Assembly: GCF_014138625.1 (NCBI RefSeq)
Contig: NZ_JACJHY010000004.1
Coordinates: 186,001 to 250,000, forward strand
DNA from: Aminobacter ciceronei
Lineage (GTDB): Bacteria; Pseudomonadota; Alphaproteobacteria; Rhizobiales; Rhizobiaceae
Length of the DNA stretch: 64,000 bases
Direction of reading: 5' to 3'
The first letter of the stretch is position 1. Each line of letters starts with the position of its first letter. The notes below the pieces were generated by a model. It saw nothing but the letters and a program-made list of their open reading frames with translations. It did no database searches and was not told where the DNA came from. A program made the position numbers and the translations under genes. This document shows positions 1 to 64,000 of this stretch, one piece after another.

Positions 1-1969
1 CCGAAGGGCGATAGGTCAAGGCGCGGGCCTCGCCGTTTTCGAGGATGAACCAAACCACCGTGTCGGGCTGGCGCTGCACGGCCATGCTGACGATGGGCGA
101 GCCGCCGCAGACCTCCTCATGCATCGCCATCAGGTCCATGGCGCTGTAATCGAGCGTGCCCTGCTCGGCGATCAGCGCAAAGACCCTGAGGCCGGTGCTC
201 TGCACGAAGATGCCGTCCTTGTCGCATTTGACCGCGCGCAGGTCGTAGCTGCCTTGCGTCGAGCCATCGACGGGAAACCAGCTCGACGCCGTCAGCGGCT
301 CGTCGAAGCTCGACGACTTGATCGAGATCTCGGAATTGTCGGTGCCGGCGATGAGCCGCTGCAGGCCGAGCAGCCAGAGGATGCCCCTGTCGGTGCTGGC
401 GCCGATCGAGCGGTAGATGGGCGCGCTGTCGCCCTCGACATTGTCGTTGAAGCTGTGGAAGGCATCGGGCACAGAGCCGTGCACGAAGTCGCCCTTGCCC
501 CAGTAGAGCCGGCCGCCGAAGGCCTCGATGCCCCACGGCCAGCCGTCGAAGTCCGACCAGGTCGAAAAGTCCCATTCGAAGGTCGGGCTCAGCGAATAGA
601 AGCGGCTCAACACTTCGACGTTGGCAACGGTGGCGCTGCCATAGGCAGTCATGCGGGCAATGCCGACCTGGCTGCCGCCGGTGTAGACCAGCGCGGTGTC
701 GATGGTGCCGCTGGTGAAGGTGACGGCGACGAAGCGGAAGAACTTGACGACGTTGTTGTCGGGGTCGCGGTAGTTGGTCGGGCCGGTGTTGGCCGCATAG
801 GTGCTCACCGTGCTCCAGGCGCCGGGATTGCCGCTGCCGTCATCGGTGGCGACCTCGAGCCGGACCGAACCCGCCCAGATGCCGGAGACCTGGAAGCTGA
901 AATCGCGTGCCGCATTGACGCCGGACACGCGGATCGAGGCGCCATTTGCCGGGGCGGCGGTGAAACTCTCCTGCACCGTCTGGCCGGACTGGAACAGGCG
1001 GAACAGGCGGCCGACCATGCTCGCTTCGAACAGCGGCCGGCTGGCCGTCAGCGTGCCGTTGCCGGTGTAGACGGACGGCGTCAGCGCCACCGTGCCGTCG
1101 GCTGACACAAAGGGGCCGTCGTCGACCTTGTAGCGCTGGATGCCCCAGCTGGTGTCGCCACGGCGCTGGATCTCACGCTGCTGGAACTGGCGCGAGGCGA
1201 GATAGAGCACGTCGATATTCTGCTTGTGCCGGGGGGCTGCGAGATCGGCCGTGGTCCATGGCGTCGAAATGACAAGCGTTCCCGGCGCATCGATCTGGCA
1301 GCGGGCGACCAGCGCCTGGCGCGCCTTGTCGGTGTAGATCTCGAGATGGATGCTGGCGCTGTTGGGCGTGAAGGCGATCGAATGGTCGCCGTCGTCGAGG
1401 ATCGACAGCGGCAGGATGTCGCTGGCGCCTGCGGACGAGCCGATATGCACCCAGACCGGGCCGCGGACAATTTCGACACGCAGGCCGTGTTCCTTGCCCT
1501 GGTCGCCGGCTGCCACCGATATCGTCTGGCGCGCCGCCGCCCTGCCCTGGGTGGTGCCGGTCAGCACCAGATTGCCGCCCGCGACATTTGCCGAAGCGCC
1601 GACGGCGCTGGCATTGGTCCAGCCGGTGAAGGAATTGAAGTCGCCATTGGTAATCGTGGTCGAGACGGCGACACGCGAGACGAAGGCATTGTCCTTCAAG
1701 ACCCGCATCTCGTTGTTCGACAGGATCGGCACCAGCATCGAGGCATTCGAGCCGGCGAAGGAATATTCGAGCAGCCGGACATCCCCGAGATCGATGTCGG
1801 CAATGTGCTCGAGGCCGGGCCGCAGCGTCATCGAGCCGACGACACGCGGCAAGATGTTGGAGCTCAGCGCCGAGGCGAACTGCATGCGCTCGAGGTCGAG
1901 GCGCGACAGCGCTTCCTCGCCGATCTCGCCGCCGTTCAGGGAATAGACTGGGGCCGAAACGCGCGGCAT
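1..1969 (-). CDS. phage tail/virion structural protein, partial (3' end off window)
   Basis: The frame is open from the ATG at 1969 to the window edge, 656 codons without a stop. The N-terminus reads MPRVSAPVYSLNGGEIGEEA and is followed by RVVGSMTLRPGLEHIADI, the style of large tail proteins encoded next to the head-tail adaptor in podovirus-like prophages. The last visible residues (VVWFILENGEARALTYRPS) resemble the 'value displayed by the tail' repeats of such proteins. Its ATG overlaps the stop of the upstream adaptor gene (TGATG), so the two are probably translationally coupled. The exact role (tail tube, nozzle or fibre base) is not resolved from sequence alone. The rest of the gene and any tail-fibre or lysis genes lie left of the window. 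Confidence 0.75.
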   Translation of the reverse strand, partial: MPRVSAPVYSLNGGEIGEEALSRLDLERMQFASALSSNILPRVVGSMTLRPGLEHIADIDLGDVRLLEYSFAGSNASMLVPILSNNEMRVLKDNAFVSRVAVSTTITNGDFNSFTGWTNASAVGASANVAGGNLVLTGTTQGRAAARQTISVAAGDQGKEHGLRVEIVRGPVWVHIGSSAGASDILPLSILDDGDHSIAFTPNSASIHLEIYTDKARQALVARCQIDAPGTLVISTPWTTADLAAPRHKQNIDVLYLASRQFQQREIQRRGDTSWGIQRYKVDDGPFVSADGTVALTPSVYTGNGTLTASRPLFEASMVGRLFRLFQSGQTVQESFTAAPANGASIRVSGVNAARDFSFQVSGIWAGSVRLEVATDDGSGNPGAWSTVSTYAANTGPTNYRDPDNNVVKFFRFVAVTFTSGTIDTALVYTGGSQVGIARMTAYGSATVANVEVLSRFYSLSPTFEWDFSTWSDFDGWPWGIEAFGGRLYWGKGDFVHGSVPDAFHSFNDNVEGDSAPIYRSIGASTDRGILWLLGLQRLIAGTDNSEISIKSSSFDEPLTASSWFPVDGSTQGSYDLRAVKCDKDGIFVQSTGLRVFALIAEQGTLDYSAMDLMAMHEEVCGGSPIVSMAVQRQPDTVVWFILENGEARALTYRPS

Positions 1970-2634
1970 CAGACCTCCCCCTCGCCAAAGCTGATCTGGC
2001 CGCCGACGAGTGTCGCGCCGCCGTCATGACGGCCGCCGACACCACTGCTGCGCCGGGCGCGCAGCCAGCTGCCCGGCTCTATCAGCTTGTTGTTTTCGTT
2101 GCGGGCATCGATGTTCTTGGCCTGCACCAGGGCACGCTCCATGCGCTGGCGCAGCTTTTCTTCCAGCGTATCGCCCGACGTCAGCTTGCCGCAGGTGTCG
2201 AAGGCGAGCTTGAGGGCGACGTAGCGCCAGAACATCGTCGGCCAGGTCACGACCTTGTCGTCGGCGGCATTCGCATCGCTGATGAAGCGCAGATAAAGCG
2301 CCGGCGTCTGCGCATGCAGGCGGCCGCCCTCGTCGGTATAGTCATGGAAGGTCGCGAAGTCTGATGTGTCCGAGACAACAAGCGTGCGCAGCCAGCCCTG
2401 GGGGTAGTCGAAGGCATGGGCCCAGCCCAGGGCTGGTGTTGCGGCCGCGTTGGGCGACAAGGCAATGGAGGCCTTGGCAAAGTTCCAGTCGCCCGAATTG
2501 AAGGCTTCCTCGACAGCACCGCCCCAGGCGTTGGCGAAGACATAGGTGGCTTCGACATCGTCGGTGAGGGTTGTGATGGCGGCCTTTTCCAGGTGGACCA
2601 GCGCCTGCTTCCAGATCTCGAGCTTTGTCGCCAT
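1969..2634 (-). CDS. phage head-tail adaptor (tail tubular protein A-like)
   Basis: 221 residues starting MATKLEIWKQALVHLEKA and continuing with a run of short helices (FANAWGGAVEEAFNSGDWNFA). This opening, in which a small helical protein 'counts' W and N residues before a YPQGWLRTLVV segment, is typical of T7 gp11-like tail tubular/adaptor proteins that dock on the portal ring. Position agrees: it follows the capsid block and precedes the large tail protein with a 1-nt stop/start overlap. The C-terminal part is low in conserved features (WLRARRSSGVGGRHDGG). Function is inferred from family resemblance and gene order. Confidence 0.7.
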   Translation of the reverse strand: MATKLEIWKQALVHLEKAAITTLTDDVEATYVFANAWGGAVEEAFNSGDWNFAKASIALSPNAAATPALGWAHAFDYPQGWLRTLVVSDTSDFATFHDYTDEGGRLHAQTPALYLRFISDANAADDKVVTWPTMFWRYVALKLAFDTCGKLTSGDTLEEKLRQRMERALVQAKNIDARNENNKLIEPGSWLRARRSSGVGGRHDGGATLVGGQISFGEGEV

Positions 2635-2641
2635 GGCACAG

Positions 2642-3076
2642 TCAGCCCTTCATCTGCTGGACATACCGGTCGGCTGCTTTTTCAGCCGCGTCCCTGGTGT
2701 CGAAACCGGTCTGGATGACGTTGCCGCCATGCAGGAAACGCCATTTGTGGTGCGGGCCGCCGAAGCTGACCTCGGCCGGGCTGACCTCGGTGGCGGTCGC
2801 CCTGGGGGCGCTGTCCTCGTCGAACAGCCTGATGACGCGGACAACCGCCGTGGTCTTGGTGACGGCGAGCACACGCAGCGTGCAGTCGAGGCCGAAATCA
2901 TCCGAAACGATGTCGATGGTCATGCCGCGCCGGAACACCGTGAGGTGGTTGGCAAAGAATTCGGGGTGGGTGACGTCGGCGAGCGTGGTGTCCGACGGCA
3001 CTGTCGCTGCATAACGGCCGATGGCGTAGTCGGCCTGGGCGAAGCGATGCCCGGCAAGCTTGGTGACTTCAGTCAT
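2642..3076 (-). CDS. phage hypothetical protein between capsid and tail adaptor
   Basis: 144 residues from the ATG at 3076, preferred because AGGTG lies just upstream; an in-frame GTG at 3085 is possible. The protein reads MTEVTKLAGHRFAQADYAIGR and ends in a region that looks like a small beta-rich fold followed by a helix (GGNVIQTGFDTRDAAEKAAD). I do not recognise a named family. It sits 7 nt upstream of the tail adaptor in the structural operon, so a head-completion or virion role is plausible but not shown. Confidence 0.6.
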   Translation of the reverse strand: MTEVTKLAGHRFAQADYAIGRYAATVPSDTTLADVTHPEFFANHLTVFRRGMTIDIVSDDFGLDCTLRVLAVTKTTAVVRVIRLFDEDSAPRATATEVSPAEVSFGGPHHKWRFLHGGNVIQTGFDTRDAAEKAADRYVQQMKG

Positions 3077-3148
3077 TGTTTTCACCTGGGATCAAAGGGA
3101 AATGAAAGGGGAAAGGGAGGCCCGCAGGCCTCCCCCAGTCGCTTCGAG

Positions 3149-3457
3149 TCAATCGGTGTCGGTCGCGGTGATGGCGAGGCCGTCGGTCAGGTCGATGCCG
3201 CGACCGTCGCTGCCGGTCTTCTCGTCGATCACCCAGCAATGGTGGATCGCCGTCACCGGGCCGGCCAGCGTGGTCGTGCGCGTGCGCACGATGACGATGT
3301 CACCCTGGCGGGCGCCCTTGGCGTGGCCGTCGCTGACATAGTTGGAGGTATTGACCGTCGCGATGGCGTCGACCGAATCCAGCAGCCACGTCTTCATGGT
3401 GCTGGCGCCGGAAAGACCATCGGTCAGGAGCTTGAAGCCGTTCGTTTCATAAGCCAT
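3149..3457 (-). CDS. small phage structural protein next to capsid gene
   Basis: 102 residues. The ATG at 3457 is chosen because GAGGAGGC stands 6 nt before it; a TTG two codons upstream is the alternative. The sequence (MAYETNGFKLLTDGLSGAST, then a beta-rich stretch GDIVIVRTRTTTLAGPV) is short, soluble and lies 12 nt after the capsid gene. Small proteins at this place are often head-decoration or capsid-accessory proteins, but there is no motif here to decide this. Confidence 0.6.
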   Translation of the reverse strand: MAYETNGFKLLTDGLSGASTMKTWLLDSVDAIATVNTSNYVSDGHAKGARQGDIVIVRTRTTTLAGPVTAIHHCWVIDEKTGSDGRGIDLTDGLAITATDTD

Positions 3458-3469
3458 TTCCAAGCCTCC

Positions 3470-4303
3470 TCAGGAGAACGCAGCGGTGTCGTCGGTGACG
3501 ACCTTGATGACGCCGGCCTGCTGCAGGATGGTGCTGCCGTCGTAGATCGTGGCACGGTCGTAGGAGTAGTCGTCCTCGCCGTTGAAGCCGGCATCGACCT
3601 TCACGTCGCCGGCGATGGCGTGACCCACGGCCGGCTTGGCGAAGATGAAGTTGGACGCGGTCGCCGTGCCCATGCCCGGCAGGTCGGTGTGCATGATGTG
3701 CTTGGCGCCGAGCCAGAGCTTCGGCCGGTCGAGCGTCAGGCCGACGAGCGGCTTGGCGTCGATATAGTCGGCCGACTTGAACTCCTGGAAGGTGAGCAGG
3801 CGGGCCCAGGCTTTCGGCGTCCACAGGCAGGTGATCTCGTTGCCGGCCATGACGTCGAGCTCGAACAGGTCGGACAAGGCGTCGACCGTCTTGCCGTAGG
3901 TCAGGGTCTGGGCCGCACCGCCGGCATAGGCGTTGGTGGCGGTCGACAGCGCCTCGATGATGGTCATGTCGATTTCGCGCGAGGCGGTCAGCGCACTGGC
4001 GTTCTGCATCGCTTCACGCAGGTTGGCAGCCGCGGTGAACACGTCGAAGCCGGGACGGGTTTCCTTGGTGTGCTTTTCTTCCAGCGTGATCGTCGGCTGG
4101 CTGTCGGTGCGGTTGCGCGACGGGATGAGACCGTTCGTGCCGCGCCTGGTCATGCGCCCGGCAGCGCCCTGGAGCGCGAACGAGGCGGTCAGGCCGCTGA
4201 CCATGAGTTCCTTGGTGACGCAGTCCTTGAGGTAGGTTTCGCCGCGCTGAAAGGCGACGACCCACTCATCCCGGTACTGGGTTTTCGTGATGGCATAAGG
4301 CAT
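3470..4303 (-). CDS. phage major capsid protein
   Basis: 277 residues, MPYAITKTQYRDEWVVAFQR onward. It has the size and layout of podovirus coat proteins with the HK97-type fold: a helical N-terminal arm, a central segment on dynamics of subunit contacts (ALSTATNAYAGGAAQTLTYG) and a beta-rich C-terminal half ending in the P-domain-like stretch KVDAGFNGEDDYSYDRATIY. Position between scaffold-like and adaptor genes supports the call. An SD (AAGGAT) precedes the ATG. A 196-nt gap with two hairpins separates it from the scaffold-like gene, the largest gap in this operon. Confidence 0.75.
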   Translation of the reverse strand: MPYAITKTQYRDEWVVAFQRGETYLKDCVTKELMVSGLTASFALQGAAGRMTRRGTNGLIPSRNRTDSQPTITLEEKHTKETRPGFDVFTAAANLREAMQNASALTASREIDMTIIEALSTATNAYAGGAAQTLTYGKTVDALSDLFELDVMAGNEITCLWTPKAWARLLTFQEFKSADYIDAKPLVGLTLDRPKLWLGAKHIMHTDLPGMGTATASNFIFAKPAVGHAIAGDVKVDAGFNGEDDYSYDRATIYDGSTILQQAGVIKVVTDDTAAFS

Positions 4304-4379
4304 CTCGATATCCTTCGATGATGATTGGAGGGTCTTTCAGCCGTGATCGGGGTGCAGCAGGCAGGGCTTTCGCGGGATG

Positions 4380-4421
4380 CCGTGCCGGGGGCACGGGGCC
4401 GCTACTCACCCCGTCGCGGGG
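4380..4421 (-). other. two adjacent GC-rich hairpins in the scaffold-capsid gap
   Basis: In the 196-nt stretch 4304-4499 there is no convincing gene. It holds two perfect stem-loops: CCGTGCC/GGCACGG with a 3-nt loop (4380-4396) and CCCCG/CGGGG with a 3-nt loop (4409-4421). No T-run follows on the transcribed strand, so a classic terminator is unlikely. They could stabilise the capsid mRNA or cut read-through from the scaffold-like gene. Confidence 0.45.
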
Positions 4422-4499
4422 CGTCACATCAGCTTTTCTTGTTGGAGCGTTTTGCGGGGCCGTTGCCGGGGTGCCGCGATAAGTCTTGATCCGCCCGGA

Positions 4500-5429
4500 T
4501 CACTTCCGGGCGTTTATCTTGTCGAGCTGGGCATAGATCCTGGTCAGTTTGCCCTGGACGGCGTCGCTCTTGTATTTCTCCGGGTCGGAGACGCGCAGCG
4601 CCAGGAGCTCCTGCTGCTGGGCTTCGAGCGTCTTGCCGGTCGCCTCGATGTCGCCGGTGAGGATCGCCGTCGAGCCGTAATAGTCGGCGCCGATGGTCGC
4701 CATCATCTTGACGAAGCCGAGATTGTCCTGCAGGCGCGAGCCATCCATCAGGCGCAGGCCCATCATCTGGCCGAAACCGTCGTCGCCGAGATGCGCCCGC
4801 ATCAGCTCCTGGGCGGCGCCGATCTGGCCGTCATAGTCGCCGCCCCATTCGCTGCGCAGGGTCTTCTGCGTGTCGCCGGCGACCTTGGCCAGCTGGGCAT
4901 TCAGCTCCTGGGCCTGGGTGGCGGCGAAATCCTGGTACCAGTCAAGCGCTGCGGCTGCCACCTTCGGCGGCACGTGGCGCTCATGCATCGCCGCCTTGAA
5001 GTCGGAGAGGATCGCCCTGTCGGCGTCGGTGACCTCGAAACCCTCGCGGAACGCGCCGGGATATTGGGCGGCATCTTCCGGGATGCCGTTGGCGGCGCGA
5101 TAGGCCTTGACGTCTTCCGGCGTCGACTTCTCGGTCAGTTCGACCTGCCGGCCGCCATTCTTGGCATTCCTGTAGCCCTCGCGGAAGGCCTTCGAAATCT
5201 CGTCGGTCGACCTGTAGCGCTCGAGCTGCTTCATCATCGCGGCATCGCCGCCGGCCAGCTGTTCGCGGAACGACTGCAGTGCCGCGTCGGCGCCAGGTAG
5301 CGGCGAATTTGGCGCCGGCGACGTCGAACCCGGCGAATGCGACACCGGCGCCGGGCTATTGTCTGGCGCGGTCGGCGTTGCGGTCGTCGGCTGGTTTGCC
5401 TGTGCGTCGGTCATGGGCTGGTCGGTCAT
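4500..5429 (-). CDS. phage scaffold-like protein
   Basis: 309 residues from the ATG at 5429, with AGGTGAG upstream; an in-frame GTG at 5438 is less likely. The first 50 residues are a Pro/Thr/Ser/Ala-rich disordered tail (PTTATPTAPDNSPAPVSHSP). Then follows a charged, helix-rich body (SFREQLAGGDAAMMKQLERY) and a C-terminal coiled-coil-like region (QQQELLALRVSDPEKYKSDA). This architecture and the place between portal and capsid fit a scaffolding or internal virion protein. The start overlaps the 3' end of the Bbp19-like gene by 74 nt in another frame, a long overlap for this operon. Confidence 0.65.
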   Translation of the reverse strand: MTDQPMTDAQANQPTTATPTAPDNSPAPVSHSPGSTSPAPNSPLPGADAALQSFREQLAGGDAAMMKQLERYRSTDEISKAFREGYRNAKNGGRQVELTEKSTPEDVKAYRAANGIPEDAAQYPGAFREGFEVTDADRAILSDFKAAMHERHVPPKVAAAALDWYQDFAATQAQELNAQLAKVAGDTQKTLRSEWGGDYDGQIGAAQELMRAHLGDDGFGQMMGLRLMDGSRLQDNLGFVKMMATIGADYYGSTAILTGDIEATGKTLEAQQQELLALRVSDPEKYKSDAVQGKLTRIYAQLDKINARK

Positions 5430-5745
5430 TGCTCTCACCTGTCAAAATGGAAAGGGAATGGGAAATCAGCTTCCGGATCTGGAAGCCGACATGCTGCTTG
5501 CCGGCGGCAAAAGAACTGTCGCGCTCGCCGCCATGCTCCGACGGCATCCAGGAGGGTTGATGCAGGCCGCAAATATGCAGCACCGCGCCCAGCGCCCGCT
5601 TCTGCTGCTCCTCATTGGCAATGCCGGCGGCCAGCGCCTGGAGCGCTGCGCAATCGGCCTTGCGGATTTCCAGATCGCTGCGCGGCATCTCGTTGTCAGG
5701 GCGCACCGTGACCGGGTGCCAGGGGCGATAGGGCTTCTGGCTCAT
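5356..5745 (-). CDS. Bbp19-like small phage protein
   Basis: 129 residues. The core reads VLHICGLHQPSWMPSE followed by RDSSFAAGKQHVGFQIRKLI, matching the pattern of the Bbp19-like domain (first named in Bordetella phage BPP-1) that lies between portal and scaffold genes. It starts 4 nt inside the 3' end of the portal gene (ATGA overlap). The C-terminal tail (DRRTGKPADDRNADRARQ) is read from the same DNA as the start of the scaffold-like gene and is probably just an extension to the first stop. Function unknown; virion assembly is inferred from position. Confidence 0.65.
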   Translation of the reverse strand: MSQKPYRPWHPVTVRPDNEMPRSDLEIRKADCAALQALAAGIANEEQQKRALGAVLHICGLHQPSWMPSEHGGERDSSFAAGKQHVGFQIRKLISHSLSILTGESNDRPAHDRRTGKPADDRNADRARQ

Positions 5746-7412
5746 TGTCCGAGTGCCGCCCGGATCGACTGCGCGGCATCACCGACCTGGGTGGCGACAG
5801 CGGCGCCAGTGCCGACCTGCTGCATCTGCTGCTGTTCGGCCATGGCCTGCTGGCTCTGCTTGAGATTGGCCGCCGCCTGCTCGGCATCGAGCAGCCAGTC
5901 GGCGCGGCTGTTCGGGATCGCGGCAAAGGCGTCGCGAAACATGGTGCGGGCATCGACCTCGCCGGCCAGCGACGGATCGAGCGACACGCCTGCCTGCAGG
6001 ATGGCGGCACTTTCCTGGAAGGCGTTGAGCACCTGCCGGTCGCGCGCTTCCTTCAGCGCATTGTTGAACTCGTACTGGATGTTCTGGCCGAGCAGGATGT
6101 CGGGCATGTCCAAGGGCACGCCGTTGCGGTCCACCGGGCCATAACCGCCGGCCCGCATCACCTTTTCGGTGGTCAGGTCGAGCACCGCACCGGTCCATTC
6201 ATGTTCGATCGGGCCGAACAGCGGCATGGCGTTGCGGATCCATTCCTGGACGCGCTGCGCTGCCTCGTAAGCCGTCATCGTCTTGTCGGCCTGGGCGATC
6301 GGCTGCAGCTTACTCAGGAAGAAGGCGTCGCCGAGCTGGTTGCGCTGGTCGTTGATCAGGTCGATGCCGAGGCCGACATTCTTGCCCAAGTCGAGCACGC
6401 GCAGTGCCGCCCCCAGGCGTTCGTCGTACTGGCTGTCGATGAAGGTGATGCCGTTGGCGCCGAGATCGACCGGCGACAAAAGCGCATCCTGGGTGGCGAC
6501 CAGCGGCGGGTCGACCTGCTTTTCGCCGGCCTCGATGATCGTCATCTTCATGCGTTGCAGCATGCGGCTTTCGGTCAGGCCGATCGACGCCGCCGTCGAC
6601 ACGGCGTAGAACTTGCCCGACAACAGCCACCAGCGCGGCACGACATAATCGAAGGTGAAAGCAGGCAGTTCCTGCAGGATGGTGCCGTCTTCGCTGACAT
6701 AGACATCCGCCCACTTCGCCCCCTTGGGGAATTTGCGGCGCGGCTCGTAGAGCTCCAGCGGGATGAAGATGTGGCGGACCTTGAAGGTCGTCTTCGTATC
6801 CTTGTTGCGCAGCGCGTTCTTCACCTGCTGCGGCAGCCTCGCCTCACCGAACAGATGGGCCATGGCGGCAGCGGTCATGTCGCATTTGCGGTGGACATGG
6901 TTGACCTGGCCGTCGGGCCCCTCCTGCCCCGCCATGTTTTTGGGATGGTGGCAGCGGTAGATGAGGTTGTCGCGGTTCCTGTTGTAGCTGACCTGCAGCC
7001 AGCCCATGCCGAAGGCGGCGAAGTCATGCTCGACCTGCTGTGCGGCGCGGCGAAAGCCGCTGTCGCGCGAATTCAGGATGGCGCTGTTCACGTCGGTCAT
7101 GAATTCGAGGAAAGACGCAGCATCGCGGTCACGGCCGATGCGGTTGTTGGAGGCCGCCGCCTTGAACCATTGGCGCCCATCGGGCCGCACCATCGAGCCG
7201 ATCTGGTCGCCAAGCTCGCGCCGCATCAGCACGGGCGTGGCATCGGTCAGATGCGCGGCGAACTCCTGGCCGAGCACGATTTCCGTCGTGAAGTCGGCGC
7301 GCTCGGGGAACAGGAATTCGGCGATTTCCTGATACAGGCTGTCGAGCGCACCCTTGGCGGAAAAGAGGCGCGCATCGATCGCCATCAGGTCGCGGCCTGC
7401 CTGGTCGCTCAT
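5742..7412 (-). CDS. phage portal protein (head-to-tail connector)
   Basis: 556 residues with features of T7/BPP-1-type connectors. The N-terminal helix pair includes LYQEIAEFLFPERADF, next is the segment LGDQIGSMVRPDGRQWFKAA, a middle region contains a basic patch and W-rich strand (FDYVVPRWWLLSGKFYAVS), and a helical C-terminus ends in a Gln-rich tail (AMAEQQQMQQ). Such proteins form the dodecameric ring through which DNA enters. The ATG overlaps the stop of the small linker gene (TGATG) and the end overlaps the Bbp19-like gene by 4 nt, so this is a tightly packed late operon. Confidence 0.85.
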   Translation of the reverse strand: MSDQAGRDLMAIDARLFSAKGALDSLYQEIAEFLFPERADFTTEIVLGQEFAAHLTDATPVLMRRELGDQIGSMVRPDGRQWFKAAASNNRIGRDRDAASFLEFMTDVNSAILNSRDSGFRRAAQQVEHDFAAFGMGWLQVSYNRNRDNLIYRCHHPKNMAGQEGPDGQVNHVHRKCDMTAAAMAHLFGEARLPQQVKNALRNKDTKTTFKVRHIFIPLELYEPRRKFPKGAKWADVYVSEDGTILQELPAFTFDYVVPRWWLLSGKFYAVSTAASIGLTESRMLQRMKMTIIEAGEKQVDPPLVATQDALLSPVDLGANGITFIDSQYDERLGAALRVLDLGKNVGLGIDLINDQRNQLGDAFFLSKLQPIAQADKTMTAYEAAQRVQEWIRNAMPLFGPIEHEWTGAVLDLTTEKVMRAGGYGPVDRNGVPLDMPDILLGQNIQYEFNNALKEARDRQVLNAFQESAAILQAGVSLDPSLAGEVDARTMFRDAFAAIPNSRADWLLDAEQAAANLKQSQQAMAEQQQMQQVGTGAAVATQVGDAAQSIRAALGQ

Positions 7413-7624
7413 CAGCTCGCTCCGAGCGTTCCGCGCGAGAACTCACGCCCGATCGTACCCGGAACCTGGGCCAGGCGGTCGGTGGCGGCGCTGCTTTTGG
7501 CCGCCGGGGCCAGCGAGCGCGTCCGGCTGCGCTGGCGCTTGGCCAAGGGATCTTCCGGGTCGGGCATCGTTGCCGGCGGCTCCGGCTCGGGCATCGGCTG
7601 TTTCTTTCCGAAAAGTCCACTCAT
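7412..7624 (-). CDS. small phage protein between terminase and portal
   Basis: 70 residues, Pro-rich and basic (MSGLFGKKQPMPEPEPPATM, then KRQRSRTRSLAPAAKSSAA). Proteins of this size and composition, starting with an MSGLFG-like N-terminus, are common between large terminase and portal in BPP-1-like prophages, but no function is known to me. It overlaps both neighbours (4 nt with terminase, 1-nt stop/start with portal), which argues that it is really translated. Confidence 0.6.
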   Translation of the reverse strand: MSGLFGKKQPMPEPEPPATMPDPEDPLAKRQRSRTRSLAPAAKSSAATDRLAQVPGTIGREFSRGTLGAS

Positions 7625-9195
7625 CGGCGTTTTCCTCGCAGTTTGGCCTTCAAGGCACTGTTTGACGTCACGGATTGCAGCCGCAGCCTCGATTGCTCGC
7701 GCCGCTCCTGCGCGGCCTTCGGGCGCTTCAGCCCGCTGATGGCAGACGCCGACAGCATGATGGTGGTGTCGCCCTTGTCGGGGGAGCGGCCGAGCTGTTC
7801 GCGCATGACATCCTTGGGCAGGACAAGGATGTCCTCGCCGCCGCCCCCGACGCGGATTTCATAGCGATAGGCGGCGAGATCGACTTCCAGCTCGGCATCC
7901 GGCGGCAAGGCGATGCGCGCGCCATAGGCCGGGTCGAGCTGTTCGCGAAACTGCCAGACGGCCTGGGCCCGGAGATTGGCAAAACCGTACAGGCCGTCGC
8001 GTGTCGAAGCGGTCGAGCCGCTGCCGCCCTTGAAGCCGAAACAGTCGACATCGGCATGGGCAAGCTGGGTCAGCGTGTCGCCGCCATAACCGCCGCCGGC
8101 ATCGACCACCACACGACAACGGTCGCGCATCTGCCTGACGATCAGCCCGGCTGCCGTCGGCCCGTCGGGCGTTTCGCTGCCCTTGTAGCTGGCAAAAGGC
8201 GAATACCACCACTCGCGCCGGCTCTGGATCTGCGTCTTGTCGGATCCGCCCTGGGCGATGTCGGCGGCCACTGCCGTCATCGGCAGGTCGGGCGGAGTGG
8301 CGAGCCACCGCGCCTGCGCCTGCCTGATCCAGCCGGTCGGGATCACCTGCCAGGGATCGTCCTTGCCGCCTGCCTCGAACGAGCCGTAGCGCAGCCGCTC
8401 GCGGATCTCGTCGGGCAGGCTTTCGAGCTGGGCGGCATAACCCGTCGCCATCAGCTCCGGATTGTCTTCCAGCATCGAGCGGATGAAGGTTCTCGACCTC
8501 GGACGTTCGCCCTTCGGCCCCTCATAGTCGGCATCGACCTCGCGGTCCTCGCCGCCGATGGTGGTGAACCATCGGAGTTCGCCAGAAGCCGCAGGCTTTG
8601 GGTGGCTTTTGTCGAGCCATGGCGCCCAGTACCTGACCACCCACATGCCCTCGGCCGAGGTCGGCGGGTTGCCTGTTGCAACGACCCGGCAGCGCCGGCC
8701 CCTGGCATCGCGCAACCAGCCGATGATGTAGCGGTACTGGCTCTCGGTGAACTGGGTGATCTCGTCGAAGGCCTTCAGCCTATGCGCCCGGCCCTGGTAT
8801 TTTTCCTTGTCGGCCTCATGCGGCACGCCGCCGAGCTCGATCTTGCCGCCATTGGCCAGGCGCCAGACATGCGACTGGCTGTTGTAGCCGCCGCGGCCGC
8901 CGAGCATGCGGGCGAGCTCGTCCTCGATGCCCTTGAGCTGGGTCGCCTGTCTGCGCAGGATCAGTGCCGGCTGGTACTCTTCGAGCGCCAGGCCGCAGAT
9001 CAACGTCGTCTTGCCGCCGCCGGCCGCACCGCCATAAAAGGTCTCGTCGGCCTCGGACAGCCACGCCTCGGTCTGCGGCCCGGGGTTGGGGATCATGTAG
9101 CGGCCGACCGACGCCTTCACCGCCTCGTCGATCACTTCCTGGCGCGCCTGCGCCGGCAGGGCGTCGAGGGCCGCCAGCACCTCACTGAGCTGCAC
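7621..9195 (-). CDS. phage terminase large subunit
   Basis: 524 residues if read from the GTG at 9195. Walker A GGAAGGGKT lies at residues 55-63, Walker B with catalytic acid LKAFDE at about 140-145, and a coupling motif VVATGNPP near 171-178. The C-terminal RNase-H-fold nuclease part has candidate metal ligands in AVAADIAQGGSDKT (D312) and RVVVDAGGGYGG (D365). This is the motor and nuclease that packages DNA. It overlaps the small terminase by 14 nt and the next small gene by 4 nt. The start is uncertain, as no clear SD precedes the GTG. Confidence 0.9.
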   Translation of the reverse strand: MQLSEVLAALDALPAQARQEVIDEAVKASVGRYMIPNPGPQTEAWLSEADETFYGGAAGGGKTTLICGLALEEYQPALILRRQATQLKGIEDELARMLGGRGGYNSQSHVWRLANGGKIELGGVPHEADKEKYQGRAHRLKAFDEITQFTESQYRYIIGWLRDARGRRCRVVATGNPPTSAEGMWVVRYWAPWLDKSHPKPAASGELRWFTTIGGEDREVDADYEGPKGERPRSRTFIRSMLEDNPELMATGYAAQLESLPDEIRERLRYGSFEAGGKDDPWQVIPTGWIRQAQARWLATPPDLPMTAVAADIAQGGSDKTQIQSRREWWYSPFASYKGSETPDGPTAAGLIVRQMRDRCRVVVDAGGGYGGDTLTQLAHADVDCFGFKGGSGSTASTRDGLYGFANLRAQAVWQFREQLDPAYGARIALPPDAELEVDLAAYRYEIRVGGGGEDILVLPKDVMREQLGRSPDKGDTTIMLSASAISGLKRPKAAQERREQSRLRLQSVTSNSALKAKLRGKRR

Positions 9196-9682
9196 TGTTC
9201 AGTCCCTGCGCCAGGAGGAAGGCGACGCGGCGGGCAATGTCGTTCTTGGACAGCTCGTCCACCGCAGAGGTCAGCGCAGCACCGCCCTTGCCGGTTACCT
9301 CCGCCTTGTCGGCAAGGCCGAGCTCGCGGGCGACAATCGTCGGGTTCAACAGATCGGCCGCCGCAGCCTCGAATTTCTGCGTCCGGATGACCGCCTCGGC
9401 CCGCGCGGTGACCTCGTCATAGCCGTCGCGCTCGCCATAGCCGTCCCATGTCGCGCGGCCGATGCCGAGAAAGATGCACAGGCCCGAAATCGTCATCGCC
9501 CGCATCCGCTCGATCTGTTCGACCTTGACCTCGCCCTGATAGGCAAAGGGCCTGGCTTCAAAGAGCGGGTTGGCCTCGACCCAGTCGAAATATTCGCTGC
9601 AGGCCGCCCACAGCGCGTCGGGCGTGGCAAAGACCGCGCCATAAGAGCTGCGCGCCTTCCAGAACGGGGTGGGTGCGGGCAT
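9182..9682 (-). CDS. phage terminase small subunit (P22 gp3-like)
   Basis: 166 residues. The central block TISGLCIFLGIGRATWDGYG is followed by VIRTQKFEAAAADLLNPTIV and ARELGLADK, a combination seen in gp3-type DNA-packaging proteins that recognise the phage genome and hand it to the large terminase. AAGGACC precedes the ATG. It is the first gene of the late operon seen here. No integrase, repressor or replication gene accompanies it on the right, so the element either ends here or has lost that part. Confidence 0.75.
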   Translation of the reverse strand: MPAPTPFWKARSSYGAVFATPDALWAACSEYFDWVEANPLFEARPFAYQGEVKVEQIERMRAMTISGLCIFLGIGRATWDGYGERDGYDEVTARAEAVIRTQKFEAAAADLLNPTIVARELGLADKAEVTGKGGAALTSAVDELSKNDIARRVAFLLAQGLNSAAQ

Positions 9683-9805
9683 GGAGGTCCTTTCGCCGGG
9701 CGATCGGTTGAGGGCGAGCGCGGCGCGCTGGCTGCGAGGGGCGGCGCCGGTCAGGCTGACAGGTCACAACGCGCCGGCCCGCAAACATCCACCTGTGAAC
9801 CAGAG

Positions 9806-9835
9806 TTGACAATCATCTGCCAACTGCAGTACACA
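9806..9835 (+). promoter_or_regulatory. toxin-antitoxin promoter with 8-bp palindrome
   Basis: TTGACA (9806-9811) and TACACA (9830-9835) are spaced by 18 nt. The perfect palindrome ACTGCAGT (9823-9830) overlaps the -10 region and is a natural candidate for binding by the HTH antitoxin. A start point about 7 nt after the -10 box would fall on the toxin's GTG at 9842, implying a leaderless message. Confidence 0.5.
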
Positions 9836-9841
9836 AATCTC

Positions 9842-10132
9842 GTGATCGAAATTCGCAGGACCGCTGAGTTCACAGGCTGGCTCACCGACCTCAAGGACCT
9901 CAAGGCCAGGTCCCGCATCCTGACCCGTATCGACCGGCTGGAGTTGGGCAACTCAGGTGATGCCAAATATTTCGACGGCATCGGCGAGCTTCGCGTCGAC
10001 ACTGGTCCTGGCTACCGCGTCTACTTCGTCAAGCGCGGCACAACTGTCGTCATCCTGCTTTGCGGTGGCGATAAGTCGACGCAGGCTTCCGATATCAAGA
10101 AGGCCATTGCGATGGCAAAGGAGGTCAAATGA
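9842..10132 (+). CDS. RelE/ParE-superfamily (HigB-type) addiction toxin
   Basis: 96 residues from the GTG at 9842, giving MIEIRRTAEFTGWLTDLKD, the family's usual N-terminus; an upstream in-frame TTG at 9806 would overlap the -35 box and is rejected. The fold markers are visible: the helical segment DLKARSRILTRIDRLELGN, then GIGELRVDTGPGYRVYFVK and a C-terminal strand VVILLCGGDKSTQASDIKKA. These belong to the 'addiction module killer protein' branch of RelE-like toxins, which act on RNA at the ribosome. It is first in a two-gene operon and overlaps the antitoxin by 4 nt. Toxin-first order is usual for HigBA-like pairs. Confidence 0.9.
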   Translation: MIEIRRTAEFTGWLTDLKDLKARSRILTRIDRLELGNSGDAKYFDGIGELRVDTGPGYRVYFVKRGTTVVILLCGGDKSTQASDIKKAIAMAKEVK

Positions 10133-10422
10133 CCATCAAGACCACAAAATGGGACGCCGCCGAGTTTCTGAACTCCAAGGAGGAAATCCTTGCCTATCTC
10201 GAGGCGGCATTCGAGGACGGCGACCCGTCCGGGATCAAGCTTGCCCTCAACAATGTTGCCCGGGCCCGAGGCATATCCGACCTGGCGAGAGAAACCAAAA
10301 TCTCCAGAGAGGGCATCTACAAGGCGCTGAGTGAGGATGGCGACCCAAAGCTGTCCACACTGCTCAGTATCGTAAAGGCGTTCGGGCTCAATCTATCGGT
10401 CAGAGACCTGGAACACGCTTGA
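10129..10422 (+). CDS. HTH antitoxin of the HigA-like addiction module
   Basis: 97 residues. The N-terminal part (WDAAEFLNSKEEILAYLEAA) is the toxin-wrapping segment common in 'addiction module antidote' proteins. The C-terminal half is a Cro/CI-type helix-turn-helix (ISDLARETKISREGIYKAL, then DPKLSTLLSIVKAFGLNLSV). It should neutralise the toxin and repress the shared promoter. The ATG overlaps the toxin stop (ATGA), so synthesis is coupled. The pair sits directly at the right side of the phage late genes and could stabilise the prophage. Confidence 0.9.
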   Translation: MTIKTTKWDAAEFLNSKEEILAYLEAAFEDGDPSGIKLALNNVARARGISDLARETKISREGIYKALSEDGDPKLSTLLSIVKAFGLNLSVRDLEHA

Positions 10423-10562
10423 ATGCTGGCGTCGCATCGTCCGGCTCGCAGTCCCTCGGCGCATGAAAAACCGCCCCGGCTACGAAGTGGGAAGGTGCCT
10501 TCGCCTCTATCGGCCCGGCATGTGCTGCCCTGGCTTTTGGCCTGCCCGCCTGGCGAAAGCCG

Positions 10563-10787
10563 TCACTTCCGCATCAGGTCGGGGTGACGGTCGCCAAGCC
10601 ACTGCTTGCCATCCTTGTCGGAAGCCCAGGGATTGCCAAACAGCCGAACCGTGGGGCTGTCGTCGCCGGCCTTGATTGCCGACCTGACGATACGCCGCTC
10701 GCGGCGATGTTCAGCCACCTTGAAAGGCTTGTCGCTCTCAGCGGTCGTCATGCCGACGATGGGCGTCCTGCGCCGGGACCGTGACAT
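10563..10787 (-). CDS. conserved small basic hypothetical protein
   Basis: 74 residues from the ATG at 10787, which has AGGAG 9 nt upstream; the longer frame to 11216 is not needed and has no SD. The sequence is basic at the start (MSRSRRRTPIVGMTTAESDK), then KVAEHRRERRIVRSAI and a C-terminal WLGDRHPDLMRK. Proteins of this pattern recur in Mesorhizobium and relatives, to my recollection, with no assigned role. It lies downstream of a dispersed repeat copy. Confidence 0.65.
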   Translation of the reverse strand: MSRSRRRTPIVGMTTAESDKPFKVAEHRRERRIVRSAIKAGDDSPTVRLFGNPWASDKDGKQWLGDRHPDLMRK

Positions 10788-10835
10788 CCGCTGCTCCTGA
10801 TCTGGCCTGCCTGCCCTGCCGGGCAATCTGAAAAG

Positions 10836-10925
10836 CAAAAGGCCGCCGAAGCAGCCCCCAATCGACGCACTGCGCCATGTTGAGAACAGCATGCCGTATC
10901 GGGTAACCCGACGCAATCCCGTTTT
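10836..10925. repeat. dispersed hairpin repeat, copy 1
   Basis: Begins with AAAAGGCCGCCGAAGCAGCC and continues with TGCGCCATGTTGAGAACAGC and GACGCAATCCCGTT. The same order of blocks is found at 12004-12066 and 13251-13353. In this copy the first stem is imperfect (GGCCGC/GCAGCC around CGAA). Confidence 0.7.
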
Positions 10926-11234
10926 GATCGACGGCGAGATCAGGTGGTCCCTCACCCCCAGCTGCAACGTCGCGTCGCCGGGGGGCAAAACGGCGCTGCA
11001 CCAGCTGCCCCTATTGCCGCGGCGGGCCGGCTTTGCTTTGCTGCGCCGGGGTCTTTTCAAGGGGGCTGATGTGGCGGAGGCAAAGGGGGCCGCGATCCTG
11101 ATGGCCATCTGGGTGCTGCTCGGCGTCCTGCCTGTCCTAGCCCAGATGCCATGATTGAACGAATGCGCGCTTCGCGCGTTGCGGAAGGCAACGATCAAGC
11201 CATCGAGCCCAGCCATAGAGCAAAGGGGCAGCCC

Positions 11235-11459
11235 GTGACCGCAGTTGTTACACGTTTCAGATGTATCCAGGAGCCGAACGGATCATGGCAGGTCTGGGAT
11301 GATGCCGAAGATCAGCCCGCAACACTTGGCAATACCGTCCTTGTCGAGCGCTCGTTTGAAAGCGCCACATCTGCGTGCTCGATCCTGAACCGGATCTATG
11401 ACGGCGACTTTCAGCTCAAGGTCAGGTCTACCCGTGGCGGCCCATCGCGCAGCCTGTGA
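11235..11459 (+). CDS. hypothetical protein
   Basis: 74 residues from the GTG at 11235, preceded by AAAGGGGC; longer in-frame starts at 11151 exist. The sequence FRCIQEPNGSWQVWDDAEDQ followed by ERSFESATSACSILNRIYDG suggests a small folded domain with aromatic residues and a C-terminal helix. I recognise no family. It stands alone on the plus strand between hypothetical genes. Coding is supported by the SD and the amino-acid composition only. Confidence 0.5.
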   Translation: MTAVVTRFRCIQEPNGSWQVWDDAEDQPATLGNTVLVERSFESATSACSILNRIYDGDFQLKVRSTRGGPSRSL

Positions 11460-11617
11460 CCAGCCGGTGAATACGTCCCTCATGAGCTGATGGCCCGGGG
11501 GGCGGCGTTCTGGGGCCGGTGCGCCTGGGCAGGCCGCGCCAGGCTGGCGCCCTGCCCCGCTGAAACGGAACCTTACGCCGCACCGCATGTTGTCTCCGGG
11601 ACAGCAGGAGACCAATC

Positions 11618-11962
11618 ATGCCTCACGAAAAAGCAATAGCGGCCCGCAAGCCGGCACCAAACTATCGCGACCCCAATGACAGTCCAAAGCCCGATGACAG
11701 TTCAAAGCCCAATGACAGGCAAAAAGATGACGGCGTCAGCCAGGAAGCCGCCGAAAACAGGAAACCCGCCGACACATACGGCAACACCGAGCCTGTCGAC
11801 GAGACCAACGAAAAGACCCGTCACGCCGACGGCCAGAACCCGCCGGGCACTGAGCGGCCAAACCCCGACCCGCAAAACCCCGATCAGCCTGGCATCGAAA
11901 AGCCAGGTGGCAGCGAGCAGGCCGGATACCGCATGAAGCGCGCCCGCTTCTGGCAGTCGTGA
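11618..11962 (+). CDS. disordered hydrophilic hypothetical protein
   Basis: 114 residues, nearly all polar or Pro (YRDPNDSPKPDDSSKPNDRQ, then GTERPNPDPQNPDQPGIEKP). AGGAG stands 8 nt before the ATG, so translation is likely. It contains the short direct repeat P-(D/N)-D-S-x-K-P. No signal peptide or membrane segment. Such Pro/Asp/Asn-rich proteins in rhizobia are often stress-induced and intrinsically disordered, but a role here is not known. Confidence 0.6.
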   Translation: MPHEKAIAARKPAPNYRDPNDSPKPDDSSKPNDRQKDDGVSQEAAENRKPADTYGNTEPVDETNEKTRHADGQNPPGTERPNPDPQNPDQPGIEKPGGSEQAGYRMKRARFWQS

Positions 11963-12003
11963 CGAAGCCTGTGGCGAGTTTCGACCTGCACCAACCAGAA
12001 ATT

Positions 12004-12066
12004 CGAAAAGGGCTGCCGAAGCAGCCCTTTTCGACGTTATGCGCCATCGTGAAGACAGCAGGCCGC
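12004..12066. repeat. dispersed hairpin repeat, copy 2, doubling as bidirectional terminator
   Basis: A perfect 13-bp stem CGAAAAGGGCTGC / GCAGCCCTTTTCG with a CGAA loop (12004-12033), ending in a run of T on both strands, lies between two convergent genes and should terminate both. The following bases (GCGCCATCGTGAAGACAGCA) match copies 1 and 3. Confidence 0.75.
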
Positions 12067-12101
12067 CCGGTCATCCGTGGCGGGATTGACGTATGGCATC
12101 G

Positions 12102-13061
12102 TCAGTTGACCCTGGACGTGTTGACCCGCACCGCATATTGAAACGTCGCATCATAAGAGGCGCTCGGGGTCAGGTTGTTGAAATAGCTGACGACAACAGT
12201 GACCTTGCCGGCCGCGATGGTTGCCGACTTCACCATGGCAACGAACGATCCGTAATTGCCGCTGAAGCTGCCGACCCATTTCGACCTGTCGCGATCCGAG
12301 AAAATGTAGATCACGCCCGACGTGCCGTTGGTCGGCGGCAGCAGCACGGCGGCTTCATCGCCGGGCTGGGCGTCGAGCTGGCCGCTCATCACCCCATTAT
12401 ACGGGCGCACCGCGAAGGGGGAGTTGCGCAGGCTGACGGTCGCCCGATAGTCGTACTGGCGGAACGCCGGCGACGGCAGTAGCGAAAAGACGTGAAAATA
12501 ATAGGATTCGTTGCCGGCGAAATCGACGAAGCTGCCCAGGGCGCTGATGTCGGTGCCGGTCTGGCCGTTGTAGTCGGTGGCGTTGTAGGCGCGGTAGCCG
12601 ATCGCACCATAGTCGACGAGATAATAGACCCTGGCGCTCTGCTTGATCACCCTCGTCGGATGGCTCCAGGTCGGCGTGCCGCCGACGCTTCCGCCCGGCC
12701 GCGGCCGCACGACCAGCTCATTGCCGGCAGCGCCATCCATCTGCAGAGCCGATACGGTGTAGAAGGCGTTGGGATCGCCGGAGAGACTGTCGTCCAACGG
12801 GTAAAAGGTGCAGCCGGCCTGAAAGTCGAAGACGACGATATGGTTAGCCCAGTTCCCGAGCGCGGTCTTTTCGTAATAAACCCACTCATTGGCGCCGTCG
12901 CCGCTCAGGTCCCATTCGCCGATCTTGAACGGCGTGATCAGGTTGCACGAATTCTGGTGGCTCTTGTATGGCTTGGCGGGCACGGCCACATCGGCCGAAG
13001 CGATGCCGTTGAAGGCCAGACAGCCGAATATCATCAGCAGCAAAGTGCCGAGCTTTTTCAT
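12102..13061 (-). CDS. secreted hypothetical protein with FG-GAP-like segments
   Basis: 319 residues. Residues 1-23 form a signal peptide (MKKLGTLLLMIFGCLAFNGI, cleavage after ASA). The mature protein has a segment like an FG-GAP/VCBS calcium-binding loop (EWDLSGDGANEWVYYEKT) and two looser ones (QMDGAAGNELVVRPR, QLDAQPGDEAAVLLPP), spaced about as blades of a beta-propeller. It is rich in Tyr, Asn and Ser with few charges, as in exported proteins. There is no membrane anchor after the signal. It is monocistronic, bounded by a terminator-like repeat downstream and a repeat copy upstream. No function can be named. Confidence 0.65.
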   Translation of the reverse strand: MKKLGTLLLMIFGCLAFNGIASADVAVPAKPYKSHQNSCNLITPFKIGEWDLSGDGANEWVYYEKTALGNWANHIVVFDFQAGCTFYPLDDSLSGDPNAFYTVSALQMDGAAGNELVVRPRPGGSVGGTPTWSHPTRVIKQSARVYYLVDYGAIGYRAYNATDYNGQTGTDISALGSFVDFAGNESYYFHVFSLLPSPAFRQYDYRATVSLRNSPFAVRPYNGVMSGQLDAQPGDEAAVLLPPTNGTSGVIYIFSDRDRSKWVGSFSGNYGSFVAMVKSATIAAGKVTVVVSYFNNLTPSASYDATFQYAVRVNTSRVN

Positions 13062-13250
13062 GTCGTCCTCGTTGTCAGGGATTGGGAATGCCTAGGCCGC
13101 CGCCGCGCGGCGATGTGGCTGCCGGTTATGCTGGCGCGGCACGACGTGTCTGCGCTCAAGACGGACGGCCATGCCATGTGGCTCGGCCGTGACATCAGCC
13201 AGGTCGTTATCGCCGGTCAGGCCTGCAGCAGATGGGTCTCTATAAACGCG

Positions 13251-13353
13251 AAAAGGGCCGCCGAAGCAGCCCCTGACCACGCAGCATATTGTCGACGCAA
13301 AGCACCATCGTGACCACAGCATGACGTTTCAGGTTACCTGAGGCAATCCCGTT
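13251..13353. repeat. dispersed hairpin repeat, copy 3
   Basis: Begins AAAAGGGCCGCCGAAGCAGC and continues with GCACCATCGTGACCACAGCA, TGACGTTTCAGGTTACCTGA and GGCAATCCCGTT. It matches copy 1 over its whole length with scattered changes and an insertion of about 15 nt after the hairpin. It lies about 190 nt upstream of the secreted-protein gene. Confidence 0.7.
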
Positions 13354-13458
13354 CGCCGGCCCGTTCGTTCCCGGTCGGTTGCCTGCGAACGGCCTGTGAA
13401 TTGACAGTCGGAGACTGCAGCACGATGCGCGCCGGCTCGTGGCTTGCTGATGGATCAG

Positions 13459-13866
13459 CTATTCACACTCGTCGCAATCGGCCACGCCGCGCGCCATCGG
13501 ACTTAGTCCCCCAACGCCGTCCCTGGCCAGGAAACGCTTGACGAAATTGATGGTGGCCGGCGACACTTTCACAGCCTCGCCCGCGCCCGGCGTCGCGACC
13601 ATCGCGCCGGCCCAGCCGCCGCGACGAAGCCCGTCGAACAACTGATCGCCTGACATCAGCCCTTCAGCCCGGGAAAGTGCGGCGGCGGCGGAAGCCAGCA
13701 CGCGCACCTGGATGCCTTGTTGCCTGCAGGCCTCGACAAACTCGTCAGCCCGGCCACTTTCCACGATGGCCTGATAGGCATCGGCAAGCCGCCGCATCGG
13801 CACCGTCAGGTGCTTGCGTCCCCTCGCCAGAACCAGATCATCGTCGTGCCTGAAACGTTGAACCAT
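13459..13866 (-). CDS. hypothetical protein
   Basis: 135 residues, SD GGAGAGGGGC directly before the ATG. The N-terminus (RHDDDLVLARGRKHLTVPMR) is followed by helices (RRLADAYQAIVESGRADEFV, EACRQQGIQVRVLA) and a C-terminus with two Cys-independent acidic residues (VADCDECE). No known domain recognised. It is separated from the lipoprotein gene upstream on the same strand by 17 nt, so the two may be co-transcribed. Confidence 0.55.
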   Translation of the reverse strand: MVQRFRHDDDLVLARGRKHLTVPMRRLADAYQAIVESGRADEFVEACRQQGIQVRVLASAAAALSRAEGLMSGDQLFDGLRRGGWAGAMVATPGAGEAVKVSPATINFVKRFLARDGVGGLSPMARGVADCDECE

Positions 13867-13883
13867 GCCCCTCTCCCCAGCAG

Positions 13884-14807
13884 CTATTCGATCAACCTGT
13901 CGATGGCCGAAGCCTTCCTCTCTTCGCGGGATTCGCGCTTCGCATCGGCGATCGCACTCAGCGACCGCTGAACGGCAATCAGGTTGCCACGCGCCCGCTG
14001 GTCGTTGGGGTCAAATGGCAAGGTCAGGCCGACCACGACCTTGTGCTTGTCGATGCGTTCGCCCGACAAGGTGATGTCGGCGCCGTTGATCCGCAGCGCC
14101 TGGCTTATCGGCTCCAGCTGGACCTTGGGTGAAACCGACCCGGACACGGTGGTGGTGAACTCGATCGTGTCGACGAGCGTCGGTATGTCGGGCGTCTTGT
14201 CGGGTCCGACCAAGTTTGCCGACTGGTTCAGGCTGATGAATGTCGCCAGCGTCTCTCTGAGGCCGATCGAGCCCGAAATGGGATATTGCCAGTTGGTCCC
14301 CTTGCGCACCTCGCTGCAGAACCGCTCCGGCATCTGCGTCGCCAGAAACAGGAATGTGTCGGCGCTGCGGAACGTCCGGGTGTTCTGTCGCTCGAGATTG
14401 TTGTCGGCCCTGAAGCCGATGGTGAGCGGACCTGTCGAGAAGCCGCGCCGCAAGCCGATTCCTCCGCCGGCCTTGTTCTTTTCCGTGATGTCGAAGGTGA
14501 AATCATAGCCGATCGCGCCCTGGTCATAGCGTTCGAAGACCCGTCGCGTCGCCTCGTCCAGCTTCCTGAAATCCAGCCCGATGAAGTCGGCCGGGTTGTT
14601 CTTCAGATGCGCGGACAATAGCGGCTGATGTTCTGCAAGCGAATTTGTCGCAAACGCCCTGATGGCATCGCGCGCCTCACACCTGATCTGCTGAACAATT
14701 GCATAGCTGGTCAGGCCGGTTACATCGCTCGGAACAGGTTTTGTCGCACACCCGGTCAATACAGCGCAAAACAACCCCGCCCCGCACATCAAAGACGTGC
14801 GATACAC
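13884..14807 (-). CDS. lipoprotein of unknown function
   Basis: 307 residues from the GTG at 14807, chosen because GGGGGA lies 6 nt before it and it gives a proper lipoprotein signal (MYRTSLMCGAGLFCAVLTGC, lipobox LTGC). The mature part is soluble. The repeated pattern of beta-strands (IGYDFTFDITEKNKAGGGIG, GPLTIGFRADNNLE) suggests a periplasmic beta-rich body, and the C-terminus is a charged helix (AIADAKRESREERKASAIDR). It would be anchored in the inner or outer membrane. No family recognised. Confidence 0.65.
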   Translation of the reverse strand: MYRTSLMCGAGLFCAVLTGCATKPVPSDVTGLTSYAIVQQIRCEARDAIRAFATNSLAEHQPLLSAHLKNNPADFIGLDFRKLDEATRRVFERYDQGAIGYDFTFDITEKNKAGGGIGLRRGFSTGPLTIGFRADNNLERQNTRTFRSADTFLFLATQMPERFCSEVRKGTNWQYPISGSIGLRETLATFISLNQSANLVGPDKTPDIPTLVDTIEFTTTVSGSVSPKVQLEPISQALRINGADITLSGERIDKHKVVVGLTLPFDPNDQRARGNLIAVQRSLSAIADAKRESREERKASAIDRLIE

Positions 14808-15165
14808 TTTTATCCCCCGCAGTAAATTCCCCGCGGTGATATATTCACAGAATCTTAACAATGTCCAGATGGCTTCCAATCTGTACAGTATTGAACTTAT
14901 TCTTCAAGACACGCGCTCACTACTCCAATCGGCCTTGCAATGGCGCAGTTGATCTCAGCTCGCGCGCCCAAGCAGAGCTTCGGGCGCAGCATCACAGGCC
15001 AGGCAAATGCCTTGGCATTCTCGAAGGCTGAGCTGGCGCTATGCACCGCTGCCGGTGAAAAGCACCAGAGAGCAGTTGCCGTCACTGGCAGCTTAGGCTT
15101 CAGTGATGGTGAGGGCGGACACCAGCATGGAAAACAAGGGCTAATCCCGTGCTTCGGTGTTCCCA
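14808..15165. other. intergenic stretch between divergent lipoprotein genes
   Basis: About 360 nt without a convincing gene. The part next to 14808 is visibly AT-richer and probably holds the promoter of the minus-strand lipoprotein. Open frames on both strands here lack an SD. An in-frame upward extension of the plus-strand lipoprotein is open but starts nowhere sensible. Confidence 0.4.
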
Positions 15166-15178
15166 GGGGGGGGGGGGG
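15166..15178 (+). promoter_or_regulatory. 13-G homopolymer at ribosome-binding position
   Basis: Thirteen consecutive G residues end 4 nt before the ATG of the next lipoprotein gene, where the Shine-Dalgarno sequence should be. Such tracts are prone to slipped-strand change, which would alter SD spacing or strength. Confidence 0.7.
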
Positions 15179-15182
15179 TGCA

Positions 15183-15665
15183 ATGAAACTAAGACTTTTC
15201 GCAGTATTGGCTGCCGCATTTTTGGCCGGCTGCCAGACGCCATATCAGGAAATGGGGGCGACCGGCGGAGTGGTCGCCATGCCGATCACCAACGACACCT
15301 ACCGCATCTCGGCGCGCGGCAACGGCTTTACCGACCCGACAGCCGTCCAGGACTACAGCTTGCTCAAGGCCGCGGAAGTCACGCTGCAGACCGGCAACAC
15401 CCATTTTGTCATCCTCGGCAGCCAGGACACCACCAGCCGCGACTACGGACGGACGGCCGGCACCATGCAGACGAATGTCTATGGCAACACGGCATTCACG
15501 ACCTACAACCCGGGTGTCACCTACGACATCGTCAAACCGGGGCAGGATCTTCTGGTCCAGGTCGGCAAGGTCTTGCCGGGCCAGCAGCCTCCAGCCGGCG
15601 CATTTCCGGCACAACAGGTTTACGACAACATCGGCCCGCGGGTGTTGAGGCCGAAGAAGAAGTAG
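15183..15665 (+). CDS. CC0125/CC1285 family lipoprotein
   Basis: 160 residues with a clear lipoprotein signal (MKLRLFAVLAAAFLAGC, lipobox LAGC, Cys17). The mature part reads TPYQEMGATGGVVAMPI and then YRISARGNGFTDPTAVQDYS and LLKAAEVTLQTGNTHFVILG, the hallmark of the CC0125/CC1285 family named from Caulobacter, whose members are envelope lipoproteins of unknown role. The body alternates short helices and strands and ends in a basic tail (RVLRPKKK). Translation depends on an unusual poly-G leader. It is monocistronic. Confidence 0.85.
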   Translation: MKLRLFAVLAAAFLAGCQTPYQEMGATGGVVAMPITNDTYRISARGNGFTDPTAVQDYSLLKAAEVTLQTGNTHFVILGSQDTTSRDYGRTAGTMQTNVYGNTAFTTYNPGVTYDIVKPGQDLLVQVGKVLPGQQPPAGAFPAQQVYDNIGPRVLRPKKK

Positions 15666-15852
15666 CGGCAAGGCACCGACCGCCACGGTCCCGAAAACAG
15701 AGTGGGATGCCGGCCCTGCCCGCCGGGCAGGTTTCGGCGCGCCATTAGCTCGGCGCCAGGGACGCTTCCGGCTGGCTATCGGGTCTAACCGGGTTGGAAC
15801 GGACGATACTGTCCGTTCCTTTCATTTGCCGGCATGTGGCACTTCCATTTTC

Positions 15853-16083
15853 TCAACCCTTTCCAACATCCGTTTTCGGGGTCGATTTTCCGGCTGACAA
15901 CTGCCGTGCTGCCAGAAACATCACCGTGTACGCTGCCTTCCGCCGGTCCCAGCCCGCGGATTCTGCCGTGTCGAGCACCTCGGTCAGCACCGGCTCCAGC
16001 ACGACTCTAAGATCGGTCTCATAATCGAGTTCGGTAGCCGCACGTTGCGGCGGCGCAATCTTGTTGATGTTGGTCGTATCCAT
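15853..16083 (-). CDS. small conserved hypothetical protein downstream of groEL
   Basis: 76 residues from the ATG at 16083 (MDTTNINKIAPPQRAATELD); an in-frame GTG three codons upstream is possible. It is acidic and helical (DLRVVLEPVLTEVLDTAESA, then WDRRKAAYTVMFLAARQL). It follows groEL by about 70 nt on the same strand and may be carried on the same transcript. Role unknown. Confidence 0.6.
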   Translation of the reverse strand: MDTTNINKIAPPQRAATELDYETDLRVVLEPVLTEVLDTAESAGWDRRKAAYTVMFLAARQLSAGKSTPKTDVGKG

Positions 16084-16154
16084 GCCAATCACCCGTCCGT
16101 CTGGAGCCGTGTCCGCGCCTCGATGGACGCGGACACGGCCTCTCTGTCTGTCTC

Positions 16155-17798
<1,644 letters not shown>

Positions 17799-17817
17799 TC
17801 AAAACGGCAGGTTCCAC

Positions 17818-18132
17818 TCAGGCGGCCTTCTTCGCCTGGACCGCGGCATCGATCACGCCCATGACGTCGGACTCCTTCATGATCAGGAGATCCTCTCCAT
17901 TGAGCCTGATCTCGGTGCCGGACCATTTGCCGAACAGGATGCGGTCGCCAACCTTGACGTCGAGCGACAGCAACTGGCCGCTGTCGTCGCGGGCGCCCGG
18001 ACCAACGGCGATGACCTCGCCTTCCTGCGGCTTTTCCTTGGCGGTGTCGGGGATGATGATGCCGCCGGCCGTTTTTTCCTCGGCCTCGATGCGGCGGACC
18101 AGAATACGGTCGTGCAATGGACGGAACGTCAT
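17818..18132 (-). CDS. groES: co-chaperonin GroES
   Basis: 104 residues from the ATG at 18132 ([20 protein letters not shown]). The mobile loop that binds GroEL is recognisable ([17 protein letters not shown], about 18-34), as are the roof and core strands ([20 protein letters not shown]). The frame stays open upstream to 18264, but that part has no homologous look and no SD. The gene leads the groESL operon, about 150 nt downstream of a CIRCE-like element. Confidence 0.97.
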
Positions 18133-18282
18133 GTCGTTCTCCTCATGGACAAACAGATTTTTGAGGTTCCTCCGCGCCGCATCCGAAGCGGTGCCGGCGC
18201 GGGGTGCGCGACCCTCTTCGGCATCGCGCGCAATCGATCTGGGTGAGGTGTTTTTGAGTTTCAAGAGGTGGCTGCAAAAATT

Positions 18283-18309
18283 CTAGCCCCCGGCTTTGCC
18301 GAGTGCTAG
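18283..18309 (-). promoter_or_regulatory. CIRCE-like HrcA operator of groESL
   Basis: Read on the groES strand: CTAGCACTC, 9 nt, GGGGGCTAG. The known CIRCE consensus is TTAGCACTC-N9-GAGTGCTAA. The first half matches 8 of 9, and the second has changes in three positions while keeping the GCTA core and the 9-nt spacing. Its place about 150 nt upstream of groES is right for HrcA repression. Confidence 0.75.
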
Positions 18310-18463
18310 CGCGCTGAATTCATGCAGCTATCCGCCGCGAAGCCGCGAAAGCGGGGCTTGCAATTTCGTTCGAATCCTCCAAATTTTTCTGTCCGACGGT
18401 GGTTCGCCTGGGACCAACGTCGGGTCGTCAACGCAAGGAGATTTTTGTAACGGAGGACCATCG

Positions 18464-18811
18464 ATGGAACGAACTGTCCCGACGATTATCCCCTCGATCG
18501 CCCCTGAAATCACGGATCTGTCACTGGACCGTCTGCTTTTCCCGGCCCGGTTCTTCAGCCATCCCGACGACGTGATAACGGACGATCAACTCGGCATTGA
18601 GGAAAAGCGCGCCATTCTTGCCTCCTGGGCATCGGATGCATGCGCGGTCGAATCCATACCGGCCCTGCGCAAGCCGCCAGGCATTGCGGCCCCGGTGACT
18701 TTCGATGCCGTCATGGATGCGCTTCGCCGGCTCGATGAAATCCGCGCCGACGTCGCTTGCAAATTCGACCAGAGCGGCAACCGCGAACGCCCGGAAAGAT
18801 TGGACGCTTGA
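18464..18811 (+). CDS. hypothetical protein paired with usg
   Basis: 115 residues; CGGAGGACC precedes the ATG at 18464. The N-terminal sequence MERTVPTIIPSIAPEITDLS runs into a helical segment (RFFSHPDDVITDDQLGIEEK, RAILASWASDACAVESIPAL) and a C-terminal charged helix (MDALRRLDEIRADVACKF). The DDQL..EEKRAILASWASDA pattern occurs in small alphaproteobacterial proteins beside stress genes, to my knowledge without assigned role. The stop overlaps the usg start (TGATG), so the two are translationally coupled. Confidence 0.75.
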   Translation: MERTVPTIIPSIAPEITDLSLDRLLFPARFFSHPDDVITDDQLGIEEKRAILASWASDACAVESIPALRKPPGIAAPVTFDAVMDALRRLDEIRADVACKFDQSGNRERPERLDA

Positions 18812-19101
18812 TGGTGACCGAGAAGAAGCTTGTGGTCAGCAGGGAATTCCGGCTCCAGATGGAGGGTTACGGCCTCACGACCGCGGAGATCCATTATCAC
18901 CTTCCTGATTACCCGCGGTTGTTGCAGCTTTATGTCTGGCAGGAATACGACCTCGCACCGGAATTCCCAACGCTGAGAGGTTTCCTGAGCTACTGGGAAC
19001 AGGAACTTGAAGGTGCGCTGCATTCCGTGCGCGTTGCCCACCACCGCCTGATCAAACCTGCCGAGTGGCAGGCAGTGGATGGGGTATTTACGATTCAGTG
19101 A
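18811..19101 (+). CDS. usg: Usg family protein
   Basis: 96 residues. The block SREFRLQMEGYGLTTAEIHY followed by HLPDYPRLLQLYVWQEYDLA and PEFPTLRGFLSYWEQELEG and HSVRVAH is the diagnostic Usg sequence (named from the gene upstream of trpF in Caulobacter). Biochemical role is unknown. The ATG overlaps the stop of the previous gene. Here it sits among groESL and hsp20 rather than trp genes, so a stress-linked context is suggested. Confidence 0.9.
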   Translation: MVTEKKLVVSREFRLQMEGYGLTTAEIHYHLPDYPRLLQLYVWQEYDLAPEFPTLRGFLSYWEQELEGALHSVRVAHHRLIKPAEWQAVDGVFTIQ

Positions 19102-19358
19102 GCACCGGGGCCCGGTGCAGCCGGGCCCTCTGTCTCGTCATCGTCGGGTTCAATCAAGTCGATCAGTGCCGCAACCCGCGTTCCGGGCAGAGGGCGGCCT
19201 TGCCCCATCAACGCGTCGTCGCCGAACGCCCACCCCCACGCCTCCCTGAGTTCCGCGAGCGAAGCGCCGGACAGGATCACTTGTGCAATCATCGTATCGT
19301 CCACCGGCCCGAGGACCGAGACAACGTCTTCCCGCGTCATGGTCATCGCTAACTCCAT
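19095..19358 (-). CDS. small acidic conserved hypothetical protein
   Basis: 87 residues, convergent with usg and overlapping its 3' end by 7 nt. The core MTREDVVSVLGPVDDTMIAQ followed by LAELREAWGWAFGDDALMGQ and ALIDLIEPDDDE is a pattern I have seen in many rhizobial small proteins of unknown function. It is acidic and helical with no membrane segment. The real start may be the internal Met of MTRED. Confidence 0.65.
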   Translation of the reverse strand: MELAMTMTREDVVSVLGPVDDTMIAQVILSGASLAELREAWGWAFGDDALMGQGRPLPGTRVAALIDLIEPDDDETEGPAAPGPGAH

Positions 19359-19463
19359 CGATTTGCCAGCAGACTAGATGGGCATTGGACGGAGCGCTTT
19401 CCAGCGGCCCCAACCTGTGAACCCACCACCACGCCGTCAAAATGTCGGCTCGATTGCTCGCCC

Positions 19464-19498
19464 CTTGACGTCGCTCAAATCGCTTCCCAACTCATATT
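19464..19498 (+). promoter_or_regulatory. candidate promoter of hsp20 operon with FixK-like half-sites
   Basis: CTTGACG (19464-19470), then 15 nt later CCCAACTCATATT. This resembles an RpoH-type promoter (CTTGAAA...CCCCAT). The same stretch contains TTGACGTCGCTCAA (19465-19478), which fits the loose TTG-N8-CAA rule of FixK/FNR boxes. Both readings are weak. Confidence 0.35.
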
Positions 19499-19530
19499 CC
19501 GTCGGCCGCTGCAAAGGGTCGACACGGTCA

Positions 19531-19593
19531 GGGAGCGCCAGGCTTCTTGGCGCGCCCTCGTACCTATGTTGCTCCAAGGAGGATGTAGCTATG
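19531..19593 (+). ncRNA. ROSE-like RNA thermometer in hsp20 5' UTR
   Basis: Two adjacent hairpins precede the hsp20 ATG. The first has stem GCGCCA/TGGCGC (19535-19540 with 19548-19553). The second includes TTGCTCC (19569-19575) facing the Shine-Dalgarno AAGGAGGA (19576-19583). Pairing of a U(U/C)GCU block with the SD is the defining feature of rhizobial ROSE elements, which melt on heating and free the ribosome site. Confidence 0.6.
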
Positions 19594-20058
19594 AGAACAA
19601 ATATGGACTTCTCTCCCTTCTACAGGTCGAGCATCGGCTTTGACCGGATTTTCGACCTGCTCGAAAAATCCAGTTCCCCACAGGCCGACAATTGGCCGCC
19701 CTATGACATCGTCAAGCTCGGTGAAGACACCTATCGCATCGCGCTTGCGGTAGCTGGGTTCGCAGAAGACGAGCTTTCGATCACCCATGAGCCAAACCTG
19801 CTCGTCATCAACGGCTCGAAGACGGAAAATGGCGACGTTTTTTATCTCCACCATGGACTGGCGATGAGGACCTTTGACCGTCGTTTCGAACTCGCCGACC
19901 ATGTCAGCGTCATGGGCGCCAAGCTCGAGAACGGCCTGCTGATCATCGACCTCAAGAAGGAAATTCCCGAGGAGATGAAGCCGCGACGGATCGCGATCAA
20001 CGCCGGCGCTGACACGAAGTCAGCCTCGAAGCGGATCGAAGGCAACGTAGCGGCATGA
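19591..20058 (+). CDS. small heat-shock protein Hsp20 (IbpA-like, class A)
   Basis: 155 residues. The N-terminus MRTNMDFSPFYRSSIGFDRI matches class A rhizobial Hsp20/IbpA proteins. The alpha-crystallin domain runs from about residue 42 (YDIVKLGEDTYRIALAVAGF) to GLLIIDLKKEIPEEMKPRRI, including the conserved A-x-x-x-n-G-L motif as AKLENGLLIIDL. The C-terminal I-x-I is present (IAI). It holds unfolded proteins for refolding. The 5' leader looks like a ROSE thermometer. A second hsp20 follows after 98 nt. Confidence 0.92.
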   Translation: MRTNMDFSPFYRSSIGFDRIFDLLEKSSSPQADNWPPYDIVKLGEDTYRIALAVAGFAEDELSITHEPNLLVINGSKTENGDVFYLHHGLAMRTFDRRFELADHVSVMGAKLENGLLIIDLKKEIPEEMKPRRIAINAGADTKSASKRIEGNVAA

Positions 20059-20079
20059 TCTTGACTGAACCGTCCAGCG

Positions 20080-20106
20080 CGACACCCCATCTGGGGTGGG
20101 GTGTCG
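20080..20106 (+). other. intercistronic hairpin between the two hsp20 genes
   Basis: A perfect 10-bp stem CGACACCCCA/TGGGGTGTCG with a 7-nt loop. No T-run follows. It may act as an mRNA processing or stability element that sets the ratio of the two Hsp20 proteins, or as a partial terminator. Confidence 0.55.
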
Positions 20107-20156
20107 TTGCGACCAAACGAGAAAGGACAAACAAGAAAGACGAAAGGAAAAAGGCA

Positions 20157-20666
20157 ATGAGTGTACGTGACCTGATCCCATGGAACCGTGGCAACAACCA
20201 GGCCCCGGCGATCAATCGCAGTGAGGACATGGATCCGTTCATGTCGCTGCATCGCAACGTCAACCGGCTGTTTGACGAGGTGTTCCGGGACTTTGACACA
20301 CCGTCGGTTCTTGGCCGCATGACGCCTCGCAATGGCACCTGGCCAAGCGTCGAATTCTCGGAGAACGACAAGGAAATCCGGGTGGTCGCGGAAATGCCCG
20401 GGCTTGACGAGAACGATGTCGAGGTTCTGCTTGAAGACGGTGTTCTCACACTTCGCGGCGAGAAGAAATCGGAAACCGAAGACAAGGATCGTCAGTTCAG
20501 CGAACGCTATTACGGGCGTTTCGAGCGGCGCCTTGCTCTTGGCCGCGAAGTCGAGGAGGACAAGGTGGAGGCGGCATTCAAGAACGGCGTCCTCACCGTG
20601 ACCCTGCCCAAGACGGAAAAGGCGCAGGCGAACGCCAAGCGCATCACAATCAATACCACCAAGTGA
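20157..20666 (+). CDS. small heat-shock protein Hsp20 (class C-like)
   Basis: 169 residues from the ATG at 20157, preceded by AAAGG. The N-terminus is MSVRDLIPWNRGNNQAPAIN and PFMSLHRNVNRLFDEVFRDF, typical of the Hsp20 branch found across bacteria and archaea. The crystallin domain covers PSVEFSENDKEIRVVAEMPG to KNGVLTVTLPKTEKAQANAK, with A-x-x-x-n-GVL motif AAFKNGVLTVTL. The C-terminal I-x-I motif is ITI in KRITINTTK. It likely forms mixed oligomers or works in parallel with the first Hsp20. Confidence 0.92.
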   Translation: MSVRDLIPWNRGNNQAPAINRSEDMDPFMSLHRNVNRLFDEVFRDFDTPSVLGRMTPRNGTWPSVEFSENDKEIRVVAEMPGLDENDVEVLLEDGVLTLRGEKKSETEDKDRQFSERYYGRFERRLALGREVEEDKVEAAFKNGVLTVTLPKTEKAQANAKRITINTTK

Positions 20667-20730
20667 CAGCTGACTGACCGGCCGGGTGCCCAAGCCCCCC
20701 GGCCGGCATCCTTCAGACGAGGAGGAGTCG

Positions 20731-20978
20731 ATGGCGGAGCGGCTGACACCAAACAAGGAGACGAACCGCATCCGGTCGAATTGCGGGCGGGCAAAGCCTT
20801 TGCCATGGCCGAGGCCGTGGTGACGTTGCGCAGGCGCCTTGCCTGGGCCCATCATTTCGATCCCGAGCGCAGCCTGTCCGCGACCTTCCAGACGCTGCCC
20901 GGCGCCACTTTCGTCGTCAATGGCGCTGCCATGGCGCGCGACACAGCACTGGTCGGCGCTGCGGTCGAGACAAGATAG
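20731..20978 (+). pseudogene. frameshifted small gene downstream of hsp20
   Basis: The ATG at 20731 has an excellent SD (GAGGAGGAG), but its frame (MAERLTPNKETNRIRSN) stops after 30 codons. Another frame through the same DNA is open from upstream and reads GDEPHPVELRAGKAFAMAEA, then VTLRRRLAWAHHFDPERSLS and ATFQTLPGATFVVNG, ending at 20978. Adding one base near the AAGGAG at about 20757-20762 would fuse MAERLTPNK to GDEPHPVELRAG and give one protein of about 82 residues. So this is either a recent one-base deletion or a sequence error. No family recognised; the neighbour is a heat-shock operon. Confidence 0.55.
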
Positions 20979-21141
20979 CAAAACGGCTGGTCGGCGACGG
21001 CAGGCTTCGAAGGCGAATTCTCCGACGTGACGCGGTCCTGTTCAGGCAAGGGCGTGCTGCGTTACGCCTGGTGAAGCGAAACGAGCCGCTGCGCGCGCCT
21101 GCCCGCCGGACCGCGCCGCTCGAGCCATGGCGGGGGCACAA

Positions 21142-21678
21142 TCAGGCCGGCACATAACTCAGCCGGATGACGTCGCCGTCATAGCGCTCGGTTCCGGTCA
21201 GGCGCAGCGGCGGCCGGGGGCCGGCGAAAAAGGGCGTGCCGTGGCCGAGCACGACCGGGTGCAGGTAGATCCTGTATTCGTCGATCAGGCCCCATTCGGT
21301 CAGGCAACGCGCCAGTTCAGGGCCGCCGACCTCCACCTCGCCCTCCAGCTCGACTTTTAGCCGGCGGATTTCGGCTTCGGTCTCCGTGCCGAGCAGCCTT
21401 GCGTTGGGTCCGACCGTCTGCAACGTCCTGGAGACCACCCATTTCGGGTTCTTGCGCCACGCCGCCGCAAAGGCGCGCCTGTCCGCGTCCCAGCCGGGCT
21501 GGTCCTCGTCCCAGTAGCGCATCGTCTCATAGAGTCGGCGGCCATAAAGGCTGCCGGCGAGCTTCTCCGTCTGCTCGACGAAGCGGCGATAGAGTCTTGG
21601 GCCCGGGGCGAAGGGGAAACGATCGTGATCGACAAAGCCATCCAGGGACTGGTTCATGCCAAAGAAGAACAACGCCAT
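21142..21678 (-). CDS. dihydrofolate-reductase-like protein (RibD C-terminal domain)
   Basis: 178 residues in the RibD_C/DHFR-like fold. The N-terminal strand is MALFFFGMNQSLDGFVDHD, there is a mid-region GSLYGRRLYETMRYW (the 'm-GR-T-ye' motif of this family), then KWVVSRTLQTVGPNARLLG, EVEVGGPELARCLTEWGLID (the GG-x-x-L nucleotide-site motif) and EYRIYLHPVVLGHGTPFF. Such stand-alone proteins use NAD(P)H to reduce unidentified substrates. It is monocistronic. Confidence 0.85.
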   Translation of the reverse strand: MALFFFGMNQSLDGFVDHDRFPFAPGPRLYRRFVEQTEKLAGSLYGRRLYETMRYWDEDQPGWDADRRAFAAAWRKNPKWVVSRTLQTVGPNARLLGTETEAEIRRLKVELEGEVEVGGPELARCLTEWGLIDEYRIYLHPVVLGHGTPFFAGPRPPLRLTGTERYDGDVIRLSYVPA

Positions 21679-22030
21679 GCAAAGGCTCCCTGAAACGGGC
21701 CATTCGACCTCGCTGCATCCTGCAGCGTGACCGCGGCAGGCGCAACGTCAACCCTCGCAACTTTGGTGGCCATCTCCGGCACGGCCGAGATGCACAGCAC
21801 GGTCTACGCCAGTCTTGAATGATCGCGTTCGGCTGCCGAACCTTGGCAAATGCATGGCGCTTGGTCATCTCCACAAGCCTGCGGGAGCGATCCGTGCGGC
21901 GACTTGGGAGGTTTCGCCTGTCAGCGCGAAGCAACAGCAGGTGGGCCGCTTGCCGAAGGGTCGTTGTCCTTTGAGTTGGCCCAAAACCAGTCAGTCTGCC
22001 ATCGGCCCCTGGTCAGCCATGCAGTCGGCT
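21679..22030. other. 352-nt stretch without recognised gene
   Basis: Upstream of the DHFR-like gene and downstream of the phosphoesterase gene. Open frames on both strands have no SD and no family-like sequence. A short inverted repeat CTGCATCCTGCAG lies near 21713. I see nothing else. Confidence 0.4.
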
Positions 22031-22501
22031 TCAATGAAAATCTGAGGCAATCTCGCAGATCCTGGGCACCAATCGCCCGTGGATGATCTGGACCATTGCC
22101 AAGGTGATGGGCAGCCTGAACCTGCGCGGGCCTGCACTGCCCGGGTTGAGATAAATGGCGTCATCGCGGCTCTCGATACTGGCACGATGCGAATGACCAG
22201 AAATCACCAGATCGATGCCCATCATGGCTGGAGCAAACGTCATATCCTTTCGGTCGTGGATGACGAATATCTTCTGCCCGAACAGCGTCACTTGAAGGGT
22301 ATCCGCAAACAGAGACGCCCACGGCTCGACATCGACATTGCCGCGAATTGCCGAGACTGGCGCAACACGTTCCAATCTCTCGATGATGGTGGGGTTTCCA
22401 ATATCGCCCGCATGGACGATGTGGTCGACGCCTTGAAGAAGCGCAACGGCGTCCTCGCGCAGAAGGCCGTGCGTATCCGAGATCACACCGAGCGTGTTCA
22501 T
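22031..22501 (-). CDS. YfcE/MJ0936-type metallophosphoesterase
   Basis: 156 residues. Metal-ligand motifs of the calcineurin-like phosphoesterase fold are in order: ISDTHG (D9, H11), HAGDIG (D33), IRGNVD (N55) and SGHSHRA (H103, H105). The usual histidine before the last motif is within VIHDRKD (H82). Small stand-alone proteins of this kind hydrolyse phosphodiesters; the natural substrate is rarely known. The gene is alone on its strand, divergent from selO. Confidence 0.85.
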   Translation of the reverse strand: MNTLGVISDTHGLLREDAVALLQGVDHIVHAGDIGNPTIIERLERVAPVSAIRGNVDVEPWASLFADTLQVTLFGQKIFVIHDRKDMTFAPAMMGIDLVISGHSHRASIESRDDAIYLNPGSAGPRRFRLPITLAMVQIIHGRLVPRICEIASDFH

Positions 22502-22657
22502 GGAGCCCAGAACTATCAGTCCTCGCTGACACTGGCGAGATGCCGACTTCGGCGTCGCTGGTCTGCGCCACCCGGAACGAGGACGACGTCAAGAGTACCC
22601 ATCAGACCCTCGGCCGCCCGCTTCCTTCCAGATATGGAATGGGGCTACGGCGACAAC

Positions 22658-22691
22658 TGACAGCAGCTTCCTGGTGACAGCAGCTTCCTGG
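22658..22691. repeat. 17-bp perfect tandem duplication
   Basis: TGACAGCAGCTTCCTGG occurs twice, head to tail (22658-22674 and 22675-22691), in the leader region of selO. Its meaning is not clear; it could be a recent slippage event. Confidence 0.8.
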
Positions 22692-22810
22692 CTGGACGCC
22701 AACATCGGAAACTGCGATTGGGTTGCGACTTAACAGCCCCTCTCGAATTGCTGGCCCGCGCCTCGCGGCATCCCTATCTAGCCGGTAACCTGAACAAACT
22801 CCGAGTTGTC

Positions 22811-24289
22811 ATGCGCAGCCCCCGGTTCCAACACACTTATGCCGCCGACCTCCCCGAGCGGCTTTACGTCAGTCCGGATCCATCCCAGGTTTCGACACCG
22901 CGTCTGCTCGAACTGAATGAAACCTTGGCGACGGAGCTGGGCCTCGACATCGGCTGGTTGCGTGGTCCCCAAGGTATCGACATGCTGGCCGGAAACCGCT
23001 TCCCCGCTGACGCGCGTCCCATCGCCCAGGCCTATGCGGGTCACCAGTTCGGCAACTTCGTGCCGCAGCTTGGCGACGGTCGTGCCGTCCTCGTCGGAGA
23101 GTTGCTCGATACAACAGGCCAGTTGCGCGACGTTCAATTGAAGGGCTCCGGTCCGACCCGGTTTTCCCGCAATGGCGATGGGCGCGCAGCGCTCGGACCG
23201 ATGATGCGCGAATACATCGTCAGCGAGGCGATGCACGCCCTCGGCATCCCGACCACGCGAACCCTGTCGCTGGTTGCCACTGGCGAGCACGTCTTTCGCG
23301 AGACCAGGCTTCCCGGAGCGCTGATAGCGCGCGTTGCCGCCAGCCACATCCGCGTCGGCACGTTCCAGTACCTTGCCGTACGGGAAGACATCGACGGCCT
23401 GCGGGCGTTGGCGGACTACGCCATAACGCGGCACTATCCGCATCTCGCCGAAGCCCCCCGTCGCTACCTCGCGTTCCTCGATGCCGTTGTAGCAAGGCAG
23501 GCGAAGCTGGTGGCGCAGTGGATGCTGGTCGGCTTCATCCATGGCGTCCTCAATACCGACAACGTCGCAATTTCCGGCGAGACGATCGATTATGGTCCAT
23601 GTGCGTTCATGGACGCCTATCATCCGGCGACCGTGTTCAGTTCCATCGACCATCAAGGCCGCTACGCCTTTGCCAACCAGCCCCGCATCACCGTCTGGAA
23701 CCTGGCGCGACTGGCCGAAGCGCTGCTGCCCATTCTGGGAAGCGAAGCAGGCGGAGACGATGAAGGCTTCGAGCAGGCGAAAGCGGCGATCGGATCGTTC
23801 CAGGCACGCTACGAGGCTGCGTTTCATGAAGGCATGCGCCACAAGATCGGGCTGTTAACCGAACAGCCTGAAGACCTTGGTCTTGCTGCCGAACTGCTTG
23901 AGCTGATGGCGCGCAACGGGGCGGATTTCACCCTGACATTTCGCGATCTCGCCGATGAGGTCGACGGCTCCGGCCGCGTGCGCAACCACTTCATCGACCC
24001 TGCTGCTTTCGATAGCTGGGCTTTGCGCTGGCGTGAACGACTGGCTCGCGAGCCGGAGACTGCAGCCGACCGGACGGCTCGTATGCGCAGGGTGAACCCG
24101 AAATACATAGCACGCAATCACCGCGTCGAAGCCGCCATCGCCGCCGCCACCAATGAAGGCGACTTTGGCCCTTTCCAGAGCTTGCTCACCGTGCTGGCGC
24201 GCCCGTTCGACGAGCAGCCCGGGATGGAGGACTATGCGCAGCCACCGGCAGACGAAGAACGCGTCCTGCAGACATTCTGCGGTACGTAA
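22811..24289 (+). CDS. selO: protein adenylyltransferase SelO (YdiU family)
   Basis: 492 residues from the ATG at 22811 (MRSPRFQHTYAADLPERLYV); the frame is open back to 22718, so the start is not certain and no SD is clear. Conserved blocks of the SelO pseudokinase are visible: AYAGHQFGNFVPQLGDGRAV, then LKGSGPTRFSRNGDGRAALG and the core MLVGFIHGVLNTDNVAISGE and YGPCAFMDAYHPATVFSSID. The C-terminus ends in FCGT, where the family has a conserved Cys (selenocysteine in animals). SelO attaches AMP to proteins during redox stress, which fits the surrounding stress genes. Confidence 0.93.
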   Translation: MRSPRFQHTYAADLPERLYVSPDPSQVSTPRLLELNETLATELGLDIGWLRGPQGIDMLAGNRFPADARPIAQAYAGHQFGNFVPQLGDGRAVLVGELLDTTGQLRDVQLKGSGPTRFSRNGDGRAALGPMMREYIVSEAMHALGIPTTRTLSLVATGEHVFRETRLPGALIARVAASHIRVGTFQYLAVREDIDGLRALADYAITRHYPHLAEAPRRYLAFLDAVVARQAKLVAQWMLVGFIHGVLNTDNVAISGETIDYGPCAFMDAYHPATVFSSIDHQGRYAFANQPRITVWNLARLAEALLPILGSEAGGDDEGFEQAKAAIGSFQARYEAAFHEGMRHKIGLLTEQPEDLGLAAELLELMARNGADFTLTFRDLADEVDGSGRVRNHFIDPAAFDSWALRWRERLAREPETAADRTARMRRVNPKYIARNHRVEAAIAAATNEGDFGPFQSLLTVLARPFDEQPGMEDYAQPPADEERVLQTFCGT

Positions 24290-24523
24290 CAGCAATACGC
24301 TCCAGGTGCCGAATGGGCTGTCTGACCCATGCATGGTTCGGCGAGAATGGGTTGGGGAGGAATGGCAGCTGTCACCCCCAATCTGTCGGGCAACAGCCGG
24401 TCGATCGGGCTGCGGCCGGAAATCTTGCAGGGCTCCTGAGCCCCGCGAGACAAAGGCACGGGTGCATGGCTGGGCGCTTCGACATCTGCCGATCCCAGCC
24501 TGGCGCCGATCCGCCCAGGCGTT

Positions 24524-25540
24524 TCAGCCTGTGGGCAGCTGCTGCGGTTGGCCTGCCCCGCCGCGGCGAAAGGCGCTTGGCGGGGTGGCGTTGAAGCGGC
24601 TCCAGGCGCGGCGCAACTGCCGGCTCGAGCTGTAGCCGACGCGCTCCGCCACCCGCTCGATGTCGAGCCGCGTCTCGCTCAGAAGCTGCTGGGCGAGAGC
24701 CACGCGCAGCCGGTTGAGATAATCCGGAATGCTCATGCCGGCCTGGTCGTTGAACAGGCGGCTGAGATGGCGGGGGCTTGATATGGCGATGTCGGCCAGG
24801 GTCGAAAGCGACCAGTCCCGCGCCGGATCGGCAGACATGGCGTCCTGCACCCTGTGGATGGCGGTGTGGATGTGGTTTCGCCCTTCGAGCCAGGGCGACA
24901 GCTGCGGGTCGCTGCCGAGGCGCCTGATATAGACGACCAGCGACTTGGCCACCGCCGCCGAGACGGCAGGATTGGTCAGCCGGCCGATGATGTGCAGCAT
25001 CAGGTCGATGCCGGCGGTGATGCCGGCGCTGGTGTAGCGTTCGCCATCCTCGACATAGAGCCTGTTCTCCTGCACCCGCGCCAAAGGTGCCAGGCGGGCA
25101 AGACGGTCGCAATCGCTGAAATGGGTGGTGCATCTGACCCCGTCGAGCAGCCCGGCCCTGCCGGCCAGAAGTGCACCCGAGCAGATCGACACCAGGAGCA
25201 TGCCGGGCCTTATGCTGCGCCTCAGCCAGCGGACCAGCTCGTCCGAACCCTGACCGGCCGCCTCGACCGGCTGGCCCGTATCCATCGGCTCGTCGGTGTC
25301 GCCCGACACCACGATCATGGCGTCCGGCTCGATGGTCTCGGGCAGCGGCGAGATGCCTGAAATGCGCAAGCCGATCGAGCTCGTCACCTCGGGCAAGGCG
25401 CCGATATAGGCGACGTCGAACCTGACGTCCTTTTGCAGCAGATTGGCATAACGCAGGGCCTCCATCGGCCCGGCGACATCGAGCAGAAGCGTGCGCGCCG
25501 GCATCACCACATAGGTCGGAATCCGGCGCGGCTCGGTCAT
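24524..25540 (-). CDS. GlxA-type AraC regulator with DJ-1/PfpI domain
   Basis: 338 residues from the ATG at 25540. Residues about 1-190 form a DJ-1/PfpI (GATase1-like) domain, with ARTLLLDVAGPMEALRYANL at the start and the nucleophile-elbow segment LLVSICSGALLAGRAGLLDG. The C-terminal AraC DNA-binding domain follows (SLSTLADIAISSPRHLSRLF, then MSIPDYLNRLRVALAQQLLS and ERVAERVGYSSSRQLRRAWS). The DJ-1 part probably senses a small molecule. The gene starts 4 nt inside the end of the isochorismatase gene, so both are co-translated and this regulator may control its own operon. Confidence 0.88.
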   Translation of the reverse strand: MTEPRRIPTYVVMPARTLLLDVAGPMEALRYANLLQKDVRFDVAYIGALPEVTSSIGLRISGISPLPETIEPDAMIVVSGDTDEPMDTGQPVEAAGQGSDELVRWLRRSIRPGMLLVSICSGALLAGRAGLLDGVRCTTHFSDCDRLARLAPLARVQENRLYVEDGERYTSAGITAGIDLMLHIIGRLTNPAVSAAVAKSLVVYIRRLGSDPQLSPWLEGRNHIHTAIHRVQDAMSADPARDWSLSTLADIAISSPRHLSRLFNDQAGMSIPDYLNRLRVALAQQLLSETRLDIERVAERVGYSSSRQLRRAWSRFNATPPSAFRRGGAGQPQQLPTG

Positions 25541-26115
25541 GCTGCGGCTGCCCTGCCCTCGTCGGCCAGAGATTCGTAGGCCAGCGCCTCGGATATGGTG
25601 CAGACGCGGGCGAAACGTCCATCGAGCACGGCCGCCGTGCGCGCCTTCAGTTCGTCGGCCGTCCAGGTCTTTCCGGTCGCATCGGTCAGCGGCATTGTGT
25701 GCGTCGCCTCGGTGACATAGTCGACCTGCCAGCCGAGATCCGAGCCATGGCGGGTCGTCGTCTCGCAGCACTGTTCGCTGCGAATGCCCGAAATGACGAG
25801 ACGGCGGATGCCGTTCTCGATCAGGAACACTTCAAGCGGCGAGCCGACGAAGGCGGAATGCCGGAACTTGTGGAATTCGAGGTCAGGCCTGTCGAGCCTG
25901 AGTTCGGCCAGCGGCCTGACGAAACCGGAAGCGAGCGAAAAAATGCCTTCAGGCTCGGCATGGAACACCCGCACGATCTTCCAGCCCTTCTTCACCGCGC
26001 CGTCGATCAGCGCCTGCTGGTTCCTGAGATAGGTCGGGCTGTCGACCTCGTGCCAGCTGGCGCGCTGCCGGAAACTTTCCTGGGCATCGATGACAAGCAG
26101 GGCGGTATCGGTCAT
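25537..26115 (-). CDS. isochorismatase-family cysteine hydrolase
   Basis: 192 residues from the ATG at 26115 with GGAG upstream. The family's catalytic residues are visible: Asp10 in LLVIDAQESF, and the nucleophilic Cys in the segment GIRSEQCCETTTRHGSDLGW, with the following VDYVTEATHTMP strand. Members hydrolyse amides or related bonds (nicotinamide, N-carbamoyl compounds); the substrate here is unknown. It is the first gene of a pair with the GlxA-type regulator. Confidence 0.87.
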   Translation of the reverse strand: MTDTALLVIDAQESFRQRASWHEVDSPTYLRNQQALIDGAVKKGWKIVRVFHAEPEGIFSLASGFVRPLAELRLDRPDLEFHKFRHSAFVGSPLEVFLIENGIRRLVISGIRSEQCCETTTRHGSDLGWQVDYVTEATHTMPLTDATGKTWTADELKARTAAVLDGRFARVCTISEALAYESLADEGRAAAA

Positions 26116-26482
26116 TTCTGGACACTCCGTGGACCATGATGTGCTTGATCCTAGCCCTCGTGTCCAGCCGCGCCAGCCATGCAGCGGACAAGGATCGGAC
26201 AAAAAAGGACAACCGCCTGCCGCCGGGTCCGGCCGCTGGGGCCGCTGCCCGGCAGCGGTGATGCGCCGGCGCCGCCGCGGCGGCGGGCGCAGAGGGCGGC
26301 AGCCGGTGGCGTCCAAGACCTGCCCGCAGGCAGGGCCGTGCCGCTCTCACCCCGCCCCGACGCCGGGATTGCGGCGCAAGATGCCGCACCGCCGCGCCAT
26401 TCGCCGACGCCGCCGATCGGCTCGAACAGCCGGCAGAGCTTGGCACGGACCTCTGTTCAATCCACCTCTGAAAAGCGCCGAG
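26116..26482. other. GC-rich stretch without recognised gene
   Basis: About 370 nt. Contains runs such as GCCGCCGCGGCGGCGGGCGC (near 26271-26290) that can fold on themselves. Long open frames on both strands are a by-product of the GC content and have low-complexity Arg/Pro/Ala translations. Confidence 0.4.
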
Positions 26483-26830
26483 CTACCCTTTTGCGAGCGC
26501 TGTCTCACATGCAATCGCAACCTCGGAGAGCGGTTTGTCGGACCCAAGTGGAGTGGCCCAGCCGGCGCGTTCAATGACCCCACGGCGGTTGAAGCCTCGG
26601 CTGGTCTCCAGCTCCGACAAGATTTGAGTGGAAAGCGGGTCGGATCTTGAGCGTTCCAGGCAATACGGCGTCAGCACAGACGCCACAGCCATTTGCGATG
26701 AGGCCTCGGCCATCAAGAGGGCCGTGCTTTGGGTAACCCATCCGCCAACGGTGAAGCCGATGGTTGCTGTAGCCAGAGCGCCGATGGCGGCGCCGTAAAG
26801 CACCGCTATCGAGAGCATAGGTGATCTCAT
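26483..26830 (-). CDS. single-pass membrane-anchored hypothetical protein
   Basis: 115 residues from the ATG at 26830; another Met lies 10 codons upstream. One transmembrane helix near the N-terminus (LSIAVLYGAAIGALATATIG) runs into FTVGGWVTQSTALLMAEAS. The periplasmic or cytoplasmic part has LTPYCLERSRSDP and ends in SEVAIACETALAKG. The order TIGFxVGGWVT...LTPxC...A-C-A-x-A-L occurs in a widespread alphaproteobacterial family of unknown role. Monocistronic. Confidence 0.7.
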   Translation of the reverse strand: MRSPMLSIAVLYGAAIGALATATIGFTVGGWVTQSTALLMAEASSQMAVASVLTPYCLERSRSDPLSTQILSELETSRGFNRRGVIERAGWATPLGSDKPLSEVAIACETALAKG

Positions 26831-26912
26831 GGTTTTTCCGATCAACGGAAATGCAGGCATGGCGCCCGCAATGGGTCAGTCATACTTTAACACAAAACAA
26901 GCCAGAAACCCA

Positions 26913-27113
26913 TCACGATAGTATATTGCGTCTAGGTTTCGCCATATCTCCTGCTATGGCGAGCGCGCCTTCCAATGTCTCGGAGTAGCGCGCAGTGTTC
27001 TCGAGGCCGCCAAAACTGTTTAACCGGATTGTCGTCCCTCTCTTGCTCATGACTATACCAAGCGGTCGAAGGTACTCTTGAAGCTCACGATATTTCACGT
27101 CGATCTCCCTCAT
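26913..27113 (-). CDS. small conserved hypothetical protein
   Basis: 66 residues from the ATG at 27113 (MREIDVKYRELQEYLRPLGI); the frame is open to 27320, but the extra N-terminal part looks non-coding. The rest reads VMSKRGTTIRLNSFGGLENT and ETLEGALAIAGDMAKPRRN, a mix of helix and strand. No SD is evident, so start and coding status are moderately uncertain. Lower GC than the neighbours. Confidence 0.5.
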   Translation of the reverse strand: MREIDVKYRELQEYLRPLGIVMSKRGTTIRLNSFGGLENTARYSETLEGALAIAGDMAKPRRNILS

Positions 27114-27355
27114 TGAGGATGTGCACATGCTGTTCGTTGGAATCTCGGTTCCGATATCGCGGACCATTGCCTGGGAGCGTCGACTGAAACTTGCCGGCCA
27201 TGGAAATATTGAGCAAGTCGCTGGCGTCTCGAGAGCGGACGTAGCGAGCGGTCCGAGCCATGCCCGATCCGCGTCATCGTCCACTTCCTTCTGGCCAGAT
27301 TCAACGGACAGAGCGCTCAACGTCGCTGGTCGTCGGGCACGATGGGCACAATAGC

Positions 27356-27625
27356 CTAGACCAGCTGATGTCGCGTGTGCGTTTCTCTTGCCCTGCGCCT
27401 GATGCCGCTCGTGTCGTTTTCGCTCCGTCGCTGGGTTTCGGTTCTTGGTCCTCTCACGGCGGCGCCCTCATCGTCCGATTTTTCGATATCCATCACCTTT
27501 GCGGCATCATCAGAATTGACGCTGGGCCCAGCCTTCGATGCTTCACTTGCGGTGGCGTATGCGAGCCTCATGCCTGATGTATCGAGAGGGAACATTCGCC
27601 TGGCCGCTCCAAAGACCTCGAGCAT
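27356..27625 (-). CDS. possible decayed hypothetical gene
   Basis: The frame ending at 27356 is open back to about 27745 without a good start; the first in-frame ATG is at 27625. The readable protein is FVINSFPQDARAASRTLLNT and CKKAARPFAMLEVFGAARRM, then MDIEKSDDEGAAVRGPRTE, which looks like real coding sequence with a helical start and acidic, then basic tail. Lack of a start codon for the front part suggests a truncated or decayed gene. The remaining 27114-27848 region holds nothing else I can support. Confidence 0.3.
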   Translation of the reverse strand: MLEVFGAARRMFPLDTSGMRLAYATASEASKAGPSVNSDDAAKVMDIEKSDDEGAAVRGPRTETQRRSENDTSGIRRRARETHTRHQLV

Positions 27626-27848
27626 AGCGAACGGACGAGCTGCCTTCTTGCATGTGTTCAGCAGAGTGCGGCTCGCGGCTCGCGCGTCTTGTGGGAAGCT
27701 GTTGATGACGAAACTCCAGACCAGATTTTGAGTTGCTCATATTGGCTGCATCGACTTTTCGGGTTGCGACCCAATCGGCAGCCAACGGCGTGAACGCCTG
27801 GGACAGGATCGTGCGCAGGCACGATCGGTCCCCGGGGCATTGGCTGTC

Positions 27849-28124
27849 TCACCGGAAATCGACGGCAGTCAGCGTGTAGTAGGTGCGGCGACCATGGGAA
27901 TAGGCTTCGCGCGCGACATCGTAGATTGACTTGCGCGCTACGTCGAACGCGGTCAGGCATTCTGACTCGGACAGCTGTGTCCCGCTTGCACAGGCCCCTG
28001 CTCTCGCCAATGCGCCGGCTTCGACGAAGAAGCGCACTTCGAACATGCCGTCGTGACCGATGAAGCGGACGGCATTTTTTGCTTGGTCGAAGCTGCGGCT
28101 CGGATTGAGAAATGCAAGCGTCAC
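27849..28124 (-). CDS. DUF1488 family protein, last gene of overlapping micro-operon
   Basis: 91 residues. MTLAFLNPSRSFDQAKNAVR followed by FIGHDGMFEVRFFVEAGALA and a C-terminal YSHGRRTYYTLTAVDFR is the DUF1488 pattern (short protein opening with N-PSRS, then 'V-F-GHDG', and ending in RGRxxxYxLxAxDF). Function unknown; family members are frequent near stress and redox genes in Proteobacteria. It overlaps the previous gene by 4 nt (ATGA) and ends a chain of six such genes. Confidence 0.85.
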   Translation of the reverse strand: MTLAFLNPSRSFDQAKNAVRFIGHDGMFEVRFFVEAGALARAGACASGTQLSESECLTAFDVARKSIYDVAREAYSHGRRTYYTLTAVDFR

Positions 28125-28432
28125 GTGTTGCCTCCTGTTGCGCTCAGCCCAAACGCTTCCGGCCCGCTCCGTCCCCTGTGGCGGCCTGTATTGCGAAGAT
28201 TGAGAAAAATCATCCCGCTCGTCGCACGAGACCGGGTCAGCCCCGTCATCGCCTGGCCGTCGATATTGACCGGGATGCCCGTGAAGACATGATAGACGGT
28301 CCAGGAGCGATCCGCTTCGATGCGGCGGCCAACTTGATGTTCGATGGAGTAAGGCGCCCCGCCTTCATTGTCCCAGATGTCGATCGCGGCGGCATCGCGT
28401 CTGGGTTGGCTTTCGGTGCTGCGGTCCGTCAT
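28121..28432 (-). CDS. hypothetical protein of overlapping micro-operon
   Basis: 103 residues, acidic start (MTDRSTESQPRRDAAAIDIW), a middle with VGRRIEADRSWTVYHVFTGI and VNIDGQAMTGLTRSRATSGM and a basic, Arg/Gly-rich tail (RNTGRHRGRSGPEAFG). No family recognised. The segment 'sWTVYHVFTGiPv' followed by 'a..GLtRs.At.gM..LN' is a compact domain seen, to my memory, in small rhizobial proteins. It overlaps both neighbours by 4 nt. Confidence 0.7.
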   Translation of the reverse strand: MTDRSTESQPRRDAAAIDIWDNEGGAPYSIEHQVGRRIEADRSWTVYHVFTGIPVNIDGQAMTGLTRSRATSGMIFLNLRNTGRHRGRSGPEAFGLSATGGNT

Positions 28433-28671
28433 GGTCGTGACCTTCCTTCATAGAGTGCGTCGGCATCTACGTCCCCGGAATAGAGAACCCTGCCATCCGC
28501 GTCGGTAATCGTGATGCCGTCCGGCCGCTGCGGCAGGTCGAGGGTTTGCGACAGGCGCAGTGCAAGCTCTATCGCCCCCTCGACGTCGGCGACTTCATCT
28601 GTCTCGCGGCCCACGACCGCATGGGCGTCGTCCTTGCCGCGGGTGCGATAGAATTCGATCACGATCTTCAT
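28429..28671 (-). CDS. hypothetical protein of overlapping micro-operon
   Basis: 80 residues: MKIVIEFYRTRGKDDAHAVV, then EVADVEGAIELALRLSQTLD and PQRPDGITITDADGRVLYSG. A beta-alpha-beta-beta layout with an acidic surface; no membrane segment, no catalytic motif. It overlaps the next gene by 4 nt (ATGA) and is entered by an ATGA overlap from the 45-residue gene. Confidence 0.7.
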   Translation of the reverse strand: MKIVIEFYRTRGKDDAHAVVGRETDEVADVEGAIELALRLSQTLDLPQRPDGITITDADGRVLYSGDVDADALYEGRSRP

Positions 28672-28805
28672 CTGCCGCCCGCGGTCACCTTTCTGGCGAG
28701 CTTTATCTGGCTGCCGAACGTGACTTCACGCATCGGAGGTGTTTTCACCTGGGCCTGCTTGGGCTTTCGAATCTCGCGACTGCTGCGCTTTTGTCCCTTA
28801 GCCAT
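28668..28805 (-). CDS. 45-residue basic protein of overlapping micro-operon
   Basis: Reads MAKGQKRSSREIRKPKQAQV, continues KTPPMREVTFGSQIKLARKV and ends TAGGR. It is very basic (about 13 Lys/Arg). The opening M-x-K-G-Q-x-R-S-x-R-E-x-(R/K)-K-P-K recurs in tiny alphaproteobacterial proteins. Its ATG overlaps the end of the upstream gene by 8 nt and its TGA overlaps the ATG of the next gene (ATGA). That double overlap makes it very likely a real gene although it is short. It could bind nucleic acid, by charge only. Confidence 0.7.
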   Translation of the reverse strand: MAKGQKRSSREIRKPKQAQVKTPPMREVTFGSQIKLARKVTAGGR

Positions 28806-29082
28806 GGCCGAATGCCCTTTCGATGAGACTTGCGTCGTCCTGCCCCAGTGGCGCGCCGAGCAGTTCGATATTGTCTTCGGACGTCACGCGCTCATGAAGT
28901 TCTCGTTCGTTGCGGATGCGGTACTGAGGCGAGTCTTCTCTCGCGGGCAACGTGCCCGTAATGCGGTATGCCTGCGTGCCGAAGCTTCGCTTCAACCGTA
29001 CGGTCTGCCCTATCGAAAAACGATGGATCGTCGGGTCGCGCCGGGCAGGATGCTTGCCTCGCATGAGGAAGGTCGCAGTCAT
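28798..29082 (-). CDS. hypothetical protein of overlapping micro-operon
   Basis: 94 residues: MTATFLMRGKHPARRDPTIH, then RFSIGQTVRLKRSFGTQAYR and ITGTLPAREDSPQYRIRNER and ELHERVTSEDNIELL. The order 'F..G..V......f..aYrItg.LP..e..pQYRIR.e.E.heRv..E..' suggests a small beta-barrel-like domain known from rhizobial proteins of unknown function. The IRNE..HERV piece is reminiscent of SH3-like nucleic-acid-binding folds, but this is only a resemblance. It overlaps the previous gene by 4 nt. Confidence 0.75.
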   Translation of the reverse strand: MTATFLMRGKHPARRDPTIHRFSIGQTVRLKRSFGTQAYRITGTLPAREDSPQYRIRNERELHERVTSEDNIELLGAPLGQDDASLIERAFGHG

Positions 29083-29339
29083 GATTGCCGGTCCCTTTCC
29101 AGTGCGGCTTCGAGGTCTGCCGGATTGATCGGCACCATCTGTTGTTTAGGCCCCGGCGTGTCGATCGCCGGCAGATGGAAGAATGTCTTGGTTCGCAGCC
29201 AGGCCACTCGGGAGACGCTTTCGATCAGTTCTTCGTCTCGATCGACACGGTAGGCTCCCGCCGGTTGCTGTCCGGCGATGCCCGCGAATGAAAATGCGGA
29301 TGCGAAGTGGACGACGGTTTCTATGGTTCGGCTGGTCAC
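29079..29339 (-). CDS. first gene of overlapping micro-operon, hypothetical protein
   Basis: 86 residues from the GTG at 29339, supported by GGAG about 9 nt upstream; the frame is open to 29396. The sequence TSRTIETVVHFASAFSFAGI runs into AGQQPAGAYRVDRDEELIES and a C-terminal PINPADLEAALERDRQS. The order 't.F..pF...g.....PaG.Y.v..deE.ie' is a common small-domain pattern in alphaproteobacterial proteins of unknown role. Two small hairpins cover its leader, and the SD lies in the loop of one. Its end overlaps the second gene by 4 nt. Confidence 0.7.
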   Translation of the reverse strand: MTSRTIETVVHFASAFSFAGIAGQQPAGAYRVDRDEELIESVSRVAWLRTKTFFHLPAIDTPGPKQQMVPINPADLEAALERDRQS

Positions 29340-29341
29340 GG

Positions 29342-29378
29342 CTGCGTTCTCCGCAGGATTGCGCGGGATACGTCCCGC
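29342..29378 (-). promoter_or_regulatory. two leader hairpins over the ribosome site of the micro-operon
   Basis: Read on the transcribed strand, GCGGGA/TCCCGC with loop CGTA (29363-29378), followed by CTGCG/CGCAG with loop GAGAA (29342-29356), which contains part of the SD GGAG. The GTG start follows 2 nt later. This could tune translation of the first gene and, by coupling, of all six. Confidence 0.45.
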
Positions 29379-29519
29379 AACGCTCTGACGCCACATTCAC
29401 GGTCAACGTCAGAGATCACTCCAAGCTCCGCTTGAGCTGGATTCATGTGCCATGGGAAGGACGATCGCCCGCTTTCCGATGATGCCCAGTCCGCGGTGGC
29501 CACGACCCCGCCCGGCGCT

Positions 29520-30419
29520 CTAATGCTTCATCATCATCGGCAGCGTGCTATGCGACAACAGGTAGTGGGTGACGCGACCGAGCAGCAGCTCCAGGAAATA
29601 TCCATGCTTGAAGGCGCCGATCAGCAGGCAGGTGGCCTTCGCGGTTTTCGCGAAATCGAGGATCGTTTCGCCGACGGAGCAGTTGCCTGAGCTGGTCGTG
29701 ACAACGTCGCCGTCCAGCTCGAGCTGCTTGAGCAGTTCCCGCGCCGTGAACTGATTACGTCCGTCGGTTTTGTCGTTGATGCATAGAACGGTGATGTGAT
29801 CGGCTGCCGCCAGCCAGCGTCTCGCTGCGACGACGGCGCGCTGGGCATGATCGTGCTGCTTCCAGCCAACCACGATGTGACCCATCAGATCACCGGCATA
29901 TTGGCCGGGCGGCGGCGCCAGGACGAGCTTGTGTTCGTTGAACAGAAGGTCGTGAAACGCATCGCGGGCATCTATGTTGCCATGGCAGGGGGCGACGGCG
30001 AGTGCCGTCTCATGGCATTCGCTCGTCACGCAGCGATTAAGGTCGCCGCGGCAATCATCAAGACGAAGACGGTCTCGACCCGGCTTGCCTCGCTTCCAGT
30101 CTTCGAATGCGGAAGTGACCCGCTCCAACCGCTGCGCCGGCGAGCCTTCGTCGAGGTCACGCAGCATCTGCAGGTCGATCTCCTCGGCGGCCGCGATCAT
30201 CCTTTCAGGATCGGCGCCGACATGGGCGGCGGCCATGGTGCCGCCGACGGCACACGCTGCGTCTTCGGCGATATCCAGGCAAAGCCGCGTGGTTGCCGGA
30301 TCGGCTAACAAGGCGAGAACGTCGGCATGGACGGTCAGCTCGTGGACAGGGTCTTTGAGAATGACGCCAGCCTCCGCCGCCGGCGGTTTTTGTGGGTTGT
30401 CGTTCGAGGGCGCTTCCAT
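29520..30419 (-). CDS. universal stress protein (tandem UspA-like)
   Basis: 299 residues from the ATG at 30419, where AAGGAGG gives a near-ideal SD. The protein starts with a disordered tail (MEAPSNDNPQKPPAAEAGVI), then two Usp-like halves. The second is clear: VVGWKQHDHAQRAVVAARRW and a nucleotide-binding stretch CLLIGAFKHGYFLELLLGRV. The canonical G-x2-G-x9-G-S/T ATP motif is degenerate, so ATP binding is unsure. In rhizobia such proteins are commonly induced by low oxygen or stationary phase. The micro-operon begins about 180 nt downstream on the same strand. Confidence 0.85.
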   Translation of the reverse strand: MEAPSNDNPQKPPAAEAGVILKDPVHELTVHADVLALLADPATTRLCLDIAEDAACAVGGTMAAAHVGADPERMIAAAEEIDLQMLRDLDEGSPAQRLERVTSAFEDWKRGKPGRDRLRLDDCRGDLNRCVTSECHETALAVAPCHGNIDARDAFHDLLFNEHKLVLAPPPGQYAGDLMGHIVVGWKQHDHAQRAVVAARRWLAAADHITVLCINDKTDGRNQFTARELLKQLELDGDVVTTSSGNCSVGETILDFAKTAKATCLLIGAFKHGYFLELLLGRVTHYLLSHSTLPMMMKH

Positions 30420-30626
30420 GCCGGACCTCCTTCCGCAATGCTCCCGCATCGCTTCTGGTCCATCGGGTGTAAGTTTACTCCGGCGTCTCCCCGCTCGCAA
30501 CGCCGCTGGCATGCCGGTTGGCGGCTGCGTTGGTCGGCTTCCGCTCGCTTCAAGCCGGTTGCGCGCACAGGCAACAGGACGGAATTTTTCGGTTCGGCCG
30601 TCGAGGATCGCCGCCCCGCAGAACCA

Positions 30627-31625
30627 CTATTCGCTCAGCCGGAAATTGCGGATCCTGTCGAACAGCACGGCAAGCACGATGGCGCTGCCGATGAATGTGC
30701 CTTGCCAGAAGGCGTTGATGCCGAGCAGGCCAAGGCTGTTGCGGATCACCTCGATCAGCGCCGCACCGATGATCGCGCCGAAGGCAGTGCCGACCCCGCC
30801 GGCCAGGTTGGCGCCGCCGATGACGGCGGCCGCGATCACCTGAAGTTCCATGCCTGCGCCGATATTGGTGGTGACGGCACCGAGCCAGCCGGTCTGGATG
30901 ATGCCGGCGATGCCGGCCGACAGCGCCGAGATCATGTAGACGGCGACCTTGATCTTGCGCACCGGAACGCCGGTCAGCGTCGCTGCGTGCTCATTGCCGC
31001 CGATGGCAAAGACGTAGCGGCCAAATCGCGTCCAGCGCAGCACAAAACCGGTGAGCAGCGCCAGAACGATCATGTACAGCACCGGATTGGCGATGCCGAA
31101 GAACCAGGCGCCGCCGCCCAGCGCCAGCAGCTTGTCGTGGTCGGGGCCAAACTGGAAGACGACGGTGTTGTTGGATGCGACCATGGCCAGGCTGCGTGCG
31201 ATCGACAGCATGCCGAGCGTGACCACGAATGGCGGAAAGTCGAGATAGGCGATCAAGATGCCGTTGAACGCCCCGATCACCAGCGCGGTGCCGATGGCCG
31301 CCGCAATGCCGACCTCGATGCCGTATCCGGCATGCATGACCACCGCCAGCACCATGCTGCACAGGCACAGCACCGAACCGACCGACAGATCGATGCCGCC
31401 GGTGATGATGACCAGCGTCATGCCAAGCGCGATGATCGCGACGAAGGTGACGTTGCGGGTGATGTTGTAGAGGTTTTTCGTCGTCGCGAATGAATCGGTG
31501 GCAAAGGACAGGAAGATGCAGGCCAGAATGACGGCAATGAGGACCCAGAAGGTCTGGCTGCCGAGAACCTGCGCCATCCAGCTCTGCTGTTTCTGTGAAA
31601 TGCTCTGGTCAAGGGTAACAGCCAT
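30627..31625 (-). CDS. sugar ABC transporter permease (FrcC/RbsC-type)
   Basis: 332 residues from the ATG at 31625 (GAAGG upstream; other Mets at 31628 and 31670 possible). About nine hydrophobic helices, with the family's hallmark segments LGMTLVIITGGIDLSVGSVL and ALVIGAFNGILIAYLDFPPF (GxxNGxLIA), and VFAIGGNEHAATLTGVPV (the EAA-like loop). It is the membrane part of a monosaccharide importer and ends the unit that starts with the ATPase. Confidence 0.92.
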   Translation of the reverse strand: MAVTLDQSISQKQQSWMAQVLGSQTFWVLIAVILACIFLSFATDSFATTKNLYNITRNVTFVAIIALGMTLVIITGGIDLSVGSVLCLCSMVLAVVMHAGYGIEVGIAAAIGTALVIGAFNGILIAYLDFPPFVVTLGMLSIARSLAMVASNNTVVFQFGPDHDKLLALGGGAWFFGIANPVLYMIVLALLTGFVLRWTRFGRYVFAIGGNEHAATLTGVPVRKIKVAVYMISALSAGIAGIIQTGWLGAVTTNIGAGMELQVIAAAVIGGANLAGGVGTAFGAIIGAALIEVIRNSLGLLGINAFWQGTFIGSAIVLAVLFDRIRNFRLSE

Positions 31626-31666
31626 CATCGACCTTCGTTTCGTCACTGCGCGACCGGCAGGGTTGA

Positions 31667-32407
31667 TCATACCTGTTCGATGGCACCGGTAATAAGCCCC
31701 GTCACTTCCTCCGGCGAACTCAAGGCAATCGGCTTGTCGGCAACCTTGTGGCCACGCCGCATGACGATGACCCTGTCAGCCACCGTAAAGACATCAGGCA
31801 TGCGGTGGCTGATCAGCACGACGGCAATGCCGCGATCGCGCAGCTGGCGGATCAGGTTGAGGACTTCCGCCACCTGACGGACCGAGATCGCCGCCGTCGG
31901 CTCGTCCATCAACACGATCTTGGCCTCGGAAAGCATGGTGCGGGCAATGGCCACCGCCTGCCGCTGCCCACCCGACATCTGCCGGACGAGGTCGCGCGGC
32001 CGCGTCTCGGACTTCAGGTCCCTGAAGATCTCGCCGGCCCGCTTGTACATCGCCTTGTAGTCGAGGACGCGCAACGGTCCAAAACCGCGGCGCAGCTCGC
32101 GGCCAAGGAAGACGTTCGCCGCCGCCGTCAGATTGTTGCACAGCGCGAGGTCCTGGTGGACGATCTCGATGCCATGCTGCCGCGCTTCCACCGGGCGATG
32201 CATGACCAGCTCGGCCCCCTCCAGCCGCATGCTGCCATGGCTCGGCCGAAAGTTGCCGGCGATCATCTTGACCAGGGTCGACTTGCCGGCGCCGTTGTCG
32301 CCCATCAGGCCGACGACCTGTCCCGCCTCGAGCGAGAACGACACGTCGTTGACCGCCTGGATGGCGCCGAAATGCTTGGAAATGTTGGCGAGTTCGAGAA
32401 CTGCCAC
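31667..32407 (-). CDS. sugar ABC transporter ATPase (FrcA-type single domain)
   Basis: 246 residues, single nucleotide-binding domain as in the fructose-type FrcBCA system rather than the double-domain RbsA type. Walker A GDNGAGKST at 36-44, Q-loop HQDLALCNNLTAAANVFLGR, signature MSGGQRQAVAIARTML, Walker B KIVLMDEPTAAI and a switch His in VLISHRMPDVFTVADRV. It ends 4 nt beyond a possible permease start. It is transcribed divergently from the first epimerase gene and the binding protein. Confidence 0.92.
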   Translation of the reverse strand: MAVLELANISKHFGAIQAVNDVSFSLEAGQVVGLMGDNGAGKSTLVKMIAGNFRPSHGSMRLEGAELVMHRPVEARQHGIEIVHQDLALCNNLTAAANVFLGRELRRGFGPLRVLDYKAMYKRAGEIFRDLKSETRPRDLVRQMSGGQRQAVAIARTMLSEAKIVLMDEPTAAISVRQVAEVLNLIRQLRDRGIAVVLISHRMPDVFTVADRVIVMRRGHKVADKPIALSSPEEVTGLITGAIEQV

Positions 32408-32591
32408 CAGCCTCTAGCCTCCCGAAACATGCAAGCCTCGCAAGCCGTCCCGCACGCGTCACGCTCGGGCACTGCGCATTCACGTTCCCCGATCTCCTCC
32501 CGGGAAACGCGAAGACCCGCATTTATGCAAAACGCCTCGACAGCGTCAATCAATTGTCGGGTGGACTCGGCACAAATGTCTCAAAAATCTG

Positions 32592-32606
32592 TTTTGTCGG
32601 ACAAAT
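32592..32606. promoter_or_regulatory. candidate FCD-GntR operator upstream of the importer and epimerase genes
   Basis: TTTTGTCGGACAAAT: inverted half-sites TTTGTC and GACAAA around one base (32593-32605). The same core TTGTC-N-GACAA appears as a longer palindrome at 36597-36615. FadR/FCD-type GntR factors bind palindromes of the form TNGTNNNACNA, and the operon encodes two of them. Confidence 0.6.
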
Positions 32607-32657
32607 AGCATTGACGACGACGACGCCAGGATATTAGCTGGGCATCGGAGGAAGAGC

Positions 32658-33638
32658 ATGCTGATCCTTGTTACCGGTGCAACGGGCAAGGTCGGGCGGC
32701 ACTTCATCGCTGGGCTGCTTGACGATCCGCGATTTTCCGAGACCCGCATCCGCGCGCTTTGTCACAACCGCTCCGTCGATGAAGGCGACCGCATCGAGAT
32801 CGCCCGCGGCTCGATCGCCGATCGCGACGTCGTTGCCAACGCGCTTGCCGGCGTCACCCACGTCGTGCACCTCGCCACATGCAAGGAAACGCCAGCTGAC
32901 GTGATGGACGTCGCCGTCAAGGGCCTGTTCTGGCTGCTCGAGGCGTTTCGGCTCAGTCCAACCGCCCGACAGTTCATCCTCATCGGCGGCGACGCGGCGA
33001 TCGGTCATTTCCACTACCGCAACGATGCGCCCCTCACCGAAGCGGCACGGCATCGGGCCTATCCCGGCAGCTATGCGCTGTCGAAGGTTCTCGAAGAGGT
33101 CATGCTGGAGCAGTTCGGCATCCAGTATGGCCTCAACTGGTGCTGCCTGCGCGCGCCGTGGATCATGGAGAAGGACGACTTCAGATACACGCTGTCTTTC
33201 GGTGACGACGTCTTTGGCGGCCCGGACTGGAAGACACTGGTGCCGGAGGCAGACGCCAGGCGCCATGCCAGGGCGGGCACCGTGCCGCTGTTGCGTGATG
33301 CCGACGGGCAGCCGCTGAAGCGCAACTTCGTCCATGTCCACGACCTGGTGTCGGCGATCCTTGCGGCGATCGACAATCCGCGCGCCAGGCAGCAACTCTT
33401 CAACGTCTGCATGGATCGTCCGGTCGATTATGGCGAGGTCGCCGACCATCTCGCCCGCACCCGTCACCTCGCCTCGATCGACATAGCGAGCCAGTACCAC
33501 TCGAACTGGATGGACAATGCCAAGGCCAGGTCCCTGCTTGGCTGGCACCCCCGATACGACCTCGAAATGCTCATCGACTCGGCCTGGCGGTACGAGCGTT
33601 CGGACAATGATCCTCGCACCGTCTGGTATCCGGGTTGA
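32658..33638 (+). CDS. NAD-dependent epimerase/dehydrogenase, extended SDR (copy 1)
   Basis: 326 residues. Cofactor motif TGATGKVG at 6-13 and catalytic Y139-x3-K143 in GSYALSKVLEE, all as expected for extended short-chain dehydrogenases. The SDR body continues with FVHVHDLVSAILAAIDNPRA and ends RYERSDNDPRTVWYPG. Such enzymes oxidise or epimerise sugars or their lactones. It is the first gene of the unit with the binding protein and a GntR regulator. The second SDR at 36645 is a distant relative (shared fold, not a close copy). Confidence 0.85.
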   Translation: MLILVTGATGKVGRHFIAGLLDDPRFSETRIRALCHNRSVDEGDRIEIARGSIADRDVVANALAGVTHVVHLATCKETPADVMDVAVKGLFWLLEAFRLSPTARQFILIGGDAAIGHFHYRNDAPLTEAARHRAYPGSYALSKVLEEVMLEQFGIQYGLNWCCLRAPWIMEKDDFRYTLSFGDDVFGGPDWKTLVPEADARRHARAGTVPLLRDADGQPLKRNFVHVHDLVSAILAAIDNPRARQQLFNVCMDRPVDYGEVADHLARTRHLASIDIASQYHSNWMDNAKARSLLGWHPRYDLEMLIDSAWRYERSDNDPRTVWYPG

Positions 33639-33646
33639 TTTCGTCG

Positions 33647-33663
33647 CGGGCACGCCGTGCCCG
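33647..33663 (+). other. intercistronic hairpin before the binding-protein gene
   Basis: CGGGCAC/GTGCCCG with a 3-nt loop, followed by TTTGTTC. It could be a weak terminator after the epimerase, or an mRNA end that favours the abundant periplasmic binding protein. Confidence 0.55.
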
Positions 33664-33685
33664 TTTGTTCAAATGGGAGGAAACA

Positions 33686-34672
33686 ATGAGGAAGGCATTA
33701 TTGCTCGCTACCGCTGTCCTGGCACTCAGCGCTGGAAACGCGCTCGCCAAGAAGCAGCTCGTCATCGTCGTCAAAGGCCTCGACAACCCATTCTTCGAAG
33801 CCATCAACCAGGGTTGCCAGAAGTGGAACAAGGAAAACGCCAGCTCGGAATATGAATGCTTCTACACCGGGCCGGCATCGACGTCGGATGAGGCTGGCGA
33901 AGCGCAGATCGTCCAGGACATGCTGGGCAAGGCCGACACGGCTGCGATCGCCATTTCGCCTTCGAACGCCAAGCTGATCGCCCAGACCATCAAGACCGCC
34001 AACCCGACTGTTCCGGTCATGACGCTGGATGCCGATCTCGCCGCCGAGGACGCCGCATTGCGCAAGACCTATCTCGGCACCGACAACTACCTGATGGGCG
34101 CGCGCATCGGCGAATACATCAAGAAAGCCAAGCCCAGTGGTGGCAAGATCTGCACCATCGAGGGCAATCCGGGCGCCGACAACATCCTGCGCCGCGCCCA
34201 GGGCATGCGCGACACGCTGACCGGCCAGAAGGGCCTGACTGAACTCAAGGGTGAAGGCGGCTGGACCGAGGTTGCCGGCTGCCCTGTCTTCACCAATGAC
34301 GATGGCGCCAAGGGCGTCCAGGCGATGACCGACATCCTCGCGGCCAATCCCGACCTCGATGCCTTCGGCATCATGGGCGGCTGGCCCTTGTTCGGCGCCC
34401 CGCAGCCCTATCGCGACCTGTTCAAGCCGATGGCCGACAAGATCGCCAAGAACGAGTTCGTCATCGGCGCTGCCGACACGATCGGCGACGAAGTGGCGAT
34501 TGCCAGGGAGGGCCTTGTCACTGCGCTGGTCGGCCAGCGGCCGTTCGAAATGGGCTACAAGGCACCGACTGTCATGATCGACCTGATCGAAGGCAAGACG
34601 GTCGACGATCCGGTCTTCACCGGCCTCGACGAATGCACCAAGGACACGGTCGATACCTGTATCCAGAAATAG
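33686..34672 (+). CDS. sugar ABC transporter substrate-binding protein (FrcB/RbsB-type)
   Basis: 328 residues from the ATG at 33686, SD GGGAGG. A 21-residue signal peptide (MRKALLLATAVLALSAGNAL) precedes the mature start KKQLVIVVKGLDNPFFEAIN, the standard first strand and ligand-contact segment of cluster-B sugar-binding proteins. Later segments IAISPSNAKLIAQTIKTANP, VMTLDADLAAEDAALRKTYL and GADNILRRAQGMRDTL fit two Rossmann-like lobes with a hinge. Two Cys (CFYTGPAS, CTIEGNPG and others) could form disulphides in the periplasm. It supplies the divergent permease/ATPase. Confidence 0.93.
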   Translation: MRKALLLATAVLALSAGNALAKKQLVIVVKGLDNPFFEAINQGCQKWNKENASSEYECFYTGPASTSDEAGEAQIVQDMLGKADTAAIAISPSNAKLIAQTIKTANPTVPVMTLDADLAAEDAALRKTYLGTDNYLMGARIGEYIKKAKPSGGKICTIEGNPGADNILRRAQGMRDTLTGQKGLTELKGEGGWTEVAGCPVFTNDDGAKGVQAMTDILAANPDLDAFGIMGGWPLFGAPQPYRDLFKPMADKIAKNEFVIGAADTIGDEVAIAREGLVTALVGQRPFEMGYKAPTVMIDLIEGKTVDDPVFTGLDECTKDTVDTCIQK

Positions 34673-34829
34673 GTGCAGGCCAGAAGTAGGTGCAGCTCGG
34701 AGCGCCCGGCTCGCCGGCGCTCCGACAAGCCTGCGCGGTTGATGTCGCGCGCGGACGGTTCCGCCGCCCGAGCCGGCTTTTGCTGCACCAATCAGAACGG
34801 AATTGATCCAGCAGAGATCAACTCGGTCG

Positions 34830-35597
34830 ATGGCAGACGGAACGTCCAAAAGGCCTGAGGAAACGGTCGCCGACCGCCCGCCGGCAATGCGTCGCCCCAA
34901 CGCCGCGCGCATGAGCGGCTCGAGCGTGCACGCCTGGCTCGCCAGCGAGATCGGCCTCAGGATCGTGCGCGGCGACTATCCGCCGGGCACCATCCTGCCG
35001 AACGAGGCGAAATGGTCTGAAACCTTCGATGTCAGCCGCTCGGCCGTGCGCGAGGCGATCAAGATGCTGATGGCAAAGAGCCTTCTGGCATCGCGCCCCA
35101 AGGTCGGCAGCTGGGTCGAACCGAAGGATCGCTGGAACCTGCTCGATCGTGACGTGCTGAGCTGGTATGCGGCCTCGCCCGATCGCGAAGCCTTTCTGCG
35201 CACAGTGCAGGAGTTCCGCCACATCATCGAGCCGGAAGCCGCCGCCTTTGCCGCGGAACGCCACAGCGAAGCGCAGATGGGCGAGATCAGCCAGAGCTGT
35301 CGCGACATGGGCCAGGCGACATCATTGCAGGAACGCACCCAGGCAGACACGCGCTTCCACCTTGCCATACTGCGTGCATCCGGCAACGACCTTCTGGTGC
35401 CGCTGGGCGTGCTGATCGAATCCGCGCTCCATCACCTCTTCACCTTCGTGACGCAGGAGATCAGGGACGAACGCGCCCAGAGCCTGCATGAGGCGATCGA
35501 GACGAACATCCGGCTTAGGCGCCCCAGGGCGGCGCGCAACGCCGTGCACAGGCTGCTGGCCGACACCGACGACGTGATCGCCCGCTCGGGACGGTAG
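34830..35597 (+). CDS. GntR regulator of the FCD/FadR class (copy 1)
   Basis: 255 residues from the ATG at 34830. The winged HTH covers GLRIVRGDYPPGTILPNEA to SLLASRPKVGSWVEPKDRW with recognition helix VSRSAVREAIKMLMAKS. The C-terminal FCD domain has its metal-ligand pattern in FRHIIEPEAAAFAAE, and RTQADTRFHLAILRASGNDL with another D-x-x-x-H. It is close to the second GntR (37661-38422) over its whole length; the recognition helices are the same apart from flanks, so both should bind the same operator. Confidence 0.92.
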   Translation: MADGTSKRPEETVADRPPAMRRPNAARMSGSSVHAWLASEIGLRIVRGDYPPGTILPNEAKWSETFDVSRSAVREAIKMLMAKSLLASRPKVGSWVEPKDRWNLLDRDVLSWYAASPDREAFLRTVQEFRHIIEPEAAAFAAERHSEAQMGEISQSCRDMGQATSLQERTQADTRFHLAILRASGNDLLVPLGVLIESALHHLFTFVTQEIRDERAQSLHEAIETNIRLRRPRAARNAVHRLLADTDDVIARSGR

Positions 35598-35620
35598 ACA
35601 CGTGTCCCGCCCGGGCTCAC

Positions 35621-36547
35621 TCAGCTCTTTTCCGGCGGCGCCAGGTCGACGCCGTTGATCTGCCCGATATGTGTCGCCAGCATCGGCACGTAGCGCTCGC
35701 CTCCGCCGGCGGCGACGGCGCCGGCAAACGCGTTCTTGGCGGCATTTCCCAGCGGGTTCACCATGCCGACGGAATCGGCCATCGATTCGAGATAGGTCAG
35801 GTCCTTGACCGCATTGGCCAGCGTAAACTTGTGGGCGTCGCGATCCCCTTCGAGGGTCCAGCGCATGAAGGTCTGATAGAAACCGCAGTCCATGCGGCCG
35901 TTGCGGATGACGCTGTCGAAGCGGGCGGGCGAGATGCCGACCTTGCCGGCCAGGGCCAGGGCTTCGGAATAAAGTGCTGCATAGCCGAGCGACAGAAAAT
36001 TGTTCAACAGCTTCATCCGGTGGCCGTCGCCGGTTTGGCCGACATGGACGGCACGCCCGGCCCAGGTGTCGAACACCGGTTTCAGCCTGGCAAACATCGT
36101 ATCGGAAGCGCCGACCATGGTGTCCAGGGTGCCCTCCCACGCCTCCTTTGGCGTGCGGCTCAACGGCGCGTCGACCAAGGTGACGTCGACGGCGGCAAGC
36201 TCGGCCGCCAGCGCCATCGTCGACACCGGGTCGGACGTCGAACAATCGACAACCACCGAGCCCGGCTTCAGCGCCTGCTTCAACCCGCCTGCGCCGCGAA
36301 CGACGTCTTCGACCTGCCGCGAACCGGTGACGCAGATAAAAATGACGCTCGAGCGGGCGGCCACCTCCGCAGCAGTGGGGACCTCGACGGCGCCGCGGGC
36401 GATCATGTCTTCGGCCGGGCCGCGGTTCCTGCGGCCGAGAAAGGTCAGCGGATAGCCCTTGTCGACGATGTTCCTGGCAATGCCATGCCCCATCAGGCCA
36501 AGGCCGATGAAACCGATCTGCTCGGTCGATCTGGTGCTGTTTGCCAT
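35621..36547 (-). CDS. 3-hydroxyisobutyrate-dehydrogenase-like NAD(P) oxidoreductase
   Basis: 308 residues from the ATG at 36547. NAD motif GLGLMG at 15-20, the substrate-binding signature VTLVDAPLSRTPKEAWEGTL, and the catalytic Lys region GDGHRMKLLNNFLSLGYAAL. The family acts on beta-hydroxyacids (tartronate semialdehyde, hydroxyisobutyrate, threonate/erythronate type). It is on the opposite strand to its neighbours, divergent from the second epimerase with the strong GntR palindrome between their starts. A second enzyme of the same family occurs at 59502-60398. Confidence 0.88.
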   Translation of the reverse strand: MANSTRSTEQIGFIGLGLMGHGIARNIVDKGYPLTFLGRRNRGPAEDMIARGAVEVPTAAEVAARSSVIFICVTGSRQVEDVVRGAGGLKQALKPGSVVVDCSTSDPVSTMALAAELAAVDVTLVDAPLSRTPKEAWEGTLDTMVGASDTMFARLKPVFDTWAGRAVHVGQTGDGHRMKLLNNFLSLGYAALYSEALALAGKVGISPARFDSVIRNGRMDCGFYQTFMRWTLEGDRDAHKFTLANAVKDLTYLESMADSVGMVNPLGNAAKNAFAGAVAAGGGERYVPMLATHIGQINGVDLAPPEKS

Positions 36548-36596
36548 CTTCCGTGCCCTCCGGTCGCAGGTTGAATTCGGCGCAGTCGTCACCGAT

Positions 36597-36615
36597 GATA
36601 TTGTCTGACAATATC
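36597..36615. promoter_or_regulatory. perfect 9-1-9 palindrome, likely GntR operator
   Basis: GATATTGTC-T-GACAATATC lies between the divergent starts of the hydroxyisobutyrate-dehydrogenase-like gene and the second epimerase gene. It shares the core of 32593-32605 and suits a FadR-class dimer. Confidence 0.75.
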
Positions 36616-36644
36616 CAATGATCTGGCAGAATGTGGAGGACAAA

Positions 36645-37541
36645 ATGTCGAAGCGGATCATCTTTACCGGCGGCAGCGGCAAGGCCGGCCGCCACGTCGT
36701 CCAGTACCTTGTCGACCAGGGGCATCAGCTTCTCAATCTCGACGCCAGGCCGCTCGACAATCCAAAGGTCCGGACGCTGATCACCGACATCACCGACAGC
36801 GGCCAGCTCTTCAACGCGCTGACCAGCTATATGGGGCTGCACGAGTTCGACCCGTCGTTGCGGCCGCAGCCCGTCGACGCCGTCGTGCATTTCGCCGCCA
36901 TTCCTCGGATCATGCTCACACCTGATAACGAGCTGTTCCGCATCAACGCGCTCGGCACCTACAACGTCATCGAGGCGGCGGTGAAACTCGGCATCCGCAA
37001 GATCATCATCGCCTCGAGCGAGACGACCTATGGTCTTGTCTTCGCCAATGAGCCGCGAAACCCGCACTATTTTCCGCTCGATGAGGACTATGACGTCGAT
37101 CCGATGGACAGCTATGCCCTCTCCAAGGTCGTCAATGAAAAGACGGCACGGGCCTTTGCACTGCGCAGCGGCTTCGACATCTATGCCTTGCGGATCGGCA
37201 ACGTCATCGAGCCGCACGAATACGAGCTGTTTCCGAAGTGGTTTGCCGATCCGGGTTTCCGCAAGCGCATCGCCTGGAGCTACATCGACGCGCGTGACCT
37301 GGGTCAGATCACCGACCTCGCGGTCAAGACCGACGGCCTGGGCTATCAGGTCTTCAACGCGGCCAATGACGACACCTCGTCCGACCTGCCGACACAAGAG
37401 CTGCTCGAGCGGTTCTATCCCGGCGTGCCGTTGAAGCATGAACTCGGCGAATTCGAAACGCTGCTGTCCAATCGCAAGGCCAAGGAGGTCCTGGGTTTCC
37501 GCAGCCAGCACAGCTGGCGAAAATACGTCTCGCAAAACTGA
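36645..37541 (+). CDS. NAD-dependent epimerase/dehydrogenase, extended SDR (copy 2)
   Basis: 298 residues from the ATG at 36645 (SD GGAGGA). Cofactor motif TGGSGKAG at 8-15, catalytic Y-x3-K in MDSYALSKVVNEKTA, then FDIYALRIGNVIEPHEYELF. The catalytic Ser/Thr region reads IIIASSETTYGLVFANEP. It may act on a sugar or sugar lactone together with the divergent dehydrogenase. It is followed by the second GntR gene after about 120 nt. Confidence 0.87.
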   Translation: MSKRIIFTGGSGKAGRHVVQYLVDQGHQLLNLDARPLDNPKVRTLITDITDSGQLFNALTSYMGLHEFDPSLRPQPVDAVVHFAAIPRIMLTPDNELFRINALGTYNVIEAAVKLGIRKIIIASSETTYGLVFANEPRNPHYFPLDEDYDVDPMDSYALSKVVNEKTARAFALRSGFDIYALRIGNVIEPHEYELFPKWFADPGFRKRIAWSYIDARDLGQITDLAVKTDGLGYQVFNAANDDTSSDLPTQELLERFYPGVPLKHELGEFETLLSNRKAKEVLGFRSQHSWRKYVSQN

Positions 37542-37626
37542 TTGGCCGGCGCCGGGAAGCGACGCTTGACACTTGGGATGGCGCACCACTCTGTTGCGAA
37601 GGCGGCCCGAAATTCCAGCATCGGCC

Positions 37627-37654
37627 AGACGACAACAGGAAGACGACAACAGGA
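37627..37654 (+). repeat. 14-bp tandem duplication carrying the ribosome site
   Basis: AGACGACAACAGGA occurs twice, head to tail, just before the ATG of the second GntR gene, so the SD-like AGGAAG is doubled. Confidence 0.8.
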
Positions 37655-37660
37655 AGACCA

Positions 37661-38422
37661 ATGGCCTCGAAGCCGACAGACGCACTCATCGCCGACAAGC
37701 CGCTGGCGAGCCGCCGAACCGACGCCACGCGTATTTCGGGCGCCAGCGTACATACCTCCCTTGCCAGCGAGATCGGCCTCAGGATCGTTCGCGGCGACTA
37801 TCCCCCCGGAACGATCCTGCCCAACGAGGCCAAGTGGACCGAAATCTTCGATGTCAGTCGTTCCGCGGTGCGCGAAGCGATCAAGATGCTGATGGCCAAG
37901 AGCCTGCTGGCCTCCCGCCCCAAGATCGGCAGCTGGGTGGAGCCCAAGGAGCATTGGAACCTGCTCGACCGCGACGTCCTGAGCTGGTACGCCGCCTCGC
38001 CCGACCGCGAAGGCTTTCTCAGGACGGTGCAGGAGTTCCGCCACATCATCGAGCCGGAAGCGACGGCACTGGCCGCCGAGCGCCGGACCGAAGCGCAGAT
38101 GGCTGACATAAGCCAGGCCCTTCACGACATGGGCAATGCCGCTTCGCTGCAGCACCGGACACAGGCCGACACACGCTTTCACGTGGCAATCCTGCGCGCA
38201 TCGGGCAACGACCTTCTGGTGCCGCTCGGTGTCCTGATCGAATCTGCCTTGAACCACCTGTTCGTTCACGTGACCCGCGAGGACAGCAGCCTGCTGCGCG
38301 CGCAGAAACTGCACGAGAACATCGAGAAGTGCATTCGGCTGCAGAAGCCGAATGCCGCGCGCAACGCGGTCCGCAAGCTTCTGGCGAATACCGATGAGAT
38401 CATCGCTCGACGAGCAAGATAG
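37661..38422 (+). CDS. GntR regulator of the FCD/FadR class (copy 2)
   Basis: 253 residues. HTH segment GLRIVRGDYPPGTILPNEA and SRSAVREAIKMLMAKSLLAS are the same as in copy 1. The FCD domain has FRHIIEPEATALAAERRTEA and RTQADTRFHVAILRASGNDL with LIESALNHLFVHVT. Differences from copy 1 gather in the first 35 residues and in the last 40. A shorter, damaged copy of its 3' half lies at 44534-44645. The pair is best explained by gene duplication within the catabolic cluster; which ligand each senses is not known. Confidence 0.92.
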   Translation: MASKPTDALIADKPLASRRTDATRISGASVHTSLASEIGLRIVRGDYPPGTILPNEAKWTEIFDVSRSAVREAIKMLMAKSLLASRPKIGSWVEPKEHWNLLDRDVLSWYAASPDREGFLRTVQEFRHIIEPEATALAAERRTEAQMADISQALHDMGNAASLQHRTQADTRFHVAILRASGNDLLVPLGVLIESALNHLFVHVTREDSSLLRAQKLHENIEKCIRLQKPNAARNAVRKLLANTDEIIARRAR

Positions 38423-38997
38423 GGGCTGCAGTCACCTCGCTCTTTGGCGCCAAGATCCGCCATTGCCTGTTCCGGACCTTCGACCCGGCCGAACGCATCG
38501 ACACCGGACTGCATGATCTCTGGTATCCAAAGAACGCCGGCTTCCGCGAATAACGCAGCGGGCTCAACCTCTATCATCTGAAGATGAACGACCCGGCCCG
38601 GCGCAGCGTCCGGCGCGACCTCCTCTCGACCCGCACCGCCGCGACCAGGCCGTCGGTTACCTCGCCGACGAAACCGGCGTGCAGCTCGAGCCCATCCCGG
38701 CCGACCGTCCTTATCATCGGCCTCATGTCGACGATGGCGGCCTGTGGATGTTCGACCTCCGCGACAAGGCCGGCGCAGAAGGATGGCAGGGCTAGGCTTG
38801 TCCAGCTGAGATCACTCTGCCATTCAGGCCTGCGGCGGCCGGATGCCGCCGAAACAACCACATCACAAAGCGGCTTCTCATCGGCCGACGAGCTTCGGCG
38901 GCAATGCGCCCCGTTGCGGTCGTTCAGCTGCCCGCGATCGGATACTGAAACTTGTCTTTTCAAGTTCATGAGAGGACCGCGCAGGGCGCCAAAAGCG
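38423..38997 (+). pseudogene. fragment-bearing region after the second GntR gene
   Basis: 575 nt with no intact gene. Readable pieces: RHCLFRTFDPAERIDTGLHD to GFRE stop (about 38453-38553), and HRRDQAVGYLADETGVQLEP then PADRPYHRPHVDDGGLWMFD ending at a stop near 38795 (from about 38630). The second piece has a relative at 42285-42399 (RRDQAIGYDDLAAETGVRLE), and its 3' part plus following DNA recurs at 44659-44730. I cannot name the parent gene. Confidence 0.5.
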
Positions 38998-39723
38998 TCA
39001 GGGGTGGTGTCGTTTCTGCGCTGTTCGTGGTGCCGTATCAGAGACAACTCGACCATCCTCCAGCACAAGGATACGGTCTGCGCGTTCGAGTATCCGGCTG
39101 TCGTGGGTGACAAGGAGAGTGGTCGTGCCGCGGCTGCGGCCGAGGCGCTTGAGGAGATCCACGACTTCGGATGCACTGTCGGCGTCGAGCGCGGCGGTGG
39201 GCTCGTCAGCCAGCACGAGTGCCGGGTTGCCAACGAGTGCGCGGGCAACGGCCACGCGTTGCTTCTGTCCGCCCGAGAGGTTGGCGGGCAGATAGTTGAT
39301 TCGATCGGACAGGCCCACGAGTTCAAGGACATGGACCGCTGCCTTGTGTGCGAGTTCATCCGAAACATCACCATGAACCTGAACGCCCATGATCACGTTC
39401 TGCAAGGCCGTCAGGCTCTCATGCAGATTGTGCGCTTGGAAAATGAAGCCGAGGCGCCGTCTCAGCGTCATCAGCGTGGTTTCACGGGCACCGTTCAGTT
39501 GCTCCCCGAGCAGGCGCACAGATCCGTCCTGCACGCCGCGAAGACAACCGAGCAGGGTAAGCACCGTCGTCTTGCCGGAGCCGGATGGCCCCATGAGCAC
39601 GGTGAAGCTTCCAGCCTCGATCGCGAAATTGAGATCGTAGAGCGCCTGCTTGCGGGCATCGCCTATGCCGAACCAGTGGTTAAGCCCACGGACTTCGATG
39701 ACGTCGCGATCTGGCGTTTCCAT
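38998..39723 (-). CDS. DevA-like ABC exporter ATPase
   Basis: 241 residues. Walker A GPSGSGKTT at 45-53, Q-loop FIFQAHNLHESLTALQNVIM, signature NLSGGQKQRVAVARAL, Walker B ALVLADEPTAALD and switch LLVTHDSRILERADRILVLE. The FIFQAHNL..SLTA..NV segment is typical of DevA/MacB-type export ATPases. It is the third gene of a set with a permease and a membrane-fusion protein and starts 2 nt after the permease stop. Confidence 0.92.
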   Translation of the reverse strand: METPDRDVIEVRGLNHWFGIGDARKQALYDLNFAIEAGSFTVLMGPSGSGKTTVLTLLGCLRGVQDGSVRLLGEQLNGARETTLMTLRRRLGFIFQAHNLHESLTALQNVIMGVQVHGDVSDELAHKAAVHVLELVGLSDRINYLPANLSGGQKQRVAVARALVGNPALVLADEPTAALDADSASEVVDLLKRLGRSRGTTTLLVTHDSRILERADRILVLEDGRVVSDTAPRTAQKRHHP

Positions 39724-39725
39724 GA

Positions 39726-40898
39726 TCAGAAGAGGTCCGCCGGATCTGCGGCTGCGACGCGTCTGGTGGCGATCGCGCCCGACAGGGACGAAACTGCGAT
39801 CGTTCCGACGAAGACAGAAGCCGCCATAACGAGCGTCATCGATAGCGGCAGCGTCGTCACCTTTGCCATTACAGTCAGAATTGTCGTGCCGACGATCAGG
39901 CCCGGGATGAAGCCGAAGACACCGAGGATCAACGCTTCCTCGAATACGATGCCCAGAAAGAACCGCGAGCCATATCCCATGGCCTTGAAGGTCGCGTATT
40001 CCCGCAAGTGGTCCGCCACATCGGTGGAGAGTACCTGATAGATGATGATCAGGCCAACCAGTATGCCGATAAAGACGCCGAACCCGAATATCACGCCGGT
40101 TGGACGTCGCGTCTGCTGGTACCGCAAATCCTCGGCCATCGCGTCTGCATAGCTGCGGATGCGCAGCGAGGAATCCGAGATCTGGCCGCGCAGCTGTTCC
40201 GACACTTCGTCCACTGACGTGCCGGGTCTCGTGCGCAGGAGGATGTGATCGGGCGCGGCCGAGCTTCGCGCGGGAAACAGCGACAGGAAGGTCTGGTCGG
40301 AGACCAGCATGTAGCCGTCGCCGCCGAACCCTCCACCGCCGGAAAACGTGTTGTAGGCCTTGATGGTGCGGCCGTCAGTCTCGAAGGAGAGCGGCGTCTG
40401 CGGCCGGATGGCGACAGCTTCGTCTCGCGTAATTCCGCGCGCGAGCCTGTCCAGGATCGCCGCGTCGTTCACCTGCAGCAGGTTCAGGTCGGCCGCAATC
40501 TTGGGCGAGATGAAGTCCTGCTTGAACGGATCTATCCCGAATGTTGTGAGGCTGATGTCCGTCTGTCCGCGGTCCCAGGGCACATTGGCGACAAAGAGGC
40601 CCATGCCTGCGATGACGTCCGGATTTGCCAGCGCCTGCAGCATCCACTGGCGAGCAACGTTCCCCCCGTCCGCGATCGCATTGGCGTCGGCCGCCGAAAT
40701 GATGATGTCGGCCCGAAAAAACTCATACGGTCTGAGCGTCGCAACGGCCATCGAGTTCATTATGCCGAGTTGGACGAAGACCAGTACGTTGGCGAAGGCG
40801 ACACCCGCGATCGCAGCCGCGAAGCGGGTGCGATTATGGGTCAGCTGCAACCAGCCGATAGGGAGCCGCCCAAAGAGCCGTTGCAGCAGGCGGCTCAT
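39726..40898 (-). CDS. DevC-like ABC exporter permease (FtsX fold)
   Basis: 390 residues. One N-terminal helix (FAAAIAGVAFANVLVFVQLG), a large periplasmic domain, and three C-terminal helices (GVIFGFGVFIGILVGLIIIY, GIVFEEALILGVFGFIPGLI, SMTLVMAASVFVGTIAVSSL), the FtsX/MacB layout. The opening RLPIGWLQLTHNRTRFAAAI is shared by DevC proteins of cyanobacteria and proteobacteria. With DevA and DevB partners it should move a lipid, glycolipid or peptide out of the inner membrane. It overlaps the fusion-protein gene by 4 nt. Confidence 0.9.
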   Translation of the reverse strand: MSRLLQRLFGRLPIGWLQLTHNRTRFAAAIAGVAFANVLVFVQLGIMNSMAVATLRPYEFFRADIIISAADANAIADGGNVARQWMLQALANPDVIAGMGLFVANVPWDRGQTDISLTTFGIDPFKQDFISPKIAADLNLLQVNDAAILDRLARGITRDEAVAIRPQTPLSFETDGRTIKAYNTFSGGGGFGGDGYMLVSDQTFLSLFPARSSAAPDHILLRTRPGTSVDEVSEQLRGQISDSSLRIRSYADAMAEDLRYQQTRRPTGVIFGFGVFIGILVGLIIIYQVLSTDVADHLREYATFKAMGYGSRFFLGIVFEEALILGVFGFIPGLIVGTTILTVMAKVTTLPLSMTLVMAASVFVGTIAVSSLSGAIATRRVAAADPADLF

Positions 40899-42115
40899 CG
40901 TGCGGCCCGTGTCGCCGCTGACGTGTCGATGCGGGCAATAGCCTCCAGGTTGGTATAGCCCGAAGCCAGCTTCGTCGACGAGGCGTCAAGAGCCACGAGG
41001 ATGCGAATGACCCTCGCATCGGTGTTCGCGGCGGCATCGTCGGAGATGAGGCCCTGTCGGCCAACAGTCAGGCCGATGCTTTCCACCGTTCCCAGCAATG
41101 TCCGCCCCAGCGCGCTGGCGACCAGTTCCACCGGCTGGCCGGCTCGAACGCTGGCAATCCGGTCCTGATAGATCTCGACCTCCGCCATCATTTGGCTGGT
41201 GTCACCCATCTCCATGATCCCTTCCGTCGGTGGTCGCTGCCCCGGCGTCGCGTGAATATCGAGGATCGTTCCTGCAATAGGCGCGACAACGAGCGCCCGC
41301 TGCGTGTCGAGCTTCACCCGGGCAAGATCGGCCTCGGCGGCAGCAACGTTGCGGCCGGCGACAACCACGTCCGGCTGCTCGTCGGGGTGAACCGAGGAAA
41401 AACGGGCGAGCGTTGCCTCGGCACGCGTCACGCTGAGCGCGGCACCCTGGACGGCCGCGCGCGCCGTATCGAGCGTAGCGCCGGTCGCAACCCCGCTACC
41501 GGCAAGCTTCCCGGTGCGATCGAGATTGGCTTCGGCTTCACGCAGATTTGAGCGAGCCTGGTCGAGCGTCGCCTGCGCCTCGTCGCGGCTCGACAAGACG
41601 GTGCTGCGGGTCTGAAGCAGTGCAGCCTGACGTACCGCCAGATTTGCCTCAGCGAGAAGAACGGCGCTTTCGAGTGCGTCGCGGTTGTCCAGGCGCGCCA
41701 GTGGCGTGCCCCGGTCGACCCAATCGCCGACACCGACGAGCAGTTCGGAAAGCCTGGCATCTCCGGCCCCGTAAGGCGCTGCAACGATCGAGACGTCACC
41801 GCGCGGTATCACGCGGGCGAGCCCCACGACGTCGGACGGCAGCATCGTTTCGGCCAACTGCGCCGGCAACTCGATATTGGGAGGCAGCGCGATTGGCGAG
41901 GCTGATCCCGCACCCGGCGTCAGCCCGGTAATCTCATAGAATTTCTGGAGGGGTACGGGCTGGAAATACATACCCAGGACGCCGCCCAAGAACATGAAGA
42001 CCGGTATCAGCAGGACGAGCAAATATCGTTTGTGGAACCACCGGCCGCTGCGACGCGGCATGCCATCCGCAAGCTTTAGATCCATGGGCAGATCGCTGCC
42101 CGGCGTTGCTGACAT
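40895..42115 (-). CDS. DevB-like membrane-fusion protein
   Basis: 406 residues from the ATG at 42115 (AGGGAT upstream). A single N-terminal helix (YLLVLLIPVFMFLGGVLGMY), then a periplasmic HlyD-type body. Lipoyl-like halves flank a long coiled coil (ALESAVLLAEANLAVRQAAL to LREAEANLDRTGKLAGSGVA), and the beta-barrel part ends with GRTLLGTVESIGLTVGRQGL. It bridges the ABC exporter to an outer-membrane channel; no TolC gene is nearby. It leads the three-gene operon. Confidence 0.9.
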   Translation of the reverse strand: MSATPGSDLPMDLKLADGMPRRSGRWFHKRYLLVLLIPVFMFLGGVLGMYFQPVPLQKFYEITGLTPGAGSASPIALPPNIELPAQLAETMLPSDVVGLARVIPRGDVSIVAAPYGAGDARLSELLVGVGDWVDRGTPLARLDNRDALESAVLLAEANLAVRQAALLQTRSTVLSSRDEAQATLDQARSNLREAEANLDRTGKLAGSGVATGATLDTARAAVQGAALSVTRAEATLARFSSVHPDEQPDVVVAGRNVAAAEADLARVKLDTQRALVVAPIAGTILDIHATPGQRPPTEGIMEMGDTSQMMAEVEIYQDRIASVRAGQPVELVASALGRTLLGTVESIGLTVGRQGLISDDAAANTDARVIRILVALDASSTKLASGYTNLEAIARIDTSAATRAAR

Positions 42116-42284
42116 ATCCCTTCCTTTTTCTGCGTCCGGCGAGTGGCCGACGCTTTGTCCAGTTTGCGTGCGAGACGGCGCGTAGGCACCACAATCCGAC
42201 GCCAGCCTATCACCTGGCCTGCGGATCCGAATTGACGCAGAGCAAGCGCACGAAAACGCGGAAACGAACGATTTTTGAGAAGGC

Positions 42285-42399
42285 AGACGATCCCGACCGC
42301 CGCGACCAGGCCATTGGCTACGATGACCTGGCCGCCGAAACCGGCGTGCGGCTCGAACCGGCCGGCCGCAAGCTCGAACGTCCGGCGACGCGATTTTGA
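42285..42399 (+). pseudogene. gene fragment related to 38630-38795
   Basis: Reads KADDPDRRDQAIGYDDLAAE and TGVRLEPAGRKLERPATRF before a stop. It shares RRDQA-x-GY...A-x-ETGV-x-LEP with the fragment after the second GntR gene. No start or SD. The surrounding 42116-42442 stretch holds no intact gene. Confidence 0.45.
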
Positions 42400-42409
42400 T
42401 TTCGATCAA
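42396..42409. promoter_or_regulatory. FNR/FixK box upstream of the methionine-rich module
   Basis: TTGATTTCGATCAA is a perfect TTGAT-N4-ATCAA anaerobox. Its centre lies about 40 nt before the ATG at 42443. Class II activation at -41.5 would start the message at or near the start codon. Confidence 0.75.
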
Positions 42410-42442
42410 GGACAGCTTGCGGGATGGCCTTATCGTGTCAAC

Positions 42443-42811
42443 ATGGTTTGGTTGTGCGACGAACTCCGGCTTCTGGCGACGGCGCTGATTTTGAGCCTGG
42501 CGTTGGCGCTTGGCGTCGGCGCTGCGGCGGTTGCCGCTTTGCCCGGCACGTCCGTCGAACAACTGCACCATCTGGCCATCGTCCATCCTGCATCGATCGC
42601 GCACGACGCCAACGGGCAAGAGCCGTGCGATGATCGGTTCGCCGATTGCTGTTCAAGCCTGGCGCATTGCAGCGGTATTGCCCTCGTGGCGCCGGCTGAC
42701 GCGCCCGGCTTTGCCGGTTCCGCGCACCGGACCTGGACCTTGGCAGGAGCGCAATGCCTCCACGGGATCGATCCGCTCGTCAACCGCCATCCGCCCCGCG
42801 ACCTCGGCTGA
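42443..42811 (+). CDS. small exported Cys/His-containing protein (DUF2946-like by size and context)
   Basis: 122 residues from the ATG at 42443. A hydrophobic segment (LLATALILSLALALGVGAAA) acts as signal or anchor. The rest carries HHLAIVHPASIAHDANGQEP and CDDRFADCCSSLAHCSGIAL, with five Cys and several His, as expected for a periplasmic metal- or disulphide-handling protein. The likeness to DUF2946-type proteins of copper clusters is weak and rests on layout. A perfect FNR/FixK box precedes it. The methionine-rich gene follows 122 nt later. Confidence 0.6.
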   Translation: MVWLCDELRLLATALILSLALALGVGAAAVAALPGTSVEQLHHLAIVHPASIAHDANGQEPCDDRFADCCSSLAHCSGIALVAPADAPGFAGSAHRTWTLAGAQCLHGIDPLVNRHPPRDLG

Positions 42812-42933
42812 CACAAGCGACCTTGACGGCCGCGGCGTTTCGCTTCTCGCCCGCGCACTGCCCTGCATTGCACCGTTGTCCGGCGTCTCGTCACCACCCA
42901 TTCAATCCAGCACAACGCAAAGGGAGAAGACCC

Positions 42934-43392
42934 ATGCGCGTTACCAGGCCCCTGTTCATGGCGGCGCTGTTCCTCAGCCTCGCCAATCCTGCGATCGCCC
43001 AGACCGACCCGCATCACCCCGAGGGGGCCGATACCCCCTCTGCCACGACCGGGACACCGGCAGGCAACATTGCCCAGCTTCCTGCCCCGCCCGCGGCCAA
43101 CGCGACGGCCCAATGCCCGGACATGATGGGCATGATGAAGGGCGGCGGGGGAGCAGCCATACCGATGATGCAAATGCACATGATGACGATGATGCAGATG
43201 CACCTGCAACTCATGCAGCAGATGCAGAGTGGCGGGATGATGCAGCCAGGCGCCGGCGGCTCGCCGCAGATGCAGATGATGGAGATGATGCGGTCCATGC
43301 AGATGATGCAGATGGACATGATGCGGATGATGCGGCAGATGCAGATGGACATCCCCGCACCCGAGGCCCCTGCTGAGGGAGACATGCCATGA
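42934..43392 (+). CDS. methionine-rich secreted protein
   Basis: 152 residues from the ATG at 42934 (SD AGGGAG). A signal peptide (MRVTRPLFMAALFLSLANPA, cleavage after AIAQ) is followed by a Pro/Thr linker and then by an extraordinary methionine block: PMMQMHMMTMMQMHLQLMQQ, then QMQMMEMMRSMQMMQMDMMR and MMRQMQMD. By hand count the mature part has about 32 Met in some 130 residues, mostly as MMxM and MxMM. Periplasmic Met-rich proteins and loops bind Cu(I) or protect against oxidation; copper handling is therefore a fair inference, not shown. It overlaps the DUF5676-like gene by 4 nt. Confidence 0.85.
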   Translation: MRVTRPLFMAALFLSLANPAIAQTDPHHPEGADTPSATTGTPAGNIAQLPAPPAANATAQCPDMMGMMKGGGGAAIPMMQMHMMTMMQMHLQLMQQMQSGGMMQPGAGGSPQMQMMEMMRSMQMMQMDMMRMMRQMQMDIPAPEAPAEGDMP

Positions 43393-43664
43393 CCGACATC
43401 GTCAATAGACGCACGCTGTCGATGCTGGGGCTGGCAATGGCGGCCAGCGCAGCGCTGATCGTGCTGTTCGTCCTGTGCGCGCTCGTGGGAGTGCTGTTTC
43501 CCAGCCTGCAGGTGACGCATGCCTGGGTAGGACTGTTCACGCTCGCACCCGTGACGTCGCCCCAGGCTTGGCTCGAAGGCATTTTCTTCAGCCTCGTTTT
43601 CGGCATCATTGCAGGCGCGATCGTGGCTGCGGTGCATAACGCCGTCGCGGCACGCGGACTGTGA
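43389..43664 (+). CDS. DUF5676-like small membrane protein
   Basis: 91 residues with two transmembrane helices (ALIVLFVLCALVGVLF and LEGIFFSLVFGIIAGAIVAA) and a short loop (THAWVGLFTLAPVTSPQAWL). The layout of a first helix, a loop with a 'PvTS' turn and a second helix ending in A-x-x-HNAVA resembles DUF5676 proteins, which often accompany heavy-metal genes. The ATGA overlap with the methionine-rich gene suggests they act together at the inner membrane. Confidence 0.75.
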   Translation: MTDIVNRRTLSMLGLAMAASAALIVLFVLCALVGVLFPSLQVTHAWVGLFTLAPVTSPQAWLEGIFFSLVFGIIAGAIVAAVHNAVAARGL

Positions 43665-43970
43665 GACGGGCCGGCCGCAGGGCCGGCGCGGTCTCAATGA
43701 CCAGCAGCGGCAGTTCCATGCCATCCCCCCAACCGCGACCGTCCAGTCGCGGTTGGAACAGCATCAGACGACTGCAACCACCTCTCCCACAAGGCGGCCG
43801 GCATGATTCGACCTTCGGCTGCCGACCCCGAGGTCCGAGCGTGAAAACCGTCACCCTCGAAGTCACCGACCTGCAGAGCATATGTCTCGGCAAGTTTCGC
43901 ATGGCTGACCATGCCTGCCTCGCGGGACTGGGAAGAGAGGTCTGGACCGGCACGATGCCTGTGCTGCCAA

Positions 43971-43984
43971 TTGATCCCGATCAA
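43971..43984. promoter_or_regulatory. FNR/FixK box upstream of the AAA ATPase
   Basis: TTGATCCCGATCAA, a perfect TTGAT-N4-ATCAA site, is centred about 42 nt before the ATG at 44020, the same geometry as the box at 42396. This makes oxygen-regulated expression of the ATPase likely. Confidence 0.75.
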
Positions 43985-44019
43985 GGGCGCGATCGCCGCC
44001 GCGTGTCAGGCTGCCGTCC

Positions 44020-44604
44020 ATGACAAACTGGTACGTGATCACCGGCGGACCGAGTTCAGGCAAGACGACGACCATCGAATTGCTCGCCAAGCGTGGCTAT
44101 CGCACCACGATCGAGCACGCACGGCACTTCATCGACACGCAGCGCGTCACCGGACGGACGGTCGCCGAGATACGGGCCAACCAGCGCGAGTTCCAGAAGG
44201 GCGTTCTCAAGATGCAGATCGAGCAGGAAGGAATGCTCGACCCGGACGAGGTCTGCTTCCTCGACCGCGCGCTGCCCGATGCCTTGGCCTACTACCGCTT
44301 CCTGTCGCTCGAGCCGGAGCCGGAACTGATCGAAGCGCTGAAAACCGCCTCCTACCGGAAGGTGTTCGTCCTCGACCTGCTGCCGCTCGCCAGGGACTAT
44401 GCGCGGACCGAAGACACCGGTGCACAACACCGGATCCATGCGTTGCTGATCGACGTGTACCGGTCCCTCGGCTTCCCTCTCGAAACCGTGCCGCCATTGC
44501 CTGCCGATGAGAGGGTGGAGTACATCCTGCGGCGGCTCGCTGCAGCACCGGACGCAGGCCGACACACGCTTTCACATGGCAATCCTGCGCGCTTGGGGTC
44601 CTGA
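44020..44604 (+). CDS. AAA-family ATPase with hybrid C-terminus
   Basis: 194 residues. Walker A GGPSSGKT at 9-16, then LAKRGYRTTIEHARHFIDTQ, a Walker-B-like VCFLDRALPDALAYYRFL and VFVLDLLPLARDYARTEDTG. This order matches short AAA_28-type ATPases of about 175 residues, whose role is unknown. Residues from about 172 onward (AAAPDAGRHTLSHGNPARLG) are read out of frame from a gntR fragment (44534-44645), so a rearrangement replaced the natural end just after YILRRL. The core seems complete, so the protein may still work. A perfect FNR/FixK box precedes it. Confidence 0.8.
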   Translation: MTNWYVITGGPSSGKTTTIELLAKRGYRTTIEHARHFIDTQRVTGRTVAEIRANQREFQKGVLKMQIEQEGMLDPDEVCFLDRALPDALAYYRFLSLEPEPELIEALKTASYRKVFVLDLLPLARDYARTEDTGAQHRIHALLIDVYRSLGFPLETVPPLPADERVEYILRRLAAAPDAGRHTLSHGNPARLGS

Positions 44605-44645
44605 TCGAATCGACCCTGAACCACCTCTGTTCGTTCACGCGACCC
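44534..44645 (+). pseudogene. damaged 3' fragment of a gntR gene
   Basis: Aligned by eye with 38141-38280 of the second GntR gene: about 59 nt match with few changes (CTCGCTGCAGCACCGGACGC, then CAGGCCGACACACGCTTTCA), followed by a 26-nt deletion and a further match (GTCCTGATCGAATCGACCCT) with a one-base insertion. It has no start and is fused to the end of the AAA ATPase gene. Confidence 0.8.
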
Positions 44646-45235
44646 GATCGAGCGCTTCCGCCTCACATCGACGACGGCGATCTGTGGATGTCCAGGCTTG
44701 TCCGGCTGAAATCATTCACGCCTGCGGCGGCGGCGCAAAAGCGGGCTTCGCGCCCCTCGGACCGTTACATCAGGAACAGACATCTGATGCGAGGTTCCAG
44801 GCGGCCGGCCGGCGGCGCCCGGATACCGACTGGCTGCGCCAGAAAATCGTCGACGACCATCTCCGCAACCTTGACGAAGCGCGTCGCCGCACCGCCAGGC
44901 CCGGCGCTGCGCCAGTTGGTCCGCGCGCGACCGACGGCTTCCGCCCCCCCCAAAAAATCCGGCCCAAAGAACCGACAGCAGACGGTCTGGGTCGACTGAT
45001 CCGCTTAACCGGGCGCAGAAACTGTACCGTCGGCAGGCTTCGTGGCAGCTTGGCCGTATGAAGCACGCTTCCACCGGCCGCCCCAACCATCGGCTCGGGG
45101 GTCAGCAGGCCAAACGCCCTGCGGTCGATCAGCGCGAGCGCGACACATCGCTCAGCGAAGCTGACGCGTGCCGTCATCAGTCAACTCGACGTGTCAAAAC
45201 CTCGTTCGCACGCCCCAAAGGGCGCGCCGCGCTGC
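44605..45235. other. fragment graveyard between AAA ATPase and small secreted protein
   Basis: 631 nt without an intact gene. It holds the end of the gntR fragment, a block like 38719-38843 (44659-44730), a copy of the tetR 3' end (44837-44922) and a run of C and A (44943-44957). Other open frames look incidental. Confidence 0.55.
44837..44922 (-). pseudogene. fragment copy of the tetR 3' end
   Basis: 86 nt matching 47132-47217 with about four differences by eye. Translated on the minus strand it gives ARTNWRSAGPGGAATRFVKV and AEMVVDDFLAQ, against AEMIVDDFLA-stop in the intact TetR. The rest of the gene is absent. Confidence 0.8.
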
Positions 45236-45496
45236 TTAGAACGTGAACCACAGTGCTGGAGGATAGGACGGGTCTTTGCTGGTGTTATCTGTGATTGCAT
45301 CGGATGCGGGCCTGACCGATCCGGTGGGCCTTTTGTCGAGAGCCGGCGGGCTTTCCTCTGATATGACCGCTTTCTTTTTGACGATAACCGTTTTCGTATC
45401 CGCCTGTGCTGCATGCGACAGTACAAGCAATGCAAGAAGTGCAGGCAATGCAAGAAGTGCAGGCAATGCAAGAAGTGCAGATAGCGCGCGTTTCAT
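45236..45496 (-). CDS. small secreted protein with repeat-built signal peptide
   Basis: 86 residues; SD GGGAGGG precedes the ATG. The signal peptide is MKRALSALLALPALLALPAL followed by LALLVLSHAAQA, its hydrophobic core made of six-residue repeats (LPALLA) encoded by an 18-bp tandem repeat. The mature part (DTKTVIVKKKAVISEESPPA, then PASDAITDNTSKDPSYPPAL and WFTF) is short, basic then Pro/Ser-rich. No family recognised. It is monocistronic. Confidence 0.65.
   Translation of the reverse strand: MKRALSALLALPALLALPALLALLVLSHAAQADTKTVIVKKKAVISEESPPALDKRPTGSVRPASDAITDNTSKDPSYPPALWFTF
45431..45484. repeat. 18-bp tandem repeat, three copies, in a signal peptide
   Basis: TGCAAGAAGTGCAGGCAA occurs twice exactly (45431-45448, 45449-45466) and a third time with the last four bases changed (45467-45484). 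As 18 is a multiple of three, gain or loss of a unit would lengthen or shorten the hydrophobic core by six residues without a frameshift. Confidence 0.9.
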
Positions 45497-45727
45497 GATC
45501 AGCCCTCCCTAAGCGAACTGGTAGTTGCGGTTGGTGTCATAGTGTCGGTTGCCTGGCAGCCGCAGGGGCGGCTGCGCTGCTCAACGGCAAGAGAGCCGGA
45601 CTGAGCGCGACAGGCCTAAGTTAACGCTACGTTAAGGCTGCGTTCTATGCGGAAAGCGAAAGAGCAGGACAGATCGCGCAAACATCGCGACAGCGGCAAC
45701 CGCCCACGGGCCTGCGTGGCGCCTAAA

Positions 45728-46900
45728 TCACCGGCCGCGTCGTCGATGTCCTGAACCGCGACGCAAGGCGTCGCGCGGGGCCTCACCGAATGCCGCCTTG
45801 TAGTCGTGCGCGAAGCGGCTGGGATTGGTGAAGCCGAACCGAAGGGCGAGGTCGGTGACCGTGCCCGCGATGTCGCCGGTCCTGAGCGCGTCGCGCACCG
45901 CGACGAGGCGGGCGAGGCGGACCGCTGCCAGCGGCGTCGTCTCGCGGAACCGCCGGAAGCCAAGCTGCAGGCTGCGCACACTGCACCCCGCCGCCGCCGC
46001 CACCTCGTGCAGCGCGATGGGCTCTTCGACATGGGCGTGGATATAGGCCTCCGCCCGCCGTATGATTCCCGGGACAGCGGGGCTGCCTGCCCGGGCAAGA
46101 TGATCCGAATGGTTGTGAGGGAGTGCGCGCAGCAGTGTGTAGAGCATGAGGTCGATGAAAGAACGGCTGGCGAGTTCGCTGCCCGCAAAGGGTGTCGGCG
46201 CGCGAAGCTCCTCCACCATCAGCTCCATGAGGCGCCTCAAGCGCTGCGCCGGCACCGAACCCCAGTCGAAGACCGGCTCAAAGGCGATGTCCTTCGTCAC
46301 GGGCCCACCCAGCAACGCAGCCAATCGCTGGTTCAGGCTCGTCGCAGGGATCCAAACCGAAAGTCGCTCGTGGCTCCCGGTCGCGGACAGCGTCGTTCCG
46401 GGCTCGCCGCGGTAGACCAGGCCCACGCTGCGGTCGATTCCAGGCACTGTCCGAGCGCCCGGCGCGCCGCCGAACTTCAAGGCGCCCCTGCTCACGGCGG
46501 TGAGGCAGTAGTCGGGTATGCCGGATCCGGTGACGGTCAGCGTCGCGGCGAGCCGATCCGCAACATAGGCGACATCCAGATCGCCGACCCCGCTCGCGCC
46601 CCGGACCGAGAAGAATTTCGGGGTCCGGTCGGCCCCGGTCCCTTCTTCAATCTTGTAGCGCAACAGCTTGAAATGAGGCTTGAGGAAGTGCGGCCGGAGC
46701 CGCGGCCAATACACGCCGCCTTCCAGATCCTGCAGGTCGCCTATGCGTGCGAGCCTGAATCCTTCCGGCTCCTCGCCATGGGGCAAAGCAGGATTGTTCG
46801 GATCGGTCCCAGCCTGCATTGCCCACCGAAATCGGTTCGAGCCCGGATCGGTTGCAGATGACAGGATTCCGATGTCAGCAAACCGAATTGTGACAACCAT
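45728..46900 (-). CDS. AraC-family transcriptional regulator
   Basis: 390 residues from the ATG at 46900 (MVVTIRFADIGILSSATDPG); no SD is clear, and the frame is open to 46984. The N-terminal half is a sensor domain with strand-rich sequence (FLKPHFKLLRYKIEEGTGAD to GVGDLDVAYVADRLAATLTV). The C-terminal AraC domain is clear: EEPIALHEVAAAAGCSVRSL, QLGFRRFRETTPLAAVRLAR and VTDLALRFGFTNPSRFAHDY. It is alone between degenerate regions, so its target is not obvious. Confidence 0.82.
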   Translation of the reverse strand: MVVTIRFADIGILSSATDPGSNRFRWAMQAGTDPNNPALPHGEEPEGFRLARIGDLQDLEGGVYWPRLRPHFLKPHFKLLRYKIEEGTGADRTPKFFSVRGASGVGDLDVAYVADRLAATLTVTGSGIPDYCLTAVSRGALKFGGAPGARTVPGIDRSVGLVYRGEPGTTLSATGSHERLSVWIPATSLNQRLAALLGGPVTKDIAFEPVFDWGSVPAQRLRRLMELMVEELRAPTPFAGSELASRSFIDLMLYTLLRALPHNHSDHLARAGSPAVPGIIRRAEAYIHAHVEEPIALHEVAAAAGCSVRSLQLGFRRFRETTPLAAVRLARLVAVRDALRTGDIAGTVTDLALRFGFTNPSRFAHDYKAAFGEAPRDALRRGSGHRRRGR

Positions 46901-47128
46901 ATTACAGAGACAGCTAAATTGCCATTGATGAGGACAAGCACGCAATCCTCGTCCGCCGCGATGAAGGCGATGAGGGAGGCCCACGGCGCCGTTCCATTGG
47001 AACAGGTTGCGATCGAGACGGCGGCCAGCCGGTCTGCTGCTCCGGCTTCATGTACCGAAAAACGCATGCTTATTGATGTCGAGGCGCCTTGATCGGACTG
47101 TCTGGATCGGCCCAAAGCTGCCGCCAGC

Positions 47129-47701
47129 CTACGCCAGAAAATCGTCGACGATCATCTCCGCGACCTTGACGAAGCGCGTCGCAGCGCCGCCAGGCCCGGC
47201 GCTGCGCCAGTTGGTCCTGGCGCCTTCGACCAGAAGCGTCAACGCATCGACCATCAGCTCGGCGTCGGCAGCACCGGCAGCACGGCAGAGCTCGACCAGG
47301 CGCACGCGGTACAGGTTGCGAAGCTCCTCGACGAACTGCCGCGCCGGATGGTCGATCTCGACCAGCTGGGCTGCGGCATCCAAGAGCTCGCAATTGCAAT
47401 GTTCGACGGTGACGAATTCGCCGGCGCAGCGGACCCAGTCGCGCAATTGCGCCTTGGCATCACCGGGATTGGCGGCCTTGATGCCCTCCCAGAAGGCGTC
47501 GGCCTCGGCGGCCGCCTCCTTGAGGCAGACGAACACCAGGTCGTCCTTGGAGCCGAAATGGCGGTAGAGCGTCATCTTGTTGCTGTCGGCGGCCTCGGCG
47601 ATGGCATCGACACCAATGCCCTTGATGCCGTGCTTTCGGAACAGGTCGCGCGCAGCGTCGATGATCCGCTCTCTCGGGGGACATTTGACAGCAACTGTCA
47701 T
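47129..47701 (-). CDS. TetR-family repressor of the adjacent RND pump
   Basis: 190 residues from the ATG at 47701 (AGGAAA upstream). HTH: RERIIDAARDLFRKHGIKGI and GVDAIAEAADSNKMTLYRHF with GSKDDLVFVCLKEAA. The C-terminal ligand domain has HCNCELLDAAAQLVEIDHPA and ends WRSAGPGGAATRFVKVAEMI. It is divergent from the RND operon, and two palindromes with GTAACA half-sites lie between them. A copy of its last 86 nt is found at 44837-44922. Confidence 0.92.
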   Translation of the reverse strand: MTVAVKCPPRERIIDAARDLFRKHGIKGIGVDAIAEAADSNKMTLYRHFGSKDDLVFVCLKEAAAEADAFWEGIKAANPGDAKAQLRDWVRCAGEFVTVEHCNCELLDAAAQLVEIDHPARQFVEELRNLYRVRLVELCRAAGAADAELMVDALTLLVEGARTNWRSAGPGGAATRFVKVAEMIVDDFLA

Positions 47702-47745
47702 CAACGTTTCCTCGCTTCCAGTCTTGTCGCTGGAACGCCCTTGAC

Positions 47746-47767
47746 AATGTTACCGATCCGTAACATT
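47746..47767. promoter_or_regulatory. TetR operator 1
   Basis: AATGTTAC-N6-GTAACATT, a perfect 8-6-8 inverted repeat, starts directly behind TTGACA (47741-47746), a likely -35 box for the RND genes. Repressor binding here would block RNA polymerase. Confidence 0.8.
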
Positions 47768-47772
47768 TATCC

Positions 47773-47790
47773 TGTTACTAGATAGTAACA
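47773..47790. promoter_or_regulatory. TetR operator 2
   Basis: TGTTACT-AGAT-AGTAACA, a perfect 7-4-7 inverted repeat with the same TGTTAC/GTAACA half-sites as operator 1, five bases further on. Two sites of the same core suggest cooperative or two-dimer binding. Confidence 0.8.
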
Positions 47791-47917
47791 TCCATCGTCT
47801 GAAGTCAATATCGGGTTGTTCAGGAGCAGCGCACGGTTCCGTGCGCTGCATCGGTTTTTCGTTGCCATCTCCCAGGGCAGCCATCGACCATCACGAGCCG
47901 CCTCGGAGAGAACCATC

Positions 47918-50900
47918 ATGGTCAATTTCTTCATCCTGCGGCCGATCTTCGCTTCGGCGATCGCCATCATCATGGTGCTGGCCGGCGCCATCTCCTACTT
48001 CCTTCTGCCGGTCTCGCAGTTTCCCGACATCACCCCGCCGCAGATCGTGGTTGCCGCCAACTATCCCGGCGCCAGCGCCCAGGTCGTGGCCGATACGGTG
48101 ACGACGCCGCTGGAGCAGCAGCTCAACGGCGTGCCGGGCATGCTCTACATGTCGTCGACGAGCTCGAACGACGGCTCGGCGCGCATCACCATCTCGTTCC
48201 AGGTCGGTTATGACGTCGACATCGCCGCCATGGACGTGCAGAACCGCGTCTCGCAGGCGGCCCCTTCCCTGCCCGCTTTGGTCAACCAGACCGGCGTCAC
48301 CGTCATCAAGCAGAACCCGAACTTCAACGTGCTGGTCAATCTCAGCTCGCCGGACAAGTCGGTCGATTTCACCACTTTGTCGAACTACGCCTATCTGCAG
48401 ATCCTCGACCCGATCAAAAGGCTGCCCGGCGTCGGCGACGTCCAGTTCTTCGGCGAGCGTCGTTATTCGATGCGCGTCTGGCTCGACCCCGACAAGATGG
48501 CGAGCCTCGGCGTCACCGCCGTCGATGTCCAGAACGTCATCCAGGAGCAGAACATCCAGGTCGCGGCCGGCAAGATCGGCCAGTCGCCGGCGCCGTCGGG
48601 CACGCCCTTCGAGATGCAGGTCAGTGCCGTCGGCCGCCTGAGCGACCCCAAGCAGTTCGGCGAGATCATCCTGCGCGTCGATCCCGAAACCCACGCCGCG
48701 ATCCATCTGCGCGACGTCGCACGCATCGAACTCGGCGCTTTGTCCTACTCCTCCTCCTTCAGCCTCGACGGCGAGGACAGCGTCGTGCTCGCCGTGCTCC
48801 AGGCCCCGGGCTCCAACGCGCTCGACCTGCAGGGCAGCGTCAAGGCCAAGATGGACGAGCTGTCCAAGCGTTTCCCCGCGGGCATGTCCTACAACATGTT
48901 CTACGACACCACCCGCTTCGTCTCCGCCGCCATGGACGACGTGATCAAGACGCTTGTCGAAGCGCTGCTGCTCGTCGTCTTCGTCGTCTTCATCTTCCTG
49001 CAGAGCTGGCGCGCCACCATCATCCCGATCATCGCGATACCAGTGTCGCTGATCGCCACCCTGACGGTGATGTATCTCTTGGGCTTCTCGCTCAACATGC
49101 TGTCGCTGCTCGGCATGGTGCTGGCCATCGGCCTTGTCGTCGACGACGCCATCGTCGTCGTCGAAAACGTCGAACGCCAGCTCGAAGACGGCCATCCGCC
49201 GCTCGAGGCGGCAAAGATCGCGATGAAGGAGGTCACCGGCCCGATCATCGCGACCACAGGCGTGCTGCTCGCCGTCTTCGTGCCCGTCGCTTTCATCCCC
49301 GGCGTCGCCGGCCAGCTCTACAACCAGTTCGCGCTGACGGTGGCGATCTCGTTCGCCATCTCGGCCTTCAACTCGCTGACGCTGAGCCCGGCGCTGAGTG
49401 CGGTTTTCCTGCGCCATCGCGGCGCGCCGAAATTCGTCCTGTTCCGCTGGTTCAATTCAGGCTTCCGCTGGCTGTCCAACGCCTATGCCGGCAGCATCCG
49501 CAGCTTCGTTAGATGGCGCTGGGCTTTCATGGGGCTGTTCGCGCTCGCTCTCTACGCCACCTACGCCCTGTCGCAGCGCATCCCCTCCACCTTCCTGCCG
49601 GTCGAAGACCAGGGCTATTTCTTCGTCGTCCTGCAATTGCCCGACGGCGCCTCGGTGGAACGCACGGCGGCCGTCGCCAAGAAGTCGGAGGAGGTCCTCC
49701 GCGCCCTGCCCGGCGTCGAATCCGTCGGCTCCGTCGTCGGCTTCTCTTTCCTCACCTTCGCCAACCAGTCCAATGCCGGTGTCCAGTTCGCCGTGCTCAA
49801 GCCGTGGGACGAGCGCGGCCCCGGCGAAAGTGCCACCGAACTCAAGAACATCGCCCAGGGCAAGCTGATCCAGATTCCGGAAGCGCTGGTTCTGGCCTTC
49901 GACCCGCCCTCGATCCAGGGTCTGGGTGCGACGGGCGGCTTCGAGTTCCAGGTCGAGGACCTGACCGGCCGCGGTGCTGTCGCCCTCGACGAGGCGACGC
50001 AGGCGCTGCTTGCCGAAGCGCGCAAGCAGCCGGAGCTGAACCCGTTCACTTTGTTCACCACCTTCAGCACCTCGACGCCGCAATATTCCTACGACCTCGA
50101 CCGCAACAAGGCGAAGCTGCTCGGCCTCAACCTGCCCGACATCTTCTCGACGCTGCAGATCTATCTCGGCTCGCTTTATGTCAACGATTTCAACCTGTTC
50201 GGCCGCACCTTCCGCGTCACGCTGCAGGCCGAACAGCAGGCGCGCGCTTCTGCCACCGACATTTCACGGCTCTATGTCCGCAGCAATACGGGCGACATGG
50301 TGCCGCTCAGCACGCTGGGCGCGCTGAAGGCGGTGTCGGGACCGGAAACGGTCACCCACTACAACAACTACCCTTCCGCCCTCGTCAATGGCGCGGCCGC
50401 CGAAGGCTACAGCTCGAGCCAGGCGGTCGCCGCCATGGAGCGTGTCGCGGCAAGCGCCCTGCCCCGGGACTTCGCCTTCGAATGGACCGGCATCACCTAT
50501 CAGGAGATCCGCGCCGGCTCGATCGCCAACCTCGTCTTTGGCCTCGCCATCGTCTTCTGCTTCCTGGTCCTGGCCATGCAGTATGAAAGCTGGTCGATGC
50601 CTTTCGTCGTGCTGCTCGCCGTGCCGCTCGCCCTGCTCGGCGCGCTGCTGGCGATCTGGCTGCGCGGCCTGCAGATCGACGTCTATTCGCAGATCGGTTT
50701 CGTCATGCTGATCGGCCTCGCCGCCAAGAATGCGATCCTGATCGTCGAATTTGCCAAACGCCGGCGCGAGGAAGGTGTCGAGATCGTCGCCGCGGCCGTC
50801 GAAGCCGCGCGCCTCAGGCTGCGCCCGATCCTGATGACGGCCTTCGCCTTCATCCTCGGTGTCGTGCCGCTGATGCTGGCGTCGGGCGCCGGCGCGGCAA

Positions 50901-51058
50901 GCCGGCAGTCGATCGGCACCACCGTCTTCGGCGGCATGCTGATCGCCACCGTGCTGACGCTTGCTTTCGTGCCGATTTTCTACGTCGTGCTCGAAACCTG
51001 GCGTGAACGTTTCGCCCGCCGCTCGCAGCATCCCCATGCGGTCGAGCCGGCCGAATAA
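47918..51058 (+). CDS. RND efflux permease (HAE1/AcrB-type)
   Basis: 1046 residues from the ATG at 47918 (SD CGGAGAG), the standard length. First helix FILRPIFASAIAIIMVLAGA with the FxxRP start, then ISYFLLPVSQFPDITPPQIV. The proton-relay Asp pair is D409-D410 in GLVVDDAIVVVENVERQLED. The second half repeats the layout (AFMGLFALALYATYALSQRI; FVMLIGLAAKNAILIVEFAK with the relay Lys). The docking/porter domains are full length. It should form the inner-membrane trimer of a drug/solvent pump with the next gene. Confidence 0.97.
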   Translation: MVNFFILRPIFASAIAIIMVLAGAISYFLLPVSQFPDITPPQIVVAANYPGASAQVVADTVTTPLEQQLNGVPGMLYMSSTSSNDGSARITISFQVGYDVDIAAMDVQNRVSQAAPSLPALVNQTGVTVIKQNPNFNVLVNLSSPDKSVDFTTLSNYAYLQILDPIKRLPGVGDVQFFGERRYSMRVWLDPDKMASLGVTAVDVQNVIQEQNIQVAAGKIGQSPAPSGTPFEMQVSAVGRLSDPKQFGEIILRVDPETHAAIHLRDVARIELGALSYSSSFSLDGEDSVVLAVLQAPGSNALDLQGSVKAKMDELSKRFPAGMSYNMFYDTTRFVSAAMDDVIKTLVEALLLVVFVVFIFLQSWRATIIPIIAIPVSLIATLTVMYLLGFSLNMLSLLGMVLAIGLVVDDAIVVVENVERQLEDGHPPLEAAKIAMKEVTGPIIATTGVLLAVFVPVAFIPGVAGQLYNQFALTVAISFAISAFNSLTLSPALSAVFLRHRGAPKFVLFRWFNSGFRWLSNAYAGSIRSFVRWRWAFMGLFALALYATYALSQRIPSTFLPVEDQGYFFVVLQLPDGASVERTAAVAKKSEEVLRALPGVESVGSVVGFSFLTFANQSNAGVQFAVLKPWDERGPGESATELKNIAQGKLIQIPEALVLAFDPPSIQGLGATGGFEFQVEDLTGRGAVALDEATQALLAEARKQPELNPFTLFTTFSTSTPQYSYDLDRNKAKLLGLNLPDIFSTLQIYLGSLYVNDFNLFGRTFRVTLQAEQQARASATDISRLYVRSNTGDMVPLSTLGALKAVSGPETVTHYNNYPSALVNGAAAEGYSSSQAVAAMERVAASALPRDFAFEWTGITYQEIRAGSIANLVFGLAIVFCFLVLAMQYESWSMPFVVLLAVPLALLGALLAIWLRGLQIDVYSQIGFVMLIGLAAKNAILIVEFAKRRREEGVEIVAAAVEAARLRLRPILMTAFAFILGVVPLMLASGAGAASRQSIGTTVFGGMLIATVLTLAFVPIFYVVLETWRERFARRSQHPHAVEPAE

Positions 51059-51072
51059 TCAGGAGTATTACG

Positions 51073-52221
51073 ATGCGCATTTTCAAACTCGGTCTGAACG
51101 GCAGCCTTCTCGCTCTGGCTGTGGCGGGCGGCTACCTGCTCGCTCAACAGGGCTGGAACGTCGGCAGCACCTCTGCCGGTGCCGCCCCTTCGGCCCCGGC
51201 GCCCCAGGCCATGCCGGTGCCGGTGGTCGGCGTCGTCAAGAAGACGATCCCCATCTATCTCGAATATGCCGCGCGCACCGAGGCCATCCGCAATGTGACC
51301 TTGCGCGCCAAGGCGTCGGGCTATCTGCAGGAACAGCCGGTATCCGACGGCGCCGACGTCAAGGCGGGCGACCTGCTCTACCGGATCGAGGCCTCGGACT
51401 ATCAGGCAGCACTCGACCAGGCCAAGGCGCAGATCGAGCGCGACCAGGCATCGCTCGAATACCTCAACTCCAGTCTCAACCGCGGCAACAAGCTCGCCGA
51501 CAACGGCTATCTCGCCAAGGACGGCTTCGATCAGCGCCGCAGCGCCGTGCGCCAGGCGGAAGCGGCACTCGCCATATCGCGCGCGGCCTTGCGGACCGCC
51601 GAGATCAATCTGAAGAACACCGAAATCCGTGCCCCCTTCGACGGTCGCCTCGGACGCAACCAGGCGCCGGAAGGCACGCTGGTCACCAGCTCGGCCGGCA
51701 CGCCGCTGAACAATCTCGTCCAGCTCGCGCCGATCTACATCACCTTCAACCCCGGCGAAACCGAGCTGGCCGAGATCCAGAAGGCCTTTGCCGACGGCAC
51801 TGTCGACACTGAGGTCATCATCCCCGGCAGCGACGAGAAGCCGCGTCAGGGCAAGCTGACCTTCATCGACAATGCGGTGGAGCGCAACACCGGCACCATC
51901 GTCGCCCGCGCGACGATCGAGAACAGCGACTTCTCCTTGCTGCCCGGCCAATATGTCCGCATCCGCCTGCATATCAGGGAACTGCCCAACGCCCTGATGG
52001 TGCCGCAGACGGCCCTCGGCTCGAGCCAGTTCGGCAAATATGTCTATGTCGTCGGCAAGGACAACCTCGTCGAACAGCGCGTCGTCGCCCTCGGCCCCAC
52101 CGACGGCGAGCTGGTGACGCTGACGTCAGGCATCGTGGAAGGCGACAAGATCATCTCCGGCAATCTGCAGAAGATATTCCCCGGTGCTGCGGTTCAGCCG
52201 CTCGATGGCGGCGGCAGCTGA
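51073..52221 (+). CDS. RND periplasmic adaptor (membrane-fusion protein)
   Basis: 382 residues. The N-terminus has a single hydrophobic segment (LNGSLLALAVAGGYLLAQQG) without a lipobox, so it is an anchored or cleaved type. Lipoyl halves and a short coiled coil (AALDQAKAQIERDQASLEYL, QRRSAVRQAEAALAISRAAL) are followed by beta-barrel segments (TEIRAPFDGRLGRNQAPEGT, VQLAPIYITFNPGETELAEI). The C-terminus shows FSLLPGQYVRIRLHI and VPQTALGSSQFGKYVYVVG. It follows the permease by 14 nt; adaptor-first is the usual order, and no outer-membrane channel gene is present. Confidence 0.95.
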   Translation: MRIFKLGLNGSLLALAVAGGYLLAQQGWNVGSTSAGAAPSAPAPQAMPVPVVGVVKKTIPIYLEYAARTEAIRNVTLRAKASGYLQEQPVSDGADVKAGDLLYRIEASDYQAALDQAKAQIERDQASLEYLNSSLNRGNKLADNGYLAKDGFDQRRSAVRQAEAALAISRAALRTAEINLKNTEIRAPFDGRLGRNQAPEGTLVTSSAGTPLNNLVQLAPIYITFNPGETELAEIQKAFADGTVDTEVIIPGSDEKPRQGKLTFIDNAVERNTGTIVARATIENSDFSLLPGQYVRIRLHIRELPNALMVPQTALGSSQFGKYVYVVGKDNLVEQRVVALGPTDGELVTLTSGIVEGDKIISGNLQKIFPGAAVQPLDGGGS

Positions 52222-52457
52222 TCCTTTTGCCTGACGCGGGCGCTGGAGCTGCTGTTACCGCACTGACGGACGGCTTCGCGCTTGATGGCGGTCGTCGAGC
52301 CGCGACGCCATCGATGCACAAGCCTCGAGTTCGACCACCAGCCTGCCCGGATGACGGGAGGCTGGCGTTGGGCTTGAGGCCCAACTGCTTCGCACGTCTA
52401 AGCCAAAACTGATCGCAGCTTGATCGCGGCCAGGAGGGCTCTCTCTGAGCCTTCGGT

Positions 52458-54728
52458 TCAATCTCTCTTTTGAACGATCAGCGCTGACCGATAAGGCTCG
52501 TCCCATGCTGCGGTGCTTTTACCAAATACAACGCATACCTTGGCCTCGTCGCGCTCCAGCATGTCCGCCGCAATTTGCTCCATGGACTTTCGGACGTCCA
52601 AACCGCCGTCGGGAGAGTAAACGAAGAAGGCAATTGTCGCTTTCCGTTCGAGCGGCGGAATAATCTGCATGATGCAATCATCGCCGGGTATGGTCCGCTT
52701 GTTCAGAACAGATTTGCGGAGCCGCTCCAGTCCCGCCGTAACCTTTTTCTGCTCCTCGCCATCGACGGAATTCAGGAGGTGAATGCCTATGGTCGTCCAG
52801 CCTGGCGGCTTTCGAAGCGTCAGCCGATCAACGATATCGCGGAAGGTGCGATTCAGGTTGGACTTCGGACGGGGAAGTTCCAACCCAACTTCTCGGCCTT
52901 GGTAGTAGCGATCGATTACCTCCGACAGGCCGCTAAGCGCAATGCGTTTCAACTGCTTTTGCGCCTGACCAAGATTGAACCCGTTTGCGAGATACAAACC
53001 CAGAAAATCGAGTTCATCCCCGAGAAGCTCGAACGCCTTCTGAAAATGAAATCGCTCTGCGAGGTAGTGCAAGAACTGCAGCTCGTTAACTAATATCTCG
53101 GCTATGCAGATTAGATCGGCGATGAGGATGGTAGCGGCAAGCTCATGCCCCTCCGGTATCCATCCCACCTCTTTTAACTCGTCCTCTGACGAGCTCATGA
53201 TCGAAAAATCATCAAGCGTCACCGACAAGCGAATGATGTTGTCGATCTGTCCCGCATCGAGTCCCAGCGGAGCGATAATCGCTTTGCTCACCGTGTCACC
53301 GGCTCGGGCATTAACTACCAGCGACTGAAGCCGTTCCGATTGCACTGACGGATCAACAACAAGATCGACCAGGTGTTTCCTCAGGCGATCGGGAGCACCA
53401 CGAAGCGCTTGCGAGGAAACTCGGTGCGACTTGGCTTCCACGATGATCAATGTCCGATCGACGACGCCGAAAATATCCGTCTCGTACTGAACGCCGTCGA
53501 CTGACCACTTCTTGTTCTTCTCGATACGGGCCGTTGGCAGCACCGCTTTCAGCACTTCCTCCGTCTTGTTTTCAAGATAGGCGGCGCGGCGGTCGCTGAG
53601 CGCATTGTCCAGTTTGGCGCTCTCTGCCAGTCCCCGCATGATGTTGTTGATATGGCTGAAGACCGCCTGAGGCAGCGGAATGAAGTAGCCGTCCATCAGC
53701 TTGATAGCGGGCCGCGTCCAAACCGGATTGGAGAGAAAGAGGTATTCAACATTTGCACCGACCAGAGCGCCTGGCTCCAGGGCGATCGCGTCCAGAACCT
53801 TCTCGACGGTGCTTACTGGCTTGTTGGTAAGGGTTGCCAACTCGTTTGGCGTGAACGTCATCAGATCCACGTGGCGGAGATCCGCGTGGGACATCAGGAA
53901 ACCCTTCACGCCTTGGAGCGATGTGCCGGGGGGTATGGACTTGATAAAATCACCCGGCGAACCCTGTATGTTGGGCATATGCTCGAAATATAGATTCACA
54001 ATCTGGGGAATGGTTTTGCCCCGCAGAAATTTTCGCATAGTCTCGAAGTGAAGGCGGGCGCGCCTCTCAAATTCAGACACTAGCGCTTCCGCCACATCGA
54101 TGAAGTCGGTCGCTGAAAAGCCCAGCACCTCATTGAACTTGCCATCAAGCGGGCAATATAGTTCGCGGCAAATTTTGATGACTTCGAGATAGTAGCCCCA
54201 ATTCCGTACCGCCTGGGTATGAAGTCGGATTTTCTCCTGTAGCGACAAGACCGCTTTCTTTTGAGCGTCGGTCTCGTCCGCCTGTCTGACGATCCGAATT
54301 CTCAAAAACGTGTCGGAAATCTCCGGGACCGTGTCGAAGACCGCTTGCATTTTCTCGCCCGTACTAGGCGCTCCGCCCCATTTTTCGCGAGGCACCATCA
54401 GAGCCAGCGCCTGCAACAACTCGACATGGTATTGTAGTATGCCCCCGGCCATGGGCTTTTGATGGCCCTGATCGTCGATCGAGCCCTGGCAACCGTAAAA
54501 GGCAAACGTACTCAGGAGGTTGGGCGGATAGGTCGATTGGAATAGGTCGGAGATACGACCCAAGAGCTTTGGAAACTCGTCAACCCCTTTCCGGGCGGCA
54601 TCCATCATCGCCGCCTTGAACTCCGCATGATTGTCGCCGCCAATCTCTATCTGCCTGAAAACGATTTTGTGCGGATCGCTGGATTTGACCGGCTGGCCCC
54701 TCTTTTTTCGCTTTCTCGATACCGGCAT
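52458..54728 (-). CDS. 756-residue protein with PD-(D/E)XK nuclease-like motif, unknown family
   Basis: The start at MPVSRKRKKRGQPVKSSDPH is highly basic. About residues 385-445 resemble the core of the PD-(D/E)XK fold: helix with E390/E391 (LENKTEEVLKAVL), then QYETDIFGVVDRTLIIVEAK with D418, E431 and K433 as the D...ExK triad. This is a single domain inside a large, mostly helical protein (N-terminal half ends with FTPNELATLTNKPVSTVEKV, a winged-helix-like stretch; C-terminal half has FHFQKAFELLGDELDFLGLY). No methylase, helicase or partner gene is adjacent. Base use is visibly less GC-rich than the flanking RND and LysR genes, and the upstream region is AT-richer, which suggests acquisition. 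A nuclease or defence role is an inference only. Confidence 0.7.
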   Translation of the reverse strand: MPVSRKRKKRGQPVKSSDPHKIVFRQIEIGGDNHAEFKAAMMDAARKGVDEFPKLLGRISDLFQSTYPPNLLSTFAFYGCQGSIDDQGHQKPMAGGILQYHVELLQALALMVPREKWGGAPSTGEKMQAVFDTVPEISDTFLRIRIVRQADETDAQKKAVLSLQEKIRLHTQAVRNWGYYLEVIKICRELYCPLDGKFNEVLGFSATDFIDVAEALVSEFERRARLHFETMRKFLRGKTIPQIVNLYFEHMPNIQGSPGDFIKSIPPGTSLQGVKGFLMSHADLRHVDLMTFTPNELATLTNKPVSTVEKVLDAIALEPGALVGANVEYLFLSNPVWTRPAIKLMDGYFIPLPQAVFSHINNIMRGLAESAKLDNALSDRRAAYLENKTEEVLKAVLPTARIEKNKKWSVDGVQYETDIFGVVDRTLIIVEAKSHRVSSQALRGAPDRLRKHLVDLVVDPSVQSERLQSLVVNARAGDTVSKAIIAPLGLDAGQIDNIIRLSVTLDDFSIMSSSEDELKEVGWIPEGHELAATILIADLICIAEILVNELQFLHYLAERFHFQKAFELLGDELDFLGLYLANGFNLGQAQKQLKRIALSGLSEVIDRYYQGREVGLELPRPKSNLNRTFRDIVDRLTLRKPPGWTTIGIHLLNSVDGEEQKKVTAGLERLRKSVLNKRTIPGDDCIMQIIPPLERKATIAFFVYSPDGGLDVRKSMEQIAADMLERDEAKVCVVFGKSTAAWDEPYRSALIVQKRD

Positions 54729-55106
54729 GATGACTTCGCTTAGGTATTTGTTGCGGGCAGTTTATAGGGCTCCGGGCCTGTTGATAGGGTGTAGCGAACA
54801 TCACGCAGCAACATGCCCTACTTTCTATGTGCTTCCCATTGGGCCACGCCTTGGCAATCTCACCTTTATCAACAGATGTTGTCGAACTGCTCACGGCACA
54901 TTCCCCCGCCACTCCAAGGTTCACATCGTCAACCCCCGCTTTCGTACCGGAGGTGGCTGAAAGCCGCCGCACCGCAACCGCCCCCGAGACGGACCATATG
55001 GTGCAGCCCTCGCGTCGTCAGACCCGGCCGCGTCGGCGACGCCGGGCATGCATTGACTCGGCCGACGCGCGATAAGACCGTGCGATCCAAGGGTTAGGAT
55101 GTCTTT
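54729..55106. other. AT-richer stretch upstream of the 756-residue gene
   Basis: 378 nt between two divergent genes. The half near 54729-54830 is AT-richer than the region average and should hold the promoter of the 756-residue gene. I see no further gene; open frames have no SD. Confidence 0.45.
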
Positions 55107-55997
55107 GTGTCGCAAGTTCCGATTCGCTCGATCTGGGTGTTCCACCTGGTGGCCCGCAGCCGCAGCATTACGCGTGCGGCAGGCGAACTGGGCGTCACGC
55201 CGTCGGCCGTCAGCCAGCAGATCCAGTCTTTGGAAACACAGCTCGGCGTGTCGCTGCTGGCCAAGGTCGGACGCGGCGTCGTCTTGACCGAGGCCGGGGA
55301 ACGCTTCTTCGAGTCCATCGACGAAAGTGCCGAACTGATCACCGAGGCGACCAACGCCATCCGCGGCTACCGCTCGGTGACGACACTGACGGTGCGGGCG
55401 ACACCGACGCTGTCCAACAAATGGCTGCTGCCGCGCCTCGGGCAGTTCCTGGCCGCCAACCCGGATCTCGAGGTGCGGCTGGACGGAACCAACGAACCGA
55501 CCGATTTCAACCGCGAGGCTGTCGATGTCGAGATCCGCCATGGCGACGGCAAATGGCCCGGCCTGTTCGTCGAGGGACTGACCGAGGAGAGCTTCATTCC
55601 GGTCTGTTCGCCTGGACTGGCCGGGCCCGGCAGCCTCGAGGCTGGGGATGTCCTGGGATATCGCCTGATCCACTCGGTCAAATCGCAGGCGCAATGGCCG
55701 CGCTGGTTTGCGCTTGCCGGCGTCGAGCCCAGGGAACGCTGGCGCCGGGTGCTGTTCGATCGCAGTCACATGGCAATCGACGCTGCCGCCGGCGGCATGG
55801 GGATCGCCCTCGAAAGCACGCTGATGATGCAGCGCGAGCTTGCCGCCGGCGCCGTCGTCTGCCCGGTCAAGAGCCCGCCCGAGATCCGCATCGTGACACA
55901 ATGGATCGTCTGCCCGCGCGACCACCTGCGCCACAAGAAGGTCAGGACGTTTCTCGACTGGCTGCGCACGGAGCGCAGCGCCGGAGCCATAGCCTGA
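55107..55997 (+). CDS. LysR-family regulator (GcvA-like)
   Basis: 296 residues from the GTG at 55107. HTH: IRSIWVFHLVARSRSITRAA and GELGVTPSAVSQQIQSLETQ, then LGVSLLAKVGRGVVLTEAGE. The effector domain has SNKWLLPRLGQFLAANPDLE and VEIRHGDGKWPGLFVEGLTE, and the GcvA-branch segment HMAIDAAAGGMGIALEST. It converges with the catabolic operon (its end is 24 nt from the gluconokinase end), an arrangement in which a LysR factor commonly controls the opposite operon from a distance. Confidence 0.9.
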   Translation: MSQVPIRSIWVFHLVARSRSITRAAGELGVTPSAVSQQIQSLETQLGVSLLAKVGRGVVLTEAGERFFESIDESAELITEATNAIRGYRSVTTLTVRATPTLSNKWLLPRLGQFLAANPDLEVRLDGTNEPTDFNREAVDVEIRHGDGKWPGLFVEGLTEESFIPVCSPGLAGPGSLEAGDVLGYRLIHSVKSQAQWPRWFALAGVEPRERWRRVLFDRSHMAIDAAAGGMGIALESTLMMQRELAAGAVVCPVKSPPEIRIVTQWIVCPRDHLRHKKVRTFLDWLRTERSAGAIA

Positions 55998-56021
55998 ACC
56001 TGAAGCTGAGCCGGAGCCTGA

Positions 56022-56534
56022 TCAAGCGAAGGCTGCGGCGGCCGCGTCGACGATGCGATCGGGGCTCCAGGCGATCGGCAGGGCGATGAAGCGTTCGTCG
56101 GTTTGCGGGCGCTCGAGCGTCGCCAGCTGGCTCGCCAGAAGCGACGGTCCGGCAAAATGGTCGGCGCGGTCGCCGAGCCGCTGCCGGATCAGCTCGGCCT
56201 CGCCGTCCAGAAACACGAAGGCGACATCGCCCAGGCGCTGGCGCAGAAAATCACGATAGCTGCGCTTCAAGGCGGAGCAGGCGACGACGGCCGGCCGGCC
56301 GGGCAAATCAAGGGCGGCTGCCGCCACGGCCGCGAGCCAGGGCCAGCGCAAACAGTCGGTCAAACCCTGGCCGCTGCGCATGCGTTCGACATTTTCAGGG
56401 CTGTGATAGCTGTCGGCCTCGATCCAGTCGACACCGAGCCGCTCGGCCAGGCGGCGCGCGATCACCGACTTGCCGGTGCCGGAGACACCCATCACGACGA
56501 TGAAGTCGGGCTTTTCCATCAGCAAGGAGGCCAT
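56022..56534 (-). CDS. gntK: gluconokinase
   Basis: 170 residues. P-loop GVSGTGKS at 16-23, ADSYHSPENVERMRSGQGLT (substrate-binding strand after the P-loop, with the 'D..h...N..kM..G.pL' pattern of GntK), the family signature VACSALKRSYRDFLRQR, FVFLDGEAELIRQRLGDRAD and HFAGPSLLASQLATLE. It phosphorylates gluconate or a related sugar acid to feed the pentose-phosphate or Entner-Doudoroff route. As last gene of the TRAP operon it suggests the transported compound is converted to a gluconate-like acid. The Met at position 6 is an alternative start. Confidence 0.88.
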   Translation of the reverse strand: MASLLMEKPDFIVVMGVSGTGKSVIARRLAERLGVDWIEADSYHSPENVERMRSGQGLTDCLRWPWLAAVAAAALDLPGRPAVVACSALKRSYRDFLRQRLGDVAFVFLDGEAELIRQRLGDRADHFAGPSLLASQLATLERPQTDERFIALPIAWSPDRIVDAAAAAFA

Positions 56535-56547
56535 CAGTGGGGGGCCA

Positions 56548-57828
56548 TCAGTAGAGGCCCATCAGGCGGATCGGCCCGAGCGTCAGCATCGGAAACAGCA
56601 CCAGCGCCAGGATCGCCAGCACCAGGATCGACATCGGCGCCATCGCGCCCCTGATGACGTCCTCGATCGACATCTTTGCCACTTGCGCTGCAGCGAACAG
56701 GCAGACGCCGACCGGCGGCGTCACCAGCCCGAGCGTCAGCGTGATGACGGTGACGACAAGGAAATGCATCGGATCGACGCCCAGCGAAACCGCCGGCGGC
56801 AGAAGCACGGGGATGAGGATGAACATCGCCGCGATCGCGTCCATGAACATGCCGACGACGATCAGGAACAGGAACACCAGGATCAGCACCGTTGTCGGGC
56901 CGGTGCTGACGGCGCCGAGGAAAGCGGCGACCTGCTGCGGCAGGCCGTCGAAGGTGAACACCCAGGCGGCCAGCTTGGCGGTGGCGGCGATGAACAGGAT
57001 GGTGCCCGAGGTGCGCGCCGTCTCGACGACGATGCCCGGCAGCTCGCCGATGCCGATGGTCCGGTACAGCACGACGGCAAGAAACAGCGTGTAGAGGGCT
57101 GCGATCGCCGCCGCCTCGGTCGGCGTGAAATAGCCGTCGACGATGCCGACCAGAAGGATGACCGGCGTCAGCATCGGCAGGATGGCACCCATGCCGGTGA
57201 CGATTATCTTGCGCAGGTTGATCGGCGATGGCGGATTGTAGCCGTGCCGCACGGCATAGACATGGTTGAACACCATGAAGGCGAAAGCGATGAACAGGCC
57301 CGGGATCAGTCCCGCCACCAGCAGCGTGCCGATCGACACATTGGCGATCGAGCCGGCGATGACGATCAGGATCGACGGCGGAATGATCGACGACAGGGTC
57401 GAGGTGCACAGCGTCATGCCGACGGCATAACCTCTGGGATAGCCGTGGCGTTCCATCGCCTTGATCTCGATCGCGCCGATGGAGGCGATGTCGGCGACGG
57501 ACGAGCCGGATACACCGCCGAAGATGACCGACGAGACGACGTTGACATGGCCCATGCCGCCCGGCATCCAGCCGACGCAGGCTTCGGCGAAGTCGAACAG
57601 CTTCTCGGCGACCCGGCCCCGCTCCATCAGCACGCCGACGAAGATGAACAGCGGCACCGCGACGAGCAGAAACGAGTTCATCGCCGAGAACATGCTCTGC
57701 GACAAAAGGTCGATCGGGGTCGAGGTGAAGGCGAAGATCACCGCGACGGCTGCCAGGCCGAGCGCCACGGCAAGCGGAACGCCGAGCGCGCTCAACAAAA
57801 GGAACAGGACGAGCAGTGCGATGCTCAT
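56548..57828 (-). CDS. TRAP transporter large permease (DctM-type)
   Basis: 426 residues and about twelve hydrophobic helices. DctM hallmarks: MFSAMNSFLLVAVPLFIFVG near the start, GGVSGSSVADIASIGAIEIK and LCTSTLSSIIPPSILIVIAG in the first half, and MDAIAAMFILIPVLLPPAV and LTLGLVTPPVGVCLFAAAQV in the second. It forms the ion-coupled channel with the small permease; the two genes overlap by 4 nt. Confidence 0.95.
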   Translation of the reverse strand: MSIALLVLFLLLSALGVPLAVALGLAAVAVIFAFTSTPIDLLSQSMFSAMNSFLLVAVPLFIFVGVLMERGRVAEKLFDFAEACVGWMPGGMGHVNVVSSVIFGGVSGSSVADIASIGAIEIKAMERHGYPRGYAVGMTLCTSTLSSIIPPSILIVIAGSIANVSIGTLLVAGLIPGLFIAFAFMVFNHVYAVRHGYNPPSPINLRKIIVTGMGAILPMLTPVILLVGIVDGYFTPTEAAAIAALYTLFLAVVLYRTIGIGELPGIVVETARTSGTILFIAATAKLAAWVFTFDGLPQQVAAFLGAVSTGPTTVLILVFLFLIVVGMFMDAIAAMFILIPVLLPPAVSLGVDPMHFLVVTVITLTLGLVTPPVGVCLFAAAQVAKMSIEDVIRGAMAPMSILVLAILALVLFPMLTLGPIRLMGLY

Positions 57829-58418
57829 GGCTTCGGCTCCGTGTCGGGAACGTTGACGTCGACGTCGACTGCCTGCCCCACCTGCAGATCGAGGTCAGGC
57901 AGCTCGATCTGCCTGCGGCGTGTGCGAAGCGACTCGAAAATGGCTGCGATCGCCAGGATGGCCGATATCGGCATGATCGAGCCGATCACCCACATCGGCA
58001 CGATCAGCGTGGCGGCGGTTTCGTTCATCATCCATTGCTGCTGGACCAGTTTCCAGCCGGTCCATGCCATCAGCACGAAGAACAGCACCGACGAGGCGAC
58101 ATAGATCGGAACCGCCAGGCGGCGCAGCCCGCCCCTGAACATGCCGATGAAGACGGTGACGCGGGCCGTTTCCACGGTCCGGAAGCCGGCCCCGATGCCG
58201 AGAAAGATCATCCAGACGAACAGGAAGCGCGTGGCTTCCTCGGTCCACGACAACGGCACGCCGAGCAGGCGGCTGGCGACCTGTGCCAGGACGACGACGA
58301 TCACGCCTGTCATGGCGAGGCCGGCGAGGCCGTCCAGCAGGACGTGAAGCGTCGCATCGCAACGGCTGCGCGGCCAGTCCACCGGCTTGTCCAACGGCTC
58401 GTCCATGGGCTTGTCCAT
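57825..58418 (-). CDS. TRAP transporter small permease (DctQ-type)
   Basis: 197 residues, four helices (LAGLAMTGVIVVVLAQVASR, FLFVWMIFLGIGAGFRTVET, YVASSVLFFVLMAWTGWKLV, VIGSIMPISAILAIAAIFES) with the typical WTEEATRFLFVW and a charged C-terminal tail ending in a Val/Asp-rich stretch (VGQAVDVDVNVPDTEPK). The N-terminus begins with an odd repeat (MDKPMDEPLDKPVDWPRSR). It supports DctM assembly and overlaps it by 4 nt. Confidence 0.92.
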   Translation of the reverse strand: MDKPMDEPLDKPVDWPRSRCDATLHVLLDGLAGLAMTGVIVVVLAQVASRLLGVPLSWTEEATRFLFVWMIFLGIGAGFRTVETARVTVFIGMFRGGLRRLAVPIYVASSVLFFVLMAWTGWKLVQQQWMMNETAATLIVPMWVIGSIMPISAILAIAAIFESLRTRRRQIELPDLDLQVGQAVDVDVNVPDTEPKP

Positions 58419-58475
58419 ATGCTCCTCCCAGAAGCAGCGGCGGGCCCCCTCTTCCCGCCGCCTTGGCGCCAGCTG

Positions 58476-59477
58476 TTACTTCTTGCCGACGAAGGCAACG
58501 CTCTTGTCGAAAAAGGCCTGGTCCTTCACCAGGCCGGCGAACACCGGATAGAGCTCCTTCGACACGGCGACGAAGGCGGCCTGCTGTTCCGGGGTCAGGC
58601 GATTGACCTTCATGCCATGGCCCTCCAGCTCCTTGAGGATCGTCTCGGCCTGGGCGGCGTCGTTGTCGGCCTTCCAGGCTTCCGTTTCCTTCGCCGCCTC
58701 GTTGATCGCCGCCTTTTCGGCGTCGCTCAGGGCGTCGAACTTGGCCGGGTTGATGCCGAGCACCCAGGAGTCGGCCATGTGGTTGGTCATCGAGACGAAG
58801 CCCTGGACTTCGTAGAACTTGGCCGCCAGCGGCACGCTGATCGGGTTTTCCTGGCCATCGACGACCTTGAGCTGCAAGGCGTTGTAGACTTCGGCGAAGG
58901 CCATCGGGGTCGGTGCGGCGCCCATCTTCTTGAAAAACTCGACCCAGAGCGGGTTGTTCGGCACGCGGAACTTCAGCCCGGTGAGATCGGCCGGCTTTTC
59001 GATCGGCAGCTTGGAGTTGGTCATCTGGCGGAACGGGCGGGTCCACAGGCTGAGGCCCTTGATGCCGATGCCGTTCAGGTCGGCGACCAGCTCCTGCCCC
59101 TGCTCGCCGGCCAGATAGGCGCGCAGCTGTGCCTCGTCGTCGAACAGATAGGGGATCGAAATCGCCGAAAACTTCGGATTGAAGTTGGCATAGAGCGATC
59201 CGGCAAGCACCAGCATGTCGAGCGAACCGCTGGCAAGCTGCTTGACCGCCGCCGAGGGGTCGCCGCCATAAAGCGTGCCGTTCGGAAACACCTTGATCGT
59301 CACCTCGCCCTTGGTCTTGGCCGCCACCAGTTCGGCGAACTTGTTGGCCGCAACGGTGATCTCGGCGGCATCCGGATCGGGCGTCGACAGCGTGAACGTC
59401 GTCGCTGCCTGGGCAACGCTTGCCGCAAGCATCGCGGCACCGGCAAGCAGGCCACGAATGGCTTTGTGCATGGTCAT
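58476..59477 (-). CDS. TRAP transporter substrate-binding protein (DctP-type)
   Basis: 333 residues. Signal peptide about 24 residues (KAIRGLLAGAAMLAASVAQA), mature protein begins ATTFTLSTPDPDAAEITVAA. DctP hallmarks are KVFPNGTLYGGDPSAAVKQL and SGSLDMLVLAGSLYANFNPK, then the conserved Arg region LTGLKFRVPNNPLWVEFFKK, where Arg binds the ligand's carboxylate. This supports uptake of an organic acid such as a sugar acid. It is first of the transporter genes. Confidence 0.94.
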   Translation of the reverse strand: MTMHKAIRGLLAGAAMLAASVAQAATTFTLSTPDPDAAEITVAANKFAELVAAKTKGEVTIKVFPNGTLYGGDPSAAVKQLASGSLDMLVLAGSLYANFNPKFSAISIPYLFDDEAQLRAYLAGEQGQELVADLNGIGIKGLSLWTRPFRQMTNSKLPIEKPADLTGLKFRVPNNPLWVEFFKKMGAAPTPMAFAEVYNALQLKVVDGQENPISVPLAAKFYEVQGFVSMTNHMADSWVLGINPAKFDALSDAEKAAINEAAKETEAWKADNDAAQAETILKELEGHGMKVNRLTPEQQAAFVAVSKELYPVFAGLVKDQAFFDKSVAFVGKK

Positions 59478-59501
59478 GTCATTTTCCTCCCTTGACAGAT
59501 C

Positions 59502-60398
59502 TTAGAGGGCGCCAGCGCCCCCGGCTTGGTTCATGTTTTGCAATGTCAGAAAAACCGCACTGTGGTCGAGATCGCCGCCGCCCTCCTCGACGAGCCGGCG
59601 AAACAGCGCGTCGACCGTCTCGGCGATCGGCAATTGCAGCTTGAGCGCGCCGGCCAGTGCCAGCGCGGTGCCGGTATCCTTGAGCTGGTATTTCGCCGGT
59701 CCGCCCGGGATGAAATTGCCGTCGACCATGCGCTGGCCGTGCTGGCGCAACACCGTCGAGTCGGCGAAGCCGCCGAGCAGCGCCTCGCGCACCATGGCCG
59801 GATCGGCCCCGCCCCGCTCGGCCAGCACCAGGGCTTCGGCGACCGCACAGATGTTCGAGGCGACGATCAGCTGATTGGCGAGCTTGGCCAGCTGGCCTGT
59901 GCCTGCCGGGCCGATATGGGTGAGACGGCCCAGCGGCGCAAAGACATCGGCAAGCGCCGCAACCTCTTGCGCCGCGCCGCCGGCCATGATGGCCAACGAA
60001 CCGTCGCGGGCGCCGGTCTCGCCGCCCGAAACCGGGGCGTCGATGTAACGGACGCCCCTTTCGGCCGCCTGCCCTGCCTGGCTGCGCGCGGTCTCCACCG
60101 GAATGGAGCTCATCACCACCAGCGTCGCGCCGGGGCGCATCGCCTCCAGCACACCGCCTGCAGCCAAGAGGACCTCGTCGCAGACCGGCCCCGAGCTCAG
60201 CATGCAGATGACCACGTCCGCCGCGCTGGCGGCGCCGGCCGGGCTACCGGCCAGCTCGACGCCTGCTGCGGCCAGTGCCGCGGCCTTGTCGGCCGTCCGG
60301 TTCCAGGCCGTCACCCGGAAACCCGCTTCGGCGAGCCGGCGGGCCATGTGGCCGCCCATGATGCCGGTGCCGACGAACCCGATATGCCTGTTGCCCAT
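59502..60398 (-). CDS. GarR/hydroxyisobutyrate-dehydrogenase-like NAD(P) oxidoreductase
   Basis: 298 residues from the ATG at 60398 (SD GGAGG). NAD motif GTGIMG at 10-15, substrate site VRYIDAPVSGGETGARDGSL, catalytic Lys in GPAGTGQLAKLANQLIVASN, C-terminal PGGPAKYQLKDTGTALALA (the family's 'F-x3-L-x-x-KDl-xLA' helix). This is the tartronate-semialdehyde reductase / L-threonate or hydroxyacid dehydrogenase type. It likely oxidises or reduces the acid taken up by the TRAP system. It shares only family-level likeness with the enzyme at 35621-36547. Confidence 0.92.
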   Translation of the reverse strand: MGNRHIGFVGTGIMGGHMARRLAEAGFRVTAWNRTADKAAALAAAGVELAGSPAGAASAADVVICMLSSGPVCDEVLLAAGGVLEAMRPGATLVVMSSIPVETARSQAGQAAERGVRYIDAPVSGGETGARDGSLAIMAGGAAQEVAALADVFAPLGRLTHIGPAGTGQLAKLANQLIVASNICAVAEALVLAERGGADPAMVREALLGGFADSTVLRQHGQRMVDGNFIPGGPAKYQLKDTGTALALAGALKLQLPIAETVDALFRRLVEEGGGDLDHSAVFLTLQNMNQAGGAGAL

Positions 60399-60419
60399 TG
60401 TGCTGCCTCCCCTCACCTT

Positions 60420-60728
60420 TTAGCCATTCTGCAAGGCGGCAAAACGGACGCCCGTTTCGTCGACGCCGAGCGTCTGCATCGCCGCCTGGAAGCGTTTGAG
60501 ATGCGGTGTCTCAAGATGCGCTTCGAAGGCTGTGCGGTCGTCATAGACTTCGTAAAACACCACCGTCTCCTCCACGCCCTCGGGGCAGACCACGTCGAAG
60601 CGACGGCATCCCGCTTCGTCGGCAAGCGAATGCCGCGCGTCGTCCAGGGCAGCCTCGAGGAACGCTGCCCTGGCCGCCGGCCTGACCCGGAATTCCGGGA
60701 TCACCACGAAAGGCAGGGCCTCGGCCAT
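60420..60728 (-). CDS. ABM-domain protein (quinol monooxygenase-like)
   Basis: 102 residues from the ATG at 60728 (SD GGGAGGG). LPFVVIPEFRVRPAARAAFL then DDARHSLADEAGCRRFDVVC and VVFYEVYDDRTAFEAHLETP, HLKRFQAA follow the antibiotic-biosynthesis-monooxygenase (ABM) pattern: a short dimeric alpha/beta barrel with a conserved E-x-G-C and E-Y-D-D and a helical H-L-x-t-P-H. Such proteins act on quinols, dehydrated aldehydes or as auxiliary tautomerases in sugar-acid operons. Role in this operon unknown. Confidence 0.85.
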   Translation of the reverse strand: MAEALPFVVIPEFRVRPAARAAFLEAALDDARHSLADEAGCRRFDVVCPEGVEETVVFYEVYDDRTAFEAHLETPHLKRFQAAMQTLGVDETGVRFAALQNG

Positions 60729-60747
60729 CGGCTTTCCCTCCCAACGA

Positions 60748-62106
60748 TCAGGCGGCCACGCCCGGCTTCGGCGCGAAGCGGCTTTCCATGTCGCGGCGCA
60801 GCGCCACGACATCGAGATCGTCGACCAGTTCGACGTCGTCGAAGCTGACGATCTGGTCCTTTTTGATCGCGCGCTTCAGCCTGACATTGTGGGCAAGGCC
60901 GATCGGCAGGGCGCGATGGGCCAGGCTGCGCGTCGCTGGAATGGCATTGGCCCAGACCGCAAAACCGCCCTCGCCATCCAGCATCTCGCCCGGCTGCATG
61001 TCCTTCTTGGCGGTCGCCACCGCATCGCCGCGGAACTCCTTCGAGCAGCCGGTGGCTTCGCCGCGCAGCACGGCCGACAGCACGCTGATCGACGTCTCCA
61101 GGCCGATGATGTGGAACGGACGCCACATCGAGGCGTACCAGCCCGACGGGTCGGTCAGCAGGCCATACTGGTTGAAGCAGGCTTTTGAATATTCATTGTG
61201 CGCCTTGAAGGTGACGAAGACGCCGTAGCGGATGTTGTTGAACACTTCGCGGCCGTCCGGCTCCTGGCTGGCGGCGATGTCGACGAGACCGCTGCGGTCC
61301 ATGCGACCGCCGTCGGCTGCCGGCCGGAACACTTTTGCCAGGTCGTGCAGGCCGGCCGGCGGGAAGGCCAGGCCATTGTCGGGGCAATCGAGGCCGGTGC
61401 CGTTGGCCACCGCAGCCATTTCGATCGCCGCCTTGGTGCCGTCGGTGAACGAGTTGTACATCTTCGGATTGAAGTCGCCCTTGGCGACATATTCCTCCGA
61501 CCAGCCGAAGAAGCCCCAGACCGTATCGGGGGTCGAATAGCGGTAACGCGGCTCGAAATTCATGCCCTTGCCGGCAGCGGTCACCTCGAAGCCGGTGGCG
61601 CGGGCCCAGTCGACCAGCTCGCAGATCAGCGCCGGCTGGTCGCCATAGGCCATGGAGTAGACCAGTCCCTTGGCCGCCGCCTTCTGGGCCAGGATCGGCC
61701 CGACCATGACGTCGGCCTCGACATTGACCATGACGACATGCTTGTTCGCCTCGATGGCGGCAAGCGCGTGGCGGGTGCCGGCAATCGGATGGCCGGTCGC
61801 TTCGATGACGCATTCGATCTCGCCGCAGGCCAGGAGCCTGGCGACGTCGTCGGTAACGAAGGTCGTGCCGTTCTTGACCGCATCGGCGGCACTGGTCGCC
61901 GCAAAGCGCTCCTTCGGCCAGCCGACACGCTCGAGCGCGTCCCGCGCCTTGCCGACATTGAGGTCGGCAACCGCGACCATGTGGTAGCCGGGAATGCGCT
62001 GGGCCTGCGCCAGCACCATGGAGCCGAACTTGCCGGCGCCGATCAGTCCGACCCGAACCGGCTTGCCCGCGGCGGTGCGGGCGGCGAGAAGTGAGGCGAG
62101 ATTCAT
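60748..62106 (-). CDS. homoserine-dehydrogenase-like oxidoreductase with SAF domain
   Basis: 452 residues. N-terminal NAD(P) Rossmann domain with GAGKFG at 23-28 (VGLIGAGKFGSMVLAQAQRI), the middle substrate domain NFEPRYRYSTPDTVWGFFGW and EYSKACFNQYGLLTDPSGWY, and a C-terminal SAF-like domain (VRLKRAIKKDQIVSFDDVEL, DDLDVVALRRDMES). Proteins with this fusion occur in operons for sugar-acid and branched-sugar breakdown. The reaction is not fixed by sequence; homoserine oxidation is unlikely because the rest of the operon is for uptake of an organic acid. First gene of the operon. Confidence 0.85.
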   Translation of the reverse strand: MNLASLLAARTAAGKPVRVGLIGAGKFGSMVLAQAQRIPGYHMVAVADLNVGKARDALERVGWPKERFAATSAADAVKNGTTFVTDDVARLLACGEIECVIEATGHPIAGTRHALAAIEANKHVVMVNVEADVMVGPILAQKAAAKGLVYSMAYGDQPALICELVDWARATGFEVTAAGKGMNFEPRYRYSTPDTVWGFFGWSEEYVAKGDFNPKMYNSFTDGTKAAIEMAAVANGTGLDCPDNGLAFPPAGLHDLAKVFRPAADGGRMDRSGLVDIAASQEPDGREVFNNIRYGVFVTFKAHNEYSKACFNQYGLLTDPSGWYASMWRPFHIIGLETSISVLSAVLRGEATGCSKEFRGDAVATAKKDMQPGEMLDGEGGFAVWANAIPATRSLAHRALPIGLAHNVRLKRAIKKDQIVSFDDVELVDDLDVVALRRDMESRFAPKPGVAA

Positions 62107-62600
62107 GATGGAAGGTCCCTTTTGTTCGCGAGCGGTCGCGCGAAATCCATCCGTCGCCGCAGGCAGTCGGCCGCCAGGTGCAACAGGACGGAAACGCGCA
62201 ACGATCCGGCGGCTGCGCCGGACGGTTGAAATTCCAGAATATGCTGGGAGGCTCCTCCCTCCAGGCCGGCGCAGGACTGACCGCGTTCCGACCCGTCCTG
62301 ATTAGCGCGCTTGCCTGTTTAGCTCAATTTAGAACGAAAGCTCGTCTGTTTAGGCAGGCTACCAAATCAGCAGCTTGTTCCGGCGCAGCGAGGCAGTTCA
62401 GCGCGCAAGGTCGCACGCGCCAGCGTTTGCGGATCGCGGCGGCAGCGGCGGGCGGAGCAGCCGCCCACCGACCGGGCGTGTCCGCGGCAGCCCGCATCGT
62501 TGGCCATCGGCAGGCGCGTGGTCGTCCAGGCACTCGGGAGATCGCGTCGACCCGCCTGTTGCGGGTGGAGCGCAGCACGACGCCGGCCTTGGCCAAGGCT
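62107..62600. other. upstream region of the catabolic operon
   Basis: About 490 nt. The half near 62107-62240 is GC-rich; 62300-62380 is AT-richer (TTTAGCTCAATTTAGAACGA) and could hold the operon promoter and a LysR site, but no clear T-N11-A palindrome is visible. No gene supported. Confidence 0.4.
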
Positions 62601-62972
62601 TCACTCCACGATCTTCCAGTAGGAGTCCTTGCGGATCACCTCGCCGTTGCGAAACGTGTAGAAGTCGCAGCCACGGACTTCCTTTCGAACCCCATCCGGT
62701 GTCGTGCCCGTCAGCGTCCATTTCGAGATGCCGGTTTCAGCCGCCGCATCGACGAAATGCTCTGTGTTGCCGTAGTGGACGTCAGGCAGCCCTTGAAAGC
62801 GCGATGCCAGTGCCTCCCGCACCTTCGGCTTGCCTTCGAAGCGTGCGCCCCACGGCGCATTGCCCCTCGGCATCTCCAGAACGCAATCGTCGGCAAACAG
62901 CGCGAGGATGCGATCGAGATCATGGGCGTTGAAAGCGTCGCTCAGTTCCGTCAACAGCGACCGGATATCCAT
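62601..62972 (-). CDS. SnoaL-like / NTF2-fold protein
   Basis: 123 residues. MDIRSLLTELSDAFNAHDLD then ILALFADDCVLEMPRGNAPW and RFEGKPKVREALASRFQGLP, followed by KWTLTGTTPDGVRKEVRGCD and FYTFRNGEVIRKDSYWKIVE. This is the SnoaL/NTF2 layout: N-terminal helices with the 'fn.hD.d.i...fadDcv' pattern and a curved sheet. Such proteins are small isomerases, cyclases or ligand carriers; the role is not known. It is 494 nt upstream of the catabolic operon on the same strand and may or may not belong to it. Confidence 0.82.
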   Translation of the reverse strand: MDIRSLLTELSDAFNAHDLDRILALFADDCVLEMPRGNAPWGARFEGKPKVREALASRFQGLPDVHYGNTEHFVDAAAETGISKWTLTGTTPDGVRKEVRGCDFYTFRNGEVIRKDSYWKIVE

Positions 62973-63200
62973 GGCGCGTCTCCGACCTTCCAGAGCCCTG
63001 CCCTCTGTTCGCCAGGCAACGGCTCGGGCATGTCCTGATTATGTGCGGCTTCTGCGTCCGGCGCCATCCCCACGAACCCGACCTCTCGTCACAGCCCCTC
63101 TGCCCCACGACTTTATGCTCGTGCCGGCCGGCGCAGATTATCGAAGTTTTAACCATGATCCTCCCAACCTCGCTTGGTATTTGAATCATTTCGGTTTTCC

Positions 63201-64000
63201 ATGTTGAAGCATCGCCGCCCGTTTGGGGCTTTCCAACTGTCCCGCCATTGCCTGCTTATGGTCGCAGCACCTTTGGCCTTGATGCTGGCGAGCGCGCCCG
63301 TGGCGGCGCAGCAGGTCATCCTCAGCGGCGACGTCGATCCTTCCGATCCGACTGTTATCACCAGCGCTGACGATCTGCAGATCGGCCGCACCGGCATCGG
63401 CGCCCTGACCATCCAGGATGGCGGCACGCTGACCAACAGGCAGGGCACGCTCGGCAGCGATATCGGCGGCAATGGCACTGTCATCGTCAGCGGGCGCGAC
63501 GGCGCGGGCACTGCCTCCAGCTGGACCAACACGGATTTTCTCACTGTCGGCGGTCAGGGCAGCGGCACCCTCGACATTCTCGATGGCGGGGTGGTGACCG
63601 ACAGCGGCGGCTTTGTCGGAGATGCGGCTGGCAGCACCGGTTCGGTTACGGTTTCCGGCCAGGGCTCATGGTGGAACAATCTCGGTGACGTCGTCATCGG
63701 CCAGTCCGGCGATGGAACGCTCGATGTTCTCGCCGGCGGGCGCGTCAGCAGCGCGTCGGGCTATGTCGGCGCCAGCCCCGGCAGCGTCGGTGTCGTCACC
63801 GTGTCGGGCGACGATGGCCAGGGCAACGCCTCGACCTGGACCCAGCAGAACGACCTCAATGTCGGCTATGAGGGCAGCGGCACATTGAATGTCGCCCAGG
63901 GCGGCCGCGTCGTGACCACAGGCCGCATCAACATCGGCACTTACGGCCAGGGCGAAATTGCCATCTCGGACGGCGCCACCGTCTCGAGCCACGACGCGAT
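63201..64000 (+). CDS. autotransporter passenger with TIGR04393-type repeats, partial (3' end off window)
   Basis: Open from the ATG at 63201 to the window edge, 266 codons. An extended signal peptide (MLKHRRPFGAFQLSRHCLLM, then VAAPLALMLASAPVAA, cleavage before QQ) is followed by repeats of about 45-55 residues: 'GxGTLxVxxGGxVxxxxxxxxG' as GSGTLDILDGGVVTDSGGFV, DGTLDVLAGGRVSSASGYVG, GSGTLNVAQGGRVVTTGRIN. This is the T5SS/PEP-CTERM-associated repeat that builds a beta-helix. A C-terminal autotransporter barrel is expected beyond the window. The protein would be exposed on the cell surface. No SD is obvious before the ATG. Confidence 0.85.
   Translation, partial: MLKHRRPFGAFQLSRHCLLMVAAPLALMLASAPVAAQQVILSGDVDPSDPTVITSADDLQIGRTGIGALTIQDGGTLTNRQGTLGSDIGGNGTVIVSGRDGAGTASSWTNTDFLTVGGQGSGTLDILDGGVVTDSGGFVGDAAGSTGSVTVSGQGSWWNNLGDVVIGQSGDGTLDVLAGGRVSSASGYVGASPGSVGVVTVSGDDGQGNASTWTQQNDLNVGYEGSGTLNVAQGGRVVTTGRINIGTYGQGEIAISDGATVSSHDA

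Follow-up and report, generated by a model that had tools for sequence, protein, structure and literature searches.

Six small genes, A to F, on the minus strand of a 64,000-nt stretch of the Aminobacter ciceronei genome (hereafter the window; GCF_014138625.1, NZ_JACJHY010000004.1, positions 186,001-250,000 of the forward strand) form, as judged from sequence comparison, a real conserved operon of the Hyphomicrobiales, with all six genes under apparent purifying selection. The operon is read here as a chaperone-linked stress operon under cspA-type RNA control, a reading held with modest confidence, and with less where the window's own copy is concerned. New here are the adjacency to groES and the leader RNA elements E1 and E2; an earlier note on this DNA had described the gene chain and missed the leader RNA, with its tie to cspA and to αr35. 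No earlier description of the operon or of E1 was found in the open-licence literature searched.

In the ORF list of the window, the six frames span 27849-29339 (Table 1), with overlaps of 4, 8, 4, 4 and 4 nt at A/B, B/C, C/D, D/E and E/F; the ORF coordinates thus bear out exactly the six frames, the sizes, the shared strand and the five overlaps of the earlier note, as well as its 45-residue, highly basic C. The extent it gave, 27849-29378, holds at the lower end but is slightly long at the upper one, since the start of A at 29339 agrees with that of the aligned relatives. Codon scores prefer the annotated frame in all six genes, weakly for C (3.4 against 1.2 for the best rival frame), and the median dN/dS values from A to F among similar pairs of named relatives are 0.19, 0.32, 0.16, 0.35, 0.35 and 0.19, with values below 1 in 772 of the 774 pairs, which are not independent of each other. 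Because codon scores favour the annotated frames and the medians lie at 0.16-0.35, the operon is more than a chance chain of open frames.

Table 1. Positions in the window of the six genes, their upstream neighbour and the leader features.
Feature	Position	Strand	Remarks
Gene F	27849..28124	-	GTG start, 91 aa; DUF1488 (PF07369), Pfam E 5e-16
Gene E	28121..28432	-	103 aa; conserved core SWTVYHVFTG
Gene D	28429..28671	-	80 aa; weak DUF6894 similarity, under the curated cut-off
Gene C	28668..28805	-	45 aa, highly basic (MAKGQKRSSREIRKPK...)
Gene B	28798..29082	-	94 aa; window protein without family match
Gene A	29079..29339	-	GTG start, 86 aa; no Pfam, NCBIfam, PADLOC or PHROGs match
Region upstream of A, up to the USP-domain gene	29340..29519	-	
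Hairpin GCGGGA-CGUA-UCCCGC	29363..29378	-	E3-like, just before the ribosome site; from sequence and folds of 80 leaders
E1-like box GTGGCGTCAGAG	29383..29394	-	one mismatch to GCGGYGTCASAG
Hairpin CUCUGACG-N16-CGUCAGAG	29383..29414	-	in the place taken by the αr35-type E2 in relatives; no intact E2
USP-domain gene, upstream neighbour on the same strand	29520..30512	-	PF00582, E 1.2e-10

Searches with single proteins give relatives of A in 43 of the family's 151 genomes, and of B and E in 19 and 8, respectively, of the order's 121, and a profile of A detects it in 37 of 385 genomes across the class; the A. ciceronei genome itself holds a second copy of A on contig C1 and a second DUF1488 gene on C11. 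The order A-B-C-D-E-F, which the earlier note had proposed to check across relatives, recurs in them, with C present between B and D, although B, C or E modules are also met on their own behind cspA. Downstream of 115 distinct A sites (identical sequences and sites with less than 300 nt upstream being left out), B is found at 101, C at 73, D at 66, E at 72 and F at 69, with families called by profiles built for this analysis, among which that of the 45-residue C is short and may overcall. Seventy-two of these 115 sites come from named loci; of the 114 loci that share one conserved peptide pattern, the best 80 were retained, which favours close relatives; half of the evidence stems from two genera, as Mesorhizobium (29) and Rhizobium (22) account for 51 of these best 80 loci, the others coming from Aureimonas, Xanthobacter, Prosthecomicrobium, Methylobrevis, Shinella and further genera. 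One Mesorhizobium strain (sp. WSM3860, L074) carries two operon copies on opposite strands, about 6 kb apart. Among the loci L065-L145, a 279-aa-type gene, perhaps with a transglutaminase-like N-terminus, lies about 1.75 kb downstream of A in 40 of 81, and a short second relative of E (about 63 aa) lies beyond groESL, about 2.8 kb upstream of A, in 12, in 11 cases on the opposite strand from A.

The short overlaps also recur in relatives: among the loci L065-L145, with start codons picked by script, A/B overlap by 4 nt in 45 of 78 pairs, B/C overlap in 50 of 51, D/E by 4 nt in 24 of 33, and E/F by 4 nt in 28 and by 10 nt in 12 of 46. Together with the recurrent gene order, this would suit a complex of small proteins whose stoichiometry is fixed by translational coupling, as the earlier note had it. 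Strict coupling, however, breaks at C/D, which overlap in none of 41 relatives from the same loci (commonest gaps 16-37 nt) and which make the 4-nt overlap of the window exceptional. This and the variable gene content, with all of B to F downstream of A at only 45 of the 115 distinct sites and with B, C, E and F also occurring apart, weaken the claim of a fixed stoichiometry; moreover, four-nt overlaps are common in compact operons. Such a complex is, therefore, considered unlikely.

Nothing in the proteins themselves points to an activity. For A, B, C and E, Pfam and NCBIfam offer no believable family, and the statement of the earlier note that only the last gene falls in a named family is sound: F matches Pfam PF07369 with confidence (58.9 bits, cut-off 22), while D touches DUF6894 (PF21834) below the cut-off (E 0.039, 14.5 of 24.1 bits), as do 9 of the 31 relatives of D, with a best E of 0.002. 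The D profile also matches the PDB chain 8fjf_A ‘H10’ at E 1.5e-6. Compared with PDB sequences by phmmer, F has no relative below E 0.13; the DUF1488 fold (PDB 2gpi, Shew3726) is described in the available portion of PMC2954204. The B profile has only a chance-like match in the PDB and one of 44 B relatives touches the YccV-like family (E 0.012), and an SH3-like barrel for B is a guess. The AlphaFold model of A (mean pLDDT 83.7) has four strands, with a helix at the C-terminus, and that of E a small strand-helix core, confident at residues 30-80 (mean pLDDT 69.1); as neither model is matched in the PDB by Foldseek at E 0.001 or better, no fold is assigned to them, and the A and E profiles find nothing in the PDB up to E 1. 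PADLOC gives no match for the six proteins up to E 1, hence no known anti-phage defence system, and PHROGs gives nothing above a weak match at E 0.041.

At 50 of the 115 distinct A sites, groES lies divergent from A and within 900 nt; in the set of 81 loci, it is divergent and close in 43, while a groEL family gene is present in 47 and groES in 46. On the groES side, 39 of the 81 intergenic regions hold a CIRCE-like repeat, about 420-460 nt from A. The stress setting claimed in the earlier note is thus borne out by chaperone and stress neighbours, with a link to groES that relatives show far more strongly than the window, in which groESL lies about 10 kb from the operon (16155 to about 18264, minus strand). 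The chaperone island of the window (16155-20666) comprises groEL and groES on the minus strand, what we take from the sequence to be a usg-like gene and, on the plus strand, two Hsp20-type genes, together with a ROSE element. Rfam places this element only at 19502-19597, before Hsp20, and not at A-F, so that ROSE control of the operon was discarded. At 9806-10422 of the window, two small adjacent genes presumably encode a RelE/HigB-type toxin and its antitoxin. In Mesorhizobium loti, according to the accessible part of PMC3989490, heat induces an sHSP pair, the groEL gene mlr2394 and a usg gene, and of the five groEL genes just one is heat-responsive.

A different stress circuit is conceivable, namely that the operon belongs to a low-oxygen regulon like the lxa locus of Burkholderia cenocepacia, in which the DUF1488 gene BCAM0277 is flanked by the USP gene BCAM0276 and the heat-shock gene BCAM0278 and the three rise together (PMC6127331, as far as the available excerpt goes). 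The USP gene that adjoins the operon in the window would fit this idea, but the 81 upstream regions contain neither the FixK/FNR site TTGA-N6-TCAA (0 of 81) nor RpoN sites (0 of 81), and their NifA sites stand at background (9 against 7.78 in shuffles). A low-oxygen role, low oxygen being one of the conditions that the earlier note proposed to check, finds no support, and membership in such a regulon appears very improbable. For RpoH, the textbook patterns, tried first, occur in 0 and 1 of the 81 regions, and a looser box, CTTG...[CT]AT[ACT]T, written after the alignment had been seen, occurs at 43 of the 115 A sites (shuffles 1.84, other strand 1), with 30 of the 43 at about 260-269 nt from A. 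As the looser pattern was set after the alignment and the textbook ones nearly fail, control by RpoH is only suggested.

The most informative part of the operon is its leader. In an alignment of 20 groES-A intergenic regions, the roughly 230 nt before A are strikingly conserved and contain E2, a long hairpin with the tip GACCRCGGAUGUACYGGC and the loop GGAUGUA, whose core is found at 68 of the 115 distinct A sites, at a narrow distance from A (mostly 88-100 nt). In alignment A4 of 25 leaders, the 31 pairs of E2 are formed in 89.5% of cells against 20.6-47.5% for slid structures, with modest covariation, since 110 of 500 shuffles have as many pairs changed on both sides. The stronger evidence comes from an alignment-free arm-swap test on dereplicated sets (9 A leaders, 25 other sites, 32 together), in which the E2 arms pair better with their own than with swapped partners, none of 2000 permutations being as good in each set. 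At E 0.001, the leader hairpin model R1 hits 33 of the order's 297 genomes, and 34 loci yield 26 sites with a readable E2 core, of which 18 lie just behind cspA, 4 before A-type operons only and 4 in neither position; 11 of 12 cores first classed as lying elsewhere were placed behind cspA by reading the preceding letters, the remaining one (L114) being an A leader. The A. ciceronei genome has five E2 core sites, one with a mismatch, and none with the reversed control. In Methylobrevis pamukkalensis (L129:9655-9890), two E2 hairpins stand in tandem before A.

This hairpin core is that of αr35 (RF02346). The loop GGAUGUA belongs to αr35/SmelB053, and related 3'-UTRs follow cold-shock genes in 29 of 33 cases, according to the available text of PMC3927594; for smrB35, the excerpt of PMC7143759 lists RpoD and RpoH1/2. 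In the A. ciceronei genome, αr35 itself is found at C1:370598 (L146; 50.3 bits, gathering score 45), and this bona fide sRNA lies about 35 kb from the cspA-linked copy of the operon; the cspA 3'-UTRs at C3 and C25 score 31.2 and 30.5 bits. The second stem-loop of αr35, with its GGAUGUA loop, is present in relatives and in the paralogue of the same genome. The leaders are αr35-like and not members of the family, since they fall short of the Rfam gathering score and of the three stem-loops with terminator; specifically, no RF02346 reaches gathering in seven leader loci. The conserved region could in principle be a free-standing αr35-like sRNA gene upstream of A and not a cis-acting leader, as αr35 is a trans-encoded sRNA and a promoter-like box followed by hairpins would suit a short transcript. 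Against this stand the score of the L076 leader against αr35 (18.2 bits of the 45 required, core only), the narrow spacing of the core from A and the replacement of the third stem-loop, the terminator, by a hairpin running into the SD of A. A separate sRNA gene is quite unlikely on these grounds, and a cis-acting leader is retained as the preferred reading.

Upstream of E2, about 200 nt before A, lies E1 (GCGGYGUCASAG, then GACCCGCCA), which by inspection could form a GCGG-Y-GUC/GAC-CCGC hairpin and which is found at 59 of the 115 distinct A sites. All 47 E1 matches in the loci L066-L145 are A leaders, 8 of them recognised by hand from their position. Of the 151 family genomes, 22 carry E1, at 29 sites in all (the reversed pattern gives 2), and the first gene downstream is A at 18, cspA at 4, B at 1, C at 2 and none of these at 4, so that E1 precedes one of these families or cspA at 25 of the 29. 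The distance from E1 to E2 is 90-119 nt in 46 leaders without cspA and 330-342 nt in four cspA units, with 342 nt in the A. ciceronei genome; the difference of about 225-230 nt comes close to a cspA frame plus a few bases and suggests that one arrangement derives from the other. Moreover, the small-protein genes themselves follow cspA directly, as A-B-C-D in the A. ciceronei genome and in L187, A-B-C in L055, C and A in L177 and L219, B in L173 and L180, E in L178, B and C in L019 and L020, and C in L212. Beyond the E1 box, the degree to which cspA 5'-UTRs resemble operon leaders varies (strong resemblance in L210, mostly none in L147), and the cspA thermoregulator RF01766 scores 27.5 and 22.5 bits at the cspA loci L148 and L149, below the gathering score of 78, with no match up to E 0.1 at L147 and L022. 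At 38 of the 115 A sites cspA, groES and E2 are all absent together, and at 30 of them E1, E2 and groES are.

A wider reading of these observations is that E1 and E2 mark an unrecognised post-transcriptional regulon of the Hyphomicrobiales that comprises cspA, αr35 and the GroESL-linked operon, in which the leader would be the frame of a cspA transcript that lost the cspA ORF, or the frame into which it was inserted, and CspA or an encoded small protein would read the hairpins and thereby close a feedback loop. This proposal is put forward tentatively and is doubtful as it stands.

The window's own leader departs from this pattern. Its E1-like box is the sole match with at most one mismatch in the 64 kb, where 3.18 are expected by chance over the whole window, while the chance of finding it on the right strand of the 180-nt leader is estimated at about 0.005; it lies 44 nt from A against about 200 nt in relatives. 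For E2, the R1 model gives no match in this leader with default filters and 6.2 bits (E 0.073) with filters off, and an Rfam scan of 29300-29620 gives no αr35 up to E 10. The two hairpins that the earlier note placed at the first ribosome site (GCGGGA-CGUA-UCCCGC and CUGCG-GAGAA-CGCAG, with the SD in the loop of the latter) can both be drawn, but the stretch shows no folding advantage over shuffles (z -1.22; 24 of 200 do as well). With E2 undetected, E1 carrying a mismatch and hairpins kept in place, the leader of the window copy seems to have been eroded or rebuilt, while the paralogue on C1, which reads E1-cspA-E2-A-B-C-D, keeps E1, cspA and E2.

In the preferred reading, that of a chaperone-linked stress operon under cspA-type RNA control, the products of A to F would be small, probably cytosolic accessory proteins of the proteostasis or temperature response of the Hyphomicrobiales, which may assist chaperones or RNA chaperones under temperature or protein stress. 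In the better-kept copies, the operon would be transcribed divergently from groESL, and its mRNA would start with a leader of about 200 nt made of elements that also frame cspA mRNAs, in the order E1 (hairpin GCGGYGUC...GACCCGC, also found in cspA 5'-UTRs), E2 and the hairpin before the SD of A. E1 and E2 may act at the RNA level and put the translation or the stability of the operon under the same control as the cspA mRNAs; a CspA-type or Hfq-type RNA chaperone, an RNase, or αr35 serving as a decoy, are candidates for the trans-acting factor.

The operon thereby adds a second class of mRNA with the αr35/cspA 3'-UTR hairpin, at the opposite end of the message and beside groESL, and provides a testable partner for the puzzle of αr35, which, together with the cspA 3'-UTR hairpin, was described in 2011 without a known function in the available part of PMC3927594. 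Likewise, six small protein families, five of which are without a confident Pfam family, are placed in one regulatory context and receive a first hypothesis of function.

Among known systems, the DUF1488 family includes F and none of the other five operon genes. The lxa locus of B. cenocepacia resembles the operon in having a DUF1488 gene beside USP and heat-shock genes, as far as the excerpt of PMC6127331 shows, whereas the operon described here has the E1/E2 leader in place of a FixK/FNR-type site. The CIRCE-controlled groESL operons of rhizobia are matched by the divergent groESL with its CIRCE-like repeat; in contrast, this repeat lies on the groES side and A-F has a conserved leader of its own. 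Lastly, unlike αr35 (RF02346; SmelB053/smrB35) and the cspA 3'-UTRs, E2 stands here in a 5' leader before small-protein genes and without the terminator stem-loop, yet the same hairpin core is shared by the A leaders of relatives and by the paralogue in the A. ciceronei genome.
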